DNA from: Citreicoccus inhibens
GTDB taxonomy: Bacteria > Myxococcota > Myxococcia > Myxococcales > Myxococcaceae
Assembly (NCBI RefSeq): GCF_019039035.1
Contig: NZ_JAHNZT010000001.1
Coordinates: 522,049 to 586,048 of the forward strand
Direction: 5' to 3'
DNA length: 64,000 bases
Shown: in pieces, positions 1 to 64,000 of the stretch
Layout: each line of letters starts with the position of its first letter
Position numbering within the stretch: the first letter of the stretch is position 1
Notes under the pieces: model-generated
The model's input: the letters and a program-made list of their open reading frames with translations, nothing else
Told to the model about the DNA's origin: nothing
Database searches by the model: none
Translations under genes and position numbers: made by a program

Positions 1-922
1 CCTTCCGGACCTGGATGCCGAGATAGAGCTGGAGTGAGCCGTTCTCGACCACCTCGCGCACCTTGCGGGTGAAGGTGGCCGGAGCTGCGGGCGTGTAGAG
101 AATGTCGAAGAAGCTGGAGTCCTCCACCTGCCCCGAGCGCACGTGCACGTCCACGCGCAGCGTGCCCGAGTACAGCGGGAAGCCCTGGCGAGAAGGCTGG
201 AAGCGCCCGGTGATGATGCCGTCGCCCGCCCGCGCATCGCCCTCCGCGCCATCATCCGCGAACGCGAGCGGCACACCCTTCACGCCGCCCGCGCCCGGCA
301 CATGCTCGGCTTCGTGCGCGACGGCGGACACCACTTCACAGGGGCGCGGCGTGTGGCGCTCGTCCTCGCACGCCACGCTGAAGAGCACCGACTCCTCGCC
401 GACGACGAAGACCTTGTCCTGCTTGAGCCGCATCTGCACATCCGAGGCGCTGTCCCCCGAACCGGTGCGGCTCACCAACCGCCGCGTGCGCTCGGGCTCG
501 GGCAGCTCCATCTGGTCCGGATGCTCGCGGCTCGGACGCGAGTCGGGGGGATAGCGCGTGGCGACGACATAGGACTCCAGCGTTCGCTGAGCGCGCTCCA
601 GCCGCGTCTCCCAGAGCGCGCGCCGCTCCTCGCGCTCCTGCTCCTCGGGACTCATCGCGGCCACGCTCGCCACGGGCCCCTTCGATGAGGGCGGCCCCCC
701 TCGCGTCGGAGCGCCCGGGGAGGGGTGCTCGTCTTGCGCGAAAGGGGCCGCATCAACGGGCGGCGAGGACTCGGACTCCGCGACGGCGCCGACTCCGCGG
801 CTCCACCACACCACGGCCCCCAGGATTGCGAGCGCCAGTGGGAGGAACACGAGCCGCCAGCCGCTACCTCGCGACCGCGACGACGCGGAAACGGTGCCAT
901 CGGGAGCCATGGAGTCCTTCAT
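1..922 (-). CDS. membrane-anchored secreted protein, C-terminus cut by window edge
   Basis: The reading frame opens with ATG at 922 and stays open to base 1, so only the first ~307 codons are present. Residues ~22-39 form one hydrophobic segment (LVFLPLALAILGAVVW) after a short basic N-terminus, which suggests an N-terminal membrane anchor. A Pro/Ser/Glu-rich linker and an Arg/Glu-rich helix follow, then a beta-rich region with 'GDGIITGRF', a pattern seen in extracellular choice-of-anchor or immunoglobulin-like modules. The start lies 9 bases after the stop of the upstream lipase-like gene, so the two are probably co-transcribed. The function is unknown; an exported, membrane-tethered protein is inferred. 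Confidence 0.7.
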   Translation of the reverse strand, partial: MKDSMAPDGTVSASSRSRGSGWRLVFLPLALAILGAVVWWSRGVGAVAESESSPPVDAAPFAQDEHPSPGAPTRGGPPSSKGPVASVAAMSPEEQEREERRALWETRLERAQRTLESYVVATRYPPDSRPSREHPDQMELPEPERTRRLVSRTGSGDSASDVQMRLKQDKVFVVGEESVLFSVACEDERHTPRPCEVVSAVAHEAEHVPGAGGVKGVPLAFADDGAEGDARAGDGIITGRFQPSRQGFPLYSGTLRVDVHVRSGQVEDSSFFDILYTPAAPATFTRKVREVVENGSLQLYLGIQVRK

Positions 923-931
923 GCCCGCGCG

Positions 932-1816
932 CTAGTAGGCGTACGTCACCATGTCCGCGCGGACCTTGGAGACAATGCCACCCCAGTTGCCGTTGGCGTA
1001 GTGGTTGACCGTCTCGCCGTCGTCGCGGAAGTCCACGCTGTGGTTGGTCCACTTGGCGCGGCCATCGCTGCACGCGGCCGTGCCCGTGTTGAGCGTGCCG
1101 CCGCAGAACCAGTCACCCGGGTTGCAGTACGAGCCGCCCGAGCTGCCGGACACGCCACCCGTCGAGTGGTACGCCACGGCCTCGTCATCCTGCCCGGGGA
1201 GGATGCCCGAGTAGAGCGTGCCCTTCGCCGCCGCGAACATGTAGAGCCACACGTTGCGCGTGGTGTTGTGGTTGTACATGGCGCGCGCCGTGGTGGTGAC
1301 CAGGTCGCTCACCAGCGGCTCGCTCACCGCCCACTCGCCCACGTCCGCCAGCTCGCTGCCGCCACCGGCGCCCGAGGCCACGTCCACCCACCGGATGTTC
1401 CAGCCCGTCTGCGTGGTGCCATCCAGGTTGCCGCATACGCCGCTGGAGTTGGGAGACGCGTTCTTCTTCGTGCGCGTGGAGCCGCCGTAGAGCGACAACG
1501 CGTAGCCAATCTGCAGGTCTCCCGCCGAGTGCGCGGCGATGTAGCACCAGTTGTCGCCGGTGCAGAAGCAGTCCAGCGCGTCGCGGATGCGGCCGTTCTC
1601 ATTGCCGACGCGCTGCGTGCCGTTCCAGTTCACCGCCTTCTTGTTCACACCCGCTGCCGTGCTGGCCGGACCCCAATAGCTGAAGTCGTTGTAGTTGCCG
1701 GCCTGAGTCCCGCCACCGTTTCGACCATGAATCCAGAGCGTGTAGTTGGTAGCAGCGGCTTCCGTGCCCACGAGCATCATCGCGGCAGCCACGGCCGCAC
1801 CGAACAGCGTCTTCAT
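932..1816 (-). CDS. secreted lipase-like alpha/beta hydrolase
   Basis: 294 aa. Residues 1-22 form a clear signal peptide ending AAA. Two short motifs resemble secreted bacterial lipases: an early 'IHGRNGGG' (residues 29-36, an oxyanion-hole type HG loop) and 'AHSAGD' (95-100), which puts Ser97 in a nucleophile elbow of the AHSxG type. A candidate catalytic His lies near the C-terminus in 'ETVNHYANGNWGG'. Several Cys residues fit an exported protein. The start at 1816 was chosen over an in-frame upstream start at 1969 because it puts the signal peptide at the N-terminus. It probably forms an operon with the following anchored protein. Substrate unknown; hydrolase activity is inferred from motifs only. 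Confidence 0.7.
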   Translation of the reverse strand: MKTLFGAAVAAAMMLVGTEAAATNYTLWIHGRNGGGTQAGNYNDFSYWGPASTAAGVNKKAVNWNGTQRVGNENGRIRDALDCFCTGDNWCYIAAHSAGDLQIGYALSLYGGSTRTKKNASPNSSGVCGNLDGTTQTGWNIRWVDVASGAGGGSELADVGEWAVSEPLVSDLVTTTARAMYNHNTTRNVWLYMFAAAKGTLYSGILPGQDDEAVAYHSTGGVSGSSGGSYCNPGDWFCGGTLNTGTAACSDGRAKWTNHSVDFRDDGETVNHYANGNWGGIVSKVRADMVTYAY

Positions 1817-1977
1817 GCGAGTGCCTCCTGCACAGCCTCTCAGGGGGAGAGAGGACAATCCGCCCGGTTGCCCTCCGGGCAAGGGGGCCCGCAGTCTAGG
1901 TCTCGCGCTCAAAGAAATCGATAACAGGGAAAACTTGCTGCCCGTGGAAGAACCGACGCAGTGCGGCAAACGTCGGT

Positions 1978-3102
1978 TCAGGGGCGGGGCGACTGCTGGA
2001 CGAAGCGCTCCAGTCGCTCCAGCGCTGCCGGGAGGTTGTCGCGGCCCAGGCCCAGTCGGAAGTGGTTGCCAGGAAAGTCATACACCTCGCCCGGCAGGAG
2101 CAGGACGCCCTCGCGCTCGACGAGCCGCTCGATGAAACGCGCCACGGGCTCGCGTCCCAGCAGGCGCGGGAACGCGACGCTGCCCGCGCGCGGACGCACC
2201 CAGTGGAAGGTCTGCGAGTGGCGCGCGAAGAAGCCATCCAACAGCGCGAGGTTGCGGGTGAGCAACGCGCGGCTGCGCGCGAGGACCTGCTCCTTCGCGC
2301 GCAGCGCCATCAACGCGAGCACCTCGCTGGGGGCGCCGTTGCAGATGGTCGTGTAGTCCTTGTAGGCCATGCAGCGCTGGAGCAGCGCCGCGTCCTTGGA
2401 CGCAAGCCAGCCGACGCGCAGCCCCGCGAGGCCGAACGCCTTGGACATGACGCCCAGGCTGAGTCCGCGCGTGAAGCGCGAAGCGGCGGCGGGCAGCAGG
2501 TCGCGCGGCTCGTACTCCAGCAGCCGGTAGACCTCATCCGACAGCAGGTAGATGCCGCGCTCCTCCGCGAGCGCGCACAGCGCCTCGAACGTGGCCGCGT
2601 CCGGCAGCGCGCCCGTGGGGTTGTGGGGGAAGTTGACGACGATGAGCCGCGTGTTCGGGCGCAGCTCGCGGCGCAGCGCCTCGACGTCCAAGGCCCAGCC
2701 GTCCTCCTCGCGCAGCGCGTGCAGGGTGACCTCGGCGCCGGTGGCGCGCGCCACCTCGTGCAAGGACTGATAGCCCGGCCACGTGACGACCACGTGGCTG
2801 CCCGGTCCGAGCAGCACGTTCATCAAGACGAAGACCGCCTCTTGCGCGCCGGCGAAGGTGAGCACGTCTCCCGGAGACAGACCGGGGTAGAGCCCGGCGA
2901 TGGCCTCGCGCAGGGCGGGCAGTCCGGTGGACTCGGTGTAGCCGAGCGTCAAGCCTTCCCATCGGGCCAGCGAGTCCGCGTCCGCGAGCGCCAGCAGGTC
3001 CTTCTGCCGCCAGCCTTCGATGTCCGACGAGCACAGCAGGTAGGGCGCGGCGAACTCCCAGCGCGCGAAGTATCGCTCCAGCTTGAAGTCGGGGATGTGC
3101 AT
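1978..3102 (-). CDS. class I/II PLP-dependent aminotransferase
   Basis: 374 aa from ATG 3102; the longer frame from 3219 adds a Pro/Ser-rich stretch unlike the family. Fold-type I aminotransferase motifs are in order: 'NFPHNPTG' around residues 157-164 (Asn161 contacts PLP), 'SDEVY' (188-192) and 'SKAFGLAG' with the PLP lysine at K221. 'FRLGLGR' near the C-terminus supplies the carboxylate-binding Arg. Length is normal. It should transaminate an amino acid or a related substrate in the cytoplasm, but the substrate cannot be read from sequence. It is divergent from the thioredoxin-like gene at 3267 and has no same-strand partner close by. Confidence 0.9.
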   Translation of the reverse strand: MHIPDFKLERYFARWEFAAPYLLCSSDIEGWRQKDLLALADADSLARWEGLTLGYTESTGLPALREAIAGLYPGLSPGDVLTFAGAQEAVFVLMNVLLGPGSHVVVTWPGYQSLHEVARATGAEVTLHALREEDGWALDVEALRRELRPNTRLIVVNFPHNPTGALPDAATFEALCALAEERGIYLLSDEVYRLLEYEPRDLLPAAASRFTRGLSLGVMSKAFGLAGLRVGWLASKDAALLQRCMAYKDYTTICNGAPSEVLALMALRAKEQVLARSRALLTRNLALLDGFFARHSQTFHWVRPRAGSVAFPRLLGREPVARFIERLVEREGVLLLPGEVYDFPGNHFRLGLGRDNLPAALERLERFVQQSPRP

Positions 3103-3266
3103 GACGCGGCCAGCTCTCTTGGGGTCGGCCCTCCCGCCGGGGGAGGGGCTGCTTGGATGTGGCGACGGCCGGACGGGCGAGCGGCGGGTGGACGTGCCCG
3201 GGAAGCCTGCGCCCCCCATGCATAGCTTGAGTCGCGTCCTCCTGAAGCCCTTTCGGCGGAGTCCGC

Positions 3267-3740
3267 ATGCCCACGCTCAACATCCCCCTCACGCTGCTCG
3301 ACCCGGATGGCGGATGGGTGAATGCCCCGGTCCATGTCTCGGAGCTCGACGGGCTGCCCGTCCTGCTCCACTTCTGGTCCATGGACTGCGCCGACTGCGC
3401 CGCGCAGTTCGACACGGTGAGTCAGTGGATGAAGGAGTTCGGTCCGCGGGGCCTGCGCGTCATTGGCGTGGACGTCACCCACTCCGCCCGCGAGCTGCGT
3501 GACACCAACGCCGTGGAGGCCTTCGCGCGCAAGCACGGCCTGCGCTACCCCATCGCGGTGGACGACGGCTCCATGGCTCGCGCCTACGACGTCCGCGTGC
3601 ACCCCACGTTCCTCGTGTTCGACGCGGAGTCTCGCCGGCTGCGTCACGTCTTCATCGGGCCCTCCGCGCTCCAGCAGATCCGGCCCGTGCTCGAGCGCTC
3701 CACGCAATACGACCGCTCGGCCGCGGCCCCGCCTCCCTGA
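3267..3740 (+). CDS. thioredoxin-like (TlpA/AhpC-type) redox protein
   Basis: 157 aa. The thioredoxin fold is recognisable: strand 'LPVLLHFWSMDCADC' with an active-site C41-A-D-C44, and a cis-Pro loop 'VHPTFLV'. The CADC dipeptide differs from thioredoxin CGPC, as is common in TlpA-like proteins. No signal peptide or membrane anchor is visible, so a cytoplasmic location is inferred, unlike most TlpA proteins. The SDR gene follows 49 bases downstream on the same strand and may be co-transcribed. Confidence 0.85.
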   Translation: MPTLNIPLTLLDPDGGWVNAPVHVSELDGLPVLLHFWSMDCADCAAQFDTVSQWMKEFGPRGLRVIGVDVTHSARELRDTNAVEAFARKHGLRYPIAVDDGSMARAYDVRVHPTFLVFDAESRRLRHVFIGPSALQQIRPVLERSTQYDRSAAAPPP

Positions 3741-3789
3741 GTTCGCGCGAAGGCGGCGCATCCTCACCTCGCCTCCGACGGAGTTCGAC

Positions 3790-4833
3790 ATGACCTCGCG
3801 ACGTCGCTCGCTCAGTTCTCGACAGGCCCTCGTGGCCGTGGCCGCGGTGGGCCTGGGATGGCTCCTGCGCCTGCGGCGAGCCGCGCGCCTGCGCTTCGAC
3901 TTCCAGGGGCGCACGGTGCTCATCACCGGGGGCACGCGGGGCCTGGGGTTCGTGCTCGCGCGCCAGTTCCTCCGCGAGGGCGCGAAGGTGGCCCTCTGCG
4001 GCCGAGACGCCGCGACGTTGGAGCGGGCGCGCGAGGCGCTCACGCGCGCCGGGGGCGAGGTGCTCGCCGTGACGTGTGACGTGCGAGACCAGGTCCAAGT
4101 GGAGGCCATGGTGTCGCGCGTGCACGAGCGGTTCGGCGCGGTGGACGTGCTGGTGAACAACGCGGGCATCATCCAGGTGGGCCCGCTGGAGTCCCTGTCC
4201 CTGGAGGACTTCCGCGAGGCCCTGGACACGCACCTGTGGGCATCGCTGTACACGACGCTCGCCGTGCTCAACGACATGAAGCGCCGAGGCCGAGGGCGCA
4301 TCGTCAACATCGCCTCGATTGGCGGCAAGGTGGCGGTGCCCCACCTCGCATCCTACTGCGCGAGCAAGTTCGCCCAGGTGGGCCTGTCCGAGGCGCTGCG
4401 CGCGGAGCTGGCGCAGGATGGCATCGCGGTGACGACGGTGTGCCCGGGCCTGATGCGCACCGGGAGCCCGCGCAACGCCGCGTTCAAGGGAGACCACTCG
4501 CGCGAGTACGCCTGGTTCGCCGTGGGCGACGCGCTCGCGGGCCTCTCGCTTCGTGCGGAGCGCGCGGCTCGGCTCATCGTCGAGGCCTGTCGGCGCGGCG
4601 ACGCGGAAGTGCGGCTGGGGCTCCCCGCGAAGGTGGCGGTGCTTGCCTCCGCGCTCTCGCCCCAGGCCACGGCCCGCGTGCTGGAGGCCGTCAATCACTT
4701 GCTGCCCCAGGGCAGCAGCCCCGACCGATTCAAAGGCAGCCAGAGCGAGACGCGCCTCACCCGCTCCTGGCTCACGCGGCTGAGCCGACGCGCCGCCCAG
4801 CGAAACAACGAGGCCGGCGCGTCCCCCCACTGA
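3790..4833 (+). CDS. membrane-anchored short-chain dehydrogenase/reductase
   Basis: 347 aa. A basic start followed by a hydrophobic stretch (residues ~12-26) suggests an N-terminal membrane anchor. The classical SDR core follows: cofactor motif 'TGGTRGLG' (46-53), 'NNAG' (123-126), catalytic Ser176 and Y189-x3-K193. An Arg/Asp pair after the second strand ('GRDAATLER') favours NADP(H). The C-terminal ~90 residues are longer than a minimal SDR and end in a basic tail. The substrate is unknown. The gene converges on the glycosyltransferase at 4846 with only 12 bases between the stops. Confidence 0.88.
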   Translation: MTSRRRSLSSRQALVAVAAVGLGWLLRLRRAARLRFDFQGRTVLITGGTRGLGFVLARQFLREGAKVALCGRDAATLERAREALTRAGGEVLAVTCDVRDQVQVEAMVSRVHERFGAVDVLVNNAGIIQVGPLESLSLEDFREALDTHLWASLYTTLAVLNDMKRRGRGRIVNIASIGGKVAVPHLASYCASKFAQVGLSEALRAELAQDGIAVTTVCPGLMRTGSPRNAAFKGDHSREYAWFAVGDALAGLSLRAERAARLIVEACRRGDAEVRLGLPAKVAVLASALSPQATARVLEAVNHLLPQGSSPDRFKGSQSETRLTRSWLTRLSRRAAQRNNEAGASPH

Positions 4834-4845
4834 AGACCGGGCGGC

Positions 4846-5955
4846 TCAGTCCTGGCCGTCCAGCTCGGCCATCTCCATGCGCCAGTGGCCGCGGTGCTCG
4901 TAAGCGCGCTCCAACTGCTCGCGCAGGGCGGCAATCATTCGCGTGTTGCCATCCTGCTCGTAGCCAGCGAGCGCCTCCTGGCACTTCGGCACGCGGCGGA
5001 GGAACTCATTCAGCGCGTCCACGGTGAGGGCTTTCACATACATGCCGTAGCCCAGCCGCTCCAGGTACAGGGCATTGAGCACCTGCTCGAACTGGCCGCC
5101 CACCGGCAGGCTCAGCATGGGCTTGCGCAGGTACACCGCCTCGCTCATGAGGGTGTAGCCCCCGCCCGCCACCACCGCCCGAGCCGTGCGCAGGTCGTTG
5201 ATGAAGCCCGCCTCGCTGAAGGGCCGGTAGGTGAGGTTGCCGTCCACCACGTCCCCGGTGAGGTCGCGCCGCAAACCATACACGCGGCACGGGACGCCAG
5301 ACTGTTTGAGGATCTCCGGCAGCGCCGTGTTGGTGGTCGCCGTCTGGTACACGAGCAGGTGCTCGCCGGGCTCGGACTTCGCCGCCAGGATTTCCGGCCG
5401 GAGGATGGAGGGCGCCAGCGTGGTGCGGCGCTTGCGCAGCTCTGGGTAGAAGAACGTCGTCACCAGGTAGTGGAAGGCCCCGGGCAGCTTCGCCTTCACG
5501 ATGGCGCGCGTCGCCTCGAAGCTGTCCTCGTGACCCGCCAGGAGCATGGGGTCATGCTTGCAGCGGTTGATGACCTGCATGTTGTCCACGCTGATGACGG
5601 GCAGCCGGTGGTTCTTCGCCACCAGGTAGCTGAACGTCTCGAAGTCGCTCACCACGACGTCGGGGCGGAACTCCTCCACCAGTTCGAAGTACTGGCGCAC
5701 GTTCTGCGGCCAGCCCTTCACCGCGCCGGACAGGTTCTGCAGCACCGTCTGCCACTTCTTCACCGAGTTGCCTTCGTAGGCAATGGTGAGGCCCCAGATG
5801 CCGTGCACGTTCTGGAAGCGCCTGGCCAGATAGTCCTGCGCCCGGCCGGACACGACGATGTGGACCTCGTGCTCCTTCGTCAGCTCCTCGAGCAGCACAC
5901 GCGAGCGCGTCGCATGGCCCATCCCCTCGCCGACGACTCCATACAGGATTCGCAT
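4846..5955 (-). CDS. MJ1255/VC2487-type glycosyltransferase
   Basis: 369 aa from ATG 5955 (start 'MRILYG'; an upstream in-frame ATG at 5979 adds 8 residues that do not fit the fold). The N-terminus 'GVVGEGMGHATRSRVL' is the glycine-rich acceptor loop of GT-B glycosyltransferases related to MurG and MGDG synthase, and 'VVAGGGYTLMSEA' near residue 270 is the nucleotide-sugar site. This matches the MJ1255/VC2487 family. It is likely a cytoplasmic or peripheral-membrane enzyme that transfers a sugar to a lipid or cell-envelope acceptor; donor and acceptor cannot be assigned. It is divergent from the small membrane protein at 6027 (71-base gap). Confidence 0.85.
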   Translation of the reverse strand: MRILYGVVGEGMGHATRSRVLLEELTKEHEVHIVVSGRAQDYLARRFQNVHGIWGLTIAYEGNSVKKWQTVLQNLSGAVKGWPQNVRQYFELVEEFRPDVVVSDFETFSYLVAKNHRLPVISVDNMQVINRCKHDPMLLAGHEDSFEATRAIVKAKLPGAFHYLVTTFFYPELRKRRTTLAPSILRPEILAAKSEPGEHLLVYQTATTNTALPEILKQSGVPCRVYGLRRDLTGDVVDGNLTYRPFSEAGFINDLRTARAVVAGGGYTLMSEAVYLRKPMLSLPVGGQFEQVLNALYLERLGYGMYVKALTVDALNEFLRRVPKCQEALAGYEQDGNTRMIAALREQLERAYEHRGHWRMEMAELDGQD

Positions 5956-6026
5956 GGTCGCGGAGCATACGCGGGACACCTGCCCCGTTGCCCTTGCCTC
6001 GCCGCCCGGCTATAGCGCGCGCGTCC

Positions 6027-6335
6027 ATGCCCCCGGCCACTTCCAGGGTCTCCGGTGTCCTGCGCGCGGCCCTCTTCGGCCTCGCGGCGGGCCTGATGCT
6101 CGGCGGCGTGGGCCTGCTCTGGGTGGGCGTGCACGGCGTCTTCGGCTCGCCCGACTGCACGGACCTCACCGCTCCCGAGTGCCGGCTCCTCAGCGAGTCC
6201 GCCCGCGACCTGGGCCGGCTCCAGACGCTCTGTGGCGGAGCGCTCGTCGCGCTCGGCGCCGCCCTCTTCGTCCTGGCCCGCGGCCGGGCCCCCCTTCCCC
6301 CGCATGAACCCCCATCCAGCGTGACGCCCACGTGA
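6027..6335 (+). CDS. small two-helix membrane protein
   Basis: 102 aa from ATG 6027. Two hydrophobic helices (residues ~11-35 and ~66-84) are separated by a loop carrying a Cys pair ('CTDLTAPEC'), with a Pro-rich C-terminal tail. It looks like an inner-membrane protein whose loop lies outside the cytoplasm, where the Cys pair could form a disulfide; that topology is inferred. No family is recognised. An in-frame GTG/ATG start at 5988 would only add a basic extension. Confidence 0.6.
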   Translation: MPPATSRVSGVLRAALFGLAAGLMLGGVGLLWVGVHGVFGSPDCTDLTAPECRLLSESARDLGRLQTLCGGALVALGAALFVLARGRAPLPPHEPPSSVTPT

Positions 6336-6409
6336 ACCGTCCTTCGGGTGCTGAACGGCCGGACAGGCCAGGCACCCCGCTGTCGGATTTTCAGCGCGAG
6401 GAAGGTTCA

Positions 6410-6435
6410 CTAATTACTTGTGGCCCAGTCATTAG
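6410..6435 (+). promoter_or_regulatory. inverted repeat upstream of the LysR gene, possible autoregulatory site
   Basis: CTAAT at 6410-6414 and ATTAG at 6431-6435 form a perfect 5-base inverted repeat with a 16-base spacer, in an AT-rich patch that stands out in this GC-rich region. It ends 23 bases before the LysR start. LysR proteins often bind interrupted dyads next to their own promoters, so an operator is plausible but unproven. Confidence 0.35.
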
Positions 6436-6458
6436 GTTTGAGGGTAGGAGACGGCCTT

Positions 6459-7358
6459 ATGCAGCTCGAATCCCTGAAGATGTTCTGTGACGTCGTGGAG
6501 ACCGGCTCGTTCTCTCGCGCGGCGCAGCTCAACCACGTGACGCAGTCCGCGGTGAGCCAGCAGATCCGCGCGCTGGAGAACCGGTACGAGCAGAAGCTGC
6601 TGTCACGCAGCGCTCGGCAGGTGACGCCGACGCCGGCGGGCGAGCGACTGTTCCGCGGCTGCAAGGAGATCCTCGCGCGCTTCGCGGAGGTGGAGCAGGA
6701 GATTCGGGAGCAGGCCACCGAGGTTCAGGGCGCGACCACCGTGTCCACCATCTACTCGGTGGGTCTGCACGAGCTGAACCAGGTGCAGAAGCAGCTCTTG
6801 AAGACGCACCCCAAGGTCAACATGCGCCTGAACTACCGGCGCAATGATCAGGTCTACGACGACGTGATTCTGGGCGCGGCGGAGATTGGCATCGTCGCGT
6901 ATCCGCAGCCGCGCGCGGGCGTGGACATCCACCCGTTCCGCGACGACAAGCTCGCGGTGGTGTGCGCGCCCAACCACGCCTTCGCCAGCAAGGCCAAGGT
7001 GAGCGTCACGGCGTTGTCGGGCGTGCCCTTCATCGCGTTCGACCGAGAAGCCCCCACGCGCAAGGCGTTGGATCGCCTGTTCCGCGAGAAGAACATCGAC
7101 ATCACGCCGGTGATGGAGATGGACAACGTGGAGACCATCAAGCGGGCCGTGGAGATGGGCCTGGGCGTGGCCATCCTCCCGGTCTCCACCGCGCAGGCGG
7201 AGATCAAGCAGGGCACCCTGGTGGCCAAGCCGTTCGCGGAGGGCCCCGTGTCCCGCCCCATCGGATTGCTCATCCGCAAGGGCAAGTACCTGGATCGCGC
7301 CTCCGCGGCGGTGCTGGAGGCCTTCAAGCAGGCCGCGCAGCTCCCCGTGGAAGACTGA
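6459..7358 (+). CDS. LysR-family transcriptional regulator
   Basis: 299 aa. The N-terminal winged helix-turn-helix is typical ('MQLESLKMFCDVVETGSF', then 'AVSQQIRALE' as the recognition helix and 'TPAGERL' in the wing). The periplasmic-binding-protein-like effector domain covers ~90-299. The start at 6459 is supported by AGGAGA 8 bases upstream; the in-frame start at 6420 would extend past the conserved N-terminus. A dyad upstream may mediate autoregulation. The neighbours on either side are not divergent from it, so the usual clue to the target gene is missing and the effector is unknown. Confidence 0.92.
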   Translation: MQLESLKMFCDVVETGSFSRAAQLNHVTQSAVSQQIRALENRYEQKLLSRSARQVTPTPAGERLFRGCKEILARFAEVEQEIREQATEVQGATTVSTIYSVGLHELNQVQKQLLKTHPKVNMRLNYRRNDQVYDDVILGAAEIGIVAYPQPRAGVDIHPFRDDKLAVVCAPNHAFASKAKVSVTALSGVPFIAFDREAPTRKALDRLFREKNIDITPVMEMDNVETIKRAVEMGLGVAILPVSTAQAEIKQGTLVAKPFAEGPVSRPIGLLIRKGKYLDRASAAVLEAFKQAAQLPVED

Positions 7359-7377
7359 CTTCTTCGCTGTCCTGAGT

Positions 7378-7396
7378 GCCGCCCTCACGGGGCGGC
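7378..7396. terminator. hairpin between convergent LysR and YARHG genes
   Basis: GCCGCCC (7378-7384) pairs with GGGCGGC (7390-7396) around a 5-base loop. It lies between two convergent stop codons and could serve both strands; there is no U-tract. Confidence 0.55.
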
Positions 7397-7406
7397 GGTG
7401 GCCTTA

Positions 7407-8444
7407 TCAGGCCACGTCGGTGGCTGGGTCGATGAGCCAATCCTCGTCCTTGAGGGGCCCACCGAACTCGTTCTCCACCGAGCGGATGAGGTTGACGTTG
7501 CGCTGATCATTCTCGGTCAGCCGCGCGTCGGTGTACGTCGGGTCCAGCTTGTACCAACCCAGCTGCGCGAAGTGCGCCTGCAGGACCTTGCTCTTGAAGG
7601 GCCGTCCGCGCCGCGCGTAGATGGTGTTGCGCAAGAGGCGCAGGTCGCGCAGCGACAGCTGGCGCAATTCATTGACGCTCAGCACCCGCTCCAGCGACTG
7701 CTGCGAGGACTCCAGCTTGCCCGAGTCGCTCGCGTAGCCCCCCAGCGCGCGGCTCAGCAGGCCCAGCTCGATGCGCGCCTCCGCCGTCAGCTTGGCGTCC
7801 GTGTACTTCGGATCCGGGCGGTACCAGGGCTCGACCTTGTAGTGACACGCCATCGACTCGTCCATCCGGCAGCTCAGGCCAGTACAAGGCTGCGCCTCGT
7901 CCAGCGGCGCCTCGGGCTCGTCACACCCCTTCACCCGCCGGCCGTCCTTGAGGTGCCACTCGTAGACGTCATCCCAGGACTTGCCGGCGCGGGCGTAGAC
8001 GTCGTTCTGCATCCAGCGCAGCTCGCGCTCGGAGAAGGACTGCTCGCGCACGGCGATGAAGTGCACGTTCTTGCGGTCCGCGTCGGACAGGCGCTTGTAC
8101 GAGAACTTCGGGTCGGCCTTGAACCACGGCTGCTGGAAGAAGTGCTCCTTCAGCCAGGGCTTGCGGTAACCCGCCCAGCCGTAGCGGGCGAAGATGGTGT
8201 TGCGCAGGATGGCCAGCTCCCGCAGCGACTTGCCCTCCAGCAGCTCGCCCTTGCACGAGACTCGCGGCGCGGTGTCCACCGGGATGATCTCACAGGGCAT
8301 CACCGTCTCGGAGTAGCCCGGGATGCTGGCCGCGGGCGCCGGCACATAGGCATCCGGGGCCGGCTTGTTCTTCTGAGCCCACGCGGACGGGGCCCAAAGC
8401 GCCAGCGCCAGCGCGGGCACGACGAGGGAGCGCGCGACACTCAT
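7407..8444 (-). CDS. secreted protein with two YARHG domains
   Basis: 345 aa with a signal peptide at residues 1-23 (cleavage after SAWA). Two copies of the YARHG module are visible: 'LRNTIFARYG' then 'WFKADP' (~80-130) and 'LRNTIYARRG' then 'WYKLDP' (~270-325). A third partial copy in the middle has 'MQNDVYARAG' and 'WYRPDP'. YARHG modules are short extracellular domains of unknown function, often in proteins tied to the cell wall. Six or more Cys lie between the modules. The export route and periplasmic or surface location are inferred; no activity can be assigned. rsmB ends 27 bases upstream on the same strand, so read-through from that operon is possible. Confidence 0.75.
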   Translation of the reverse strand: MSVARSLVVPALALALWAPSAWAQKNKPAPDAYVPAPAASIPGYSETVMPCEIIPVDTAPRVSCKGELLEGKSLRELAILRNTIFARYGWAGYRKPWLKEHFFQQPWFKADPKFSYKRLSDADRKNVHFIAVREQSFSERELRWMQNDVYARAGKSWDDVYEWHLKDGRRVKGCDEPEAPLDEAQPCTGLSCRMDESMACHYKVEPWYRPDPKYTDAKLTAEARIELGLLSRALGGYASDSGKLESSQQSLERVLSVNELRQLSLRDLRLLRNTIYARRGRPFKSKVLQAHFAQLGWYKLDPTYTDARLTENDQRNVNLIRSVENEFGGPLKDEDWLIDPATDVA

Positions 8445-8471
8445 GGAGACGGCCTCTCGCGGAAAGACAGG

Positions 8472-9788
8472 TCAGTAGAGCTTGCGCAGACGCGCGGCGA
8501 AGAATCCATCGAATCCCTCGGGGCCGGGCAGGGTCCGCAGCCACGCCTGGGCCAGCGGCAGCTTGAGCCCTGGGAGCACCGGCGGCTCCGCCGTCCACTC
8601 CGGATGGCTGCGCAGGAACATGTCCACCTGGTCCTGCCCCTCCTGCGGCTCGGGGGTGCACACCGCGTACACGAGCAGGCCCCCGGGAGGCACCGCCTCC
8701 TGGCAGTTCTCCAGGATGCGACGCTGGAGGGTGGCCAGCCGCGCCACGTCCGACTCCTGCCGGCGGTAGCGCAGCTCCGGGTGACGGCGCAGCGTGCCCA
8801 GACCCGAGCACGGCGCGTCCACCATCACCGCGTCGAACGTGCCCCACGCTTCGGGGAACGGCTCGGAGGCGTCGTGCGCGTGGGCCTTCAGGCGCGACAA
8901 GAGGCCCAGGCGCTTCGCCTCGGACTCAATCTTGCGCAGCTTGTGGGCGTGCAGGTCCACCGCCACCACGTCGTGGGACTCGGCCTGATGACAGGCCTTG
9001 CCCCCGGGCGCCGCGCACGCGTCCAGCACGCGGGCGGACTCGGGGAGGGCGCCATAGACGCCCACGAGCTGCGCGGCCTCGTCCTGCACCTGCCAGAGGC
9101 CCTCCGCGTAGCCATACACGTCCTCGATGCGGCCCACGGGCGGCAGCACGATGCCCACGGGGGACATGTCCGTGGCGCGCGCCTCCACGCCCTGTTCGCG
9201 AATCTGGGCCAGCAGCGCGTCGCGGGTCACCTTGGAGGTGTTGGCGCGCACCACCACCGCGGGGGCCTGATTGTCGGCCACCAGCATGGCCTCGGCGCGC
9301 TCACGGCCGAACTGCCGCACCCAGCGCTCCACCAGCCAGCGCGGGTGGCTCTCGCGCACGGACAGGTACTGCACGGGGTCCGACTGGGACGGCAGGGGCG
9401 CGGAGGGCAGCTCCGCCAGCTTGCGGAGGATGGCGTTGGTGAAGCCCGCCGCGCGTGAGAGGCCCACGTCCTTGAGGGCCTGCACCGTCTCCGCCACCGC
9501 CGCGCGCGCGGGCACGCGGGTGTGGAAGAGCTGGTAGGCCCCCACGCGCAGGGCCGCGAGGACCTTGTCCTCCAGCGCGTCCAGCTTGCGGTCCGCGAAG
9601 CGCGCGATGGCGTAGTCCAGCGCCATCTGCCGGCGCGTGGTGCCGTAGCACAGCTCCGTCGCGAGGGCGGCGTCGCGCGGGTCCTTGGGCGGCGACTCGG
9701 ACAGCAGCGTGTCCAGCACCACGTTGAGGTACGCGTCCGTCGCGCGCACGCGCGCGAGCACCGAGATCGCCAGGGTGCGTGCGTTCAT
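8472..9788 (-). CDS. rsmB: 16S rRNA m5C967 methyltransferase RsmB
   Basis: 438 aa, full length. An N-terminal NusB-like RNA-binding domain covers ~1-140. The SAM-binding site is 'ACAAPGGK', with 'VVAVDLHAHKL' after it. The two catalytic cysteines of m5C methyltransferases are present: C327 in 'DAPCSGLG' and C377 in 'YAVCTPEP'. The enzyme methylates C967 of 16S rRNA. It is the last gene of the fmt cluster; its ATG overlaps the stop of the AroQ-like gene (ATGA), so translation is coupled. fmt next to rsmB (sun) is a common bacterial arrangement, but here another gene sits between them. Confidence 0.93.
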   Translation of the reverse strand: MNARTLAISVLARVRATDAYLNVVLDTLLSESPPKDPRDAALATELCYGTTRRQMALDYAIARFADRKLDALEDKVLAALRVGAYQLFHTRVPARAAVAETVQALKDVGLSRAAGFTNAILRKLAELPSAPLPSQSDPVQYLSVRESHPRWLVERWVRQFGRERAEAMLVADNQAPAVVVRANTSKVTRDALLAQIREQGVEARATDMSPVGIVLPPVGRIEDVYGYAEGLWQVQDEAAQLVGVYGALPESARVLDACAAPGGKACHQAESHDVVAVDLHAHKLRKIESEAKRLGLLSRLKAHAHDASEPFPEAWGTFDAVMVDAPCSGLGTLRRHPELRYRRQESDVARLATLQRRILENCQEAVPPGGLLVYAVCTPEPQEGQDQVDMFLRSHPEWTAEPPVLPGLKLPLAQAWLRTLPGPEGFDGFFAARLRKLY

Positions 9789-10663
9789 CCTTCTTCCAGC
9801 CGGGTCATCAGGTCCACGAGTTGCTCATCCCTCAGGCGCGTCGCCGCAATCGTAGAGAGGGTGAGGCTCTGAAGAACGTCCTCCAGCAGCTCGCGGTGGC
9901 CACTCTCGGCGGGGGCGCCGCGCTGGAGCTGTTGATACTGCGTCCGCGCCCAGGTGGCCAGCTCCGCGGCACTCAGCATGCCCGACAGCCGGTCGGCGAT
10001 CTTCCGGCGCACCTCTGCTCGGGTCAGGAAGCCCGGCGGCACCTCGGCGCCCTTCCCCCCGCGCCCGAGCGTCTTGCCCGCCCGGGGCCCCACCGGAGCG
10101 CTCTCCGTGGCGGCCTTACGGCCCAGCGTCTTGCCCTTCGCCACGTCGGCGGGATGGGCCGGCGGGGCCTTGGTCCCCGTGGCGCCCGCCTTGCGGCCCA
10201 GCGTCTTGCCCGAGGGAGCAGCGGCGGCCTCGTCCGTCGCGCCCGTCGGGGTGAAGACGCCGCTCGCGAACGTCTCCAAGGCCTGGAGGTAGGGCTCGAA
10301 GCCGCGCGAGCCCTCGACCACCATCGCGCACGCCTCGGCGACCACGGACTCGCGCGCCGGGGGCTTGAGCTGCACCGCGATGGCGGGCACGCCCACCAGC
10401 TCCAGCGCCTCCTTCAGCGGATAGGAGCCCACGAGGCTCGTGGGGTTGATGACGATGCCCGCCACGGCCTGGCGCTCGGCGTGGAGCGTGTCGAGCAGCA
10501 CGCCCTCGTGGTTCGACTGGACGACCTTCAGCGTCTGGCCCAGCGCCCGGGCCTTCTCGCGCAGCGCCGCCTCCAGGTCCGACAGCCGTCCCCCCGCCAC
10601 GTCCTCCCGCTCGCCCTGGAGGGGGAGGTTCGGCCCGAGCAACACCAGCAAGGTCATCGCCAT
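9785..10663 (-). CDS. AroQ-fold pseudoenzyme with GKTLGR repeats
   Basis: 292 aa from ATG 10663, chosen because GAGGAG lies 10 bases upstream; ATG 10684 is an alternative. Residues ~4-135 align with type II 3-dehydroquinate dehydratase ('LLGPNL', 'KVVQSNHEG', 'VINPTSL', 'GFEPYLQAL'). Catalytic residues are lost: the Tyr of the lid is Ala (~23), the His after the fifth strand is Gln (~98) and its Glu neighbour is Ala; the structural Asn12 and Asn73 remain. A linker then carries three spaced motifs GKTLGRK, GKTLGRK and GKTLGRG (near 152, 177, 196), followed by a helical C-terminal domain. It is therefore unlikely to make 3-dehydroshikimate. It lies between fmt and rsmB, so a role linked to translation or RNA is possible. 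Automated annotation would probably call it aroQ. Confidence 0.8.
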   Translation of the reverse strand: MAMTLLVLLGPNLPLQGEREDVAGGRLSDLEAALREKARALGQTLKVVQSNHEGVLLDTLHAERQAVAGIVINPTSLVGSYPLKEALELVGVPAIAVQLKPPARESVVAEACAMVVEGSRGFEPYLQALETFASGVFTPTGATDEAAAAPSGKTLGRKAGATGTKAPPAHPADVAKGKTLGRKAATESAPVGPRAGKTLGRGGKGAEVPPGFLTRAEVRRKIADRLSGMLSAAELATWARTQYQQLQRGAPAESGHRELLEDVLQSLTLSTIAATRLRDEQLVDLMTRLEEG

Positions 10664-10696
10664 CCGCGTCTCACTCCTCGACATGTCCGCGCCCCG

Positions 10697-11632
10697 TCAC
10701 GGCCCGAACGGCTGAGTGCCCGGCGCCAGCTTGTGCCCGGACAGGAAGTCCGCCGCGCCCATCGCCCGCTTGCCTTCGAGTTGCAGCTCCAGCAGCACGA
10801 GCGAGCCCTCCGAGGTCGCCACCTCCACCCCACCCGGCCCCGCCGCCAGCACCGTGCCGGGAGCGCCCTGCCCCGCGCCCACCTTCACGCGGTGCACCTT
10901 GAGCACCTTGCCGCCCAGCGTGGTGAAGGCCCCCGGCCACGGCGTGAAGGCGCGCAGCCGCCGCTCCAGCACCACGGCGGGGCGGGTGAAGTCCAGCTTC
11001 CCCTCCTCCTTGTCGATGAGGGGCGCCAGCACCATGCCCTCCGAGGGCTGGGGCACGGGCTTCAGCTCGCCTCGGAGGTACGCGGGCAGCGCCTCGCGCA
11101 GCAGGTCTCCGCCCAGCCGGGACAGCGTCGTGTGCAGCGTGGCGCTCGTCTCGTCCGGCGCGATGGGCTGCCGCTTCACGGCCAGCACCGGCCCGGTGTC
11201 CAGCCCCTCGTCCATCACCATCAGCGCCACGCCCGTCTCGGCGTCGCCATGGGCCACGGCCCACTGGATGGGCGCGGCGCCCCGGAAGCGCGGCAGGAGC
11301 GACGCGTGCACGTTGACGCAGCCGCGCGTGGGCAAATCCAGCACGTCCTTGGGCAGGATGCGGCCGTACGCCGTCACCACGCAGATGTCCGGCGCGTAGG
11401 GGCGCAGCGTCTCGACGAACGGCGGCGTGCGCAGCTTGGTGGGCTGGAGCACCGGGACGCCGCGAGACAGCGCCAGCTCCTTCACCGGCGGCGCCGTCAC
11501 CGCGTTGCCGCGGCCCTTGGGCTTGTCCGGCTGCGTGACGACCGCCACCACGTCACCCAACTCGAAGCAGGCCTCGAGCGACGCCACGGCGAACTGCGGC
11601 GTGCCCATGAAGATGATGCGGGGTCGACTCAT
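10697..11632 (-). CDS. fmt: methionyl-tRNA formyltransferase
   Basis: 311 aa, normal length. It transfers a formyl group from 10-formyl-THF to Met-tRNA(fMet) for translation initiation. The N-terminal formyltransferase domain has catalytic N107, H109 ('NVHASLLPRFRGAAPIQ') and D145 ('DEGLDTGPV'), and the early 'FMGTPQFA' motif. The C-terminal OB-like tRNA-binding domain starts near residue 205. Downstream on the same strand come the AroQ-like gene and rsmB; upstream, 31 bases away, is a HAMP-like membrane protein. No def gene is next to it. Confidence 0.96.
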   Translation of the reverse strand: MSRPRIIFMGTPQFAVASLEACFELGDVVAVVTQPDKPKGRGNAVTAPPVKELALSRGVPVLQPTKLRTPPFVETLRPYAPDICVVTAYGRILPKDVLDLPTRGCVNVHASLLPRFRGAAPIQWAVAHGDAETGVALMVMDEGLDTGPVLAVKRQPIAPDETSATLHTTLSRLGGDLLREALPAYLRGELKPVPQPSEGMVLAPLIDKEEGKLDFTRPAVVLERRLRAFTPWPGAFTTLGGKVLKVHRVKVGAGQGAPGTVLAAGPGGVEVATSEGSLVLLELQLEGKRAMGAADFLSGHKLAPGTQPFGP

Positions 11633-11663
11633 GATGGTGCGTATCTCCGGTCGCCGCGGCCGC

Positions 11664-12239
11664 TCAGGCCACGGTCTTCAAGGTGCTCGAGGACGGCTCC
11701 ACCGCCTGGCGCTTGCGCAGCTCCAGGGCCTCCAAGGACTCCAGCGCGGCGCGCGCCTCGGGCGTGGTCGCCACGGGCCGCAGCGCGCCCAACGCCTGCG
11801 CCAGCACGTGCGCCTCGTCCGCCTCGCGCTGACGGATGCGGTCCACCGCGTCCGAGAAGCGCGCGAAGAAGGTGCGCAGCTCGTCTCCGCGCCGCAGCGG
11901 CCGCAGCCGGGGATAGCGCCCCGCCGCCAGTGCCGCCACGTAAAGGCTCATCACGTGCACGGGGCCCGCGACCCGATGCGTGAAGAGCAATCCAAACAGG
12001 CCCAGCACGCCGCCCAGCCCCACCACGCCCACCAAGGTCAGCGCGAGCAGCGTCCCCGCGCCCGAGGTCCCCGCCTCGGCGGCCACCTGCACGCGCCAGG
12101 CGAGCGCCCCAAAGACACCCATGCTCACCGCGCCCAGGCCCGAGAGCAGCAGGATGTACTTGAGCTGAAATTCTCGGTCGAGCAGGTACGTCCGGCGCGC
12201 GATGCCCGGACGCGCCGCGTTGCGAGTGGCTTCGGACAT
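11664..12239 (-). CDS. two-TM membrane protein with HAMP-like region
   Basis: 191 aa. Two transmembrane helices (~28-50 and ~63-88) are followed by 'THRVAGPVHVMSLYV', the pattern of a HAMP domain entry, and by a helical region with 'GDELRTFFARFSDAVDRIRQRE'. It ends in a short coiled-coil-like tail, with no kinase or methyl-accepting output domain. This could be a truncated signalling protein or a stand-alone HAMP regulator of another membrane sensor. It is first in the fmt cluster (31-base gap) and divergent from the HEAT-repeat lipoprotein. Confidence 0.7.
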   Translation of the reverse strand: MSEATRNAARPGIARRTYLLDREFQLKYILLLSGLGAVSMGVFGALAWRVQVAAEAGTSGAGTLLALTLVGVVGLGGVLGLFGLLFTHRVAGPVHVMSLYVAALAAGRYPRLRPLRRGDELRTFFARFSDAVDRIRQREADEAHVLAQALGALRPVATTPEARAALESLEALELRKRQAVEPSSSTLKTVA

Positions 12240-12343
12240 GTCGTTGACCAGCGTACCCCAGGTACCTCGGGTGGTTTGCTTCCTTCGTCAAGACAGGTCT
12301 ACACCCAAAGACACGCCAACCCCGCGTACGCAAAGGAGCTCGC

Positions 12344-13933
12344 ATGTCTCGCTCGTTCGTCGCGCTGTGCCTCAGTGTGTCCTTTCTCGCATTGGTCGGG
12401 TGCAAGAAAGACCCGGCCACTCCGGACTATTGGGAAGAATACCTTGCACGCATCCGGCGGGCGGATGACCGGGTCCGCCTCATCGAGTCGATGCGCAGCT
12501 CGGGCAAGGCGAACGCGAGCTTCCTGCCCATGCTGCACGCGCAGCTCGCGGCGGAGCACAAGCCCGAGGTGAAAGGAGCGCTGGCGCGCGCGCTGGCGGA
12601 CGTGCACGACGTGTCGTCCGTGGAGCCGCTGAAGGCCGCGCTGGACCCGAGCGCGACGGACGCCTCCGCGCAGCTGGCCAACAAGGAGCTGGTGGCGGCG
12701 CTGGGCCGCATCGGGGACCGGAGCGCGGTGCCGGCGCTCATCCCGTTCCTGCGCTCGAAGGACAACTACACGCGCATCGAGGCCGTGCAGGTGCTTGGCG
12801 CGATGAAGTCCCCCGAGGCGGTGGAGCCGCTCATCCAGCTCGCCACGGATGAGGCCACGGAGCCCTTCCTCAACCGCAAGGCCATCGAGGCGCTCGGGCA
12901 GATTGGCGACGCGCGCGCGGTGCCGGTCCTCCTGCGCATGCTGACGAAGGAGCGCCACGGCGTGTCCTTCTACGTGGAGAGCAGCTTCGCGCTGTTCCAG
13001 CTGGGCGCGCCCGCCGCGGACGCGCTGCTCCCCGCGCTGGAGGGCAAGGACGCGGAGCTGGTGAGCTGGGCGCAGGGCCAGGGCATCAACCCAGCCAGCT
13101 ACGCGATGAAGGCCGCGCAGGTGCTGGGGGACCTGCGCGACCACAGGGCGGTGGAGCCGCTGGTGCGCCAGCTCGGCTACACCCACGCGGATCCGCGCAT
13201 CCAGGCCATGGTGCGCATGCAGGCGGCGGACGCGCTGGGCCGCATGCGCGCCACGGAGGCCGTGAAGCCCCTGGCCGCGCTGGTCCTCGAGCCCGACCCG
13301 ACGGTGCGCCGCACCTACGTGCGCGCGCTCACGCTGCTGGGCGGCCGGGATGCGCTGCCCGCGCTGGAGAAGGCCGCGAGCACCGGCGACTGGTACGCCC
13401 GCGAGGTGGCGGTGAAGGGGCTGGCCATGCTGGGCGATGCCCGCGAACGTCCACTGCTGGACAAACTCGCCGCGGGCGAGGCCGCGCGCACCGCCACCGA
13501 GTGCAAGCAGGCGGAGGAGACGGGCTGCGACAACCCGGCCGCGCTGGGGAAGAAGCGCAGCGACGCGCTGGTGGGCTATGCGCAGCTCCTGGAGGCCGGG
13601 CAGGCCTGTACCCAGGACGCGGGCTGCTGGACGCAGCGGCTGGAGAAGGCGAACGGCGCGCTGCTGGAGCGCACCGCGCTGGAGCTGGGTCGCTCGGGCG
13701 CCCCGGCGAGCGTGACGCCCCTGGCCTCGCGGCTGGGGGAGCGCGACACCGAGGCCCGCTCCGCGGTCATCCAGGCGGTGGACTGGCTGGTGGAGACGCC
13801 CGCCACGGCGAAGCAGGCCCGCTCCACGCTGCCCGCGCTGCGCAAGCAACTGGATGACGAGCGCGGCAACACGCACCTCGTCGGCGTGAACGAGGACCTG
13901 CGGCGGCTCGTGGTCAAGCTCGAGCGGACCTGA
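12344..13933 (+). CDS. HEAT-repeat lipoprotein
   Basis: 529 aa. The lipoprotein signal is clear: basic start, hydrophobic core, lipobox 'ALVGC' with Cys20 as the predicted lipidated residue. AAGGAG lies 6 bases before the ATG. Most of the protein is HEAT/PBS-lyase-type repeats ('AVPALIPFLRS', 'AVEPLIQLATD', 'AVPVLLRMLT' and later copies) spanning ~80-390, with a further set at the end. A Cys-containing insert at ~385-430 interrupts the repeats. It is probably a membrane-attached scaffold in the periplasm or outer membrane; partners unknown. Its stop overlaps the convergent FUSC gene by 20 bases. Confidence 0.82.
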   Translation: MSRSFVALCLSVSFLALVGCKKDPATPDYWEEYLARIRRADDRVRLIESMRSSGKANASFLPMLHAQLAAEHKPEVKGALARALADVHDVSSVEPLKAALDPSATDASAQLANKELVAALGRIGDRSAVPALIPFLRSKDNYTRIEAVQVLGAMKSPEAVEPLIQLATDEATEPFLNRKAIEALGQIGDARAVPVLLRMLTKERHGVSFYVESSFALFQLGAPAADALLPALEGKDAELVSWAQGQGINPASYAMKAAQVLGDLRDHRAVEPLVRQLGYTHADPRIQAMVRMQAADALGRMRATEAVKPLAALVLEPDPTVRRTYVRALTLLGGRDALPALEKAASTGDWYAREVAVKGLAMLGDARERPLLDKLAAGEAARTATECKQAEETGCDNPAALGKKRSDALVGYAQLLEAGQACTQDAGCWTQRLEKANGALLERTALELGRSGAPASVTPLASRLGERDTEARSAVIQAVDWLVETPATAKQARSTLPALRKQLDDERGNTHLVGVNEDLRRLVVKLERT

Positions 13934-16073
13934 GGCCCTCGCCCGGCGCCATGAGCGACGGGGGCACGCGCTCGACGGCCCGGTGCAGGACGCTGAGCTG
14001 GCGCACCAGTCGCTCCTCCTGGGTGCGGGACAGCGCGTCCGTGCCCTCGGGGGGAGCGTGGGCCGGCGGCAGCGGGCGGGGCTCGCGGCGGTCCTCCAGC
14101 GACTCCGCCAGGTCCTCCAAGGCGCCGCTGGCGTAGCGGGTCAGCGGCGCGAGGTCCGCGTCCGAATGCCAGTCGCGGCGGGCGGCCAGCGCCGTCACCG
14201 CCGCGCCGAAGCGCCGTGCGTAGGTGAGCAGCGCCATCGCCGGTTCCAATTGCTCGGGGGGGCCGTGCCATTCGCCCAGGAGCCGCTGGAACGAGTCCTC
14301 CGCGGCCAGCAACGCCAGCCCCACGCGGCGGCGCGCCTCGCGAAGGCTGACCTCTCCTTGTGCCGGCCGGGGCGAGGACACCTGGCGCAGATAGTCCCGG
14401 TCCGCGCGCAGCACACGCGCCACGCGCTCCGGGAAGCGCTGATGCTCCGGGCTGGGCCACAGCAGCCGCATGCTCACGAGCGCCAGCGCGCCGCCGAACA
14501 GCGTGTTGACGAGCCGCACGCCCGCGAGCCGCCAGTCCCCGGTCTGAATCTCCGCCAGCAGCACCAGCGCGGGCGCGAGCAGCACCTGGTACGCCGTGAA
14601 GTTCAGCGGGCGCAGGCTGACGGACACGGCGATGAGACACACCACGGCGGCCAGGAGCCCCACGCGGTCGTGCACGGTGTACGCGAGCCCCGCCGCCAGC
14701 GCGCACCCCACCAGCGTGCCGGCGAGGCGTTGCAGCCCCTTCTGGAGCGTGAGGCCCGAGTACGGCTGGAGAATCACGATGACGGTGATGGTCACCCAGT
14801 ACCAGTGATTGAGCCCCAGCCACTCACACAGGCCGGTGGCCACCGCGGCGGTCAATCCCAGGCGGAGGGCGTGCCGGAAGATGACCGACTCGGGCGACAG
14901 GTTGTCGCGCAACGGGGTGAGCCAGGACGGCCCCGCGATGCGGCGGCGAGCGAACGGCAGCGCGGCCCGCTCGGGCAGGGGCTCTGCGCGCGTCAGGCGC
15001 GTGGCCACGTCCAGCGCCACGGCGACGTACTCGCGCAGCCGCTCGAGCAGCGCCACGAGGTGTTGCCCGTGCGCGCGCTCGGACTCGGTCATCGGCCCCG
15101 ACTCCTCTCTTGCGCGCAGGGCCTGCGCCACCCGCTCCGCGTCCCAGGCTCCACCTTCGGGCTCGGGCACGACGCCTTCCTCCAGCACGACGGCGAGCCG
15201 CTGCGCATCCGCCGCGAAGGCCGCGAGGGCGCCCTGGGCCTCGGCGCGGATGGCGAGGAAGCGGGCCTCGTGCGGCGCGGCGTCGAGGGCTTCGGCGAAG
15301 GCCGTCAGGCGCAGGAACAAGGCATCCGCGGCCTCGAGCAACACGAGCAGGTGCTCCCCTCGCCCGCTCTGCTCCTGGCTCCGTCGGCGGATGGCGCCCA
15401 GGGCCGCGCGCGCGGCCTCCAGCGCCTGACGGATGGCGGCGCTGCGCAACGCGGACTCGCGCGTCCAGGACGGGGGCTTCACGCCCTCCGGCGGCCAGCG
15501 GCTCACCGCGGTCGCGTAGCCGGCCAGCTCGCGATAGCACCGGGCGATGACGCGGCGGATGGGCAGATAGGGCCGCAGCGGCCACAGCACCAACGCGAGC
15601 ACCATGGCCCACGCGCCGCCCAGCACGAAGAAGGCCGCCTGCGCGAGCGCCCCCGCGAAGCCGTGCGCGGGCAGCGCCAGGGACACCACGAAGAGGTTGG
15701 CCAGGAGGATGCCCACGACGCCCGCGGTGTCGCCGTAGCAGCGCGCGAAGCCGCACGCCGTCACCCAGCAGCACGTGAGCGCCACGTCCACCCACAGCGG
15801 GCTCGGGATGGCGCTGATGAGGCCGCCCAGCGCGCCCAACAGCGTCAGGGCGCCCATGGCCAAGGCGCGCGAGCGGTAGGGCCCGCCTCGGTCCACCAGC
15901 GTCACGAAGAGCCCGGCCATGCCGGACCACGCCGCCGCCGGCCGGTGAAGCAGCGCGGACACCAGCAGCGGAACGCCCAACGCCAGCGCGGCCCGGAGCC
16001 CCGCCTGCACCGCGGGCCGCCCCGCCTCCAGGTGGAACAGGTGCGTGACGTGGCGAGGCAGCACGTGGCGCAT
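13914..16073 (-). CDS. FUSC-family (YccS/YhfK-like) inner-membrane transporter
   Basis: 719 aa from ATG 16073; the open frame continues to 16391, but that part reads as out-of-family Arg/Ser sequence. Two hydrophobic bundles are separated by a long cytoplasmic helical region: ~25-180, and ~400-520 with 'NHWYWVTITVIVILQPYSGLTLQKGLQRLAGTL' as the family core. This matches FUSC/aromatic-acid exporter proteins of the YccS type. It probably exports small aromatic or toxic compounds; the substrate is unknown. No membrane-fusion partner lies nearby. The hydrolase-fold gene at 16084 is 10 bases upstream and is probably in the same transcript. Confidence 0.85.
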   Translation of the reverse strand: MRHVLPRHVTHLFHLEAGRPAVQAGLRAALALGVPLLVSALLHRPAAAWSGMAGLFVTLVDRGGPYRSRALAMGALTLLGALGGLISAIPSPLWVDVALTCCWVTACGFARCYGDTAGVVGILLANLFVVSLALPAHGFAGALAQAAFFVLGGAWAMVLALVLWPLRPYLPIRRVIARCYRELAGYATAVSRWPPEGVKPPSWTRESALRSAAIRQALEAARAALGAIRRRSQEQSGRGEHLLVLLEAADALFLRLTAFAEALDAAPHEARFLAIRAEAQGALAAFAADAQRLAVVLEEGVVPEPEGGAWDAERVAQALRAREESGPMTESERAHGQHLVALLERLREYVAVALDVATRLTRAEPLPERAALPFARRRIAGPSWLTPLRDNLSPESVIFRHALRLGLTAAVATGLCEWLGLNHWYWVTITVIVILQPYSGLTLQKGLQRLAGTLVGCALAAGLAYTVHDRVGLLAAVVCLIAVSVSLRPLNFTAYQVLLAPALVLLAEIQTGDWRLAGVRLVNTLFGGALALVSMRLLWPSPEHQRFPERVARVLRADRDYLRQVSSPRPAQGEVSLREARRRVGLALLAAEDSFQRLLGEWHGPPEQLEPAMALLTYARRFGAAVTALAARRDWHSDADLAPLTRYASGALEDLAESLEDRREPRPLPPAHAPPEGTDALSRTQEERLVRQLSVLHRAVERVPPSLMAPGEGLRSARA

Positions 16074-16083
16074 GCGCGTTCGC

Positions 16084-16779
16084 TCAGGCCTGCTCACCCG
16101 ACCACGCGAGGACGCCCGGCCCCGCGACCGCTCGGAAGCAGTCATGGAGCCAGGCCCCCGCCATGCGCGCCGCGCCCTCCAACGGCAGCCGCTCCTCCAA
16201 GAAGCGAGACAGCCCTGGCACCGGGCGCAGGGCCTTGCGTCCGCGCAGCGCCTCGAACGCGCCGAGGACGAGCGCGCGGCCGTCCTCATCCTCCTGCCCC
16301 GCGAGCAGGAGCGTGGGCACGCGCACCTGCGCCAGCGCGTCCCCCGCCAGGTCCGGCCGCCCGCCCAGGGTGACGACCGCCTGCACGCCAAAGGGTTGAT
16401 AGGTGGACGCCACGAGCACCGCCGCCGCGCCCAGCCCCAAGCCCAGGTAGCCCACCGGGAGCAGCGACAGGGCCGCGTCGCGCTGGAGCCAATCGCGCGC
16501 CACCTCCAGCCGGTGCGCCAACACCGTCACCGTGGCGTCGTGGCGCAGACGCCAGGCATCCGCCTCGGACTCGTCCGCCGTGCGCAAAGCCAGCCCCAGC
16601 GTGGCCAGCCCCCCGGCGTGCAGCGTCCCCGCCACGCGCTCGGCCACGCCCACCGCGCGCCCGTCCTCCGGCTCGCCCGCGAGCAGCACGAGCCCGGAGG
16701 CCCGCTCGGGTACTTGGAGGCGCCCCGACAGCAAGCGCCCCGCGACGGCAATCTCCACGCCCCGCTCGTGCACGCGCAT
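16084..16779 (-). CDS. dienelactone-hydrolase-like protein lacking Ser and His
   Basis: 231 aa. The fold is that of the small dienelactone-hydrolase-like group ('GLVLLAGEPED', 'AVVTLGGRPDLAGDAL', 'VPTLLLAGQEDEDG'). The nucleophile elbow, normally GASTGAA, reads G-L-G-L-G (residues 113-117), so the catalytic Ser is Gly115; the bases on the minus strand (16425-16445) confirm this. The usual C-terminal His before 'FEEPG' is also absent ('SRFLEERLPL'); the Asp at ~164 remains. It is therefore probably a non-hydrolytic binding protein, inferred. It lies 10 bases upstream of the FUSC transporter and could bind a transported molecule or act as a partner of it. Confidence 0.75.
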   Translation of the reverse strand: MRVHERGVEIAVAGRLLSGRLQVPERASGLVLLAGEPEDGRAVGVAERVAGTLHAGGLATLGLALRTADESEADAWRLRHDATVTVLAHRLEVARDWLQRDAALSLLPVGYLGLGLGAAAVLVASTYQPFGVQAVVTLGGRPDLAGDALAQVRVPTLLLAGQEDEDGRALVLGAFEALRGRKALRPVPGLSRFLEERLPLEGAARMAGAWLHDCFRAVAGPGVLAWSGEQA

Positions 16780-16873
16780 CCCCGCTCCTCTCGTGGACGA
16801 CCCCGCTCGCTCCTTCGGGAAGGCGGTGACGCCCGAGGGCCTCGGGCAAAGCTGGGTCGCGCGCGTGGAGCCG

Positions 16874-16902
16874 GCCAGACGGGGGCTCTCGCTCCGTCTG
16901 GC
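16874..16902 (-). terminator. hairpin after the LETM1-like gene
   Basis: GCCAGACGG (16874-16882) pairs perfectly with CCGTCTGGC (16894-16902), loop 11 bases. It lies 25 bases downstream of the LETM1-like stop. No U-tract follows. Confidence 0.5.
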
Positions 16903-16926
16903 GGCGGGCGAGAGGACAGGCCCGCT

Positions 16927-18300
16927 TCAGCTCGCTTCGCGCTCGGGGCCCAGCTCCTCGTCCTCCTCGGACGGGCCATCCTGGAAGGCGCTGGGGAGCA
17001 GGCTGAAGGGCAGCACCTTGGCCAGCGCCGCCAACAGGAGGATGCCCCCGGGCGCCGCGAAGATGGCCAGCGCGGGGATGGCCTTGGCCACGTCGATGAG
17101 CTGCGCGCGCATGCGCTGGCGCTCGTCCGGCGTGAGCTTCTGGCGCCGCGCCATCTTCGTGAGCAGCACCGCCAGGTCGCCCGTCTCGCGCGCCTCCTGC
17201 ATGAGCCGGTGGAAGTTCTTCTCCAGCGTCTCCTGCATGCCCGCCATGAGGTCCTCGCCCATGGCGCCCGCCGCGTCGGACACGGTGAAGACATCCACGA
17301 GCGAGCGATGGCGCGCGTAGAACTCGGCCATCTCCAGCTCCAGCCGGCGCAGCTCCTCCTTCGGCACGCGGAGCGCGTCCGCCAGCTCGTCGATGAAGAA
17401 GCGCTCGCGCCGGGTGCGGCGCCCGTCCACCAGCGCCGCGAGCAACGTCTGCTCCAGCAGGAAGTGGCGCACGTCCACGCCGCGCACCTGACGCACCACG
17501 TCCCGGACGCCGCGCTTGCGCTCGAAGGACTGGCGCACCGCCGCCTTCAGCTCGGACTCCATCGCGTGCGGCAGCCGCAGCCCTTCCACCTGCCGCAGAA
17601 TCGCCCGCCGCGCGGGGAGCGCCGGCTGCCGGTCCACGCACGCCAGCGCCGTGAGCACGTCCACCAGCAGCGCCTTCTGCTTCGCCGCGAAGGCGATGCG
17701 CCGCCGCGCCATGATGGGCTGCAACCGGCCTCGCGAGAACAGGTCGATGGCCTGCCGGCAGAAGAGCTGCGCGTCCGCGTACTGCGCGCCGTTGTGCAGC
17801 ACCAGCCCGTAGACCGGGTCTCCCGCCAGCGACGGGGCCCGCTTGTCCAGGGCGCTCTCCACCTTGCCCGCCAGCCGCTTGGACACCGGCTGCCCCGTGG
17901 CCAGCCGCGCGTCGATGTCGCGCGCCAGCTCCAACTCGCCCGCGAGCACCGCGAACAACACGAGCAGCGGCTCTCGGCCCGTCACCGGAGGCGCGCCCAC
18001 GAGCCGCGCCACGTCCAGCGCCATGCGCGCCAGGGTGCGCACCACGGCCTGGAAGAGCTGCCCCGCCATCGCGTCCGGGGAAGGGGCCTCGGCGCCCTCG
18101 GCCAGCGCGGACTCGGCGGGCGTCCCGTACAAGAGCCCCGAGGCCCGCAGCGTGCGTTGCAGATACGCCCGCGCCTGGGCTCGACCGGGGCTGGGGAAGC
18201 CCTCGGGAGCCTCCGGAGCGGGCGCGCGCGCGTGCGAGGAGACCGCCTCATCGAGGAGCACGGTCAACCAACCCGCCTTGCCGAAGTGCAACACCGACAC
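16927..18300 (-). CDS. LETM1-related protein with TerB-like middle region
   Basis: 457 aa from GTG 18300, preceded by GGGGGT about 7 bases upstream; the frame is open to 18423 but the extra residues are Gly/Pro/Arg-rich. The C-terminal ~110 residues resemble the LETM1 ribosome-binding region: 'MQETLEKNFHRLMQEARETG', 'LTPDERQRMRAQLIDVAKA', then a hydrophobic segment 'IPALAIFAAPGGILLLAALA'. The middle (~270-360) is helical with 'ERFFIDELADALRVP', like TerB modules. LETM1 proteins are known mainly from mitochondria; bacterial relatives have been linked to biofilm. A single C-terminal membrane segment is likely. Function uncertain. Confidence 0.68.
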   Translation of the reverse strand: MSVLHFGKAGWLTVLLDEAVSSHARAPAPEAPEGFPSPGRAQARAYLQRTLRASGLLYGTPAESALAEGAEAPSPDAMAGQLFQAVVRTLARMALDVARLVGAPPVTGREPLLVLFAVLAGELELARDIDARLATGQPVSKRLAGKVESALDKRAPSLAGDPVYGLVLHNGAQYADAQLFCRQAIDLFSRGRLQPIMARRRIAFAAKQKALLVDVLTALACVDRQPALPARRAILRQVEGLRLPHAMESELKAAVRQSFERKRGVRDVVRQVRGVDVRHFLLEQTLLAALVDGRRTRRERFFIDELADALRVPKEELRRLELEMAEFYARHRSLVDVFTVSDAAGAMGEDLMAGMQETLEKNFHRLMQEARETGDLAVLLTKMARRQKLTPDERQRMRAQLIDVAKAIPALAIFAAPGGILLLAALAKVLPFSLLPSAFQDGPSEEDEELGPEREAS

Positions 18301-18406
18301 CGGTACACCCCCGGGCCCGCCACGGTTCCCAATTCCCGGCGGGTGGCGGGAGATAACCCAGCCGCCTCCGCGTTTCCACCCGGCTTCCAACCGTTCATCA
18401 GGCGGA

Positions 18407-18432
18407 GAAGCGGGGCCGGACACCCCCGCTTC
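18407..18432 (-). terminator. hairpin after the metallo-beta-lactamase-fold gene
   Basis: GAAGCGGGG (18407-18415) pairs with CCCCGCTTC (18424-18432), loop 8 bases, 28 bases after the stop of the upstream gene. No U-tract. It may be a terminator or attenuator before the LETM1-like gene. Confidence 0.45.
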
Positions 18433-18459
18433 TTTCCAACGGGGGCCCGGCCCGGGGGA

Positions 18460-19326
18460 CTACAGCGCCGTGGCCTTGCCGACCTCCAGCTCCTGCACCT
18501 TGGCGCCGCCGCGCAGCTTCTTCAACGCACCGCGCAGCTCCTCGGGCGTGCCGCTGAGCGCCGGGAACGTGCCGAAGTGCATGGGCACGATGGTCTGCGC
18601 CTTCAAGAGCCGCGCCGCGTGGGCCGCCTCCTGCGGATCCATGGTGAAGTGCCCGCCAATGGGCAGCAGCGCCACGTTGGGCTTGAACTCCTCGGCGATG
18701 AGCTCCATGGACTCGAACGCCCCGGTGTCCCCCGCGTGATACAGCGTGGGGCCGTCATCAATCTGGATGACGTAGCCCAGCGGCGCGCCCGCGTACTGGG
18801 CCGGCGCCTTGGGATCCGCCTGGTAGCTGCTGGAGTGCACCGCCTGCACCAGGTGGATGGTCGCGTCCTTCACCCGGAACGTCCCGCCCGCGTTGGCGCC
18901 CATCGCCTGGGCCTCGGGCAACCCCAGCAGGTTCACCAGCTCGAACGAGCCGAACACCTTGGCGCCCGTCTTCTGCGCCAGGGCCTGCGTCTCGCCCACG
19001 TGGTCGAAGTGGCCGTGCGTCACGAGGATGGCGTCCACCGCCTCGGGCCACGGCGCGCCCTGCGGAGCCTTGGGGTTGGTGAGCCACGGGTCCAGCGCCA
19101 GCACCGCGCCGCCCGGGGTGCGCACCACGAACGCCGCGTGGCCCCACCACGTCACCTCCGTCTTGCCGTGGGTGGCCGCGGGGGCCTTCGCGCCCTTCGC
19201 CTCACCGGCGGGCCTGGCCGCCTTGGCCGCCGCCGGAGGCTTCTGCGCCGGAGCGCCCTGGGCCAGCGCGGTCCCCGACAGGGCCAGTACCGCGCCCATC
19301 ACTGCCGCCTTGAAGTTCGTCCGCAT
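18460..19326 (-). CDS. exported metallo-beta-lactamase-fold hydrolase (UPF0173-like)
   Basis: 288 aa from ATG 19326. Signal peptide at ~1-22 (cleavage near ALAQ), then an Ala/Lys/Pro-rich linker. The MBL core follows: 'WWGHAAFVV', 'LDPWLTNP', the zinc motif T-H104-G-H106-F-D108-H109, a later 'VQAVHSSSY' and 'HAGDTGAF'. The domain resembles UPF0173/UlaG-like metal-dependent hydrolases, usually cytoplasmic; here a signal peptide sends it to the periplasm. Substrate unknown. It is divergent from the Hsp90-family gene, with 181 bases between the starts. Confidence 0.82.
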   Translation of the reverse strand: MRTNFKAAVMGAVLALSGTALAQGAPAQKPPAAAKAARPAGEAKGAKAPAATHGKTEVTWWGHAAFVVRTPGGAVLALDPWLTNPKAPQGAPWPEAVDAILVTHGHFDHVGETQALAQKTGAKVFGSFELVNLLGLPEAQAMGANAGGTFRVKDATIHLVQAVHSSSYQADPKAPAQYAGAPLGYVIQIDDGPTLYHAGDTGAFESMELIAEEFKPNVALLPIGGHFTMDPQEAAHAARLLKAQTIVPMHFGTFPALSGTPEELRGALKKLRGGAKVQELEVGKATAL

Positions 19327-19507
19327 CGCTGTCTGCTCCTGGGTTGGAACGACGAGAAAGGCCGGCCCGCCGAATACCACTCCCCAGGCGGGACGAGGGG
19401 GGCACGGGCCCCCGGCTGCCTCGGAGCAGACAGATGCCTGGAGCGCCGCCTGGGCTCAAGCTTGTTTCGACATTCCGTGGGGACCGCGCGCTACGCTGCC
19501 GCTCCAC

Positions 19508-21364
19508 GTGGACCATCGATTCCAAGTCAGCCTCCGGGGGGTCATCGACCTCCTCTCCCACCACCTGTACAGCTCGCCGGGCGTCTACGTGCGGGAGCTG
19601 CTCCAGAACGCCACGGACGCCATCCGGGCCCGCCAGCACCTGGAGTCCCAGCACCCCGGCACCCTCCGGCTGGAGCTGATGGAGAAGCAGGACGGCGGCG
19701 CCACCACCCTCGTCTTCACCGATGACGGCGTGGGGCTGACGGAGGAGGAGGTCCACCGCTTCCTGGCCACCATCGGCGAGTCCTCCAAGCGCGAGGCCCT
19801 GGAGGCCCGGCGCAACGACTTCATCGGCCAGTTCGGCATCGGCCTCTTGTCGTGCTTCATGGTGTGCGACGAGCTGCTCGTGGTGACGCGCTCGGCGCGG
19901 GGCACTCACCCGACGCTGGAGTGGCGCGGTCGCCACGACGGCACCTACGACGTCCGCCCCGCCGCGCACCCGCTGGAGCGTCCCGGCACCCAGGTCTTCC
20001 TCACGGCCCGCGCGGACATGGCCGAGTGGTTCACCCCCGAGCGCGTGCGAAGCCTCGTCCTGCACTACGGCGGGCTCCTGCCCTTCCCCATCCACCTGAC
20101 CGTGGGGGGCCAGACCGAGCACCTCAACCGGGACGGCGCGCCCTGGAGCGCGAGCTACGAGTCCCCCTCGGAGCGCCGGGAGGCCCTGCTCGCCTACGGA
20201 CGGCAGGTCTTCGACATGGACTTCCTGGACTACATCCCGCTGCGGGCCACGTCCGGGGACGTGCAGGGCGTGGCCTTCGTGCTGCCGGCCTCGCCGCACT
20301 TCAACGCGAAGCAGAAGCACCGCGTGTACCTCAAGTCGATGCTCTTGTCGGAGAGCGCGGACAACCTGCTGCCGGACTGGGCCTTCTTCGTGAAGTGCGT
20401 GGTGAACGCCAACGCGCTGCGGCCCACCGCCAGCCGCGAATCCTTCTACGAGGACGCGGTGCTGGAGCGGGCCCGGGGCTCGCTGGGCGTCGCGCTGCGC
20501 AGATACCTGATGGACCTGGCCCGGGAGGAGCCGCGCGCGCTCCAGCGCCTCATCGCGCTGCACGGCCTGTCCATGAAGGCCCTGGCCCTGGATGACGACG
20601 ACTTCTTCCGGCTCGTCATCGACTGGCTCCCCTTCGAGACCTCGCTGGGGATGATGACGCTGGGGGACTACCGTCGGGCGTACTCCCTGGTCCGCTACAC
20701 CCCCACGCTGGATGGCTTCCGTCAGGTGGCGCGCGTGGCGGCGGCCCAGGGCCTGTGCATCATCAACGCGGCCTATACCCACGACACCGCGCTCCTGGAG
20801 CGACTGCCTCAGCTCTTCCCCGAGGTCCGCGCGGAGCCCTTCTCCTCGGCGGAGCTGCCCCAGAGCTTCGAGGAGCTGACGGATGACGAGCGGCACGCGG
20901 TCCGCTCGCTGGTGCGCGTGGCGGACCGGGCCCTGCTCCCCTTCCGCTGCGGCGTGGAGGTGCGGAAGTTCCTCCCCGCGGAGGTGCCCACGCTCTACAG
21001 CACGGACGAAGAAGGCGCCTTCCGCCGAGAAGCGGAGCGAGCGCGAGAGGGAGCGGACGACCTGTACGCCGGCGTGGTGGCGGGCGTGCTGGAAGGCGCG
21101 CCGGGCCAGCTCCACGCGAAGCTGTGCTTCAACTACCTGAACCCCGTGGTACGGCGGATGGCGCGGGTGCCGGACCGGGAGGTGATGAAGCTCTCGGTGG
21201 AGATGCTCTATGTCCAATCGCTGCTCTTGGGGCAGCACCCGCTGAGCGCGCGGGAGATGACGCTGCTCAACCAGGGGTTGCTGGGGCTCATCGACGCGCG
21301 GCTCGGCGATGACGACGAGGGGCCGGAGAACGATGGCGGACCGGGCTCGCGGGAGGTGCACTGA
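19508..21364 (+). CDS. HSP90-family ATPase (HtpG-like)
   Basis: 618 aa from GTG 19508; this start gives the conserved beginning 'VDHRFQVSLRGVIDLLSHH'. The GHKL ATPase site is complete: E30 and N34 in 'RELLQNATDAI', D73 in 'DDGVGL', 'TIGESSK', and the glycine-rich 'GQFGIG' (107-112). The middle-domain Arg region is 'RPTASRESFYED'. The C-terminal third diverges strongly from HtpG. Family knowledge supports an ATP-driven chaperone; clients are unknown. The stop overlaps the ATG of the next gene by one base (TGATG), so the two products are made together. It differs from housekeeping HtpG and is probably a paralogue. Confidence 0.85.
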   Translation: MDHRFQVSLRGVIDLLSHHLYSSPGVYVRELLQNATDAIRARQHLESQHPGTLRLELMEKQDGGATTLVFTDDGVGLTEEEVHRFLATIGESSKREALEARRNDFIGQFGIGLLSCFMVCDELLVVTRSARGTHPTLEWRGRHDGTYDVRPAAHPLERPGTQVFLTARADMAEWFTPERVRSLVLHYGGLLPFPIHLTVGGQTEHLNRDGAPWSASYESPSERREALLAYGRQVFDMDFLDYIPLRATSGDVQGVAFVLPASPHFNAKQKHRVYLKSMLLSESADNLLPDWAFFVKCVVNANALRPTASRESFYEDAVLERARGSLGVALRRYLMDLAREEPRALQRLIALHGLSMKALALDDDDFFRLVIDWLPFETSLGMMTLGDYRRAYSLVRYTPTLDGFRQVARVAAAQGLCIINAAYTHDTALLERLPQLFPEVRAEPFSSAELPQSFEELTDDERHAVRSLVRVADRALLPFRCGVEVRKFLPAEVPTLYSTDEEGAFRREAERAREGADDLYAGVVAGVLEGAPGQLHAKLCFNYLNPVVRRMARVPDREVMKLSVEMLYVQSLLLGQHPLSAREMTLLNQGLLGLIDARLGDDDEGPENDGGPGSREVH

Positions 21365-22479
21365 TGGCGGGTGACTGGAACGACGAGGCGGATGCGCTCC
21401 TGGAGCGCGCCGAGCACCTGCCCTACGGTGACACCAAGACGCGCATCCTCGAGGAGGCCGTGCGGCTGGCGGATCTCCACGGGGACATCGACCGAGGCTA
21501 CGCGCTGCGCGGGGAACTCATCGACGCGGCCACGTTTGGCGGCGCGGCGGACAAGGTCCTGGTGGCGTTCGCGTGGTGCCGGGGCCAGCAGAAGAAGGAC
21601 CCGAAGCGCTTCGACCCCGAGGAGATGCTCTGGAAGCAGAAGTGGGTGGTCGGGCTCATGGATGAGTTCCCGAGCATCTCGCGCCAGCAAATCGCCGCGG
21701 CCCTGGATGACCTGGAGCAGGGCTTCGCACGGGTGAACGCGGGGAAGCGCGCGATGCTCAAGCTGCGCTACCTCACCGCCATGGACATGGGCGAGGTCGA
21801 CGAGGCCGAGCGCCTGTGGGCCGCCTGGATTCAGACGCCCAGAGACCACCTCACCGACTGTCGCGTGTGCGAGCTGGATGACGAGTTGGATCATCACGTG
21901 CGCCGCGGCGAGTGGGAGCTGGCGTTGCGCAAGGCTCGCCCGCTTTTGGACGGGCGGCAGTTCTGCACCGAGGTCCCGCATCAGACCTTCGGAACGCTGC
22001 TGTATCCCCTCTTCCGACTGGGGCGGATGGAAGAGGCCCGGGACTGCCACCAGCGCGGCTATGCGCTCATCGCGAAGAACCGCGAGTTCCTCGCCACGGT
22101 GGGTGAGCACCTGGAGTTCCTCGGGCTGACAGACAACCTGGAACGAGGGCTGGCGCTGTTCGAGCGGCACCTCGGTTGGGCGCTGGAGCACGCGAGCCGC
22201 CGCGACCGCTTCACCTTCTACACCGCGGCAGGCTTCCTGCTAGGGCGAGTGGTGTCCGCGGGCCGAGCCACGGCGACGCTGCGGCTGCCCCGGGACTTCG
22301 AGCTGTATCAATCCAACAGCACCTACGAGACGCGAGCCCTGGCTGCCTGGATGGACGCGCAGTCCAGGGACCTCGCGCTCCAGTTCGACGCGCGAAACGG
22401 AACGGACCGCTTCGCCCGACTGCGCCAGCGCACCGAAGCACTCCGCACCGAAGTCCGTCCATTCGCCCTCGAAGGCTGA
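21364..22479 (+). CDS. helical-repeat (TPR-like) partner of the HSP90 protein
   Basis: 371 aa. Alpha-helical throughout, with helix pairs of TPR character ('RILEEAVRLADLHGDIDRGY', 'LEQGFARVNAGKRAMLKLRY', 'LFRLGRMEEARDCHQRGYAL'). No signal peptide or membrane segment. A 'DCRVCELDDELDHH' stretch with two Cys lies near residue 160. Its start overlaps the hsp90-like stop by one base. Eukaryotic Hsp90 works with TPR co-chaperones, and this gene order suggests a comparable pairing; that role is inferred. Confidence 0.72.
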   Translation: MAGDWNDEADALLERAEHLPYGDTKTRILEEAVRLADLHGDIDRGYALRGELIDAATFGGAADKVLVAFAWCRGQQKKDPKRFDPEEMLWKQKWVVGLMDEFPSISRQQIAAALDDLEQGFARVNAGKRAMLKLRYLTAMDMGEVDEAERLWAAWIQTPRDHLTDCRVCELDDELDHHVRRGEWELALRKARPLLDGRQFCTEVPHQTFGTLLYPLFRLGRMEEARDCHQRGYALIAKNREFLATVGEHLEFLGLTDNLERGLALFERHLGWALEHASRRDRFTFYTAAGFLLGRVVSAGRATATLRLPRDFELYQSNSTYETRALAAWMDAQSRDLALQFDARNGTDRFARLRQRTEALRTEVRPFALEG

Positions 22480-22570
22480 CGCCCGACACGCCCCTCGCAC
22501 GCCCCAGACAGCAAAGGCCGAGACACGCGAGGCGCGCCACCTCGCGCGAACGCCTCACCGCGGGCTGACT

Positions 22571-22591
22571 GCGCGGCCCCCTGAGCCGCGC
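22571..22591. terminator. hairpin between the TPR gene and the zinc-ribbon gene
   Basis: GCGCGGC (22571-22577) pairs with GCCGCGC (22585-22591). It lies between convergent genes. No U-tract; the other bases of this 185-base gap show nothing recognisable. Confidence 0.4.
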
Positions 22592-22664
22592 CACGCCATG
22601 CGCGGACCCGGCTTCCCCCCTTCGGTTGCACCGCCAGGAGTCCTGAAGCCGCGCACGCGAGCTT

Positions 22665-23144
22665 TCACGCCTCGCTGACCGCTTCGGCCTCCGACGCCTG
22701 AACGCTCGCCACGAAGCGCTCGGCGCTCGCGGCATCCACGCGATGAATGCGCGCCATCTCGCGCGCGATGTCACCGGGGCTGTCGCCCATGCGCAGCTGC
22801 ATGCGGATGTTGTGCTCGAACGGCTGGAGCACGCGGGCCGCCTCCTCACCGGAGGCGGGCGGACGCGGGGCTTCGCGCGGCTTCATCTGCCCCAGCTCGC
22901 TCCTCGCGCGGAAGTAGTTCACGAGGTTCGAGAAGAGGAAGTACCACGTCATGCAGAACGAGATGGTCCCCCACCAGCCCAGCGTGACGTTGCGCAGGGT
23001 GTGGTGAAACAGGGCGCGATTGAGACAGCTCCGGCACAGCTCTCCCTCAGTCGAATACTCGCGGCGCATGAACAGCATGCCCACGTTGTGAGAGAGCCGA
23101 ACGGGGGCCGCCGGTTCGGGGAGCAAGCAGGAGTCGCAGCGCAT
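22665..23144 (-). CDS. zinc-ribbon membrane protein
   Basis: 159 aa. Two Cys pairs, C3-x2-C6 and C37-x2-C40, form a probable zinc ribbon. A hydrophobic stretch (~53-76, 'LGWWGTISFCMTWYFLFSNLVNYF') probably makes one or two membrane passes. The C-terminal half is soluble and helical with 'NIRMQLRMGDSPGDIAREMARIH', a UBA-like or short helical motif. The function is unknown. It lies after tex on the same strand, 65 bases away, with a hairpin between. Confidence 0.65.
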   Translation of the reverse strand: MRCDSCLLPEPAAPVRLSHNVGMLFMRREYSTEGELCRSCLNRALFHHTLRNVTLGWWGTISFCMTWYFLFSNLVNYFRARSELGQMKPREAPRPPASGEEAARVLQPFEHNIRMQLRMGDSPGDIAREMARIHRVDAASAERFVASVQASEAEAVSEA

Positions 23145-23166
23145 GTCCGCTCACCATAGCGCAGGA

Positions 23167-23191
23167 CGCCTCGAAGACCTCCCCCGAGGCG
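23167..23191 (-). terminator. hairpin downstream of tex
   Basis: CGCCTCG (23167-23173) pairs with CGAGGCG (23185-23191), loop 11 bases, 18 bases past the tex stop codon. No U-tract. Confidence 0.45.
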
Positions 23192-23209
23192 CCCCTCCCT
23201 GAAGTCGCA

Positions 23210-25573
<2,364 letters not shown>

Positions 25574-25653
25574 GGCGTCGCGTTCTATACCCCGGGCCTC
25601 CCACACCGCCCAGAGCCCCGTCGTTGCGCGCGCCCGCCAGCCAACGCCCCGCC

Positions 25654-26190
25654 TCAGCGCGCGGGGACACCGCGCCACTCGGACCGCAGGAGGCCCCAGT
25701 GCTGTTGGTCGAACCGCTCGCCATCGTGCACCACGTGGGCGCGCAGCGTGCCCTCGTGGGTGAACCCCAACTTGCGCGCCACGGCCTGGGAGGCCGCGTT
25801 GTGCGAGAGCGTGTGCAACCACACGCGCTGCAAGAAGGGCAGCGCGAACAGCCGCTCCAACATCAGCCCCACCGCGCGCGTGCAGACGCCCTGCCCCTGG
25901 TGCGCCTCCGAAATCATGTACCCGATGACCACGCGGCCATGGGTCCGGGACAGCTCGCGCGCGGACACGGTGCCGGCCAGCTGGCCCTGCACCTCCACCA
26001 TCCAACGGAAGCTCTTCGCCTGGGGCTGCGTCACCTCGCCGCTCGCCTCCATGAGCCGCTTGAGCAGCGACTCGCGCGAGTCCTCCTCGGAAGAGACGAA
26101 GCGCCGCGAGGTGGGCTCGGCGCGCAGGGCCAACCAGAAGTCCAGATGCTCGGGCAGCACTCGGACCAAGCGGATGTCGGCAGGAGGCAT
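25654..26190 (-). CDS. GNAT-family N-acetyltransferase (RimJ/RimL type)
   Basis: 178 aa from ATG 26190, with GGGGA 5 bases upstream. Acetyl-CoA site 'ISEAHQGQGVCTRAVGLML' (Q/R-x-x-G-x-G/A type) at ~95-113, followed by 'VWLHTLSHNAASQAVARKLGF' as in RimJ/RimL-like enzymes. The N-terminus 'IRLVRVLPEHLDFW' fits too. It should acetylate an amino group on a protein or small molecule; the target is unknown. Confidence 0.85.
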   Translation of the reverse strand: MPPADIRLVRVLPEHLDFWLALRAEPTSRRFVSSEEDSRESLLKRLMEASGEVTQPQAKSFRWMVEVQGQLAGTVSARELSRTHGRVVIGYMISEAHQGQGVCTRAVGLMLERLFALPFLQRVWLHTLSHNAASQAVARKLGFTHEGTLRAHVVHDGERFDQQHWGLLRSEWRGVPAR

Positions 26191-26224
26191 GACGTCCCCA
26201 CGGAATAGACCCGCGCGTACAGGC

Positions 26225-26270
26225 GAGGGCCGCGCCGGGAGGCATCCTGCCACCTCCCCACGCGGCCCTC
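26225..26270 (-). terminator. long hairpin after the phosphatase gene
   Basis: GAGGGCCGCG (26225-26234) pairs perfectly with CGCGGCCCTC (26261-26270); inside it GGGAGG (26237-26242) pairs with CCTCCC. It starts 34 bases downstream of the PhoD-like stop. No U-tract. Confidence 0.6.
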
Positions 26271-26303
26271 ACGTTCACTCCACCCGAGAGGGCGCGCCGC
26301 GAC

Positions 26304-28436
26304 TCAGACGGCCTGGATGTCGCCCGCCTTCACGCGGAACGTCTTGCTGAAGGCCTTGGTGGACAGCTCCTCCGGGGACCGCTTGGAGTAGTCCTTGTTC
26401 ACCTCGGAGCCCGGGATGAGGTGGAACGTGGCGAGCGCCTCGTCGCCCTTCACCTCCAACACCACGAAGCCGTTGGCGTCGCCCTCGGCGAAGCGCAGGT
26501 TGGGGTTGGCGCTCTGGAGCGTCTTCTCCATCTCCGTGATGACGTAGCGGTACACGGACGAGCCCTCGCTGTAGCCCGCGGCCATGACCGCCAGGCCCGC
26601 CAGCCCCTTGATGGAGCTGGAGGTGATGGCCGGCGTCGTCAGCGTGGGGACGCCCTCCTCCACCGACGCGAACGAGGCGTGGATGTCGCCGGAGATGAAC
26701 AGCGCGTTGTTGACGCTCTGCTTGAGGCTGCCGAGCAGCATCTTCTTCTTGGTGGGGAAGCCGTCCCACTGGTCCGCGCAGAAGTAGAAGCGCTGGCGCA
26801 GCGTCGGGTCCGCCACGTCCGCCTTGTCGCGCAGGTCCCAGATGAGCGCCGACAGCGACGTGGAGCTGACGACAATCTTCCAGGTCTGCGACGCCTCGCG
26901 CACCGTCTGCTGGAACCACGTCTCCTGCGCGGCGCCGAGGACGTTCTCGCTGGCTCCCTGGGAGGCCTGGAACTTCACCGCCGAGTACAGGTCGAACGTG
27001 TCCTTCACCACCACGTAGCGCGAGCCCTGGATGTTGAAGAGCGAGCTCTTGCCCATGTGCACGAACGCCACGCCGCGCGGCTTGCCCACCGGCGACACCA
27101 CCAGCGCCGAGGCCCCCGCCTGCTGCAGCACCTGGTTGACGTAGAAGAGCGACACATTGCCCTTCACCCACGTCACGGCCTTCTCGCTGGCGGCGGCCTG
27201 GCTCAGGCCCGCCTTCTGAGCTTGGGCCACATAGACCTGCTGGAGCACCGTCTTCTGCTGCGCGTAGCCCGCGTCATCGATGTTCACGTACGCGAACGTG
27301 TCCGACTGGAAGGCCTGCTTCACCGGATCCGGCTGCGAGGCCAGCACCGCCGTCAGCGTCGCCTGGTCCACCGCCACCGCCGCCGGGTACGCGTCCTCGG
27401 GGATGATGTGGTCCGGGCGGAAGGTGCGGTAGTCGAGCACCACCAGCTTCACGTTCCGGCCGTAGTCGAACGAGCGGTAGATGTGCGTGTCCGGGTAGCG
27501 GGGAATGGCGCCCACGTCGATGGCGCCGTCGTTGCCCGTGGACAGGTCCAGCGGGATGTACTCGAAGAAGGCCTGCTCCGAGTTGCGCTTGCGCGCCTCC
27601 GAGTTCTCGTCCGTCTTGCCGTCCTCGTACGTGGCGTGGGAACCCCAGCTGTCGTCAGAGAACTCGTGGTCGTCCCAGATGACGATGAACGGATAGCGCT
27701 CATGCACCGCCTGCAGCTGCTTGTCCGAGCGGAACGTCTTGTACAGGTCCCGGTAGTTGGACACCGAGTTGGCCGCGAGGAACGCCGTGACCCCGGAGCC
27801 CTGCGGCAGCGCGCTCGCGGGCTCGCTGAAGATGACCGAGCGCCCTGCCCCGGACTGGAACGACTGGTCGCCCGTCGTCTCGTAGATGTAGTCCCCGAGG
27901 AAGACGACGAAGTCCAGGTCCTCGTTGAGCTGAACCAGGCGCTGCCAGGTGTTGTAGTAGCGGCCAATGAAGTCCTGGCAGCTGGCGAAGGCGAACTTCA
28001 CCGCCACGTCGTCGCCCGCCGCGGGCGCCGTCTTGGTCCGGCCCGTGTTGGTGGTGTACCGCTTGCCGTCCTTCTCGTAGGTGAAGCGGTAATAGTACGG
28101 GGTGCGCGCCGACAGGTTCGTCACCTTGACGCTGAGGGTGTTGTCCGTCGCGGCCCGCGCCGTCAGGTCCTTCTTGTCCAACACCAGCGCGCTGAAGTCG
28201 TCGCGCGTGGACACCTCCAGGCGCACCGTCAGGTCCGCACCCACCTTGTCCGGATCCACCGCGCGCACCCACAGCACCACGCTGTCCGGGCGAGGATCTC
28301 CCGAGCACACCGACTGTGGGAAGTAGCGCCCGCCCTGGTCCGTGGGCGTGTCTTCGTCAGAGCAACCAAAGGTCGTGCTCGCGGCAACCGCGACCACGGC
28401 CTGCAAGAACGTTCGGCGTTTGAGGGTGTCGAACAC
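26304..28436 (-). CDS. PhoD-family alkaline phosphatase, Tat-type lipoprotein
   Basis: 710 aa from GTG 28436, chosen because GGAG sits 7 bases upstream. N-terminus 'KRRTFLQAVVAVAAS' carries twin Arg, and 'TTFGC' is a lipobox-like end, so Tat export followed by lipidation is likely. An N-terminal PhoD_N Ig-like domain ('PQSVCSGDPRPDSVVLWVRA') precedes a metallophosphatase core with 'ASCQDF', 'FLGDYIYE' and 'VIWDDHEFSDD' (metal ligands), plus 'ISGDIHASF' late. PhoD enzymes are Ca/Fe-dependent phosphodiesterases and phosphatases of the envelope. It is monocistronic, with a strong hairpin behind it. Confidence 0.9.
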   Translation of the reverse strand: MFDTLKRRTFLQAVVAVAASTTFGCSDEDTPTDQGGRYFPQSVCSGDPRPDSVVLWVRAVDPDKVGADLTVRLEVSTRDDFSALVLDKKDLTARAATDNTLSVKVTNLSARTPYYYRFTYEKDGKRYTTNTGRTKTAPAAGDDVAVKFAFASCQDFIGRYYNTWQRLVQLNEDLDFVVFLGDYIYETTGDQSFQSGAGRSVIFSEPASALPQGSGVTAFLAANSVSNYRDLYKTFRSDKQLQAVHERYPFIVIWDDHEFSDDSWGSHATYEDGKTDENSEARKRNSEQAFFEYIPLDLSTGNDGAIDVGAIPRYPDTHIYRSFDYGRNVKLVVLDYRTFRPDHIIPEDAYPAAVAVDQATLTAVLASQPDPVKQAFQSDTFAYVNIDDAGYAQQKTVLQQVYVAQAQKAGLSQAAASEKAVTWVKGNVSLFYVNQVLQQAGASALVVSPVGKPRGVAFVHMGKSSLFNIQGSRYVVVKDTFDLYSAVKFQASQGASENVLGAAQETWFQQTVREASQTWKIVVSSTSLSALIWDLRDKADVADPTLRQRFYFCADQWDGFPTKKKMLLGSLKQSVNNALFISGDIHASFASVEEGVPTLTTPAITSSSIKGLAGLAVMAAGYSEGSSVYRYVITEMEKTLQSANPNLRFAEGDANGFVVLEVKGDEALATFHLIPGSEVNKDYSKRSPEELSTKAFSKTFRVKAGDIQAV

Positions 28437-28601
28437 GGCAAGGCTCCGCTTCACTTGGGGGTGTGGGGTGACAGACCCGCGGAGTCTATGGCCGCCCACG
28501 CTCCCGCAAGAAACAGCGCAGTGCTGTCCCTGTCACTGACTGGACGCGTCAGATACGCCGAGCCGCAGACCGCGTCTCACGAGGGGAGTACCGAAAGGAA
28601 A

Positions 28602-28631
28602 GGGGCTGTCCATCCGAGGACGGACAGCCCC
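28602..28631 (-). terminator. recA terminator
   Basis: GGGGCTGTCC (28602-28611) pairs perfectly with GGACAGCCCC (28622-28631). On the minus strand the stem is followed by TTTCCTTTC, the best U-rich tail of any hairpin in this window. It lies 44 bases after the recA stop. Confidence 0.75.
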
Positions 28632-28674
28632 TGCGGTGCTTCCCGCGCGCCCGAAAAGCGAGCGAGCGCGGTGG

Positions 28675-29760
28675 CTACTTCACGGCCTTCACGCGGGGAC
28701 GCTTCTCGCCGTCGGCGGCGGGCTCCGCGGCCTCGGCCGGCGTGGCGGCGGGACCGCCCTTGGTGATGCCGTACTTCTCCAAGACCCGCGCCTCGATCTC
28801 GCGCTGAATCTCGGGGTGCTCGCGCAGGTAGTCCTTCGCGTTCTCACGCCCCTGCCCGATGCGCTCGCCCTTGAAGGAGAACCAGCTGCCGCTCTTCTCG
28901 ATGATGTTGTCGTTCGAGGCCAGGTCGATGAGGTCGCCCTCACGCGAGATGCCCGAGCCGTACATGATGTCGAACTCCACTTCCTTGAAGGGAGGCGCCA
29001 CCTTGTTCTTCACCACCTTCACGCGGGTGCGGCTGCCCACCACGTTCTCGCCATTCTTGATGGCGCCCACGCGGCGGATGTCCAGGCGCTGCGACGCGTA
29101 GAACTTCAGCGCGTTGCCGCCCGTGGTCGTCTCGGGGTTGCCGAACATCACGCCAATCTTCATGCGGATCTGGTTGATGAAGATGACGCACGTCTGGCTC
29201 TTGGCGATGGTGCCCGTGAGCTTGCGCAGGGCCTGGCTCATCAGACGGGCCTGCACGCCCATGTGCGCATCGCCCATCTCACCCTCGAGCTCCGCCTTCG
29301 GCACGAGCGCGGCCACCGAGTCCACCACCAGCACGTCGATGGCGCCCGAGCGCACCAGCATCTCGGCGATCTCCAACCCCTGCTCACCGGTGTCCGGCTG
29401 GCTGAGCAGCAGGTCATCCGTGCGCACCCCCAGCTTGCGCGCGTAGCCCACGTCCAGCGCGTGCTCGGCGTCCACGTAGCCGCAGATGCCTCCGCGCTTC
29501 TGGGCCTCCGCGACGATGTGCAGACACAGCGTCGTCTTGCCGGAGGACTCCGGACCGAAGATCTCGACGATGCGGCCCTTGGGCACGCCGCCCACGCCCA
29601 GAGCGATGTCCAGGGAGATCGAACCCGTGGAGACGGCCTGGACGTCGCGCAGCAGCGGCTCGTCCTTGCCCAGCCGCATGATGGAGCCCTTACCGAACTG
29701 CCGCTCCACCGCGGACATCGCCAGCTCGATCGCCTTTTCCTTCTCCTGATTCACAGACAT
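28675..29760 (-). CDS. recA: DNA recombinase RecA
   Basis: 361 aa from ATG 29760. All RecA motifs are present: Walker A 'GPESSGKT' (69-76), Walker B '[12 protein letters not shown]', loop 2 region '[17 protein letters not shown]', and the DNA-repair C-terminus. It polymerises on ssDNA, drives strand exchange and activates LexA self-cleavage. The C-terminal tail is Ala/Glu-rich and then basic ('KRPRVKAVK'). A perfect match to the Myxococcus LexA box lies 45 bases upstream, so SOS control is likely. Myxobacteria carry two recA genes; which one this is cannot be settled here. Confidence 0.98.
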
Positions 29761-29804
29761 TTCGTCGCTCCTTCGGCTTGGTAACGGCGGGCCACCCCGG
29801 CCCA

Positions 29805-29821
29805 CCTGAACGCGCTTTTAG
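29805..29821 (-). promoter_or_regulatory. LexA box upstream of recA
   Basis: On the minus strand the 17 bases read CTAAAAGCGCGTTCAGG. This fits all 17 positions of the motif CTRHAMRYBYGTTCAGS, reported (from memory) as the M. xanthus LexA box. It ends 45 bases before the recA start. A possible -35 (TGGACT) and a weak -10 (TAACTA) with 17-base spacing lie just upstream and overlap it. The promoter elements are uncertain; the motif match is seen directly. Confidence 0.8.
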
Positions 29822-29878
29822 TTACGCGATGGGTAGACCCTAGTCCACCCCTCTGACATCCGTTCTGCGTCCTGTTCA

Positions 29879-30712
29879 TCAGCTCTCGCGGTGGGCAAGC
29901 AGGACAACGGCCGCCAACCCCGCCAGCCCGGACAACCACCCGGCATCCACTGGGGTCATCAGCGACACCGAAACCCCCAACCCAGCCACGAGGACCAGGA
30001 GGGCCTGCGCCATCCGGTAGAGGAGGGCCTTGGGTGGGGCCTTGCTGAGCAACGCCAGGAGGACCAGCGACACTCCCCCCTGGAGCAGCGCCCACTCCGA
30101 GGGCGTGTCCACGATGAAGAGCTGGGACGCCATCTGGGCCGTCGCGCCCAGCCCCAGCAGCAGCAGTCCAGCCAGCCCCAGGCGATTGCGTCCCCCGCCC
30201 TGGGCTCTCAGGTGGGCCAGGTCCTCGGGGCTCACCTCCAGGGCGTAGGGGAAGCCCAGCGACAGGAGCCCCTCGACGGCGGCGGCGCGGCACGTCCGCC
30301 CCTTCTCATCCTCGAGGCCCGCCAGCCCCCCTCCCTCCAACAGCCCATGGAGAAGGTCCGCTGCCTCGCGCCCCTCCGCCTGCTTCACCACGTCTCCCAT
30401 GAGCTGGTTGAGCTGTGAACAGAGCGCCGGGCGCCGAGACGACTCGGCATGGTGGGCCTCTTCCGCCAGCGCCCTCGCCTCCAGGGGTCGCGTCCCCAGG
30501 GGAACCGGCGCGGGCATCTGAGCCCGCTCGGATGGCGCCCAGGGCACGACCTCTGGGGCCGCGCTCTCCGAGGCCGCACCGTCCGAGAGCGGAGCCCCTT
30601 CCCCACGCTCCCAAGGCGACACGGGAGGCTGTATGCGCGAGCCGTCTGGCACGCGGGCACTGTACGCACGCCCCTGGCAGGGGTTCAAAGCCCACAGCCG
30701 CCCCTTGAACAC
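29879..30712 (-). CDS. membrane protein with soluble N-terminal half
   Basis: 277 aa from GTG 30712; the start is uncertain and an in-frame ATG at 30517 would shorten it to 212 aa. The N-terminal ~65 residues are Pro/Ala-rich. The middle is helical and soluble ('ALCSQLNQLMGDVVKQAEGREAADLL'), and the C-terminal third contains four hydrophobic helices (~188-275) with short loops. No family is recognised. It is divergent from the Ser/Thr kinase with only 53 bases between the starts, so their promoters overlap. Confidence 0.6.
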   Translation of the reverse strand: MFKGRLWALNPCQGRAYSARVPDGSRIQPPVSPWERGEGAPLSDGAASESAAPEVVPWAPSERAQMPAPVPLGTRPLEARALAEEAHHAESSRRPALCSQLNQLMGDVVKQAEGREAADLLHGLLEGGGLAGLEDEKGRTCRAAAVEGLLSLGFPYALEVSPEDLAHLRAQGGGRNRLGLAGLLLLGLGATAQMASQLFIVDTPSEWALLQGGVSLVLLALLSKAPPKALLYRMAQALLVLVAGLGVSVSLMTPVDAGWLSGLAGLAAVVLLAHRES

Positions 30713-30765
30713 CCCGATGGCATCGGAATGGCCCAGGGAATGGTCGGGGCTTAAACTGATTTACC

Positions 30766-31707
30766 GTGGATTCCAGCTCCTTCAGGTCCGTGGAGGTGCC
30801 CTCGCGCCGGTTCGGGCGCTATGTGCTGCGGGCGCGGCTGGGCGGCGGAGGCATGGCGGAGGTGTTCCTCGCGGACGCGCAGAACGCCCGGGGTGAGCCC
30901 TTCAGCGTGGCGCTCAAGCTGATGCGCAAGGACGTGTCGCCCGAGGCGTTCGCGGACGAGGCGGACCTGATGGGCCTGTTGCAGCACCCCAACCTGGTGC
31001 AGCGCCTGGAGGTGGGCGAGGCCTTTGGCCGGCCGTTCATCGCCATGGAGTTCCTGGTGGGAGGCGACCTGGGCGGGCTGCTGCGAGCGCTCCAGCGCCA
31101 GAGCCGTCCCCTGCCCCGAGCCATGGCGGTGCACGTGGCCATCGAGGTGCTGCGCGGGCTGGCCTACTTTCATCTGGCGCGCACGCGCAGCGGCCGGCCC
31201 TTGGAGCTGGTGCACGGCGACATCAACCCCGCCAACGTCTTCTTCTCCGCCGAGGGCGAGGTGAAGCTGGGCGACTTCGGCGTGGCGAAGGCGCACGGAG
31301 TGGAGGCCGTGGGCCCGGCGGATGGCGTCGCCGCGGGCAAGCTGCATTACCTCTCGCCCGAGCAGACGCGAGGCGAGCGCCTCACGCCCGCCTCGGACGT
31401 CTTCGCCGTGGGCATCATGCTCCATGAGCTGATCATCGGCGCCAACCCCTTCCGCCAACCCGGGGAGAGCGACCCGGAGGCGGTGATGGCCGCCATCCGC
31501 GCCGCGCGCTTCACCGCGCCAGACTGGCTGGACAAGCCCATGGCCGCCATCCTCCGCAAGGCGCTCGCGCCGGACCTCGGGGGCCGCTACCGCACCGCGG
31601 GGGAGCTGGCCGGAGCCCTCTTCACCTGGGCCCTGGACACCGACCAGAGCCCCTCGCGGCTCGACGTGCGCCACTGGCTGATGGCGGTGCTGGGCCTCAT
31701 CGGTTGA
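30766..31707 (+). CDS. Hanks-type Ser/Thr protein kinase, kinase domain only
   Basis: 313 aa from GTG 30766. The kinase fold is almost the whole protein: glycine loop 'LGGGGMAEVF' (25-34), Lys51, Glu in the C-helix, catalytic loop H150-G-D152-INPAN157, D170-F-G, and 'LSPEQTRGE' in place of APE. The Arg of HRD is Gly, so activation-loop phosphorylation control of the RD type is unlikely. There is no membrane segment or sensor domain, so it is cytoplasmic and may depend on a partner for input. Stand-alone kinases of this type are numerous in myxobacteria. Substrate unknown. Confidence 0.9.
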   Translation: MDSSSFRSVEVPSRRFGRYVLRARLGGGGMAEVFLADAQNARGEPFSVALKLMRKDVSPEAFADEADLMGLLQHPNLVQRLEVGEAFGRPFIAMEFLVGGDLGGLLRALQRQSRPLPRAMAVHVAIEVLRGLAYFHLARTRSGRPLELVHGDINPANVFFSAEGEVKLGDFGVAKAHGVEAVGPADGVAAGKLHYLSPEQTRGERLTPASDVFAVGIMLHELIIGANPFRQPGESDPEAVMAAIRAARFTAPDWLDKPMAAILRKALAPDLGGRYRTAGELAGALFTWALDTDQSPSRLDVRHWLMAVLGLIG

Positions 31708-31718
31708 AGAACGACGAA

Positions 31719-31749
31719 GCCCGGGCTCCCCTCGCGAGGAGGCCCGGGC
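31719..31749. terminator. bidirectional hairpin between kinase and glmS
   Basis: GCCCGGGC (31719-31726) pairs with GCCCGGGC (31742-31749), with a further CCTC/GAGG stem inside. It lies between the convergent kinase and glmS genes. Confidence 0.6.
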
Positions 31750-31779
31750 CCCAGGACACCGAAGCGACCCGGCGCGCCG

Positions 31780-33615
<1,836 letters not shown>

Positions 33616-33677
33616 GGTCAGTCCTCTCTCTCACGCCCTTACCCGCCGGAGCAATGCGCGGGGTTCCCGTTCATCCC

Positions 33678-33701
33678 GGGGGCAGTTCAGTGCCTGCCCC
33701 C
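33678..33701 (-). terminator. hairpin between glmU and glmS
   Basis: GGGGGCAG (33678-33685) pairs with CTGCCCCC (33694-33701), loop 8 bases, in the 106-base gap. No U-tract follows, so partial read-through or mRNA processing is possible. Confidence 0.4.
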
Positions 33702-33721
33702 CAAGCAAGAGCCGCGCCGCG

Positions 33722-35155
33722 TCAGCCCGTCTTCGCCGTCGGGGGGGTCTCCCCTCCTGGCTTCGCGGACTTGGACTGCCGCGCCTTCTTGGCCGCTACC
33801 CAACCTTCCTTCACGACCTGCGGCGCGCGTGACACAGCGAGGCTCCCCGGTGGCACATTTTTCGTCACGGTGGTGCCCGCCCCCACGTAGGCCCCGTCAC
33901 CCACCTTCACCGGCGCGACGAGCTGGCTGTCCGAGCCGATGAACACGCCGTCACCCAATTCGGTGAGGTGCTTGTTCACGCCGTCGTAGTTGCAGGTGAT
34001 GGTTCCCGCCCCGACGTTGCATCCCGAGCCGATGTTCGCATCGCCCAGGTACGCCAGGTGGTTGGCCTTGGAGCCTCGGCCGATGCGCGCCTTCTTCGTC
34101 TCCACGAAGTTGCCCAGATGCACGTCCTCGGCCAGCTCCGTGCCCGGACGCAGGCGAGCGAACGGGCCGATGATGCACCGGCCGCCCACCACCGCATCCT
34201 CCAGCACCGAGTAGGGCTTGAGCGTCGTGCCGTCCGCCACCTGCGAGGCCGTCAGCACGCAGCCCTGCCCGATGGTGACGTCGCGCCCCACCACGGTGCC
34301 CGCGGCGAGCGTCACCTGCGGCCCCAGCTCCGTGTCCGGCCCGATGCGCACGCCCTCCTCGATGAAGGTCGAGGCGGGGTCCATCAGCGTCACGCCCGCG
34401 CGCATGTGCTGCTCGTTGATGCGCTGCTGGAGCACGCGCGCCCGAGCTGCCAGCTCCACGCGGTCGTTGACGCCCGCGGTCTCGGTGGCGTCCACGTCCA
34501 CGGTGCCCACCGGCCCGCGCTTCGCGGCCATCTCCACCAGGTCCGTGAGGTAGTACTCGCCCTGCGCGTTCACCGGCTGGATGTCCGCCAGCGCGGTCCA
34601 CAGGAAGTCCGCGTCCACCGAGTAGATGCCCGCGTTGCACTCGCGCACCTGCCGCTGCGCCGGAGTGCAGTCCTTGTGCTCCACGATGCGCGCGACCTTG
34701 CCGCCCTCGCGGATGACCCGGCCGTAGCCCGTGGGGTCCTCCAGCGTGGTGGACACCATGGCCAGCACGCCCCCCGCGCGGTCATGCGCGGCGAGCAGCG
34801 CCTCCAGCGTCTCGCGGCGCAGGAGCGGCACGTCGCCGTAGAGGATGAGGACGCGGCCGGAGTGGCCCGTCATCGCCCCCTGCGCCGACTTGACCGCGTC
34901 CGCCGTGCCCCGCTGCTCCTTCTGGAGCGCGAAGCGCAGGGGCGCGTCCGGGAAGTGGGCGCGGATGGACTTCTCCACCTCGGCCGCCTGATGGCCGACC
35001 ACGGGCACCACGGGAGAGGCGCCCAGGTCCAGGGCTCGCTTCAAGGGATAAGCGCAGAGGGGCAGGCCCAGGATGGGATGAAGGACCTTCGCCTTCTCCG
35101 ACTTCATCCGGGTGCCCTTGCCCGCGCACAACACCACCGCCGCCAGAGCTGTCAT
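33722..35155 (-). CDS. glmU: bifunctional GlmU: UDP-GlcNAc pyrophosphorylase and GlcN-1-P acetyltransferase
   Basis: 477 aa. The N-terminal uridylyltransferase has '[21 protein letters not shown]', 'YGDVPLL' and 'TGYGRVIRE'. The C-terminal left-handed beta-helix shows hexapeptide repeats (~255-440), with '[20 protein letters not shown]' and 'CNYDGVNKH' of the acetyltransferase site. It converts GlcN-1-P to UDP-GlcNAc. About 20 extra residues, Lys/Pro/Thr-rich, extend past the usual C-terminus. A small ORF and an AT-rich promoter-like patch lie upstream. Confidence 0.97.
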
Positions 35156-35188
35156 GCGGCGCAGGATTAGGGACAGCCGATCACCCCG

Positions 35189-35371
35189 TCAACCGCGCGC
35201 TGGGGGAGGGGAGCGAGTCTTGCCCCCCTCATGTGTCTGCGCGCGAACGGCCACGCTCAGCGCGTTGCACAGGATGGTGATTCCAAAGCAAGGCCGCAGG
35301 AACGTCGTCACCCGTGATGCTCCGGAAGCTGCCGGTGCCTTCGGCTTTTCCGGTATGGACGGCGTGCTCAT
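35189..35371 (-). CDS. possible 60-aa leader peptide upstream of glmU
   Basis: 60 codons from ATG 35371, preceded by GGAGGAG at close spacing. A mildly hydrophobic middle (~22-42, 'TTFLRPCFGITILCNALSVAV') lies between a Pro/Ala-rich start and a charged end. Third-position GC is lower than in neighbouring genes, which argues against a long-conserved gene. It ends 33 bases before glmU on the same strand. It could be a leader ORF or a small membrane peptide, or chance. Confidence 0.35.
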   Translation of the reverse strand: MSTPSIPEKPKAPAASGASRVTTFLRPCFGITILCNALSVAVRAQTHEGGKTRSPPPARG

Positions 35372-35403
35372 GCACTCCTCCGTTCGCGGCGCATACGGGT
35401 GTT

Positions 35404-35432
35404 ATGATGCACCCTCCCAGAAAACGTTCCAA
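35404..35432 (-). promoter_or_regulatory. sigma70-like promoter candidate for the glmU leader
   Basis: On the minus strand, -35 TTGGAA (35427-35432) and -10 CATCAT (35404-35409) are separated by exactly 17 bases, 33 bases before the ATG at 35371. Both boxes match only 4 of 6 positions. Confidence 0.3.
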
Positions 35433-35620
35433 GAGGAATAGTGTCGTCCCACTGAAACCGTGGTGGGCACCGCACACTTCGTACATAGGGAAGGGGCCGA
35501 AGTTCTACCGGGGCGACCCATTTCCCGCCTTCAGGGTGGGACTTCCGTTCACCGGGTAACACGCCACCCCGAAATCCGGGGGCTGGGGCCCGAAATCACC
35601 CACCGCCAGGAGGAGGCACA

Positions 35621-37402
35621 GTGAGGCACGAGCGCGTAGGACGTGGAAGCGGGACCTGGGCACGGGGGCTGGCGCTGGCGGTGGTGCTCGTGTCCGCCGC
35701 GGCCTGGGCGGCTCGGCCCTATCGCGGCGGCGCGGTGGCCACGGCCTACCCCCCCGCGAGCGCCGCGGCCTTGCAGATGCTGGAGCGCGGCGGCAACGCG
35801 GTGGACGCGGCGGTGGCGGCGGCCTTCGTGGCGGCCGTGGTGGGCCCCTACCACTCGGGCGTGGGCGGTGGCGGGTTCGCCCTCGTGCACGACGCGAAGT
35901 CCGGCCAGACGCGCGCGCTCGACTTCCGCGAGGTGGCGCCCAAGGGGGCCTCGCGCGACATGTACGTGAAGGATGGGCGGCTGGTGCCGGGCCTCTCCAC
36001 GGATGGAGCGCTGAGCGTGGCCGTCCCGGGCGCGGTGGCCGGCTACCTGGAGCTGCTCTCGGCGCACGGGAAGTTGAAGCCCTCCGTGGTGCTCGCACCC
36101 GCCATCCGGTTGGCGCGCGAGGGCTTCTGGGTGACGCCCAAGTACCAGCAGATGGCCACCGGCCGGCTCCAGTGTCTGCGCAAGGACCCCGAGGCCGCGC
36201 GCATCTTCCTCGCGCCCAACGCCCAGGGCGAACTGGACGTGCCGCCCATCGGCTACCTCGTGAAGCAGCCGGACCTGGCGCGCACCCTGACCCAGCTGAC
36301 CAAGGCGGGCGCGAAGGCATTCTACACGGGCCCCGTGGCGCAGGCCCTGGTGAAGACGGTGAAGGACAACGGCGGCGTGCTCACGGCCGAGGACCTGGCC
36401 GGCTATCAGACGCGTCAGGCCACGCCACTGGAGGCCGCGTACCGAGGCCACCGCGTGCTCACCATGCCGCCGCCCAGCGCTGGCGGGCTGGCGGTGCTCC
36501 AGGTGCTGGGCATGATGGAGCAGCTGCGGCCCCAGGGCGTCCCCTACCGAGACGCGGACTCGCTGCACCTCTACACCGAGGCCGTGAGGCGCGCGTACGT
36601 GGACCGCGCGAAGTACCTGGGCGACCCGGCCTTCGTGGAGGTGCCCCTGGCGCGGCTCGTGTCGCCGGGCCACATCGCGGACCTCGCGGGGAGCATCGAC
36701 CCGAAGAAGGCCACGCCGAGCGCGTCGCTCCTGCCTCCCGTGGCGGGCGCCGCCACCTCCACCCTCCCCGCCCAGGACGCCGGCCGGATGACGCCCGAGC
36801 CCGAGCGGAAGAACACCACGCACATCTCCGTCGTGGACAAGGACGGCAACGCCGTGGCGATGACGACCACCGTCAACTACAGCTTCGGCTCGTGCCTGGT
36901 GGCCAAGGGCACCGGCGTGCTGCTCAACGACGAGATGGACGACTTCGCCGCGCAGCCCGGCGTGCCCAACGCCTACGGACTGGTGACGGGCGAACCCAAC
37001 GCCATCCAGCCCGGCAAGGTGCCGCTGTCCTCCATGTCCCCCACGTTCGTGTTCGCCAAGGACGACCCGAAGCGCATCCTGCTCGCGGTGGGCAGCCCCG
37101 GTGGCTCCACCATCCCCACCACCGTCATCCAGGTCATTGGCAACGTGGTGGACCAGGGCATGGACGTGACGCGCGCGGTGGCCGCCGGCCGACTCCATCA
37201 CCAATACCTCCCGGACGAGCTGTGGGTGGACAAGTGGGGCCTGGAGCCCGCGACGCTGGCCGCGCTGGAGGCCAAGGGTCACCACATCCGCCGCGTGGAC
37301 GCCTGGGGTGATGCCGAGGCGGTCTACAGCGACCCCCGCACGAACCTGCGCTACCCCGCGAGCGATCCCCGCAACGAGGGCGCCGCGCTGGGGCAGGATT
37401 GA
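35621..37402 (+). CDS. ggt: gamma-glutamyltransferase (glutathione hydrolase)
   Basis: 593 aa from GTG 35621, with a strong AGGAGG Shine-Dalgarno ~5 bases upstream. A basic start and hydrophobic core ending SAAAWA give a signal peptide, so it is periplasmic or secreted. The precursor would cleave autocatalytically before Thr399 in 'NTTHISVVD', leaving Thr as the nucleophile. 'YNFGS'-like substrate loop reads 'VNYSFGS', and 'SMSPTFVF' and 'GSPGGSTIPT' are the conserved small-subunit motifs. It hydrolyses glutathione or transfers gamma-glutamyl groups. The TatD-like gene follows after 36 bases. Confidence 0.95.
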   Translation: MRHERVGRGSGTWARGLALAVVLVSAAAWAARPYRGGAVATAYPPASAAALQMLERGGNAVDAAVAAAFVAAVVGPYHSGVGGGGFALVHDAKSGQTRALDFREVAPKGASRDMYVKDGRLVPGLSTDGALSVAVPGAVAGYLELLSAHGKLKPSVVLAPAIRLAREGFWVTPKYQQMATGRLQCLRKDPEAARIFLAPNAQGELDVPPIGYLVKQPDLARTLTQLTKAGAKAFYTGPVAQALVKTVKDNGGVLTAEDLAGYQTRQATPLEAAYRGHRVLTMPPPSAGGLAVLQVLGMMEQLRPQGVPYRDADSLHLYTEAVRRAYVDRAKYLGDPAFVEVPLARLVSPGHIADLAGSIDPKKATPSASLLPPVAGAATSTLPAQDAGRMTPEPERKNTTHISVVDKDGNAVAMTTTVNYSFGSCLVAKGTGVLLNDEMDDFAAQPGVPNAYGLVTGEPNAIQPGKVPLSSMSPTFVFAKDDPKRILLAVGSPGGSTIPTTVIQVIGNVVDQGMDVTRAVAAGRLHHQYLPDELWVDKWGLEPATLAALEAKGHHIRRVDAWGDAEAVYSDPRTNLRYPASDPRNEGAALGQD

Positions 37403-37438
37403 AGTCCCCCCCGCCCGCGACGCCTGGAGGACGCGCCC

Positions 37439-38221
37439 GTGCCCGAGCCCCTGCCGCTCTTCGATGCGCACCTGCACCCCGAGGGCCTGAGCGATCAGGA
37501 CCTGGAGTCGATGCGCTTCTTCGGCGTGGAGCGGGCGCTCGTCGTGGCCCACCACTTCCCGGAGCCCACGCCCAAGGGGCTCCGCGAGCACTTCGACCAG
37601 CTCGTCGAGCGCCAGCTCCCCCGCCTGGAGCGCCTGGGCATCCGCGCCTACGCGGCGCTCGGCGTCCATCCGCGCTGCATCCCTCGGCGCGGGCTGTCCG
37701 AGGTGCTCGGGCACCTGCCGGACTACTTCCAGGGCGGTCGCGTGGTGGCGCTGGGCGAGACAGGGCTGCACAACGGGGGCGAGGAAGAGGAGGAAGCCTT
37801 CCTCGAACAGCTCGCGCTGGCGCGGCGCCTCAAGCTGCGCGTGCTCGTGCACACCCCCACGCAGGACAAGGAGCGCACCACGCGCCGCATCCTCACGTTG
37901 CTGCGCCAGTCCGGCGTGCTGGCCTCGCGGGTGTTGGTGGACCACGCCAACGCGCGCACCGTGCGCACCATCCTCGAGGTGGGGCACTGGGCGGGCCTCA
38001 CGCTGCACCCCGATGAGCTTCGCGCCGAGCGCGCGGTGTCCGTGGTGCGGCGGCTGGGCAGCGAACGTCTGGTGTTGAACTCCGACGCGGGCGATGGCGC
38101 GGGGGACATCCTCGGGCTGGCGCGCGTGGCGAACCTGCTCGCCAAGGCCAGGCTCTCCGAGCGCATCGTCCGCCGCGTCGCGCGCGAGAACGCCGAGCGC
38201 TTCCTGCAGGTTCACGACTGA
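37439..38221 (+). CDS. TatD-family metal-dependent hydrolase
   Basis: 260 aa from GTG 37439, with GGAGG 9 bases upstream. Metal ligands of the TatD TIM barrel are present: D9-A-H11-L-H13, Glu in 'ALGETGLH', His in 'VLVHTPTQ', a His in 'VLVDHAN' and Asp in 'LNSDAGDGAG'. It is slightly shorter than TatD and more like archaeal-type TatD relatives. It should be a Mg-dependent hydrolase or nuclease in the cytoplasm. It is close behind ggt, possibly by read-through. Confidence 0.85.
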   Translation: MPEPLPLFDAHLHPEGLSDQDLESMRFFGVERALVVAHHFPEPTPKGLREHFDQLVERQLPRLERLGIRAYAALGVHPRCIPRRGLSEVLGHLPDYFQGGRVVALGETGLHNGGEEEEEAFLEQLALARRLKLRVLVHTPTQDKERTTRRILTLLRQSGVLASRVLVDHANARTVRTILEVGHWAGLTLHPDELRAERAVSVVRRLGSERLVLNSDAGDGAGDILGLARVANLLAKARLSERIVRRVARENAERFLQVHD

Positions 38222-38326
38222 CGCGGAACGTGCCCGCAACCCAAGGAAACGCCCGCTCCGCGTCCCCTTAGAGGTGCGGACCGCGCGTCCGCCCCCCAAC
38301 TTTCCGGCGCCCCTCGACGAGTCTCC

Positions 38327-40354
38327 ATGCGTTTCACCCTCGCCGCCGTCACGGCCTCCGCGCTCGTGGCCTGCACCCACGCCTCGACGGTGTCTCTCCC
38401 GAGCCCGACGCGGGCTCCCGTCCCGAACGCGGGACGCACGCTCTCCGAGCCCCCGGCTGCCTTCCTGGCGGGCTGCCAGCAGGACATCCAGCGCGCGCGC
38501 GCCTTGCTCGCGCAGCTCCAACGCCAGCCCGCGCCGCGCGAGCCGCTCGCCACGCTGACGACGTATGACGACGCGCTGACCCTGCTCAACGACGCCGTGT
38601 CGCGCGCGACCATCGGCACCAACGTCCACCCCGACGCGGCGTTTCGAAAGGCCGCCACCGAGTGCGAACAACGCGCGGAGCGGGAGCTCACGGACCTGTC
38701 GCTCGACCGAGGCCTGCATGACGTGCTCGCCTCGCTCGACATGTCGGGGCAGGCGGAGGGCGCGCGCCGCTGGGTGGCGCTGCAGCTCAAGGACTTCCGC
38801 CGCGCGGGCGTGGACCGCGACGAGGGCACGCGACAGGCGGTCCGCGTGCTCCAAGCGGAGCTGGTGCGCTGGGGACAGGAGTTCGTCCAGCACATCCGCG
38901 AGGACACCCGCGGAGTGCTGCTGTCGCCCGAGGAGCTGGATGGACTGCCCGAGGACTACGTGCGCGCGCATCCGCCGGGCCCCGATGGCCGCGTGCGCAT
39001 CACCTCCGAGACCGCGGACTCCATCCCCGTGCTCACCTACTCGCGCAGCGCCCGAGCGCGAGAGGCCGTGTGGCGCGCGGGGCTCCAGCGCGGCCATCCA
39101 GCCAACGTGGACACGCTGAAGCGGCTGCTCACCGCCCGCCATGAGCTGGCCACCACGCTGGGCTATCCCCACTGGGCCGCCTACACCATCGAGCCGATGA
39201 TGATGCGCACGCCCGAGGCCGTGGCGGACTTCATCGACCGGCTCGCGGCCTCCACCCAGGAGCAGGCCCGCGCGGACACCGCCGCGCTGCTGGCCATCAA
39301 GCGACTCGACACGCCCGACGCCACGCGCGTGGACCCGTGGGACGAGCGCTACTTGAACGACCAGGTCCGCGCGCGGCTGTACGACTTCGACTCGCGGACC
39401 CTGCTGCCCTACTTCGAGTACACGCGCGTGAAGCAAGGCGTGTTGGACCTCACCGCGCAGCTGTTCGGCCTGTCGTACCGCCGCATCCCGGACGCGCCCG
39501 TGTGGCATCCCGACGTCGAGGCCTACGACGTGTACGAAGGCGCCGAGCGCCTGGGCCGCTTCTATCTGGACATGCGCGAGCGACCGGACAAGTACCCGGG
39601 CTCGGCGGAGTGGGACATGGCGGCGGGGCGAGAGGGCCGCTCACTGCCCGAGGCCGTGCTGACCTTCAACTTCGCGCGCGCTGGCAGCGAGCCCACCTTG
39701 CTGCGGCTCGGAGAGGTGAAGGCCTTCCTCCACGAGTTCGGCCACCTGCTCCACCATGTGCTGGGCAATCACTCGCGCTGGGCCGGCCTCTCCAGCACGT
39801 ATACGGAACGCGACTTCGTGGAGGCGCCCTCCCAGCTCCTGGAGGAGTGGCTCTGGCGTCCCGAGTCGCTGCGCACGTTCGCGCGCCACTATCAGACGGG
39901 CGAGCCCATCCCCATTCCGCTGGTGGCGCGAATGAATCAGGCCACCGGCTTCGGCAAGGGCCTCTGGGTGCGCACGCAGCTGTTCTGCACGGCCCTCAGC
40001 CTGCGGCTGCACGAGCGAGATCCACGCGACCTGGACGTCGTCGCCCTGGAGCAGCAGATGCAGGAGAAGTACACGCCCTTCACCTACGCCGAGGGGACGT
40101 ACTTCCACCTGTCCTTCGAGCACCTCGAGGGTTACGGCGCCACCTACTACACGTACCTGTGGTCGCTCCTGCTCGCGAAGGACCTCTTCACACCCTTCGA
40201 GCAGGAAGGGCTGATGAACCCCGCCACCGCGCTGCGTTACCGACGCACCGTATTGGCGCCCGGAGCGACGCGAGACGCCGCCGCGCTGCTCCATGACTTC
40301 CTCGGGCGCGACGCCAACGACGCTGCCTTCCTGCGCTGGCTGGACAACGGCTGA
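38327..40354 (+). CDS. M3-family zinc metallopeptidase, lipoprotein
   Basis: 675 aa. Lipobox 'ALVAC' near residue 16 indicates a lipid-anchored exported protein. The zinc site H469-E-F-G-H473 is in 'FLHEFGHLLHHVL', with the third ligand Glu about 25-30 residues further on ('EAPSQLLEEWLW'). The Tyr-rich substrate region ('YGATYYTYLW') fits the family. Thimet-type oligopeptidases cut short peptides; most bacterial members (Dcp, PrlC) are cytoplasmic or periplasmic, so the lipidated form is less usual. It probably digests peptides in the periplasm or at the surface during predation or feeding; that role is inferred. Confidence 0.9.
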   Translation: MRFTLAAVTASALVACTHASTVSLPSPTRAPVPNAGRTLSEPPAAFLAGCQQDIQRARALLAQLQRQPAPREPLATLTTYDDALTLLNDAVSRATIGTNVHPDAAFRKAATECEQRAERELTDLSLDRGLHDVLASLDMSGQAEGARRWVALQLKDFRRAGVDRDEGTRQAVRVLQAELVRWGQEFVQHIREDTRGVLLSPEELDGLPEDYVRAHPPGPDGRVRITSETADSIPVLTYSRSARAREAVWRAGLQRGHPANVDTLKRLLTARHELATTLGYPHWAAYTIEPMMMRTPEAVADFIDRLAASTQEQARADTAALLAIKRLDTPDATRVDPWDERYLNDQVRARLYDFDSRTLLPYFEYTRVKQGVLDLTAQLFGLSYRRIPDAPVWHPDVEAYDVYEGAERLGRFYLDMRERPDKYPGSAEWDMAAGREGRSLPEAVLTFNFARAGSEPTLLRLGEVKAFLHEFGHLLHHVLGNHSRWAGLSSTYTERDFVEAPSQLLEEWLWRPESLRTFARHYQTGEPIPIPLVARMNQATGFGKGLWVRTQLFCTALSLRLHERDPRDLDVVALEQQMQEKYTPFTYAEGTYFHLSFEHLEGYGATYYTYLWSLLLAKDLFTPFEQEGLMNPATALRYRRTVLAPGATRDAAALLHDFLGRDANDAAFLRWLDNG

Positions 40355-40384
40355 GCACGGGCGCGCCGAGCCTGTAAAGACGAA

Positions 40385-40412
40385 GGGCTCCCGGCTGTGA
40401 AGCGGGGAGCCC
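40385..40412. terminator. hairpin between M3 peptidase and the 91-aa gene
   Basis: GGGCTCCC (40385-40392) pairs with GGGAGCCC (40405-40412), loop 12 bases, between convergent stops. On the minus strand a short TTCGTCTTT follows. Confidence 0.65.
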
Positions 40413-40466
40413 CGAGTGTTGTGAATTCGTCAAATCGCGCCGTCCGAGCGACGCGGAGTGCGCCGC

Positions 40467-40742
40467 TCAGTGCACGACGGGTACGAAGGAGCTCTCGGGG
40501 TGCAGCGAGATGCCGCGCGCGTCCGGATCCAGCCGGACCTGCACGGGAACGCCCTGGTAGCGGTAGTGGGCCAGCGAGTCCGCCGCCTCGTCGAGCAGGC
40601 GCTGGAAGCGCTCCTCCAACTCCACCGCGATGAGCAGCATGGTCTCACCGGCGTCCGCGACTCCGGGCCGATGCACCTGGCAACGCTGGAAACGCGCCCA
40701 GCGACCGTTCTCCATCTTCACCAGCTCGCCGTCGTAAGCCAT
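40467..40742 (-). CDS. small soluble protein of unknown function
   Basis: 91 aa from ATG 40742. Starts 'MAYDGELVKMENGRWARFQ', with a helical middle rich in Glu/Leu ('IAVELEERFQRLLDEAADSL') and a beta-like end 'YQGVPVQVRLDP'. No signal peptide or membrane segment. No family is recognised. Strong codon bias and a flanking terminator support that it is real. Confidence 0.6.
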   Translation of the reverse strand: MAYDGELVKMENGRWARFQRCQVHRPGVADAGETMLLIAVELEERFQRLLDEAADSLAHYRYQGVPVQVRLDPDARGISLHPESSFVPVVH

Positions 40743-41098
40743 GCGTCGCTCCTCTCGGAAAATCCGACCGACCCAACATAGGGGGCAATTAACTCGCTGT
40801 CACCCCCTGCCTTGAAAATTCGTGAAAGCGCCCGGAATCTCGTTGGTTAGCGGACGCTTCGGGCGGCGTTCGGGGGCAAAGCCAGCGATGCGGGCCCAAA
40901 ATTGTAAATTTGCCGACTGGTCAATGCGGTTAACCTGCCCCGAAGGGCGGGGTCGCTCAGCCCCGGACAGCGCCCCGAGACTTGGGGGCGATCAGCCGGA
41001 GGGGGCGCGGCTCCGACGCACTGCGGCCGAGCGAGCCGCGCGCGGCGGCCGGGCATGACGCGTGGCACAAGGCCCCCGCATCCCTTAAGTTGCGGGGA
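40743..41098. other. intergenic region with AT-rich dyads
   Basis: 356 bases without a supported gene. They include an AT-rich stretch (~40780-40830) and AAATT (40899-40903) paired with AATTT (40907-40911) around GTA, an operator-like dyad. Two GC hairpins follow, CCCCGaagggCGGGG near 40938 and CGCCCC/GGGGCG near 40972-40990. Promoters for the genes on both sides must lie here. Confidence 0.45.
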
Positions 41099-41329
41099 AT
41101 GAAGTGGCCCCTGCCGTTCCGCAAAGAGCGCGCGACCATCCAGTCCGTGGACGCGAAGGACCATGCCGAGCGACTGCTCGCGGAGTCCTTGCGCATGCTC
41201 GGGCAGGTCTGCGCGAAGGTCGCCGACGCCATCGAGGCCCAGCGCTTGGAGCGCCAGGGCTACGCACACAACACGTACCTGGAGCGGTTGGATCGCCCTC
41301 GCCCCGGTGACGAGAAGAAGCCGGAGTAG
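41099..41329 (+). CDS. small acidic-basic helical protein
   Basis: 76 aa from ATG 41099, GGGG just upstream. Mostly one long predicted helix ('AKDHAERLLAESLRMLGQVC' onward) with charged ends. No signal or membrane segment, and no family recognised. The amidohydrolase gene follows after 13 bases, so the two are probably one transcript. Confidence 0.55.
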   Translation: MKWPLPFRKERATIQSVDAKDHAERLLAESLRMLGQVCAKVADAIEAQRLERQGYAHNTYLERLDRPRPGDEKKPE

Positions 41330-41342
41330 TCTGCCGGCGACG

Positions 41343-42287
41343 ATGTCCCTTCCCCCCGACGTCCCCGAGCCCTGCCTGGCCCACGCGCCCACGTGGCGCG
41401 AGCAGGGCATCGCCATGCCCATGCCCGCCGTGGACGACGCCGAGAGCGAGCGCCTCCCCTCGGGGCTCCCGCGCGTGGTGGATGCCCACGTGCACCTGTT
41501 CCCCGACCGCGTCTTCGAGGCGGTGTGGCGCTGGTTCGACCGGTACGGGTGGCCCATCCGCTACAAGCTGCACACGCCTCGGGTGCTCTCGTTCCTGCTG
41601 GAGCGAGGCGTGAGCCGCGTGGTGGCTCTCCACTACGCGCACAAGCCCGGCATGGCGCGCGCGCTCAACGCCTACGTCGCGGAGGTGTCACGGGCCGAGC
41701 CTCGCGTGGTGGGCCTGGCGACCGTCTTCCCGGGCGAGGAAGGCGCCGCGGAGATTCTGACGGAGGCCTTCGCGGCGGGGCTGCGGGGCGTGAAGCTGCA
41801 CTGCCACGTCCAGGCCTTCGCGCCGGACGCCCCCCAGCTCCACGAGGTGTACGCCGCCTGCGCGCGGGCGGGGCGACCGCTCGTCATGCACGCGGGGCGC
41901 GAGCCTTCCAGCCCCCAATACCCTTGCGACCCCCATGCGCTGTGCGCCGCCGAGCGGGTGGAGCGGGTGCTGCGCGAGCATCCCACGCTCCAGCTCTGCG
42001 TGCCGCACCTGGGCGCGGACGAGTTCACGGCCTACGCGAAGCTGCTGGAGCGCTACGACAACCTCTGGCTGGACACGACGATGGCGGTGGCCGGCTACTT
42101 CCCGGTCCCCCTGTCGCGCGAGGCGTTGACGGTGCGGCCCGAGCGCATCCTGTACGGCACGGACTTCCCCAACCTGCCCTACGCGTGGGATCGCGAGGTG
42201 AAGGCGCTCGCCTCCATGGGCCTGAGCGACGCGGTGTTGGAGGGCGTGTTGGGCGCCAATGCCCTGCGGCTTTATGGCGAAAGCTGA
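41343..42287 (+). CDS. amidohydrolase-family (TIM-barrel) hydrolase
   Basis: 314 aa from ATG 41343. Metal-binding motifs of amidohydrolase-2 proteins: D47-A-H49-V-H51, His in 'VKLHCHVQ', His in 'VMHAGRE', 'VPHLGADE', and Asp in 'YGTDFPNLPY'. This group hydrolyses or decarboxylates cyclic or aromatic substrates with a single metal. The substrate is not known and no pathway genes are adjacent. Confidence 0.85.
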   Translation: MSLPPDVPEPCLAHAPTWREQGIAMPMPAVDDAESERLPSGLPRVVDAHVHLFPDRVFEAVWRWFDRYGWPIRYKLHTPRVLSFLLERGVSRVVALHYAHKPGMARALNAYVAEVSRAEPRVVGLATVFPGEEGAAEILTEAFAAGLRGVKLHCHVQAFAPDAPQLHEVYAACARAGRPLVMHAGREPSSPQYPCDPHALCAAERVERVLREHPTLQLCVPHLGADEFTAYAKLLERYDNLWLDTTMAVAGYFPVPLSREALTVRPERILYGTDFPNLPYAWDREVKALASMGLSDAVLEGVLGANALRLYGES

Positions 42288-42426
42288 GCGAAGAAGACGC
42301 CCGCGGGTGAACGCGACGGGGTGTTGAAAAGTGGCGACGCCCCTTCCGCAATGACAGGGGCGTTCCCATCTTCGTGCCCATAGAATCCGCCGTTCCCGCA
42401 GTTGTTGCCCTCCTTGAGGCCCTGCC

Positions 42427-42804
42427 ATGTCTCACATCCTGGTCGTCGATGACGATGCGAGCCACCGCACGCTCATCTGCGATGCCCTCGAGGAGATGGG
42501 CTACCGCACGGAGCAGGCGGGAAACGGCCGCGAGGCGTTGGACCAGTTGGAGGGAGACATGCCGGGCGCGGTGCTGCTGGACCTGCGCATGCCGGTGATG
42601 AGCGGCTGGGGTCTGCTGGACGCGCTGAAGAAGATGCCGCGCGCGCGCGCGCTGCCCATCATCATCATCTCCGGCTACGGCTTCGAATGGGAGGCGGAGC
42701 TGGTGGGCGCCGCGGGCTACATCTCCAAGCCCGTGGACCTGGACAAGGTGCGGGTGACGGTGCAGCAGATCGTCGGTCCGCCCGAGGTCGCCCTGGTGCA
42801 CTGA
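42427..42804 (+). CDS. single-domain response regulator (CheY-like)
   Basis: 125 aa, receiver domain only. Acidic pocket D8-D10, phospho-acceptor Asp52 ('LLDLRMP'), Ser82 switch in 'IIISGYG', and K101 in 'YISKPVD'. No output domain and no adjacent histidine kinase, so it must pass phosphate or a signal to a remote partner. Such orphan receivers are frequent in myxobacteria. Confidence 0.92.
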   Translation: MSHILVVDDDASHRTLICDALEEMGYRTEQAGNGREALDQLEGDMPGAVLLDLRMPVMSGWGLLDALKKMPRARALPIIIISGYGFEWEAELVGAAGYISKPVDLDKVRVTVQQIVGPPEVALVH

Positions 42805-42868
42805 GGCGTCCGTCATCCGGGGGATTGTTCGCCCCACCCTGGCTCGGGTGAGATGGTGGGCACTCTCC

Positions 42869-43690
42869 ATGACGCCCCCCTCTCCTGCTGACCTGGCCGT
42901 CGACGCCCGCGGACTCGTGAAGCGCTTCGGTGGCTTCACCGCGCTCCAGGGCCTGGACCTCCAGATTCCCCGTGGTGCCTTCTACGCGTACCTGGGGCCC
43001 AACGGCGCCGGCAAGTCCACCTCCATCGCGCTCCTGACGGGCGTGTACGGCCCGGACGCGGGCACCATCCAGATGCTGGGCATGGACGCCGTGCGCCAGC
43101 CCATGGAGGTGAAGCGGCGGGTGGGCGTGGTCCCCGAGGAGCTGAGCCTCTTCGAGCGCCTCACGGGTCGCCAGTACCTCACCTTCTGCGCACGCATGTA
43201 CGGCCTGGGCGGAGACGAGGCCGCCGCGCGCGCCACGGAGCTGCTGGAGCTGACCGAGCTCACGTACAAGGCCGGCTCGCTGGTGGCCGAGTACTCCAAG
43301 GGCATGCGGCGGCGGCTGGCCATCGCGGCGGCGCTCATCCACGCCCCCGAGTTGGTGCTGCTCGATGAGCCCTTCGAGGGCATCGACGTGCTCGCCGCGG
43401 GCGTCATCCGCGAGTTGCTGCGGGAGCTGAGCCGGCGCGGGGTGACGCTGCTCTTGACGACGCACGTGCTGGAGATCGCCGACCGACTGGCCACGCACGC
43501 CGGAGTCATTCGCGGCGGGCAGATGCTCGACCAGGGGCCGGTGGGCGCGCTGCTGGAGCGCCACGGAGCGAAGTCGCTGGAGGCGGTGTTCGAGAAGCTC
43601 ATCGCGGTGCCGGCGGCGCGCAACGCGCGGTTGTCTTTCTACGCGGAGGCGCCCGCTCCCGTGGGCGCCCTGCATCGGGAGTCCGCGTGA
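42869..43690 (+). CDS. ABC transporter ATP-binding protein
   Basis: 273 aa from ATG 42869. Walker A 'GPNGAGKS' (43-50), signature variant 'YSKGMRRRL', Walker B 'LVLLDEPFEGID' and the H-loop 'LLLTTHVLE' are all present. It resembles CcmA/DrrA-type exporter ATPases. Its stop overlaps the permease start (GTGA), so the two subunits are translationally coupled. Confidence 0.93.
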   Translation: MTPPSPADLAVDARGLVKRFGGFTALQGLDLQIPRGAFYAYLGPNGAGKSTSIALLTGVYGPDAGTIQMLGMDAVRQPMEVKRRVGVVPEELSLFERLTGRQYLTFCARMYGLGGDEAAARATELLELTELTYKAGSLVAEYSKGMRRRLAIAAALIHAPELVLLDEPFEGIDVLAAGVIRELLRELSRRGVTLLLTTHVLEIADRLATHAGVIRGGQMLDQGPVGALLERHGAKSLEAVFEKLIAVPAARNARLSFYAEAPAPVGALHRESA

Positions 43691-45342
43691 ACCGCCCTCC
43701 CGTTCCGGGGTTCTTCCAGCACCTGCTGCTGCTCTGGGACCTGCGCCTGCGCATCGGCCTGAACCGGGGTCCGGGGCGCAGCCGGCTGCTCGCCGTGGGA
43801 GCGTTCCTCGGGTCCAGCGCGCCGGGCGTGTTCCTGGGGCTGTTCTTCTTCAAGCTGATGCGGCTGGGGCCCATCGCGCACAGCAACGTGTGGCCGTACT
43901 TCATCCTCAACCTGCTGTGCTTCGTCACCGCGGCGACGTGGGTGACGTGGCCGCTCTTGTCCGCCGGCGTGGATGACCACTCGGAGCTGAGCCGCTACGC
44001 GGCGTTCCCCATCTCACCGTTCCGGCTGATCATCGCCTCCACCGTGGCGAGCCTCTTCGAGCCGCGCGCCCTCGTGTTCTACGCCCCGCTCACGGGCGCG
44101 GCGCTGGGCTACGCGTCGGTGTACCGGCTGGCGGCGCCCTGGCTCGCGGTGGTGCTGTACGTGCTCTTCGCGCTCCTGTGCGCGGCGTGGAGCCGCGTGG
44201 GCCTGTACGCGGTCATCAACGTGCTGAGGGAGAAGCACAGCGCGGAGATCATGGGCGGCGGGCTGGTGGCCTTCCTCGTGGCCGCGTCGTTCATCCCGCC
44301 CATCGACACCTCGTGGCTGACGGCGGTGGGCGAGGCCGGCGTGGGCGCGCTGGACATGACGCTCATCATCAACGCGGCGGTGGCGCTCGGGCGCGTGCCC
44401 CCTGGGTTCTTCGGCGATGGGTTGGGTCAGCTCGCGTGGGGACGGCCCGGCACGGCGCTCATCGAAGCGGGCGGCCTGCTCTTCTTCACCGTGATGGGCA
44501 TGGCCGTGGCCTACGCGCTGCTCATGCGCTTCCACAAGCAAGCAGGCCGCGCGGGCCCGCAGCTCAAGGAGTCCCAGGACCGAGATCCATTCTCGCGCAC
44601 GCGCACGCGCTACGACACGCTGGTGGCGCGCGAGGTGCTGGACCTGTGGCGCAACCCGCGCGCACGCCTCCTGGCCGCGGTGCCGTTCATCCTCGGCATC
44701 CTGCTCAAGCTGCTGTCGGGCCGGGACCTCTTCGTGTACCTGCTGGGCCGCAGCGCGGATGCGTGGGTGATGGGCGGCTTGTGCATCTACGGCGCGGTGG
44801 TCATCGCCTCCACGTTCTCGCAGAACACCTTCGCGTATGACGGGCAGGGCTTCGCCGCCTTCCTGGCCGCGCCGCTCGACCTCGCGGACGTGCTGCGCGC
44901 GAAGAACCGCGTGCAGGGACTGACCGCCGTGCTGATGGCGGTACTGGTGGGCGTGTTCTACCGGCTGTACTTCGGGTTCGGCACGCCGGTGGACTTCCTG
45001 TGCGCCATGGGCGCGGTGGTGGCGGTGGTGCCCGTGCTGCTGGCCGCGGGCAACTTCCTGTCGCTGTACTTCCCGGTGAAGTTCCACGCGAACCTCAAGC
45101 GGCGCGACAAGGTGCCGCTCACCGCGTCGCTGCTCGGCATCTTCGCGGCGAGCCTCGGCTGCATGCCCTTTGGCTGGGCGCTGCGGCTGGCCGGCAAGTC
45201 GGGCCCCACGTGGCAGTCCTGGGTGATGATTGCCCTGTGCGCCGGCCTCTACGGGCTGCTGTACCGCGCGGTGCTGCCCTGGGCCATGCGACTACTCGAC
45301 GCGCGGAAGGAGATTGTCCTGCGCGCGGTGACCCGAGAGTAG
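43687..45342 (+). CDS. ABC-2-like exporter permease
   Basis: 551 aa from GTG 43687. About 12 hydrophobic segments in two groups (residues ~35-270 and ~330-540), joined by a soluble charged linker ('DRDPFSRTRTRYDTLVARE'). It forms the membrane part of an exporter with the preceding ATPase. The long two-bundle form suggests one chain can make the whole channel. Substrate unknown. It converges on the VWA gene at 45363, with 20 bases between stops. Confidence 0.85.
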   Translation: MNRPPVPGFFQHLLLLWDLRLRIGLNRGPGRSRLLAVGAFLGSSAPGVFLGLFFFKLMRLGPIAHSNVWPYFILNLLCFVTAATWVTWPLLSAGVDDHSELSRYAAFPISPFRLIIASTVASLFEPRALVFYAPLTGAALGYASVYRLAAPWLAVVLYVLFALLCAAWSRVGLYAVINVLREKHSAEIMGGGLVAFLVAASFIPPIDTSWLTAVGEAGVGALDMTLIINAAVALGRVPPGFFGDGLGQLAWGRPGTALIEAGGLLFFTVMGMAVAYALLMRFHKQAGRAGPQLKESQDRDPFSRTRTRYDTLVAREVLDLWRNPRARLLAAVPFILGILLKLLSGRDLFVYLLGRSADAWVMGGLCIYGAVVIASTFSQNTFAYDGQGFAAFLAAPLDLADVLRAKNRVQGLTAVLMAVLVGVFYRLYFGFGTPVDFLCAMGAVVAVVPVLLAAGNFLSLYFPVKFHANLKRRDKVPLTASLLGIFAASLGCMPFGWALRLAGKSGPTWQSWVMIALCAGLYGLLYRAVLPWAMRLLDARKEIVLRAVTRE

Positions 45343-45362
45343 GCACCGCGCGCGGCGGGTAC

Positions 45363-46589
45363 TCAGTAGGCCACGCCGAACTTGCTGGCCTGCTTCTTCA
45401 CGCTGTCCATGACGTTGGTATCGAAGGCGTCCTTCTTGGATGACGCGTTGCGAACCAGCCACGCGTCGCGGTCCGCGGACAGCTTCGCGGCCTTCTCCTC
45501 CAGGACCTTCCGCTCGACACCGAGCTGCTTCACCTTCGCGGCCTGGGCCTCCTTCGGCATGCCCTGAAGCTCCATGGGCAGTTCGTCATCGCGCAGCGTC
45601 GCCAGCGCCGTGGGCTTGTCCACCAGGTCCACCGCGCCGCCCACGGCGATGGGGGCGCTGCTCACGGCAGCGGGCGCGGCGCCGGAGCTCGCACCCCGCG
45701 ACTTCTTCATGAAGCTGATGCGCTCCGCCGCCGCCTCGGGGGCCATCTCCTTCATGGCGTCCGCGCGGGCGCGGTTCGCGACCTGGGCCTCGTGCTTGCC
45801 GGCGTACAGCGTCTTGGTGGCCAGCGCGGCGCTCACCTTGGACAGCTCGGCGTCATACGGGGTCGCCACGGCCACCATGCCGCCGGACTGCGCGATGGTG
45901 TCGAACGTGCCGTCGGTCAGCTTGGCCACGTAGCGCCAGGACTCCTCGGTGGAAGGGTCCTCACCACAGCGAACGGTGTTCACCACGATGTGTCGCTCGC
46001 GGGCCGCTCCCGCCCACTTCTTGAAGTTCCACGCGTCGTGACGGTCAGCCGGGGGCGCGTCGCCCACGAGGAAGATGACCTTCATCACCTCGCGCTGCTG
46101 GCTCCATTGCAGGAGCGACACCGCCTCGCCCAACCCGCGGCCCACGTGCTCGGGCGTGTCACCTCCGCCGTCCGCGTCCAGCTTGCGCAGCTGCGCGAAC
46201 ACCGAGTCGAGGTCATCGGTCAGGTCGAACCGCTTCGTCACATAGGCGTCGCCCACGTCGCGGTACGCCACCAGCGCCACCTTGAGGTGCGGCGTCGGCT
46301 TGCCCTCGGAGATGCGCGACGCGATGGAGAAAATCTTCTGCTTGGCGCCCTCCAGCAGCCCGCCCATGGAGCCCGTCGTGTCGAGCACGAACGCGACCTC
46401 GATTTCAGGCCGAGGCGCCTGGGTCTGCCGAGAATCCGTCTGCGAGACCTGGGGCTTCGGCTTCGGGTCCGCGATGAACCCGCGCGCTTCCAGAGGCGGA
46501 GGCGTGGACTGCGCGAGGAGGGGAACAGCGGACAGGGCGGTGGCGAGCGCGGCCGTCCACGCGGCGCGCGAGAAGGACTTCAGGTTCAT
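45363..46589 (-). CDS. exported von Willebrand factor A-domain protein
   Basis: 408 aa from ATG 46589. Signal peptide ends near 'VPLLAQ' (~27). The VWA domain (~63-240) has an intact MIDAS with D70 in 'VLDTTGSMGG' and the later Thr/Asp loops 'DGGGDTPEHVGRG' and 'FLVGDAPPADR'. The C-terminal half is Ala/Lys-rich and predicted helical or coiled-coil ('ERKVLEEKAAKLSADRDAWL'). It probably binds proteins in a Mg/Ca-dependent way in the envelope. Partners are unknown. Confidence 0.82.
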   Translation of the reverse strand: MNLKSFSRAAWTAALATALSAVPLLAQSTPPPLEARGFIADPKPKPQVSQTDSRQTQAPRPEIEVAFVLDTTGSMGGLLEGAKQKIFSIASRISEGKPTPHLKVALVAYRDVGDAYVTKRFDLTDDLDSVFAQLRKLDADGGGDTPEHVGRGLGEAVSLLQWSQQREVMKVIFLVGDAPPADRHDAWNFKKWAGAARERHIVVNTVRCGEDPSTEESWRYVAKLTDGTFDTIAQSGGMVAVATPYDAELSKVSAALATKTLYAGKHEAQVANRARADAMKEMAPEAAAERISFMKKSRGASSGAAPAAVSSAPIAVGGAVDLVDKPTALATLRDDELPMELQGMPKEAQAAKVKQLGVERKVLEEKAAKLSADRDAWLVRNASSKKDAFDTNVMDSVKKQASKFGVAY

Positions 46590-46804
46590 GGGGCGATCTC
46601 CAGCAGGCGGGCGCCCGGAAACGGCCCTGCTCGGGCGCCTCCCCCTGGAACGGCCGGGCCTGCCGAAAGGTCTACGCCGCGTGAGAGATACTTTCCGAGC
46701 GAGCCTGGGTGTCTCGGGGCGCACGGCCCCCTGCAACGAGGGCTTGCCGCACCGCGACGCGCGGCCCATGCTGGCAGCGCTCCAACCCCCCAGGAGGCTC
46801 AGCC

Positions 46805-47524
46805 ATGTCGAACCCCTTCCGGCGCCTCGTCGTCCTCACCGCCATGCTCGTCACGGGGATGGGATGCGGTGGCGGACCCTATTATCGACTCGACTGGAGT
46901 CTCCCCGACACGGTGACGCTCGTACCCGGAGAGTCCGCGACGATTCCCGTGACCGTGCGGCGCGTGGCCAGCGTGCAGGGCGAGACGCACATCACGCTCC
47001 AGAACGCCCCCGACGGCGTGACACTCGCCCCCGACGTCACCATCCCCGAGGGACAGGACTCGGTCTCCGCGACGCCCACGCTCTCGGTCGCCACCGGCAC
47101 GGGCGTGAGCCTCCAGAGCGTCAGCCAGATGCTGCTCGTGGCCGAGGACCCCGCCAACGACTTCGCATCAGGCAGCCGCATCTACCTGTCCGTGCTGGCG
47201 CCGCCCGCGCCGCAGCCGGAGTTCTCCGTCTCGGTGGAGCCCCGTCAGGTGGACTTCAGCCCCGGCCAGCGCAAGGAGGTGACCCTCACCGTCACGCGCG
47301 CGGAGGGCTTCACCGGGCCGCTCACCGTGTCGCTCGACACGCCGGTCAAGCGCATCACCGTGGATCCGCTCACCTTCTCGCCGGACCAGACGACCGCCAC
47401 CGTGTCCGTGCGCGTGGAGGCCGGCGTCAGCCCCATCCCGGTGCCCGCCCGCCTCGTCGTCACCTCCGAGGCCGGCGCGAAGGCCAGCACCGGAATGACG
47501 TTCAACGTCCGACAGGTGAACTGA
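46805..47524 (+). CDS. lipoprotein with Ig-like beta domains
   Basis: 239 aa from ATG 46805. Lipobox 'TGMGC' with Cys21. The rest is beta-strand rich, in two similar halves ('VTLVPGESATIPVTVRR', 'VDFSPGQRKEVTLTVTR') that look like Ig-like or cadherin-type modules. No enzyme motif. Likely a surface or periplasmic structural lipoprotein. Divergent from the VWA gene (215 bases between starts). Confidence 0.72.
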   Translation: MSNPFRRLVVLTAMLVTGMGCGGGPYYRLDWSLPDTVTLVPGESATIPVTVRRVASVQGETHITLQNAPDGVTLAPDVTIPEGQDSVSATPTLSVATGTGVSLQSVSQMLLVAEDPANDFASGSRIYLSVLAPPAPQPEFSVSVEPRQVDFSPGQRKEVTLTVTRAEGFTGPLTVSLDTPVKRITVDPLTFSPDQTTATVSVRVEAGVSPIPVPARLVVTSEAGAKASTGMTFNVRQVN

Positions 47525-47532
47525 CGACACGA

Positions 47533-47559
47533 GGCCCGTGAGCACTCCTCTCACGGGCC
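47533..47559. terminator. hairpin between lipoprotein and pirin genes
   Basis: GGCCCGTGAG (47533-47542) pairs perfectly with CTCACGGGCC (47550-47559), loop 7 bases, between convergent stops at 47524 and 47573. Confidence 0.7.
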
Positions 47560-47572
47560 CCGTCGCGAGACC

Positions 47573-48268
47573 TCACGCGAGGTCGAACAGCAGCGCCTCC
47601 AGGGGCGTCTCCGCGATGAGCGTCAGCGCCTGCTCCTCGGACACCGCCACGCCGTCCCCTTCCTTCACGCGGACGCCGTTGAACGTTCCCGAGCCGCGCG
47701 CCACCTGAAGCCAGGCATGGCGGCCCGGCGCGAGCGTGAAGCGCGCCTCGTCCCCCGTCCCGAGCAACGTGCCGTACAGCGCCACGTCCTGGTGCACCGT
47801 CACCGCGCCCTCGCGCCCGTCAGGCGAAGCCAACAGGCGGAAGCGCCCCTGACGCTCTTCGGGAGCAAAGCGCTTCTGCTCGTAGCTGGGCTCCAGGCCG
47901 GGACGCTCCGGGAGGATCCAGATCTGCAACAAACGCAGCGGCTCATCAGACGTGTTCTGCTCGCTGTGCCGCACGCCCGTCCCCGCCGTCATGCGCTGCA
48001 CCTCGCCCGGGCCGATGACGCCGTGCGTGCCCATGCTGTCGCGGTGCTCCACCTGGCCATCGAGCACGTAGGTGATGATCTCCATGTCGCGGTGCGGATG
48101 CGTCCCGAAGCCCCGGCGCGGCGCCACCCAGTCGTCGTTGATGACGCGCAACGAGCGGAAGCCCATGAAGCTCGGATCGTAGTAGTCCGCGAAGGAGAAG
48201 GTGTGGTGCGTGTCCAGCCAGCCATGGTCAGCGTGGCCTCGGGACTCAGCGGTTCGCAGGTAGAGCAT
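47573..48268 (-). CDS. pirin-family protein (YhhW-type quercetinase-like)
   Basis: 231 aa. Bicupin pirin fold. The metal ligands H57, H59, H101 and E103 ('THPHRDMEI', 'RHSEQ') are present at the same positions as in E. coli YhhW, an enzyme with quercetin 2,3-dioxygenase activity in vitro. The natural substrate in bacteria is not known. Cytoplasmic. It is 80 bases from the divided YceI gene downstream on the same strand. Confidence 0.93.
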   Translation of the reverse strand: MLYLRTAESRGHADHGWLDTHHTFSFADYYDPSFMGFRSLRVINDDWVAPRRGFGTHPHRDMEIITYVLDGQVEHRDSMGTHGVIGPGEVQRMTAGTGVRHSEQNTSDEPLRLLQIWILPERPGLEPSYEQKRFAPEERQGRFRLLASPDGREGAVTVHQDVALYGTLLGTGDEARFTLAPGRHAWLQVARGSGTFNGVRVKEGDGVAVSEEQALTLIAETPLEALLFDLA

Positions 48269-48348
48269 CTCGGACTCCTTCTTTCTTGTTGCAACTCAGA
48301 TGCATGAAGCCGCCGGGCGATTCGTGCGGGCGGCGACCCGCCGAGCGC

Positions 48349-48906
48349 TCAGGCCGCCTTGTCGGAGGCGGCGGGCTGTGCGGGCACCGCCTGCACATCC
48401 AGGGAGATGTCCACGCGCTCCCCCACGAGCACGCCGCCGGTCTCCATGGCCTGGTTCCAGGTCAGGCCAAACGCCTTGCGGTCCAGGTGCGTGCTCGCCT
48501 GGAAGGCGAGGCGCTCGGTGCCGAACGGGTCCTTCACGCGTCCGAGCAGCTCCGCGTCCAGCACCACCTCGCGCGTGACATCCCGCACGGTGAGCTCGCC
48601 CACGATGCGGTAGCGCGCGCCGCCCGCGGCCTCGACGCGCGTGCTGCGGAAGATGAGTTTGGGGAACGCGGCCACATCGAAGAAGTCTTGCGAGCGCAGG
48701 TGGTTGTCCCGCGCCTCCACGCCCGTATCAATGCTCGCGGCCTCCAGCTTCACTTCCACCGACGCGCGCGTGAGGTCGTCTCCGTTCAGCACCAGCTTCC
48801 CGGCGAAGCGCGTGAAGCGGCCGTGCACCTTGGCCACCACCATGTGCCGCACCGTGAAGCCCACCGTCGTGTGAGTCGTATCGAGCTGCCAGGTCTGGAT
48901 GGCCAT
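48349..48906 (-). CDS. YceI-family lipid-binding-like protein
   Basis: 185 aa from ATG 48906. YceI lipocalin-like fold: 'WQLDTTHTTVGFTVRHM', 'GRFTRFAGKLVLN', 'RDNHLRSQDFFDVAAFP', 'GELTVRDVTREVVLD'. Members bind isoprenoid chains such as polyprenyl or ubiquinone tails. Many have a signal peptide; this one has none, so it is probably cytoplasmic. It lies upstream of pirin on the same strand. Confidence 0.9.
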   Translation of the reverse strand: MAIQTWQLDTTHTTVGFTVRHMVVAKVHGRFTRFAGKLVLNGDDLTRASVEVKLEAASIDTGVEARDNHLRSQDFFDVAAFPKLIFRSTRVEAAGGARYRIVGELTVRDVTREVVLDAELLGRVKDPFGTERLAFQASTHLDRKAFGLTWNQAMETGGVLVGERVDISLDVQAVPAQPAASDKAA

Positions 48907-49140
48907 GGGCCCCTCCTCGGATTTCGTGTTCCTGTCCGCTGGGCTCCAAAGCAACCGTCGGGCCATGTACAACCCCCTGGAATCACGTCGCAGGCCCGCG
49001 AAACCCCACCGAAGCCGTCTCATTTCGATAGCATTCAACTGTCGTTTGGAGAGAGGTCGGGCGGCAGGCCCGCCGCTCGCCCCGGGGCGTCAGCCGGGCG
49101 GTACCGGAGGCGTCGGCGCGGCGCTACGTTGAGGACAGCC

Positions 49141-49518
49141 ATGAACATCGACCCAACCAGACGGCAGGCCGCGCGCGCGGCGCTCACGCTCGACGACGAG
49201 GCGCTGCTGAAGGCCTGCGAGGTGGACTACTTCATCGCCTCGGGCCCGGGCGGGCAGCATCGCAACACCACGGCCAGTGGCGTGCGGCTCACGCACGCCC
49301 CCACGGAACTCTCCGTCACCGCCACCGAGCGGCGCAGCCAATCGCAGAACAAGGACACCGCCGTGCGACGCCTGCGCGAGGGCCTCCAGGCGCTCACCTT
49401 CGTGCCCAAGGTCCGCAAGGCCACACGGCCCACCGCGGGCTCCAAGCGACGCCGGCTGGATGCCAAGCGTCGCACCTCGGAGAAGAAGTCCGCGCGTGGC
49501 GGAAAAGACGGATGGTGA
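49141..49518 (+). CDS. ArfB/RF-like peptidyl-tRNA hydrolase
   Basis: 125 aa. The peptidyl-tRNA-hydrolysing GGQ motif is at G37-G38-Q39 ('SGPGGQHRNTTASGVRLTH'), followed by 'ERRSQSQNKDTAVRRL' and a basic tail rich in Lys/Arg ('SKRRRLDAKRRTSEKKSA'). There are no codon-recognition domains. This is the layout of ArfB/ICT1-type ribosome-rescue factors, which free ribosomes stalled on truncated mRNA; the basic tail enters the mRNA channel. The family also contains uncharacterised RF-like proteins of the same size, so ArfB function is inferred. Confidence 0.85.
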   Translation: MNIDPTRRQAARAALTLDDEALLKACEVDYFIASGPGGQHRNTTASGVRLTHAPTELSVTATERRSQSQNKDTAVRRLREGLQALTFVPKVRKATRPTAGSKRRRLDAKRRTSEKKSARGGKDGW

Positions 49519-49594
49519 GACGCGGGCACCAGATTTCACTCCGAGTCTCACTTCTGCACATCAAGGGTTTGTAAACTTTGCGACCCCGCAGAGA

Positions 49595-49607
49595 TTGCGT
49601 ACCGCAA
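49595..49607 (+). promoter_or_regulatory. dyad upstream of the minor-pilin operon
   Basis: TTGCG (49595-49599) and CGCAA (49603-49607) form a perfect inverted repeat with a 3-base spacer, ~104 bases before the first gene of the pilin operon. It follows an AT-richer patch, GTTTGTAAAC. A regulator site is possible. Confidence 0.3.
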
Positions 49608-49710
49608 CCGCTTGCGCGCCCACCACGCGAGCTGTTGCTCCTGCAAAGAATGACGGGGGGTTGTCAGCCCGGCGCGATGGGCACGGTGCGTGCAAACCAG
49701 GGCGCCACCC

Positions 49711-50094
49711 ATGGCCCCCCTCCATTCCGTCTCCTCTCCCTGCACGCCCTGTCACGCGCACGCACGGTCGGTGTCGTCGCGAGCGTGGCGCTGGGCTCCG
49801 CTCTGCCTGGCCTTGCTGGCGCCTGTCGCGTGGGCAGAACCCGCTGAGTTCACCCAGGCCGCCGCGACGGCAGAGGTCGCCTCCGAAACGGTCCACGTGC
49901 AGAAGGACCACGACGTGGCCCTCACGGTGCGCGGCGCCGAGCGCGTGCAGGTCAGCGCCCCTGAGACCGCGCAGGCCGGCATCACCGAGCCGGACCAGAT
50001 TGGCATCAATGGCCTGAGCCCGGGCACGACGACGCTGCTCGTGTGGCGCAAGGGCACACGGCCCCTGCGCATGACCGTCGAGGTGACGCGGTGA
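49711..50094 (+). CDS. secreted CpaC-N/pilus-assembly-domain protein
   Basis: 127 aa from ATG 49711; in-frame GTG starts at 49690 and 49771 are possible, and the last gives the shortest N-terminus before the signal peptide 'APLCLALLAPVAWA'. The mature part (~85 residues) resembles the N-terminal domain of secretins and pilus-formation proteins: 'VQKDHDVALTVRGAERVQVS', 'IGINGLSPGTTTLLVWRKG'. In CpaC-like proteins this domain precedes the secretin ring; here it stands alone. Its stop overlaps the next pilin gene's start (GTGA). It may help assemble or anchor the minor-pilin complex. Confidence 0.6.
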   Translation: MAPLHSVSSPCTPCHAHARSVSSRAWRWAPLCLALLAPVAWAEPAEFTQAAATAEVASETVHVQKDHDVALTVRGAERVQVSAPETAQAGITEPDQIGINGLSPGTTTLLVWRKGTRPLRMTVEVTR

Positions 50095-50795
50095 GGGGTG
50101 CCGGCGCTCGCGGCATGACGCTGCTGGAGCTGGTCATCGTCGTCGCCATCATCGCGCTGCTGGCCGCGGGCTCCTACGCCACGGTCGAGGGCATGGGCGC
50201 ACGCAGCGGCCCCACGCGCGCCTCCAACGACCTGACCAGCGCGCTCTCCGAGGCTCGCGCCCGCGCGGTGGCGCGCACCGAGGATGTCTGGGTCATCATC
50301 TATCCGGACATTGATCCCGAGGGCACGAGCGGCACGGGCTCGGGTGCCTGGTTCATGCTGGAGGACCGGCAGATGAACTTCGGCTCCGCCGCCGCGGTTC
50401 CGGGCGAGCTGCGCTTCTCTTCCTTCCTTCCGCCCAACGCCATCCAGCCCGCCGCGAGTCAGGGCCGGCTGATCGAAGCCAACTACCTGGACAAGTACAC
50501 GCGTCGCAGCGTGCGCTTCGGTGTCGCGGGCGGCATCGCGTTCGACGGCATCTTCGCCGCGCTCCCCGCCTCGCCGTGCAGCTTCTGCAGCGGCACGCCT
50601 CGCCGCGGCGCCATCATCTTCCGGCCCGATGGCTCGGCGCGCTTCGTGGACGGAATGGGCGCCGCCGTCGTGCCCATCGGCGCGGGCGCCGCGGGCCGAG
50701 CCGCCGCGCTGGGAATCGTCGCCGCGGACAGCTCGAGCGAGTTCCTCTTCGCCATCTCCGGCCCGGTTGGATTCATCGAAACGAGGTTCCGCTGA
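50091..50795 (+). CDS. FimU/GspH-type minor pilin
   Basis: 234 aa from GTG 50091, which overlaps the previous stop by 4 bases. A type III (prepilin) leader is cleaved at G8|M9, with Glu13 at mature position +5 ('GMTLLELVIVVAIIALL'). The GspH/FimT-like globular domain follows ('LTSALSEARARAVAR', 'IFRPDGSARFVDG'), with a Cys pair 'CSFC'. It is a minor pilin of the initiating tip complex. The stop overlaps the next ATG (TGATG). Confidence 0.85.
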   Translation: MRGAGARGMTLLELVIVVAIIALLAAGSYATVEGMGARSGPTRASNDLTSALSEARARAVARTEDVWVIIYPDIDPEGTSGTGSGAWFMLEDRQMNFGSAAAVPGELRFSSFLPPNAIQPAASQGRLIEANYLDKYTRRSVRFGVAGGIAFDGIFAALPASPCSFCSGTPRRGAIIFRPDGSARFVDGMGAAVVPIGAGAAGRAAALGIVAADSSSEFLFAISGPVGFIETRFR

Positions 50796-51352
50796 TGAAG
50801 CCCGCGTCCTCCTCCCTCCTCCGACGCTCGGCGGCGCGCCGTGGCGTCACGCTCATCGAGGGCCTGGCGGCCTCCGCCATCCTCGCTCTTGGTATCTCCG
50901 GCGCGTTCGGCGGGCTCGTCCTCGCCAGCCAGCAGAACACGAGCGCGGGCCGTCTCTCGCAGGCCAGCGCCATCGCGCAGCAGGTCCGCGCGGGACTGCA
51001 GATGCAGGGCCGGGCCCGGCTCCTCGCCACCACCGGGCCGATGCACGCCTCGCGGTGCAGTTCGGTCGCCACCGTGCGGGAGCTCGCGGACGGGCTTGAA
51101 ACGCTCCCAGGCGCTTGCGTCATCGACCTGGATGCCTTCGAGGACGCCGCGCCCGACGTGAGCGACCTCGTCCCCGGCTATGCCCCGGAGGAGCGCGAGC
51201 TCTACCGACGCGTGCTCGTGTGGACCACCCTGACAGACATCGACACGGTGGCCGTGGTGGTGTCGTTCCGCAGCGGTGGCTCGCGGCGCTTCGTGAAGCA
51301 GTTCGTGGCCCTCTACAACCCAGCGGTGAACGGCGCGGGGGTGGAGCTGTGA
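50795..51352 (+). CDS. PilV-type minor pilin
   Basis: 185 aa from ATG 50795. Prepilin leader with basic start, cleavage G17|V18, Glu22 at +5 ('RRGVTLIEGLAASAILALGI'). Predicted one long N-terminal helix and a compact beta domain with two Cys. It overlaps its neighbours at both ends, so the operon is translationally coupled. Assigned to PilV from gene order and N-terminus. Confidence 0.82.
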   Translation: MKPASSSLLRRSAARRGVTLIEGLAASAILALGISGAFGGLVLASQQNTSAGRLSQASAIAQQVRAGLQMQGRARLLATTGPMHASRCSSVATVRELADGLETLPGACVIDLDAFEDAAPDVSDLVPGYAPEERELYRRVLVWTTLTDIDTVAVVVSFRSGGSRRFVKQFVALYNPAVNGAGVEL

Positions 51353-52512
51353 GGCGGGCTTCGCGTCGCACGGGCTTCACGCTCGTCGAAATCCTCGTGG
51401 GCATCACCGTCAGCTCGCTGGTGTTGCTCGCGGTGGCCGCCACCGTCATCGCGGTCAACAACACCTTCAATGGCCACAGCGTCTCCAAGCAGGCGGTGGA
51501 GAACGGGCGCGTGGCCATGGACTACGTCGAGCGCACGGTGCGGCTCGCGGGCTACGGATTGGATCCGTCGCTCGCGTTCGACTTCACCACCGCGACCATC
51601 CCTGGCTCCACCAAGGACAACTACTCCGAGACGCTGGCGGGCCCTTCCGCTTGGGGCACCTTCATCACGGACGACCTGGCCTTCCGCTACCGGGACCCGG
51701 CGTACCTCCGGCGAGGGCGCCTCGGCGGCGGGGGTCCGCCCTTCACGCTCACGCTCGATGCGGCCACGCACTTCGACGAGTCGCTGCGCGCGGGCCAGGC
51801 CTTGATGCTGGCCTGCCCGGGCGGCGCGATGAACTTCCTGGGCCGCCTGGACGCGGACGTCGCCGCGACCGCCAACACCGCCACGCTGACCGCGGCCATC
51901 GCGGGCCAGGCGCCGCCGGCGTGCCTGGGCGCCGCCGGCGGTGACGCGCCCTTCGTCATGCTCGTGCACGAGCGACGGCTGCGCGTCCTTCCCTTCGGCG
52001 GCAGGCCCTACCTCGTCGTGCAGCACGGCTGGCAGGCCGACGCGGACTCGGATCCGCTCGCCGTGGACGTGGAGAACTTCCAGGTCAGCTACATCATGAA
52101 CCGCCCGCCCTCGGACTCGACGTGCTGCGCCGCGCAGGCGCCATCGGATGGCAACGGCAACTGGGTGTTCGGCGACACGACGGGCGCTGACGCGCTGCCT
52201 CGCCCCGGAGACGCGGCCCCCACCTATGACACGCCGTATGACAGCGCGACGCGCTTCAACGGGAATCCCGCCAACATCCGCGCCGTGCGCGTGGGCATCA
52301 CCGTGCGCTCGTCGCGGCTGATGCCCACCCGGGCGCTGAGCGCGGCACGACTGCTGGGCAACTCCCCCGCGCCGGGCGCGCCGGACGCGTACTTCCGCAC
52401 CACGCTCGAGTCGTCCGTGCGCGTGCCCAACATGACGTCTCGCGCCTTCTTCATCCCCGCGCTCCGCAACCCCGACAATCCCCAGGACCAGAAGAACCTC
52501 TGGGGAGGATGA
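51349..52512 (+). CDS. PilW-type minor pilin
   Basis: 387 aa from GTG 51349 (4-base overlap). Cleavage G9|F10 with Glu14 at +5 ('TGFTLVEILVGITVSSLVLL'). It is the largest of the minor pilins here, as PilW usually is, with a beta-rich domain and Cys pairs ('STCCAAQ'). It forms part of the PilVWX/FimU tip complex that primes pilus assembly with PilY1. Substrate-free structural role. Confidence 0.85.
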   Translation: MRRASRRTGFTLVEILVGITVSSLVLLAVAATVIAVNNTFNGHSVSKQAVENGRVAMDYVERTVRLAGYGLDPSLAFDFTTATIPGSTKDNYSETLAGPSAWGTFITDDLAFRYRDPAYLRRGRLGGGGPPFTLTLDAATHFDESLRAGQALMLACPGGAMNFLGRLDADVAATANTATLTAAIAGQAPPACLGAAGGDAPFVMLVHERRLRVLPFGGRPYLVVQHGWQADADSDPLAVDVENFQVSYIMNRPPSDSTCCAAQAPSDGNGNWVFGDTTGADALPRPGDAAPTYDTPYDSATRFNGNPANIRAVRVGITVRSSRLMPTRALSAARLLGNSPAPGAPDAYFRTTLESSVRVPNMTSRAFFIPALRNPDNPQDQKNLWGG

Positions 52513-53015
52513 TGGCCATGCACCGACGACTTCCCTCCCGCCGGGGCAGCGCCCTGGCATTCACGCTCATCGCCATCGCCGTGCTGCTGCTGCTCGTGGT
52601 GGGCGCCATCGCCTTCACGGGCCGCAACCAGTCCGCCGCCATGGCCAAGGCCCGCGGCGACCGCACGAGCGCCTGCTCGGAGACGGCGAGGCGCTACCTG
52701 CTGTCACGGCTGCGCGTCTTCGGCTCGGCCGTCCGCATCACGGACCTCAAGCTGGAGCAGGTGCTCCCGGATGATGCGACGGCCTCGGACCGCAGCACGC
52801 TGCGCACGGGCCACCTGGGCGCCGTGGGCAGCATCGCCACGGCCACGGACATCCCCTCCAGCACGGTCAGCAGCTCTTCCAACCAGGTGAGCGACGCGGC
52901 CAACACGCTGCGCGCCGGTCCGCTCGGCGGCGCCTACTACCGCGTGGTCGTCATGTGTGACGAGCCCGGCGGTCGCCAGGCCGAGACCGAGTTCCTCTTC
53001 CGATTCGGGCTGTAA
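52509..53015 (+). CDS. PilX-type minor pilin without Glu5
   Basis: 168 aa from ATG 52509 (ATGA overlap). Basic leader then 'RRGSALAFTLIAIAVLLLLVV': cleavage would be at G13|S14 and position +5 is Phe, not Glu. PilX/GspK-type pilins often lack Glu5, which places them at the pilus tip. A soluble domain follows with one Cys pair likely. It ends 27 bases before pilY1. Confidence 0.8.
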   Translation: MMAMHRRLPSRRGSALAFTLIAIAVLLLLVVGAIAFTGRNQSAAMAKARGDRTSACSETARRYLLSRLRVFGSAVRITDLKLEQVLPDDATASDRSTLRTGHLGAVGSIATATDIPSSTVSSSSNQVSDAANTLRAGPLGGAYYRVVVMCDEPGGRQAETEFLFRFGL

Positions 53016-53042
53016 CCCCCTTCGCCTTCCACCGGAGCCACC

Positions 53043-56000
53043 ATGAAGGTTCTCCTGTCTGCCCTCTCGGCGCTGGCGGTCATCCTGCTCGCGTCCCCCG
53101 CGCACGCGCTCGACCCGGCGGCGTGCACCCTCCAGTCCACCTCTCGCCTGGACGGCCTGCTCAACCCCGCGCGTGGAAGCGATGAGCGCTTCTTCACCGC
53201 GCCCAGCGGCCCGCCCAACATCCTCATCATCCTGGACACGTCCGGCTCGATGGCGCAGTGGCCCATCGCCTGGAAGAACGACGACACGTACACGTACAAC
53301 AAGTCGTCCACCGGCACCGACCCGGGCTGCCGCCAGGAAAACATCAACGCGCTCAACTACGACCCCAGCGTCACGTACCCACGCATGTGGACGTCGCTGA
53401 ACACGAAGACCTCGAACTGGTTCGAGCCCTCGACCTTCTATCGCTTCGACGGCACGGGCAGCGCGGGACAGGTCAGCTTTGGGATGAACAACAATCCCAT
53501 GCGCTTCGACCAGCCGCCCACCGGCACGACCATCAACACCAACATCACCACCGCGTGCAACGATGTCACGGGCAACTCCGCCAGCGCGCTGTCCGCGTGC
53601 CGCGCGTGCCTCCAGACACGCGGCTACTTCCAGTACCGGACGGATCGCCGGCTGGCCACGGGCAACTTCCTCAACTTCTACTCGCCGCGCGGCCACTCGG
53701 CCGTCAACGTCATCTCCCAGGTCATCAACGATTCGCCCAACGCGCGCTTCGGCATCATGACCTTCTCCGCGGGCAGCGGCGCCACTGGCACGGTGCAGTG
53801 GGCCGGCTGGGATGTGGTGCGCTTCGCGCCCTTCGGGCCGTCGTGCACGGACTCCACCAGCCTGGTGGCACGCACCACCTATCGGGGCAACCTGCTGACC
53901 AAGATGAACGCGGGCCTGCGGTTCAACACCAACACGCCCCTCACGCAGGTGCTCTGGGGCGCCAGCTACTACATGCGCTCCAGCGGGACGGATCCGTTCC
54001 CCGGATGGTTCGGCTCCTATCCCTCGGACAGCGGCTTCAATGACTCGAACCCCGCGGGACAGTCCTCCATCTGCTTCACCTGCGGCTTCAACTCCATCAT
54101 CCTCCTCACGGACGGCGAGCCCAACGAGCCGGGCGACGACAGCGCGCAGCCCCCCGCGGCCATCCGCAACCTGGATGTGCCGTGCGTGAACTGCTCCGCG
54201 GCGGCCCAAGGCGCCAACAGCGGCGGCAGCGCCAGCCACATCCACCGCATTGCCAAGTGGATGGCCACCCACGACATGCGCCCCGAGCTGCCCGGCTCGC
54301 AGCCCGTCGCCACGTACACCGTCGGCTTCGCGCTGACGAACACGCAGGCCCTCAACCTGCTGCGGACGACAGCGCAGGCCGGCACCGGCAAGTTCTACGC
54401 GGCCACCAACTCCAGCCAGCTCAAGACGGCGCTCCAGTCCATCGTCGATGACGTGCAGAGCCGCAACATCTCGTTCGCCTCGGCCGCCATCTCCTCGTTC
54501 CAGACGGGAAACTCCACGCTCAGCGCGCTGATGCCGCGCCTGGCCCCGGGCCAGTCCAACGCCGCGTGGAAGGGCGACCTCTGGCGCTTCAACCAGTTCA
54601 ACGAGTTCGTGCAGGACGTGGACAAGAACGGCGACGGCGACAAGGCGGACATCTTCGTCGTGGACCAGGACCAGGACGTCGTCGTGGAGGACAACAACGG
54701 CGCGTTCGTGAAGGACGGAACCAGCACGCCCGCGCGTCAGTACTGGGAGGCCCGTCGCGGCTTGCTGGCGCACCCCACGGACTGGCGAAAAATCTACACG
54801 GTGACGGACTCGAACCACGACGGTCGCATCACCTCCGACGACTCCGTCATCGAGTTCTCCAAGGCCAACGCGGCCACCCTCCAGGACTACCTGGGCGTGC
54901 TGGGCACGGGCGTCTGCCCGAAGCTCCTGACGCTGTCGCCGTTGGACATCGATGACGGCAGCCTGCTCGGCAGCCTCAAGATCAGCCTCACGGATGCGGC
55001 GACCGCCGTGGGCCTCACCGCGCCCCCGGTGATGAACCAGGCCTGGCTCGACTCGCTCTGTGTTCGCACGCTCATCGAGTACGTGCGCGGCAAGGACCTG
55101 GCCGATGAGGACGAGGACGGCAACCGCACCGAGCCCCGCATCTCCGTGCTGGGCGACATCTTCCACTCGTCTCCCGTCGTGGTGGATCCGCCGGTGGACA
55201 AGTTCATTTGCGACATGGGTCTGCACAACCAGTGCGCGCGCACGCTCTACAGCCAGCAGCTGGGCGTGGTCGCCACGCCGCTCGTGAACGAGACCATCAC
55301 CCGCTGCGGCAACACGCTCATGGTGGATGCCTACGATGCGTACCTGAGCCGCAACCGTCTGCGAGACAAGCTGGTGCTGGTGGGCGCCAACGACGGCATG
55401 CTGCATGCCTTCCGGGACAGCACGGCCTCGGAGACCTGCGTGGGCGGCCTCCCCATGGTGTCCTATGCCCCCAGCAACGGCGATGAGGTCTGGGCCTTCA
55501 TTCCTCCCGACCTCTTGTCGCGACTGCACGAGCTGGCGTCCGGCCACAACTACTACGTGGACGGCGACATCATGGTCCGCGACATCTGGGCGGACGGCTC
55601 GGGCGGCACGCCGAGCGACAGCAAGAAGCAGTCGAACGAGTTCCACACGCTGGCCATCTTGTCCGAGGGGCGCGGCGGCGTTCACTACCTCGCGCTGGAG
55701 CTGACGGCGGACGCGTCCAACCAGTTCCAGGCCCCGAAGCTGCGGTGGATGTATCCGCAGCCGGACTCGGCCGAGGCCGCGCTGTTCGGCAAGACGCTGT
55801 TCGCCCTCAGCCCCAAGCCGCCGCCCGTGGGGCCGCTGCTGGTGCAGGGCACCTCATCGGATCCAACCCGCTATGGCAGCCCCGCCCAGGAGCGCTGGAT
55901 GGTGGCGCTGTCTGGCGGCTGGTCTCCTTCGCAGGAGAAGGGCCGCGGCGTGTACATGGTGGACGCGTGGGAGCCGCAGGTGAACGGCCGAGACGACAAC

Positions 56001-57500
56001 CTCTGGTGGAAGTTCGAGTTCAACCCGACCGCCTCCGGTCAGCAGAAGAGCCCGAGCCGAGCGCTCACCGATGGCGTGGTGGCCCCTGTCGCGCTGGTGG
56101 ACTTCGGAGCGAATGGCCGCGTGGAGGCGGACGGCTTCTTCGACACCGCCGTCTTCGGAGACATGCGCGGCCAACTCTGGGTAGCGCGCATGTCCACCGT
56201 GGGCACGGTGGACTCGTCCACGAAGCTCATCGGCAACTGGAGCGCGGCCCGAGCCTTCCAACAGGACCGCGATGCATCGAGCGGTGCAGGCAGCACCAGC
56301 ATCCGCAACGTGTCGCCCTTCTTCTACGTGCCCTCCATTGGCATCCAGGCGGACGAGGGCGTGATGCGCGCCCTCGTGGGCACGGGTGACCGCTACTCGC
56401 TGCTCGACGCGAACGCGGGCGGCTGCCGCTTCGACAATCCGCAGGCCTGCGCGAAGTACCAGTGCACGCAGGTGGAGACGGACTACGCCATCAACCGCAA
56501 GGGACTCAACGTCCTCCACTCGCGGCACCTCTGGCAGTCGGGCGAGCTCAACACGGTCGACCTCTCGACGAACACGTCCTCGCAGCCGGACTGCGGCAAC
56601 CCAGGCGACACGGTGGTGACGGCCTCCTTCACCAAGGAGCAGGTGCTGGGCTGCCCGGGCGGACCCGCGGGCGGCTACGTGAACCTGCGCCCGAAGTCCG
56701 CGGCCTGCGGCCGCACGCCCGAGGGGTACTTCCGCTGCGAGGTCACCTCGACGTCCGACACCATGTACTCGGACCTGGACCTCACCATCCCCGGAGCCGC
56801 GCTGACGGGCCTGGGCAAGAACCGCTTCTACGGTGTGCGCGTCTACGGCGGCCCCAACCAGACGTTCGATGAGGGGCTCGGCACCTACTCGCCGGGCGGC
56901 CCGCTGACGGCCAGCGTCTTCGATGACCGGCGCCTCACGGACCGCAACAGTTCAAAGCCCACCGAGGGAGACCTGGTGGACGTGACGAACACCACCTGCG
57001 GCACGTCTGGCGCGTGTACGGGTGCCATGGCCACGCGCTCGGGGGCGGGCTGGTTCGTCGAGTACACGGATGGCCTGGCGCACAAGACAGCGGGCGGCGC
57101 GTCCACCGTGGCGAGCTGCACGCTGTGGAACTCGCTGTTCCCGTCCAACGACACCGCGGTGTGCAGCAGCTCCGCGGCCAAGAGCCGCTTCTTCCAGGCG
57201 GACTTCATCACGGGCGCGCCCAACTGCGCCGCGTCCTTCAAGCAGGCGGGCGGCTACACCCGCTACCAGGAGCGCACGGTGCTCGCGCCGCCTCCGGAGC
57301 CCGCCACGGCGGTCATGGTCTCTCCGGGCGGCAAGGTGAAGTACAGCACGGTCCTCCAGGAGCCCGGGAAGAAGCAGGCCACCACGGTGGATGTGAGCCA
57401 GAGCAGCGACGTGCTCCAGAACATCTACGAGCTGCCGCTGACGCGAGATCAACACGAGTGCCGTCACGTGGATCCGTCTCGCTGCGCGGCGGCGCCCTGA
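53043..57500 (+). CDS. pilY1: PilY1-type tip adhesin with VWA and beta-propeller
   Basis: 1485 aa. Signal peptide to ~22 (PAHA). The VWA-like N-terminal domain (~58-480) has MIDAS D65-T-S-G-S-M70. Asp-rich EF-hand-like loops lie at ~525-540 ('DVDKNGDGDKADIF') and ~590 ('DSNHDGRITSDD'). The PilC/PilY1 beta-propeller follows (~700-1150; 'FHSSPVVVDPP', 'LVGANDGMLHAFRD', 'VGTGDRYSLLD'). The C-terminal ~330 residues are Cys-rich. PilY1 sits at the type IVa pilus tip with the minor pilins and is needed for pilus priming and adhesion. M. xanthus is known to carry three such clusters; which one this is cannot be told here. Confidence 0.93.
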   Translation: MKVLLSALSALAVILLASPAHALDPAACTLQSTSRLDGLLNPARGSDERFFTAPSGPPNILIILDTSGSMAQWPIAWKNDDTYTYNKSSTGTDPGCRQENINALNYDPSVTYPRMWTSLNTKTSNWFEPSTFYRFDGTGSAGQVSFGMNNNPMRFDQPPTGTTINTNITTACNDVTGNSASALSACRACLQTRGYFQYRTDRRLATGNFLNFYSPRGHSAVNVISQVINDSPNARFGIMTFSAGSGATGTVQWAGWDVVRFAPFGPSCTDSTSLVARTTYRGNLLTKMNAGLRFNTNTPLTQVLWGASYYMRSSGTDPFPGWFGSYPSDSGFNDSNPAGQSSICFTCGFNSIILLTDGEPNEPGDDSAQPPAAIRNLDVPCVNCSAAAQGANSGGSASHIHRIAKWMATHDMRPELPGSQPVATYTVGFALTNTQALNLLRTTAQAGTGKFYAATNSSQLKTALQSIVDDVQSRNISFASAAISSFQTGNSTLSALMPRLAPGQSNAAWKGDLWRFNQFNEFVQDVDKNGDGDKADIFVVDQDQDVVVEDNNGAFVKDGTSTPARQYWEARRGLLAHPTDWRKIYTVTDSNHDGRITSDDSVIEFSKANAATLQDYLGVLGTGVCPKLLTLSPLDIDDGSLLGSLKISLTDAATAVGLTAPPVMNQAWLDSLCVRTLIEYVRGKDLADEDEDGNRTEPRISVLGDIFHSSPVVVDPPVDKFICDMGLHNQCARTLYSQQLGVVATPLVNETITRCGNTLMVDAYDAYLSRNRLRDKLVLVGANDGMLHAFRDSTASETCVGGLPMVSYAPSNGDEVWAFIPPDLLSRLHELASGHNYYVDGDIMVRDIWADGSGGTPSDSKKQSNEFHTLAILSEGRGGVHYLALELTADASNQFQAPKLRWMYPQPDSAEAALFGKTLFALSPKPPPVGPLLVQGTSSDPTRYGSPAQERWMVALSGGWSPSQEKGRGVYMVDAWEPQVNGRDDNLWWKFEFNPTASGQQKSPSRALTDGVVAPVALVDFGANGRVEADGFFDTAVFGDMRGQLWVARMSTVGTVDSSTKLIGNWSAARAFQQDRDASSGAGSTSIRNVSPFFYVPSIGIQADEGVMRALVGTGDRYSLLDANAGGCRFDNPQACAKYQCTQVETDYAINRKGLNVLHSRHLWQSGELNTVDLSTNTSSQPDCGNPGDTVVTASFTKEQVLGCPGGPAGGYVNLRPKSAACGRTPEGYFRCEVTSTSDTMYSDLDLTIPGAALTGLGKNRFYGVRVYGGPNQTFDEGLGTYSPGGPLTASVFDDRRLTDRNSSKPTEGDLVDVTNTTCGTSGACTGAMATRSGAGWFVEYTDGLAHKTAGGASTVASCTLWNSLFPSNDTAVCSSSAAKSRFFQADFITGAPNCAASFKQAGGYTRYQERTVLAPPPEPATAVMVSPGGKVKYSTVLQEPGKKQATTVDVSQSSDVLQNIYELPLTRDQHECRHVDPSRCAAAP

Positions 57501-57531
57501 GTCCGCGGCGCTGATTGAACAGGATGTCTCG

Positions 57532-57564
57532 CGGCCCGGTGCGCCCTCGCGGCGCGCCGGGCCG
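57532..57564 (+). terminator. hairpin after pilY1
   Basis: CGGCCCGGTGCGC (57532-57544) pairs with GCGCGCCGGGCCG (57552-57564), one wobble pair, loop 7 bases; TGTCGTTTCG follows. Its 33-base length and outer stem are shared with the hairpin at 58111. Confidence 0.65.
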
Positions 57565-57613
57565 TGTCGTTTCGCCGCCCCCCTTCGTGCGCGGGGCGCG
57601 GCATACTTCGCCC

Positions 57614-58036
57614 ATGCCCTCACTCGAAGATGCCATCGCGCTCGCCACGGCGGCGCACCAAGGCCAGCGCGACAAGGCGGGCCAGCCCTACATCCTCCAC
57701 CCGCTGCGGGTGATGTTCCGCGTGCACTCCGACCTGGAGCGCACCGTCGCGGTGCTGCACGACGTCGTCGAGGACACGCCCTACACGCCCGAGAAGCTCC
57801 GCCAGCTGGGCTATGGCGAGGAGGTGCTCAGCGCGCTGGACTGCCTCACGCGCCGCAAGGGCGAAACCTACGAGGCCTTCATCGAACGGCTGCGGCCCCA
57901 CCCGCTCGCGCGTCGCGTGAAGCTGGCGGACCTGGAGGACAACATGGACGTGCGCCGCTTGAGCGCCGTCACCGAGCGAGACCTGGAGCGGCTCGCACGC
58001 TACCGCGCCGCGTGGTCGCGACTGCTGGAGACCTGA
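57614..58036 (+). CDS. small HD-domain hydrolase (SpoT/MESH1-like)
   Basis: 140 aa from ATG 57614. The HD fold of the RelA/SpoT hydrolase type: 'AAHQGQRDKAGQPYILHPLRV', H49-D50 in 'VLHDVVEDT', and 'VKLADLEDNMD'. It is only the hydrolase domain, with no synthetase, TGS or ACT domains. Small proteins of this type (MESH1/SAH) can hydrolyse (p)ppGpp or NADPH phosphate; here the activity is inferred. It stands alone between two matching hairpins. Confidence 0.82.
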   Translation: MPSLEDAIALATAAHQGQRDKAGQPYILHPLRVMFRVHSDLERTVAVLHDVVEDTPYTPEKLRQLGYGEEVLSALDCLTRRKGETYEAFIERLRPHPLARRVKLADLEDNMDVRRLSAVTERDLERLARYRAAWSRLLET

Positions 58037-58110
58037 CGAACCACTCCTCACGCCGCGTCCGGCGACATCTTCGCGGCGCATGGACGCGGAAGTCGGGCCC
58101 TGAAACACCA

Positions 58111-58143
58111 CGGCCCGGCGCGCCACGAAGGCACACCGGGCCG
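58111..58143. terminator. hairpin between HD hydrolase and acnA
   Basis: CGGCCCGG (58111-58118) pairs with CCGGGCCG (58136-58143), loop 17 bases. It lies between convergent genes. Confidence 0.6.
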
Positions 58144-58172
58144 CGGATGAGACGCCTCGAGGCGTCCGTGCG

Positions 58173-60905
58173 TTACGCCTTGGCGAGCTGGCGCAGCACG
58201 AACTGCAGGATGCCGCCGTGGCGGTAGTAGTCGAGCTCGTTCGGCGTGTCGATGCGGCACACGGCGGTGAACTCCTTGGTGCCGTTCGCGCCCGTCGCCT
58301 TCACGGTCAGCTTCTTCTGCGGAGCGAGGTTGTCCGCGATGCCGGTGATCTCGAACGTCTCACGGCCCGTGAGGCCGAGCGACTGCGCGTCCTGACCCGC
58401 CTCGAACTGGAGGGGCAGCACGCCCATGCCCACGAGGTTCGAGCGGTGGATGCGCTCGAAGCTCTTGGCGATGACCGCCTTGACGCCCAACAGCTGCGTG
58501 CCCTTGGCGGCCCAGTCACGGCTGGAGCCCGTGCCGTACTCGGCGCCGGCCAGCACCACCAGCGCCTTGCCATCCGCCTGGTACTTCATGGAGGCGTCGT
58601 AGATGCTCATCTGCTCGCCGGTGGGGATGTGGACGGTGACGCCACCCTCCACGCCCGGGACGAGCAGGTTCTTCAGGCGGATGTTGGCGAAGGTGCCGCG
58701 CACCATCACCTCGTGGTTGCCGCGGCGCGCGCCGTAGGAGTTGAAGTCCTTGGGCTCCACGCCCTCGGCCATGAGGTACTTGGCCGCGGGGCTCGCCTTG
58801 GCGATGTTGCCGGCGGGCGAGATGTGGTCCGTCGTCACGGAGTCCCCCAGGAGCGCCAGCACCTGAGCGCCCTTGATGTCCTGCGTGGCCTTGGGCTCCT
58901 TCGGGAGGTTCTCGAAGAAGGGCGGCTTGCGCACGTAGGTGGACTTGGGCTCCCACTGGAACGTGGAGCCCTTGCTCACCTGGAGCTGCTTCCAGAGCGT
59001 GTCGCCCTCCATCGCGTTGGCGTACTGGTGGCGGAACTGCTCGGGCTTCACGGCGGACTTGATGGCCGCGCGGATCTCCTCGTCCTTCGGCCAGATGTCC
59101 TTGAGGAACACGGGGCGGCCGTTCGGGTCGATGCCCAAGGGCTGCGTGTCCAGGTCCAGCCCCACCTCACCGGCGAGCGCGTAGGCCACCACCAGCGGCG
59201 GGCTGGCCAGGTAGTTCATGCGCACGTGCGGGTTGATGCGGCCCTCGAAGTTGCGGTTGCCGGAGAGCACCGCGGCCACCACGAGGTCGCCCTCGGTGAC
59301 GGCGTTGGACACCGTCTCGGGCAGCGGGCCCGAGTTCCCGATGCACGTGGTGCAGCCGTAGCCCACGACATGGAAGCCCACGCCCTCCAGGTACGGCAGG
59401 AGGCCGGCGTCGCGCAGGTACTCGGTCACCACGCGGCTGCCCGGGGCCAGGCTCGTCTTCACCCACGGCTTCGGCTTGAGGCCGCGCTCCACGGCGTTCT
59501 TCGCCAGGATGCCCGCGGCCACCAGCACGGCCGGATTGGACGTGTTGGTGCAGGACGTGATGGCCGCGATGACGACCGCGCCGTGGCCGAGCTGGTAGCT
59601 CTCCCGGCCGTTCTTCACGGTGACCGACTGGGCCAGCCGCTCCGGGGGCACGGGGGCCGCGGGCGCCTTGGCCTTGCCGCCGCCCTCGTCGTCCTCGCCC
59701 TTGCTCTTGCCGGCGGCCAGCATCTCCACGAGCGACTTCTCGTAGCCGGCCTTCATGTCCTTCAGGGGCACGCGGTCCTGCGGACGCTTGGGGCCCGCGA
59801 GGCTGGGCACGATGGAGGCCAGGTCCAGCTCCAGCGTGTCGCTGAACACGGGGTCCTGCGCGTCATCCTTGCGCCACAGGCCCTGCTCCTTGGCGTAGGA
59901 CTCGGTGAGGGCGACCACGTCGTCCGGGCGCCCCGTGAAGCGCAGGTAGTTGAGGCTCTCCTCGTCCACCGGGAAGAAGCCGATGGTGGCGCCGTACTCG
60001 GGCGCCATGTTCGCGATGGTCGCGCGGTCCGGCAGCGACAGGCTCTTGAGCCCCGCGCCGTAGAACTCCACGAACTTGCCCACCACGCCCTTCTTGCGAA
60101 GCATCTGCGTGACGGTGAGCACCAGGTCCGTGGCGGTGGCGCCGGCGGGCAGCTGGCCGGTGAGCTTGAAGCCCACGACCTGCGGAATCAGCATGGTGAT
60201 GGGCTGACCGAGCAGCGCGGCCTCGGCCTCGATGCCGCCCACGCCCCAGCCCACCACGCCCAGGCCGTTGATCATCGTGGTGTGGCTGTCCGTGCCCACC
60301 AGCGTGTCCGGGTACACTGTGGTGCCCTGACGGAACGTCACCTGGGCCAGGTACTCGAGGTTGACCTGATGGCAGATGCCGATGTCCGGAGGAACGACGC
60401 CAAAGCCCTTGAACGCGCTCTGGCCCCAGCGCAGGAACGCGTAGCGCTCGCGGTTGCGCTCGAACTCCAGCTCCGCGTTCTCCTTGAAGGCCGCGGTGGT
60501 GGCGAAGGAGTCGATCTGCACCGAGTGGTCGATGACCAGGTCGGCCGGGTTGCGCGGGTTGATCTTCGCGGGGTCACCGCCCATGGAGGCGAGCGCCTCA
60601 CGCATGGCGGCCATGTCCACGACGGCGGGCACGCCCGTGAAGTCCTGGAGGAGCACGCGCGCGGGGTGGAAGGAAATCTCCACGTCGGGCTGGGCCTTGG
60701 GGTCCCAGGCGAGCATCTTCTCGATGTGCTCGCGCTTGACCACGCGCCCGTCCTCGTTGCGCAGCAGGTTCTCCAGCAGCACCTTCAGGGAGAACGGGAG
60801 CCGGTTCACCGAGGGGTTCGCCTTGGCCAGCTTGGCCAGGCTGAAGAAGTCGTAAGTGGCCGCGCCCACCTTGAGCTGGGCCTTCGTGCCGAAGCTATCC
60901 GTCAT
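58173..60905 (-). CDS. acnA: aconitate hydratase A
   Basis: 910 aa. It isomerises citrate to isocitrate in the TCA and glyoxylate cycles. The [4Fe-4S] cluster Cys are C452 ('TSCTNTSNP'), C518 and C521 ('[11 protein letters not shown]'). Other conserved segments: '[18 protein letters not shown]', '[15 protein letters not shown]', and the C-terminal swivel domain '[20 protein letters not shown]' and '[14 protein letters not shown]'. A Lys/Glu/Gly/Ala/Pro-rich insert (~395-425) precedes the first Cys. Promoter-like boxes sit 36 bases upstream. Confidence 0.97.
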
Positions 60906-60940
60906 GTTCCTTGCCGTCCTTCCGTGCCGGGATGCCGCGA

Positions 60941-60969
60941 CTTCTAGGCCCCTCTTCCCGCTCTTGCAA
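60941..60969 (-). promoter_or_regulatory. sigma70-like promoter of acnA
   Basis: On the minus strand TTGCAA (60964-60969) and TAGAAG (60941-60946) are separated by exactly 17 bases and lie 36 bases upstream of the acnA ATG. Each box matches the consensus at 4 of 6 positions. Confidence 0.5.
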
Positions 60970-61073
60970 AGGGTTCCTGCGAGCCCCGACAGTGAGCGGA
61001 CGCTCCGTCCCGGCGAGGGCGGCGCGAGGACCGCGGGCAGGGTGGATTTCCCCGCCCACGGCCCGTCTGGCCA

Positions 61074-61367
61074 TCAGCTCTGGGTGCTCGCCGACGCGGG
61101 GGCGGGCTGCGGGGTGGGCGCCTCGCAGACGAGCGCCTCGTCCGCCTGGGCCGGGGCCTCCGCGGGCGTCGCCTCGGTCACGGGCGCAATGCCGCCGCGA
61201 CAATGGCAGGGCCCCACGTGGGCGTTCACGCAATACGCGATGCCCTCGGAGCCATCCGGACAGGTGCACGTAAAGACATTCCCCTCCTGGCAGTACGCGA
61301 ATGCGCTGCCAGCGGGGAGGACCAGCGCCGCAACGGCCACGAGACCCTTCACAAGCTTCACGGACAT
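61074..61367 (-). CDS. small Cys-rich secreted protein
   Basis: 97 aa. Signal peptide 1-24 ('KGLVAVAALVLPAGSAFA'). The mature part has seven Cys within ~35 residues ('YCQEGNVFTCTCPDGSEG', 'YCVNAHVGPCHC') and another later, then an Ala/Pro/Thr-rich tail. This suggests a disulfide-stabilised exported peptide. No family is recognised. Upstream is an AT-rich patch with a CCCGgtcatCGGG hairpin (~61392-61404). Confidence 0.65.
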   Translation of the reverse strand: MSVKLVKGLVAVAALVLPAGSAFAYCQEGNVFTCTCPDGSEGIAYCVNAHVGPCHCRGGIAPVTEATPAEAPAQADEALVCEAPTPQPAPASASTQS

Positions 61368-61477
61368 GGCTGCACCTCGGGGACTCAGAAAGCCCGGTCA
61401 TCGGGATTTCGTGCCGAGGATGGCCCTCTTGCCAACTTAGGAAAATAGCGAAAAACACGTATCCAAGGCCAGCCGAC

Positions 61478-62698
61478 TCACAGCAATCCGTGAATGAATT
61501 GGAGCACGCGCTCCAGCAGCTTGCGCCACAGCGGGCGGCGGCGGAATTCGCTCAGGCGGACCTCGCGGCAGGCTTCACAGTCGGTGCGAAACGCTCCCTC
61601 CAGCTCCTGCCCCAGCCGGGCGTCCGCGAACACCGCGTTGACCTCGTGGTTGAAGGCGAGGCTCAGCCGCTCCAGGTTGAACGACCCGATGGTCCCCCAG
61701 GCCCCATCCACCACGGCCGTCTTCGCGTGGAGCACGCCGCGCGTCCACTCGAAGATGTGGATGCCCGCGGACAGGAGCGACTCGTAGAAGGCCCGGGTGG
61801 CGTGCTCCAGCAGGGGATGGTCACTGCGCGCGTTGAGCAGCAAGCGCACCTCCACGCCGCGCCTCGCCGCGTCCCGCAGCGCCGAGACCATGCGACGGTC
61901 CGGCACGAAGTAGGCCGCCGCGATGAGGACACTGCGGCGCGCGCGGTGGATGGCGTGCAGATAGGCGCGGTGGATGCTGCGGCGACTGGAGAGCACCGCC
62001 ATGCTCACGTTGCCCGCCCGAGGCGCGGCCCGCCGACGGCGGCGTCCTCCGGCCCAGCGCTGGAAGCGGTCCTGGAACATCATGCGCCACGTGGCCAGGA
62101 AGCAGCGCTCCAACTCGTGCACCGCGGGCCCCTCGATTCGCAGCACGTCGTCGCGCCAGGGCGCGCACTCGCCCTCGGGCGCCCAGTGCTCCGCGATGTT
62201 CACGCCCCCGGTGAAGGCCAACTCCCCGTCCACCACGAGAATCTTCCGGTGGTCTCGCGTCAGCAGGTGGCGCAGGCCGCGAGACAGGCTGAACGGTTTG
62301 AACGGGCGGATGTCCACGCCCCGCTGGCGCAGGGACTCGAAGAAACCGCGCCGACTCGTCCATGAGCCGACCGCGTCGTAGAGCACCTTCACATGGACGC
62401 CGCGCTCGGCAGCCTCGATGAGCGCCTGGCCGAACAACTCGCCCACCGCGTCGGCCATGAACATGTACGTCTCCAGCCGCACGTACCGGCGCGCGCGGCG
62501 GATGGCCGCGAGCATCGCCGGGTACGCCTCCACCCCGTCGCGCAGGAGCTGGCACGCGTTGCCGCCGAGGATGGCGTGGCCGCGAGGCAGGTAGTGCCGG
62601 GCCAGCAACCGACTGGAGACGCCCGGGCTCCACTCCGGACGGGGTGCGTCTGCATCCACCGCCGGGGCTGTCTCGTGCCGCACCTCCAGCTCGCGCAT
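61478..62698 (-). CDS. cardiolipin-synthase-like phospholipase D protein
   Basis: 406 aa. Two HKD motifs: 'DHRKILVVDGELAFTGGVN' in the first half and 'LHAKTAVVDGAWGTIGSFN' in the second. Each provides H-x-K-x4-D with the Gly/Ser that follows, as in cardiolipin synthase and ClsB-type enzymes. It would condense phosphatidylglycerol or similar lipids. No N-terminal membrane helices are seen, so it is closest to ClsB/YbhO-type proteins. A short hydrophobic end ('LLERVLQFIHGLL') might contact the membrane. Confidence 0.88.
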   Translation of the reverse strand: MRELEVRHETAPAVDADAPRPEWSPGVSSRLLARHYLPRGHAILGGNACQLLRDGVEAYPAMLAAIRRARRYVRLETYMFMADAVGELFGQALIEAAERGVHVKVLYDAVGSWTSRRGFFESLRQRGVDIRPFKPFSLSRGLRHLLTRDHRKILVVDGELAFTGGVNIAEHWAPEGECAPWRDDVLRIEGPAVHELERCFLATWRMMFQDRFQRWAGGRRRRRAAPRAGNVSMAVLSSRRSIHRAYLHAIHRARRSVLIAAAYFVPDRRMVSALRDAARRGVEVRLLLNARSDHPLLEHATRAFYESLLSAGIHIFEWTRGVLHAKTAVVDGAWGTIGSFNLERLSLAFNHEVNAVFADARLGQELEGAFRTDCEACREVRLSEFRRRPLWRKLLERVLQFIHGLL

Positions 62699-62790
62699 GG
62701 TGCGGCAACGGTGCGGATGACGCGACGGCGCGGCAACCCCGCGACCGTCGCGTCAACGACCCCAGGGCCGTTGCGCTGTCCTGGACCGGA

Positions 62791-64000
62791 CTACAGCCCG
62801 TACTCGATGCGCTTGTTCTCCGCGCGGGTGGCGCAGGGCTGGTCGTACTCGGGGAAGTACTCCTTCATGTGGTCCAGCGTGGAGGCGGCGGCCTTGTAGT
62901 TGCCCTGGTTGTAGTAGCCCTCCACCTCCAGCAGCAGCTTGGAGCAGGTGCGGTCCAGCTCCTGCTGGGCCGCCTTCATCCGCTCCTGCGCCTCGAAGTA
63001 GAGGTCGGGCTTCGGATCCGGGTGGGCCTCCAGCATCAGCCACGCCTCACGGAAGGACTTCCAAGCCTCGTAGCGGTTGCGCGCGCCGATGTCCGGCGTG
63101 TCGAAGTTCTTGCGCCCGCGCTTGTACGAGTCCGAGGCCGCCTGCACGAGCTGCGCGGGAGGCAGCTCCGGCAGCAGCGCCTTCTCGACCCACACGTTCC
63201 AGATGCGCCAGGTGTCCTCGCCCGGGGGATTCTTCGTGTTGTCGAAGATGATGCGGTTGGGCTCGCCCTTCTTGAGCTGCTGCGGCGGAATCATCAGCTC
63301 CAGCGAGCGGTCCATGCTGCCCAGCGTGTCCGGGAGCACCTTGCCCACGTCCACGCCGTTCACGCTCACCACGACCTCGTCCTTGGAGATGTTCTGGGCC
63401 TGGTAGTGGAGGATGACGACCGCGCGCGTCGCGGCGGTGTACTCCCACTCGAACACCTTCATGTCCGGGCGGTTCCACGTCACGTCGGGCCCCAGGCCGA
63501 ACGAGTCGGTGATGGGCTGCTGACTCAGGCGCACGGGCTCTTCGCCCTTGGCCTGCTTGTCGCCGTTGCCGCCGAGCACCAACCAGTACGCCACGCCGAA
63601 CAGCGCGAGCACCACGGCCACGCCACCGCCCATGATGGACGTGCGGACCGTCGAGCTAGCCTCCGCCCAGAACAGCCGAAGGTTGGCCACGAGGCCCGGA
63701 GACTCACGACGGATGCGTGCGCGATCCGCCGCGGACAACCCGCCCCCCTTGGCCGCGGGCGCCGGCCGAGCCACCGCCGCCGGACCCGCGGGCCGACGCG
63801 TCGCCGGAGGCCCCGAGGGGGCGGCCTTCGCCAGCGCGGCGCGGCTCCCGCTCCCACCCGACTGGGATGGCGCAGCGCGAGAAGGCCGAACGGCGGCCAG
63901 GTCCATGCGCGTGGACTGCTCGCGGATGCTCGACAGCTCCCGCTCCTCGGCCCCCGCGGGCGCGAGCGCCGAGCCGCCCCGGTTGCGCTTCTGCTTCAGC
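62791..64000 (-). CDS. membrane protein with helical C-terminal region, N-terminus cut by window edge
   Basis: The frame is open beyond base 64000, so the true start is outside the window; ATG 63906 is internal. An Ala/Pro/Arg-rich, cytoplasmic-looking stretch precedes one transmembrane helix ('SIMGGGVAVVLALFGVAYWLVLGG', ~100 residues after 63906). A beta-rich domain follows ('VFEWEYTAATRAVVILHYQA', 'VVVSVNGVDVGKVLPD') and then a helical TPR-like C-terminus ('FREAWLMLEAHPDPKPDLYF'). Such proteins in this group often start with an FHA domain, but that part is not visible. The function is unknown. Confidence 0.7.
   Translation of the reverse strand, partial: LKQKRNRGGSALAPAGAEERELSSIREQSTRMDLAAVRPSRAAPSQSGGSGSRAALAKAAPSGPPATRRPAGPAAVARPAPAAKGGGLSAADRARIRRESPGLVANLRLFWAEASSTVRTSIMGGGVAVVLALFGVAYWLVLGGNGDKQAKGEEPVRLSQQPITDSFGLGPDVTWNRPDMKVFEWEYTAATRAVVILHYQAQNISKDEVVVSVNGVDVGKVLPDTLGSMDRSLELMIPPQQLKKGEPNRIIFDNTKNPPGEDTWRIWNVWVEKALLPELPPAQLVQAASDSYKRGRKNFDTPDIGARNRYEAWKSFREAWLMLEAHPDPKPDLYFEAQERMKAAQQELDRTCSKLLLEVEGYYNQGNYKAAASTLDHMKEYFPEYDQPCATRAENKRIEYGL

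Follow-up and report, generated by a model that had tools for sequence, protein, structure and literature searches.

A probable pseudoenzyme derived from type II dehydroquinase, with a motif-bearing linker and a helical C-terminal domain, is conserved between fmt and rsmB in myxobacteria

The gene that lies between fmt and rsmB in the window (by which we mean the whole 64,000 nucleotide stretch of Citreicoccus inhibens DNA analyzed here) is likely to encode a conserved pseudoenzyme with a docking or scaffold role, perhaps one linked to translation. By descent the protein belongs to the AroQ superfamily, without the catalytic features that define AroQ; docking, oligomerization, loss of activity, and the link to translation are what we infer for it. 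The label 3-dehydroquinate dehydratase, as returned by a plain homology search, hides a conserved core gene; "aroQ" is in our opinion a misannotation, and one that also supplies the wrong gene for a step of the shikimate pathway. The dehydroquinase step of that pathway is usually considered a drug target. A literature search on this pseudoenzyme found no paper. The features discussed below are located in Table 1.

Table 1. Positions in the window of the putative pseudoenzyme gene, its operon partners, and the parts of its product.
Feature	Position	Strand	Basis
Whole CDS: AroQ-derived putative pseudoenzyme, linker, and C-terminal domain (292 aa)	9785..10663	-	ORF, ribosome-binding site, 28-orthologue alignment
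AroQ-fold core without equivalents of Tyr24, His81, Glu99, His101, and Arg112	10256..10657	-	PF01220, residue table against 21 canonical AroQs, Foldseek
Disordered linker	10031..10255	-	pLDDT ~40; dN/dS 0.94 in own-genus pair
GKTLGR motif 1 (residues 152-157)	10193..10210	-	sequence, motif scan
GKTLGR motif 2 (residues 177-182)	10118..10135	-	sequence, motif scan
GKTLGR motif 3 (residues 196-201)	10061..10078	-	sequence, motif scan
C-terminal four-helix domain (~80 aa) with invariant WAR motif	9788..10030	-	alignment, model, copy-number survey; no Pfam family above cut-off
fmt, methionyl-tRNA formyltransferase; operon partner upstream of the pseudoenzyme gene	10697..11632	-	named from its own sequence
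rsmB/sun, 16S rRNA m5C methyltransferase; operon partner downstream of the pseudoenzyme gene	8472..9788	-	named from its own sequence
ATGA, pseudoenzyme stop codon overlapping the rsmB start codon	9785..9788	-	ATGA in 17 of 28 orthologues

The type II dehydroquinase fold originally predicted for the first half of the protein is borne out both by sequence and by structure: PF01220 matches residues 6-133 (E 2.3e-21; 76.4 bits against a cut-off of 23.3), and the AlphaFold2 model, confident in the core, resembles solved type II dehydroquinases (TMt ~0.8 by Foldseek). The NCBIfam equivalog TIGR01088 gives 61.9 bits, under its cut-off of 169.85, and the PRK05395 subfamilies are every one under cut-off, so that no NCBIfam aroQ threshold is reached by the window protein. 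We compared its active site with those of 21 canonical AroQs taken from its own order and of 30 orthologues of the window protein. All 21 canonical AroQs retain Tyr24, His81, Glu99, His101, Arg108, and Arg112. In the window protein, i) Tyr24 is replaced by Ala/Gly within a shortened lid; ii) His81 has become Val/Gly, Glu99 Ala, and His101 Gln; iii) the segment containing Arg112 is deleted in the alignment with the 21 canonical AroQs; and iv) the substrate-contact residues Asn12, Arg19, Asn75, and Arg108 are all four retained. The alignment with canonical AroQs restores neither the lid Tyr, which had been read as Ala, nor the catalytic His, which had been read as Gln. The third substitution first described, Glu to Ala, stands for the window protein but not as a trait of the group: it is confined to the source organism's own genus, and the other orthologues checked retain Glu99.

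Alanine at N12, R19, Y24, N75, E99, H101, or R108 nearly abolishes the activity of Corynebacterium glutamicum AroQ (PMC10772564), and of these seven residues Y24, E99, and H101 are gone in the window protein; in the type II mechanism, Tyr24 serves as tyrosinate to provide the general base, and His101 is the proton donor (PMC6011038). From the missing catalytic residues, taken together with these mutant and mechanistic data, we infer with high confidence that the window protein has lost dehydratase activity. Active sites among the orthologues range by degrees from near-intact to fully degenerate, and the series would offer a good natural example of an enzyme changing into a binding protein. The lid Tyr24 is missing from the window protein and from all 30 orthologues, and His101 is retained in 9 of the 30; two orthologues (L023 and L024) retain all the catalytic residues checked but the lid Tyr, their Ser103 being Thr as it also is in some of the canonical sequences. 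The series is consistent with loss of the lid first and of the other catalytic residues later, and to judge by their residues L023, L024, and the forms that keep His101 could have some residual activity.

The orthologues are a coherent group. A single branch (support 91/97) parts them from the canonical AroQs, and nearly all sequenced genomes of the source organism's family, a family of social soil bacteria, contain one copy of the pseudoenzyme gene. Of 195 Myxococcota genomes, 91 have the C-terminal domain, each as a single copy, and all 91 belong to three families of one order. Between two genomes of the own genus, dN/dS is 0.09 in the core, 0.94 in the linker, and 0.10 in the C-terminal domain; in four other close pairs it is 0.06-0.13 in the tail and 0.10-0.39 in the core. 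As expected of a conserved pseudoenzyme, the catalytic residues are gone, yet core and tail are under purifying selection in the own-genus pair.

The open reading frame is genuine: it begins with an ATG at 10663, has a GAGGAG ribosome-binding site 10 nt 5′ of this ATG, and occupies the middle position in an fmt-X-rsmB operon. The overlap between its stop codon and the start codon of rsmB reads GTGA in 2 of the 28 orthologues in addition to the ATGA forms counted in Table 1. The pseudoenzyme gene adjoins fmt in 26 of 30 orthologue loci and rsmB in 29 of 30, fmt is found beside canonical aroQ in none of 21 loci, and the fmt-X-rsmB order recurs in named Corallococcus, Myxococcus, and Hyalangium genomes. 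Compared with type II AroQ, then, the window protein has the same fold, belongs to the same sequence family (PF01220), and keeps Asn12, Arg19, Asn75, and Arg108, but it differs in the extra linker and helical domain, in the lack of Tyr24, His81, Glu99, His101, and Arg112, and in its fmt-rsmB operon, since the canonical aroQ of several relatives lies in an aroB neighborhood. That the gene shares an operon with these two neighbors may be a matter of co-expression alone. In two relatives from another family (L013 and L006, in genomes G040 and G046) we observed the order aroK, aroB, canonical aroQ, a terC-like gene, and rsmB; the aroQ-terC-rsmB part of this order is possibly a trace of an ancestral position of aroQ near rsmB.

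The linker contains the three GKTLGR motifs and the disorder that had been described for it, and the expectation that such motifs would recur in orthologues holds for every one of 28 linkers. Specifically, all 28 alignable full-length orthologues carry K[TS][LIM]G motifs, 1-4 per linker and 73 in total, whereas shuffled linkers gave 0.29 on average and 4 at most. Apart from the motifs, the linkers of the orthologues do not align, and all three GKTLGR motifs are identical in the own-genus pair despite the linker dN/dS of 0.94. Persistence of the motif array in an otherwise freely drifting linker strengthens the case for docking. A scan of the own genome with the KTLGR pattern gave 28 matches against 13 in the reversed control and no second protein with a motif cluster; thus no partner sharing the motif was found there. 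The same motifs could instead be contact sites for a Hanks-type kinase or for rRNA rather than protein docking motifs: the second position is usually Thr or Ser, the motifs have a basic character, and the adjoining rsmB acts on rRNA. We think this unlikely, and the additional, degenerate copies in the same linkers, where Ala or Pro replaces Thr (KALGK, KPLGK, KALAR), argue against strict phosphorylation. Two further observations concern the linkers: a second, weaker repeat, [KR][AS]LAR, stands alongside KTLGR in L029, L030, L034, L038, L039, and L145, perhaps as degenerate copies; and L030, L036, and L050 have long acidic tracts.

Beyond the linker, the new helical domain of the original prediction is recovered as a confident four-helix model (pLDDT ~95 in the full-length model, 88 when modeled alone) that is matched by no domain library. 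No paralogue of the domain was detected in the own genome, where the next best match had E 0.47, and a search of the PDB by sequence gave no match. The effector-associated domain EAD2 (PF19956) does not match the window protein; it matches the tails of a few orthologues weakly (best E 6.8e-4), the best of them, L047, at 20.3 bits, under the cut-off of 23.8. By structure, the domain resembles colicin D immunity protein (1v74_B) with a TM of 0.56-0.60, a Foldseek probability of 0.47, and E 3.0. EAD2 and colicin D immunity protein are small all-helical docking domains, as the C-terminal domain may be, and we treat the resemblance of the tail to both as a lead only. Two new candidate interaction modules, the KTLGR array and the WAR domain, come out of this analysis.

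The docking or scaffold protein we favor probably arose when a duplicated type II dehydroquinase lost its tyrosine lid and then further catalytic residues; sitting between fmt and rsmB, the duplicate would have acquired a disordered linker with K[TS][LI]GR motifs and a new four-helix domain. Type II dehydroquinases are dodecamers built from trimers, and the AroQ fold of the window protein is probably still an oligomeric platform, one that would present many copies of the motifs and of the helical domain. The protein would then serve as a multivalent adaptor or scaffold, and the fmt-rsmB operon makes translation or ribosome maturation the most likely place to look for its partner. A fully specified version, which we put forward tentatively and would not call probable, is an undescribed, order-specific multivalent scaffold: dozens of KTLGR motifs would be exposed on an oligomeric core of dead AroQ, the four-helix WAR domain of the protein itself or of a partner would bind them, and the assembly would organize translation or 30S maturation in its fmt/RsmB branch.

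A ligand sensor is conceivable by analogy, since the fungal quinate repressor QUTR derives from shikimate enzymes and provides a precedent in principle: the degenerate pocket would bind dehydroquinate or a similar acid, and linker and tail would relay the signal to a partner. The four substrate contacts kept by the window protein, and the purifying selection on its core, would fit such a sensor. Among the orthologues, however, many have lost Arg19 or cannot be aligned there, several have Ser or Cys in place of Asn75, Arg108 is frequently missing, and every lid is reduced. As a group they therefore do not conserve the pocket for binding, and we regard a sensor as quite improbable.

It is very doubtful that the protein is still an active dehydroquinase, one that works through other residues and fills the pathway step. 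The own genome has aroA, aroB, aroC, aroK, and an AroE domain, and the window protein is its sole Pfam-detectable dehydroquinase, Pfam searches of this genome having returned no other PF01220 match and no PF01487 match. Against such activity stand the loss of the general base Tyr and of His81, Glu99, His101, and Arg112; the failure to reach any NCBIfam aroQ cut-off; the presence of a canonical AroQ alongside the pseudoenzyme in G007, G021, G027, G028, G029, and G036; and a divergent AroD-AroE fusion carried by the aro cluster. Whether the genome has a second, intact aroQ or aroD thus receives a divided answer: there is no other AroQ and no AroD that Pfam can detect, but there is this putative fusion, on account of which we reject the notion that the own genome is without any dehydroquinase.

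The fusion is a 417-aa ORF outside the window (L060:10552-11805, C22 of the own genome) in a cluster ordered aroA, aroB, aroC, AroDE, aroK. Its second half is AroE; its first half aligns with type I dehydroquinase at an hhalign probability of 96.8%, and His99 and Lys124, invariant in 23 sequences, coincide in position with the catalytic His and Lys dyad of type I enzymes. With PF01487 the AroD half scores E 0.21, far under the Pfam cut-off, and a search of the PDB by sequence with the profile of this half matched no type I structure; the putative assignment to AroD is made by profile comparison and catalytic residues, not by Pfam cut-offs. We found the fusion in 31 of 36 family genomes; of the five others, G007, G021, and G027 have a canonical AroQ, and G010 and G011 are also without a detected aroB. 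The dehydroquinase step is probably carried out by the divergent AroD-AroE fusion, which would be the family's true dehydroquinase, missed by Pfam.

Plant DHQ-SDH (PDB 2gpt) has the same domain order as the fusion, and the match between them spans the domain junction, but the plant enzyme differs from the myxobacterial fusion in that the AroD half of the latter is so far below the Pfam cut-off. In Candida albicans Aro1, the type I dehydroquinase domain is dead by active-site substitutions and the non-homologous type II enzyme Dqd1 compensates (PMC9074039). The myxobacterial arrangement looks like the mirror image, with the type II protein apparently dead and a type I AroD-AroE fusion that appears to compensate, although in the myxobacteria the apparently dead domain stands as a protein of its own, equipped with a motif linker.

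A functionless product of gene decay or of faulty annotation, to which the stepwise loss of catalytic residues and the little-constrained linker sequence might seem to point, retains practically no probability and is refuted by selection and distribution, with an own-genus dN/dS of ~0.1 in core and tail, motifs in every orthologue, long open frames for the pseudoenzyme in the orthologue loci, and a single copy throughout nearly the whole family.

Two other arrangements were seen among relatives. In L018, L020, and L022 (genomes G007, G027, and G021, respectively), a canonical aroB-aroQ pair occurs together with the pseudoenzyme and without an AroDE fusion. In a related family, an AroD-AroE-AroK triple fusion is encoded by a minus strand ORF at 139-2196 of L053 (G042).
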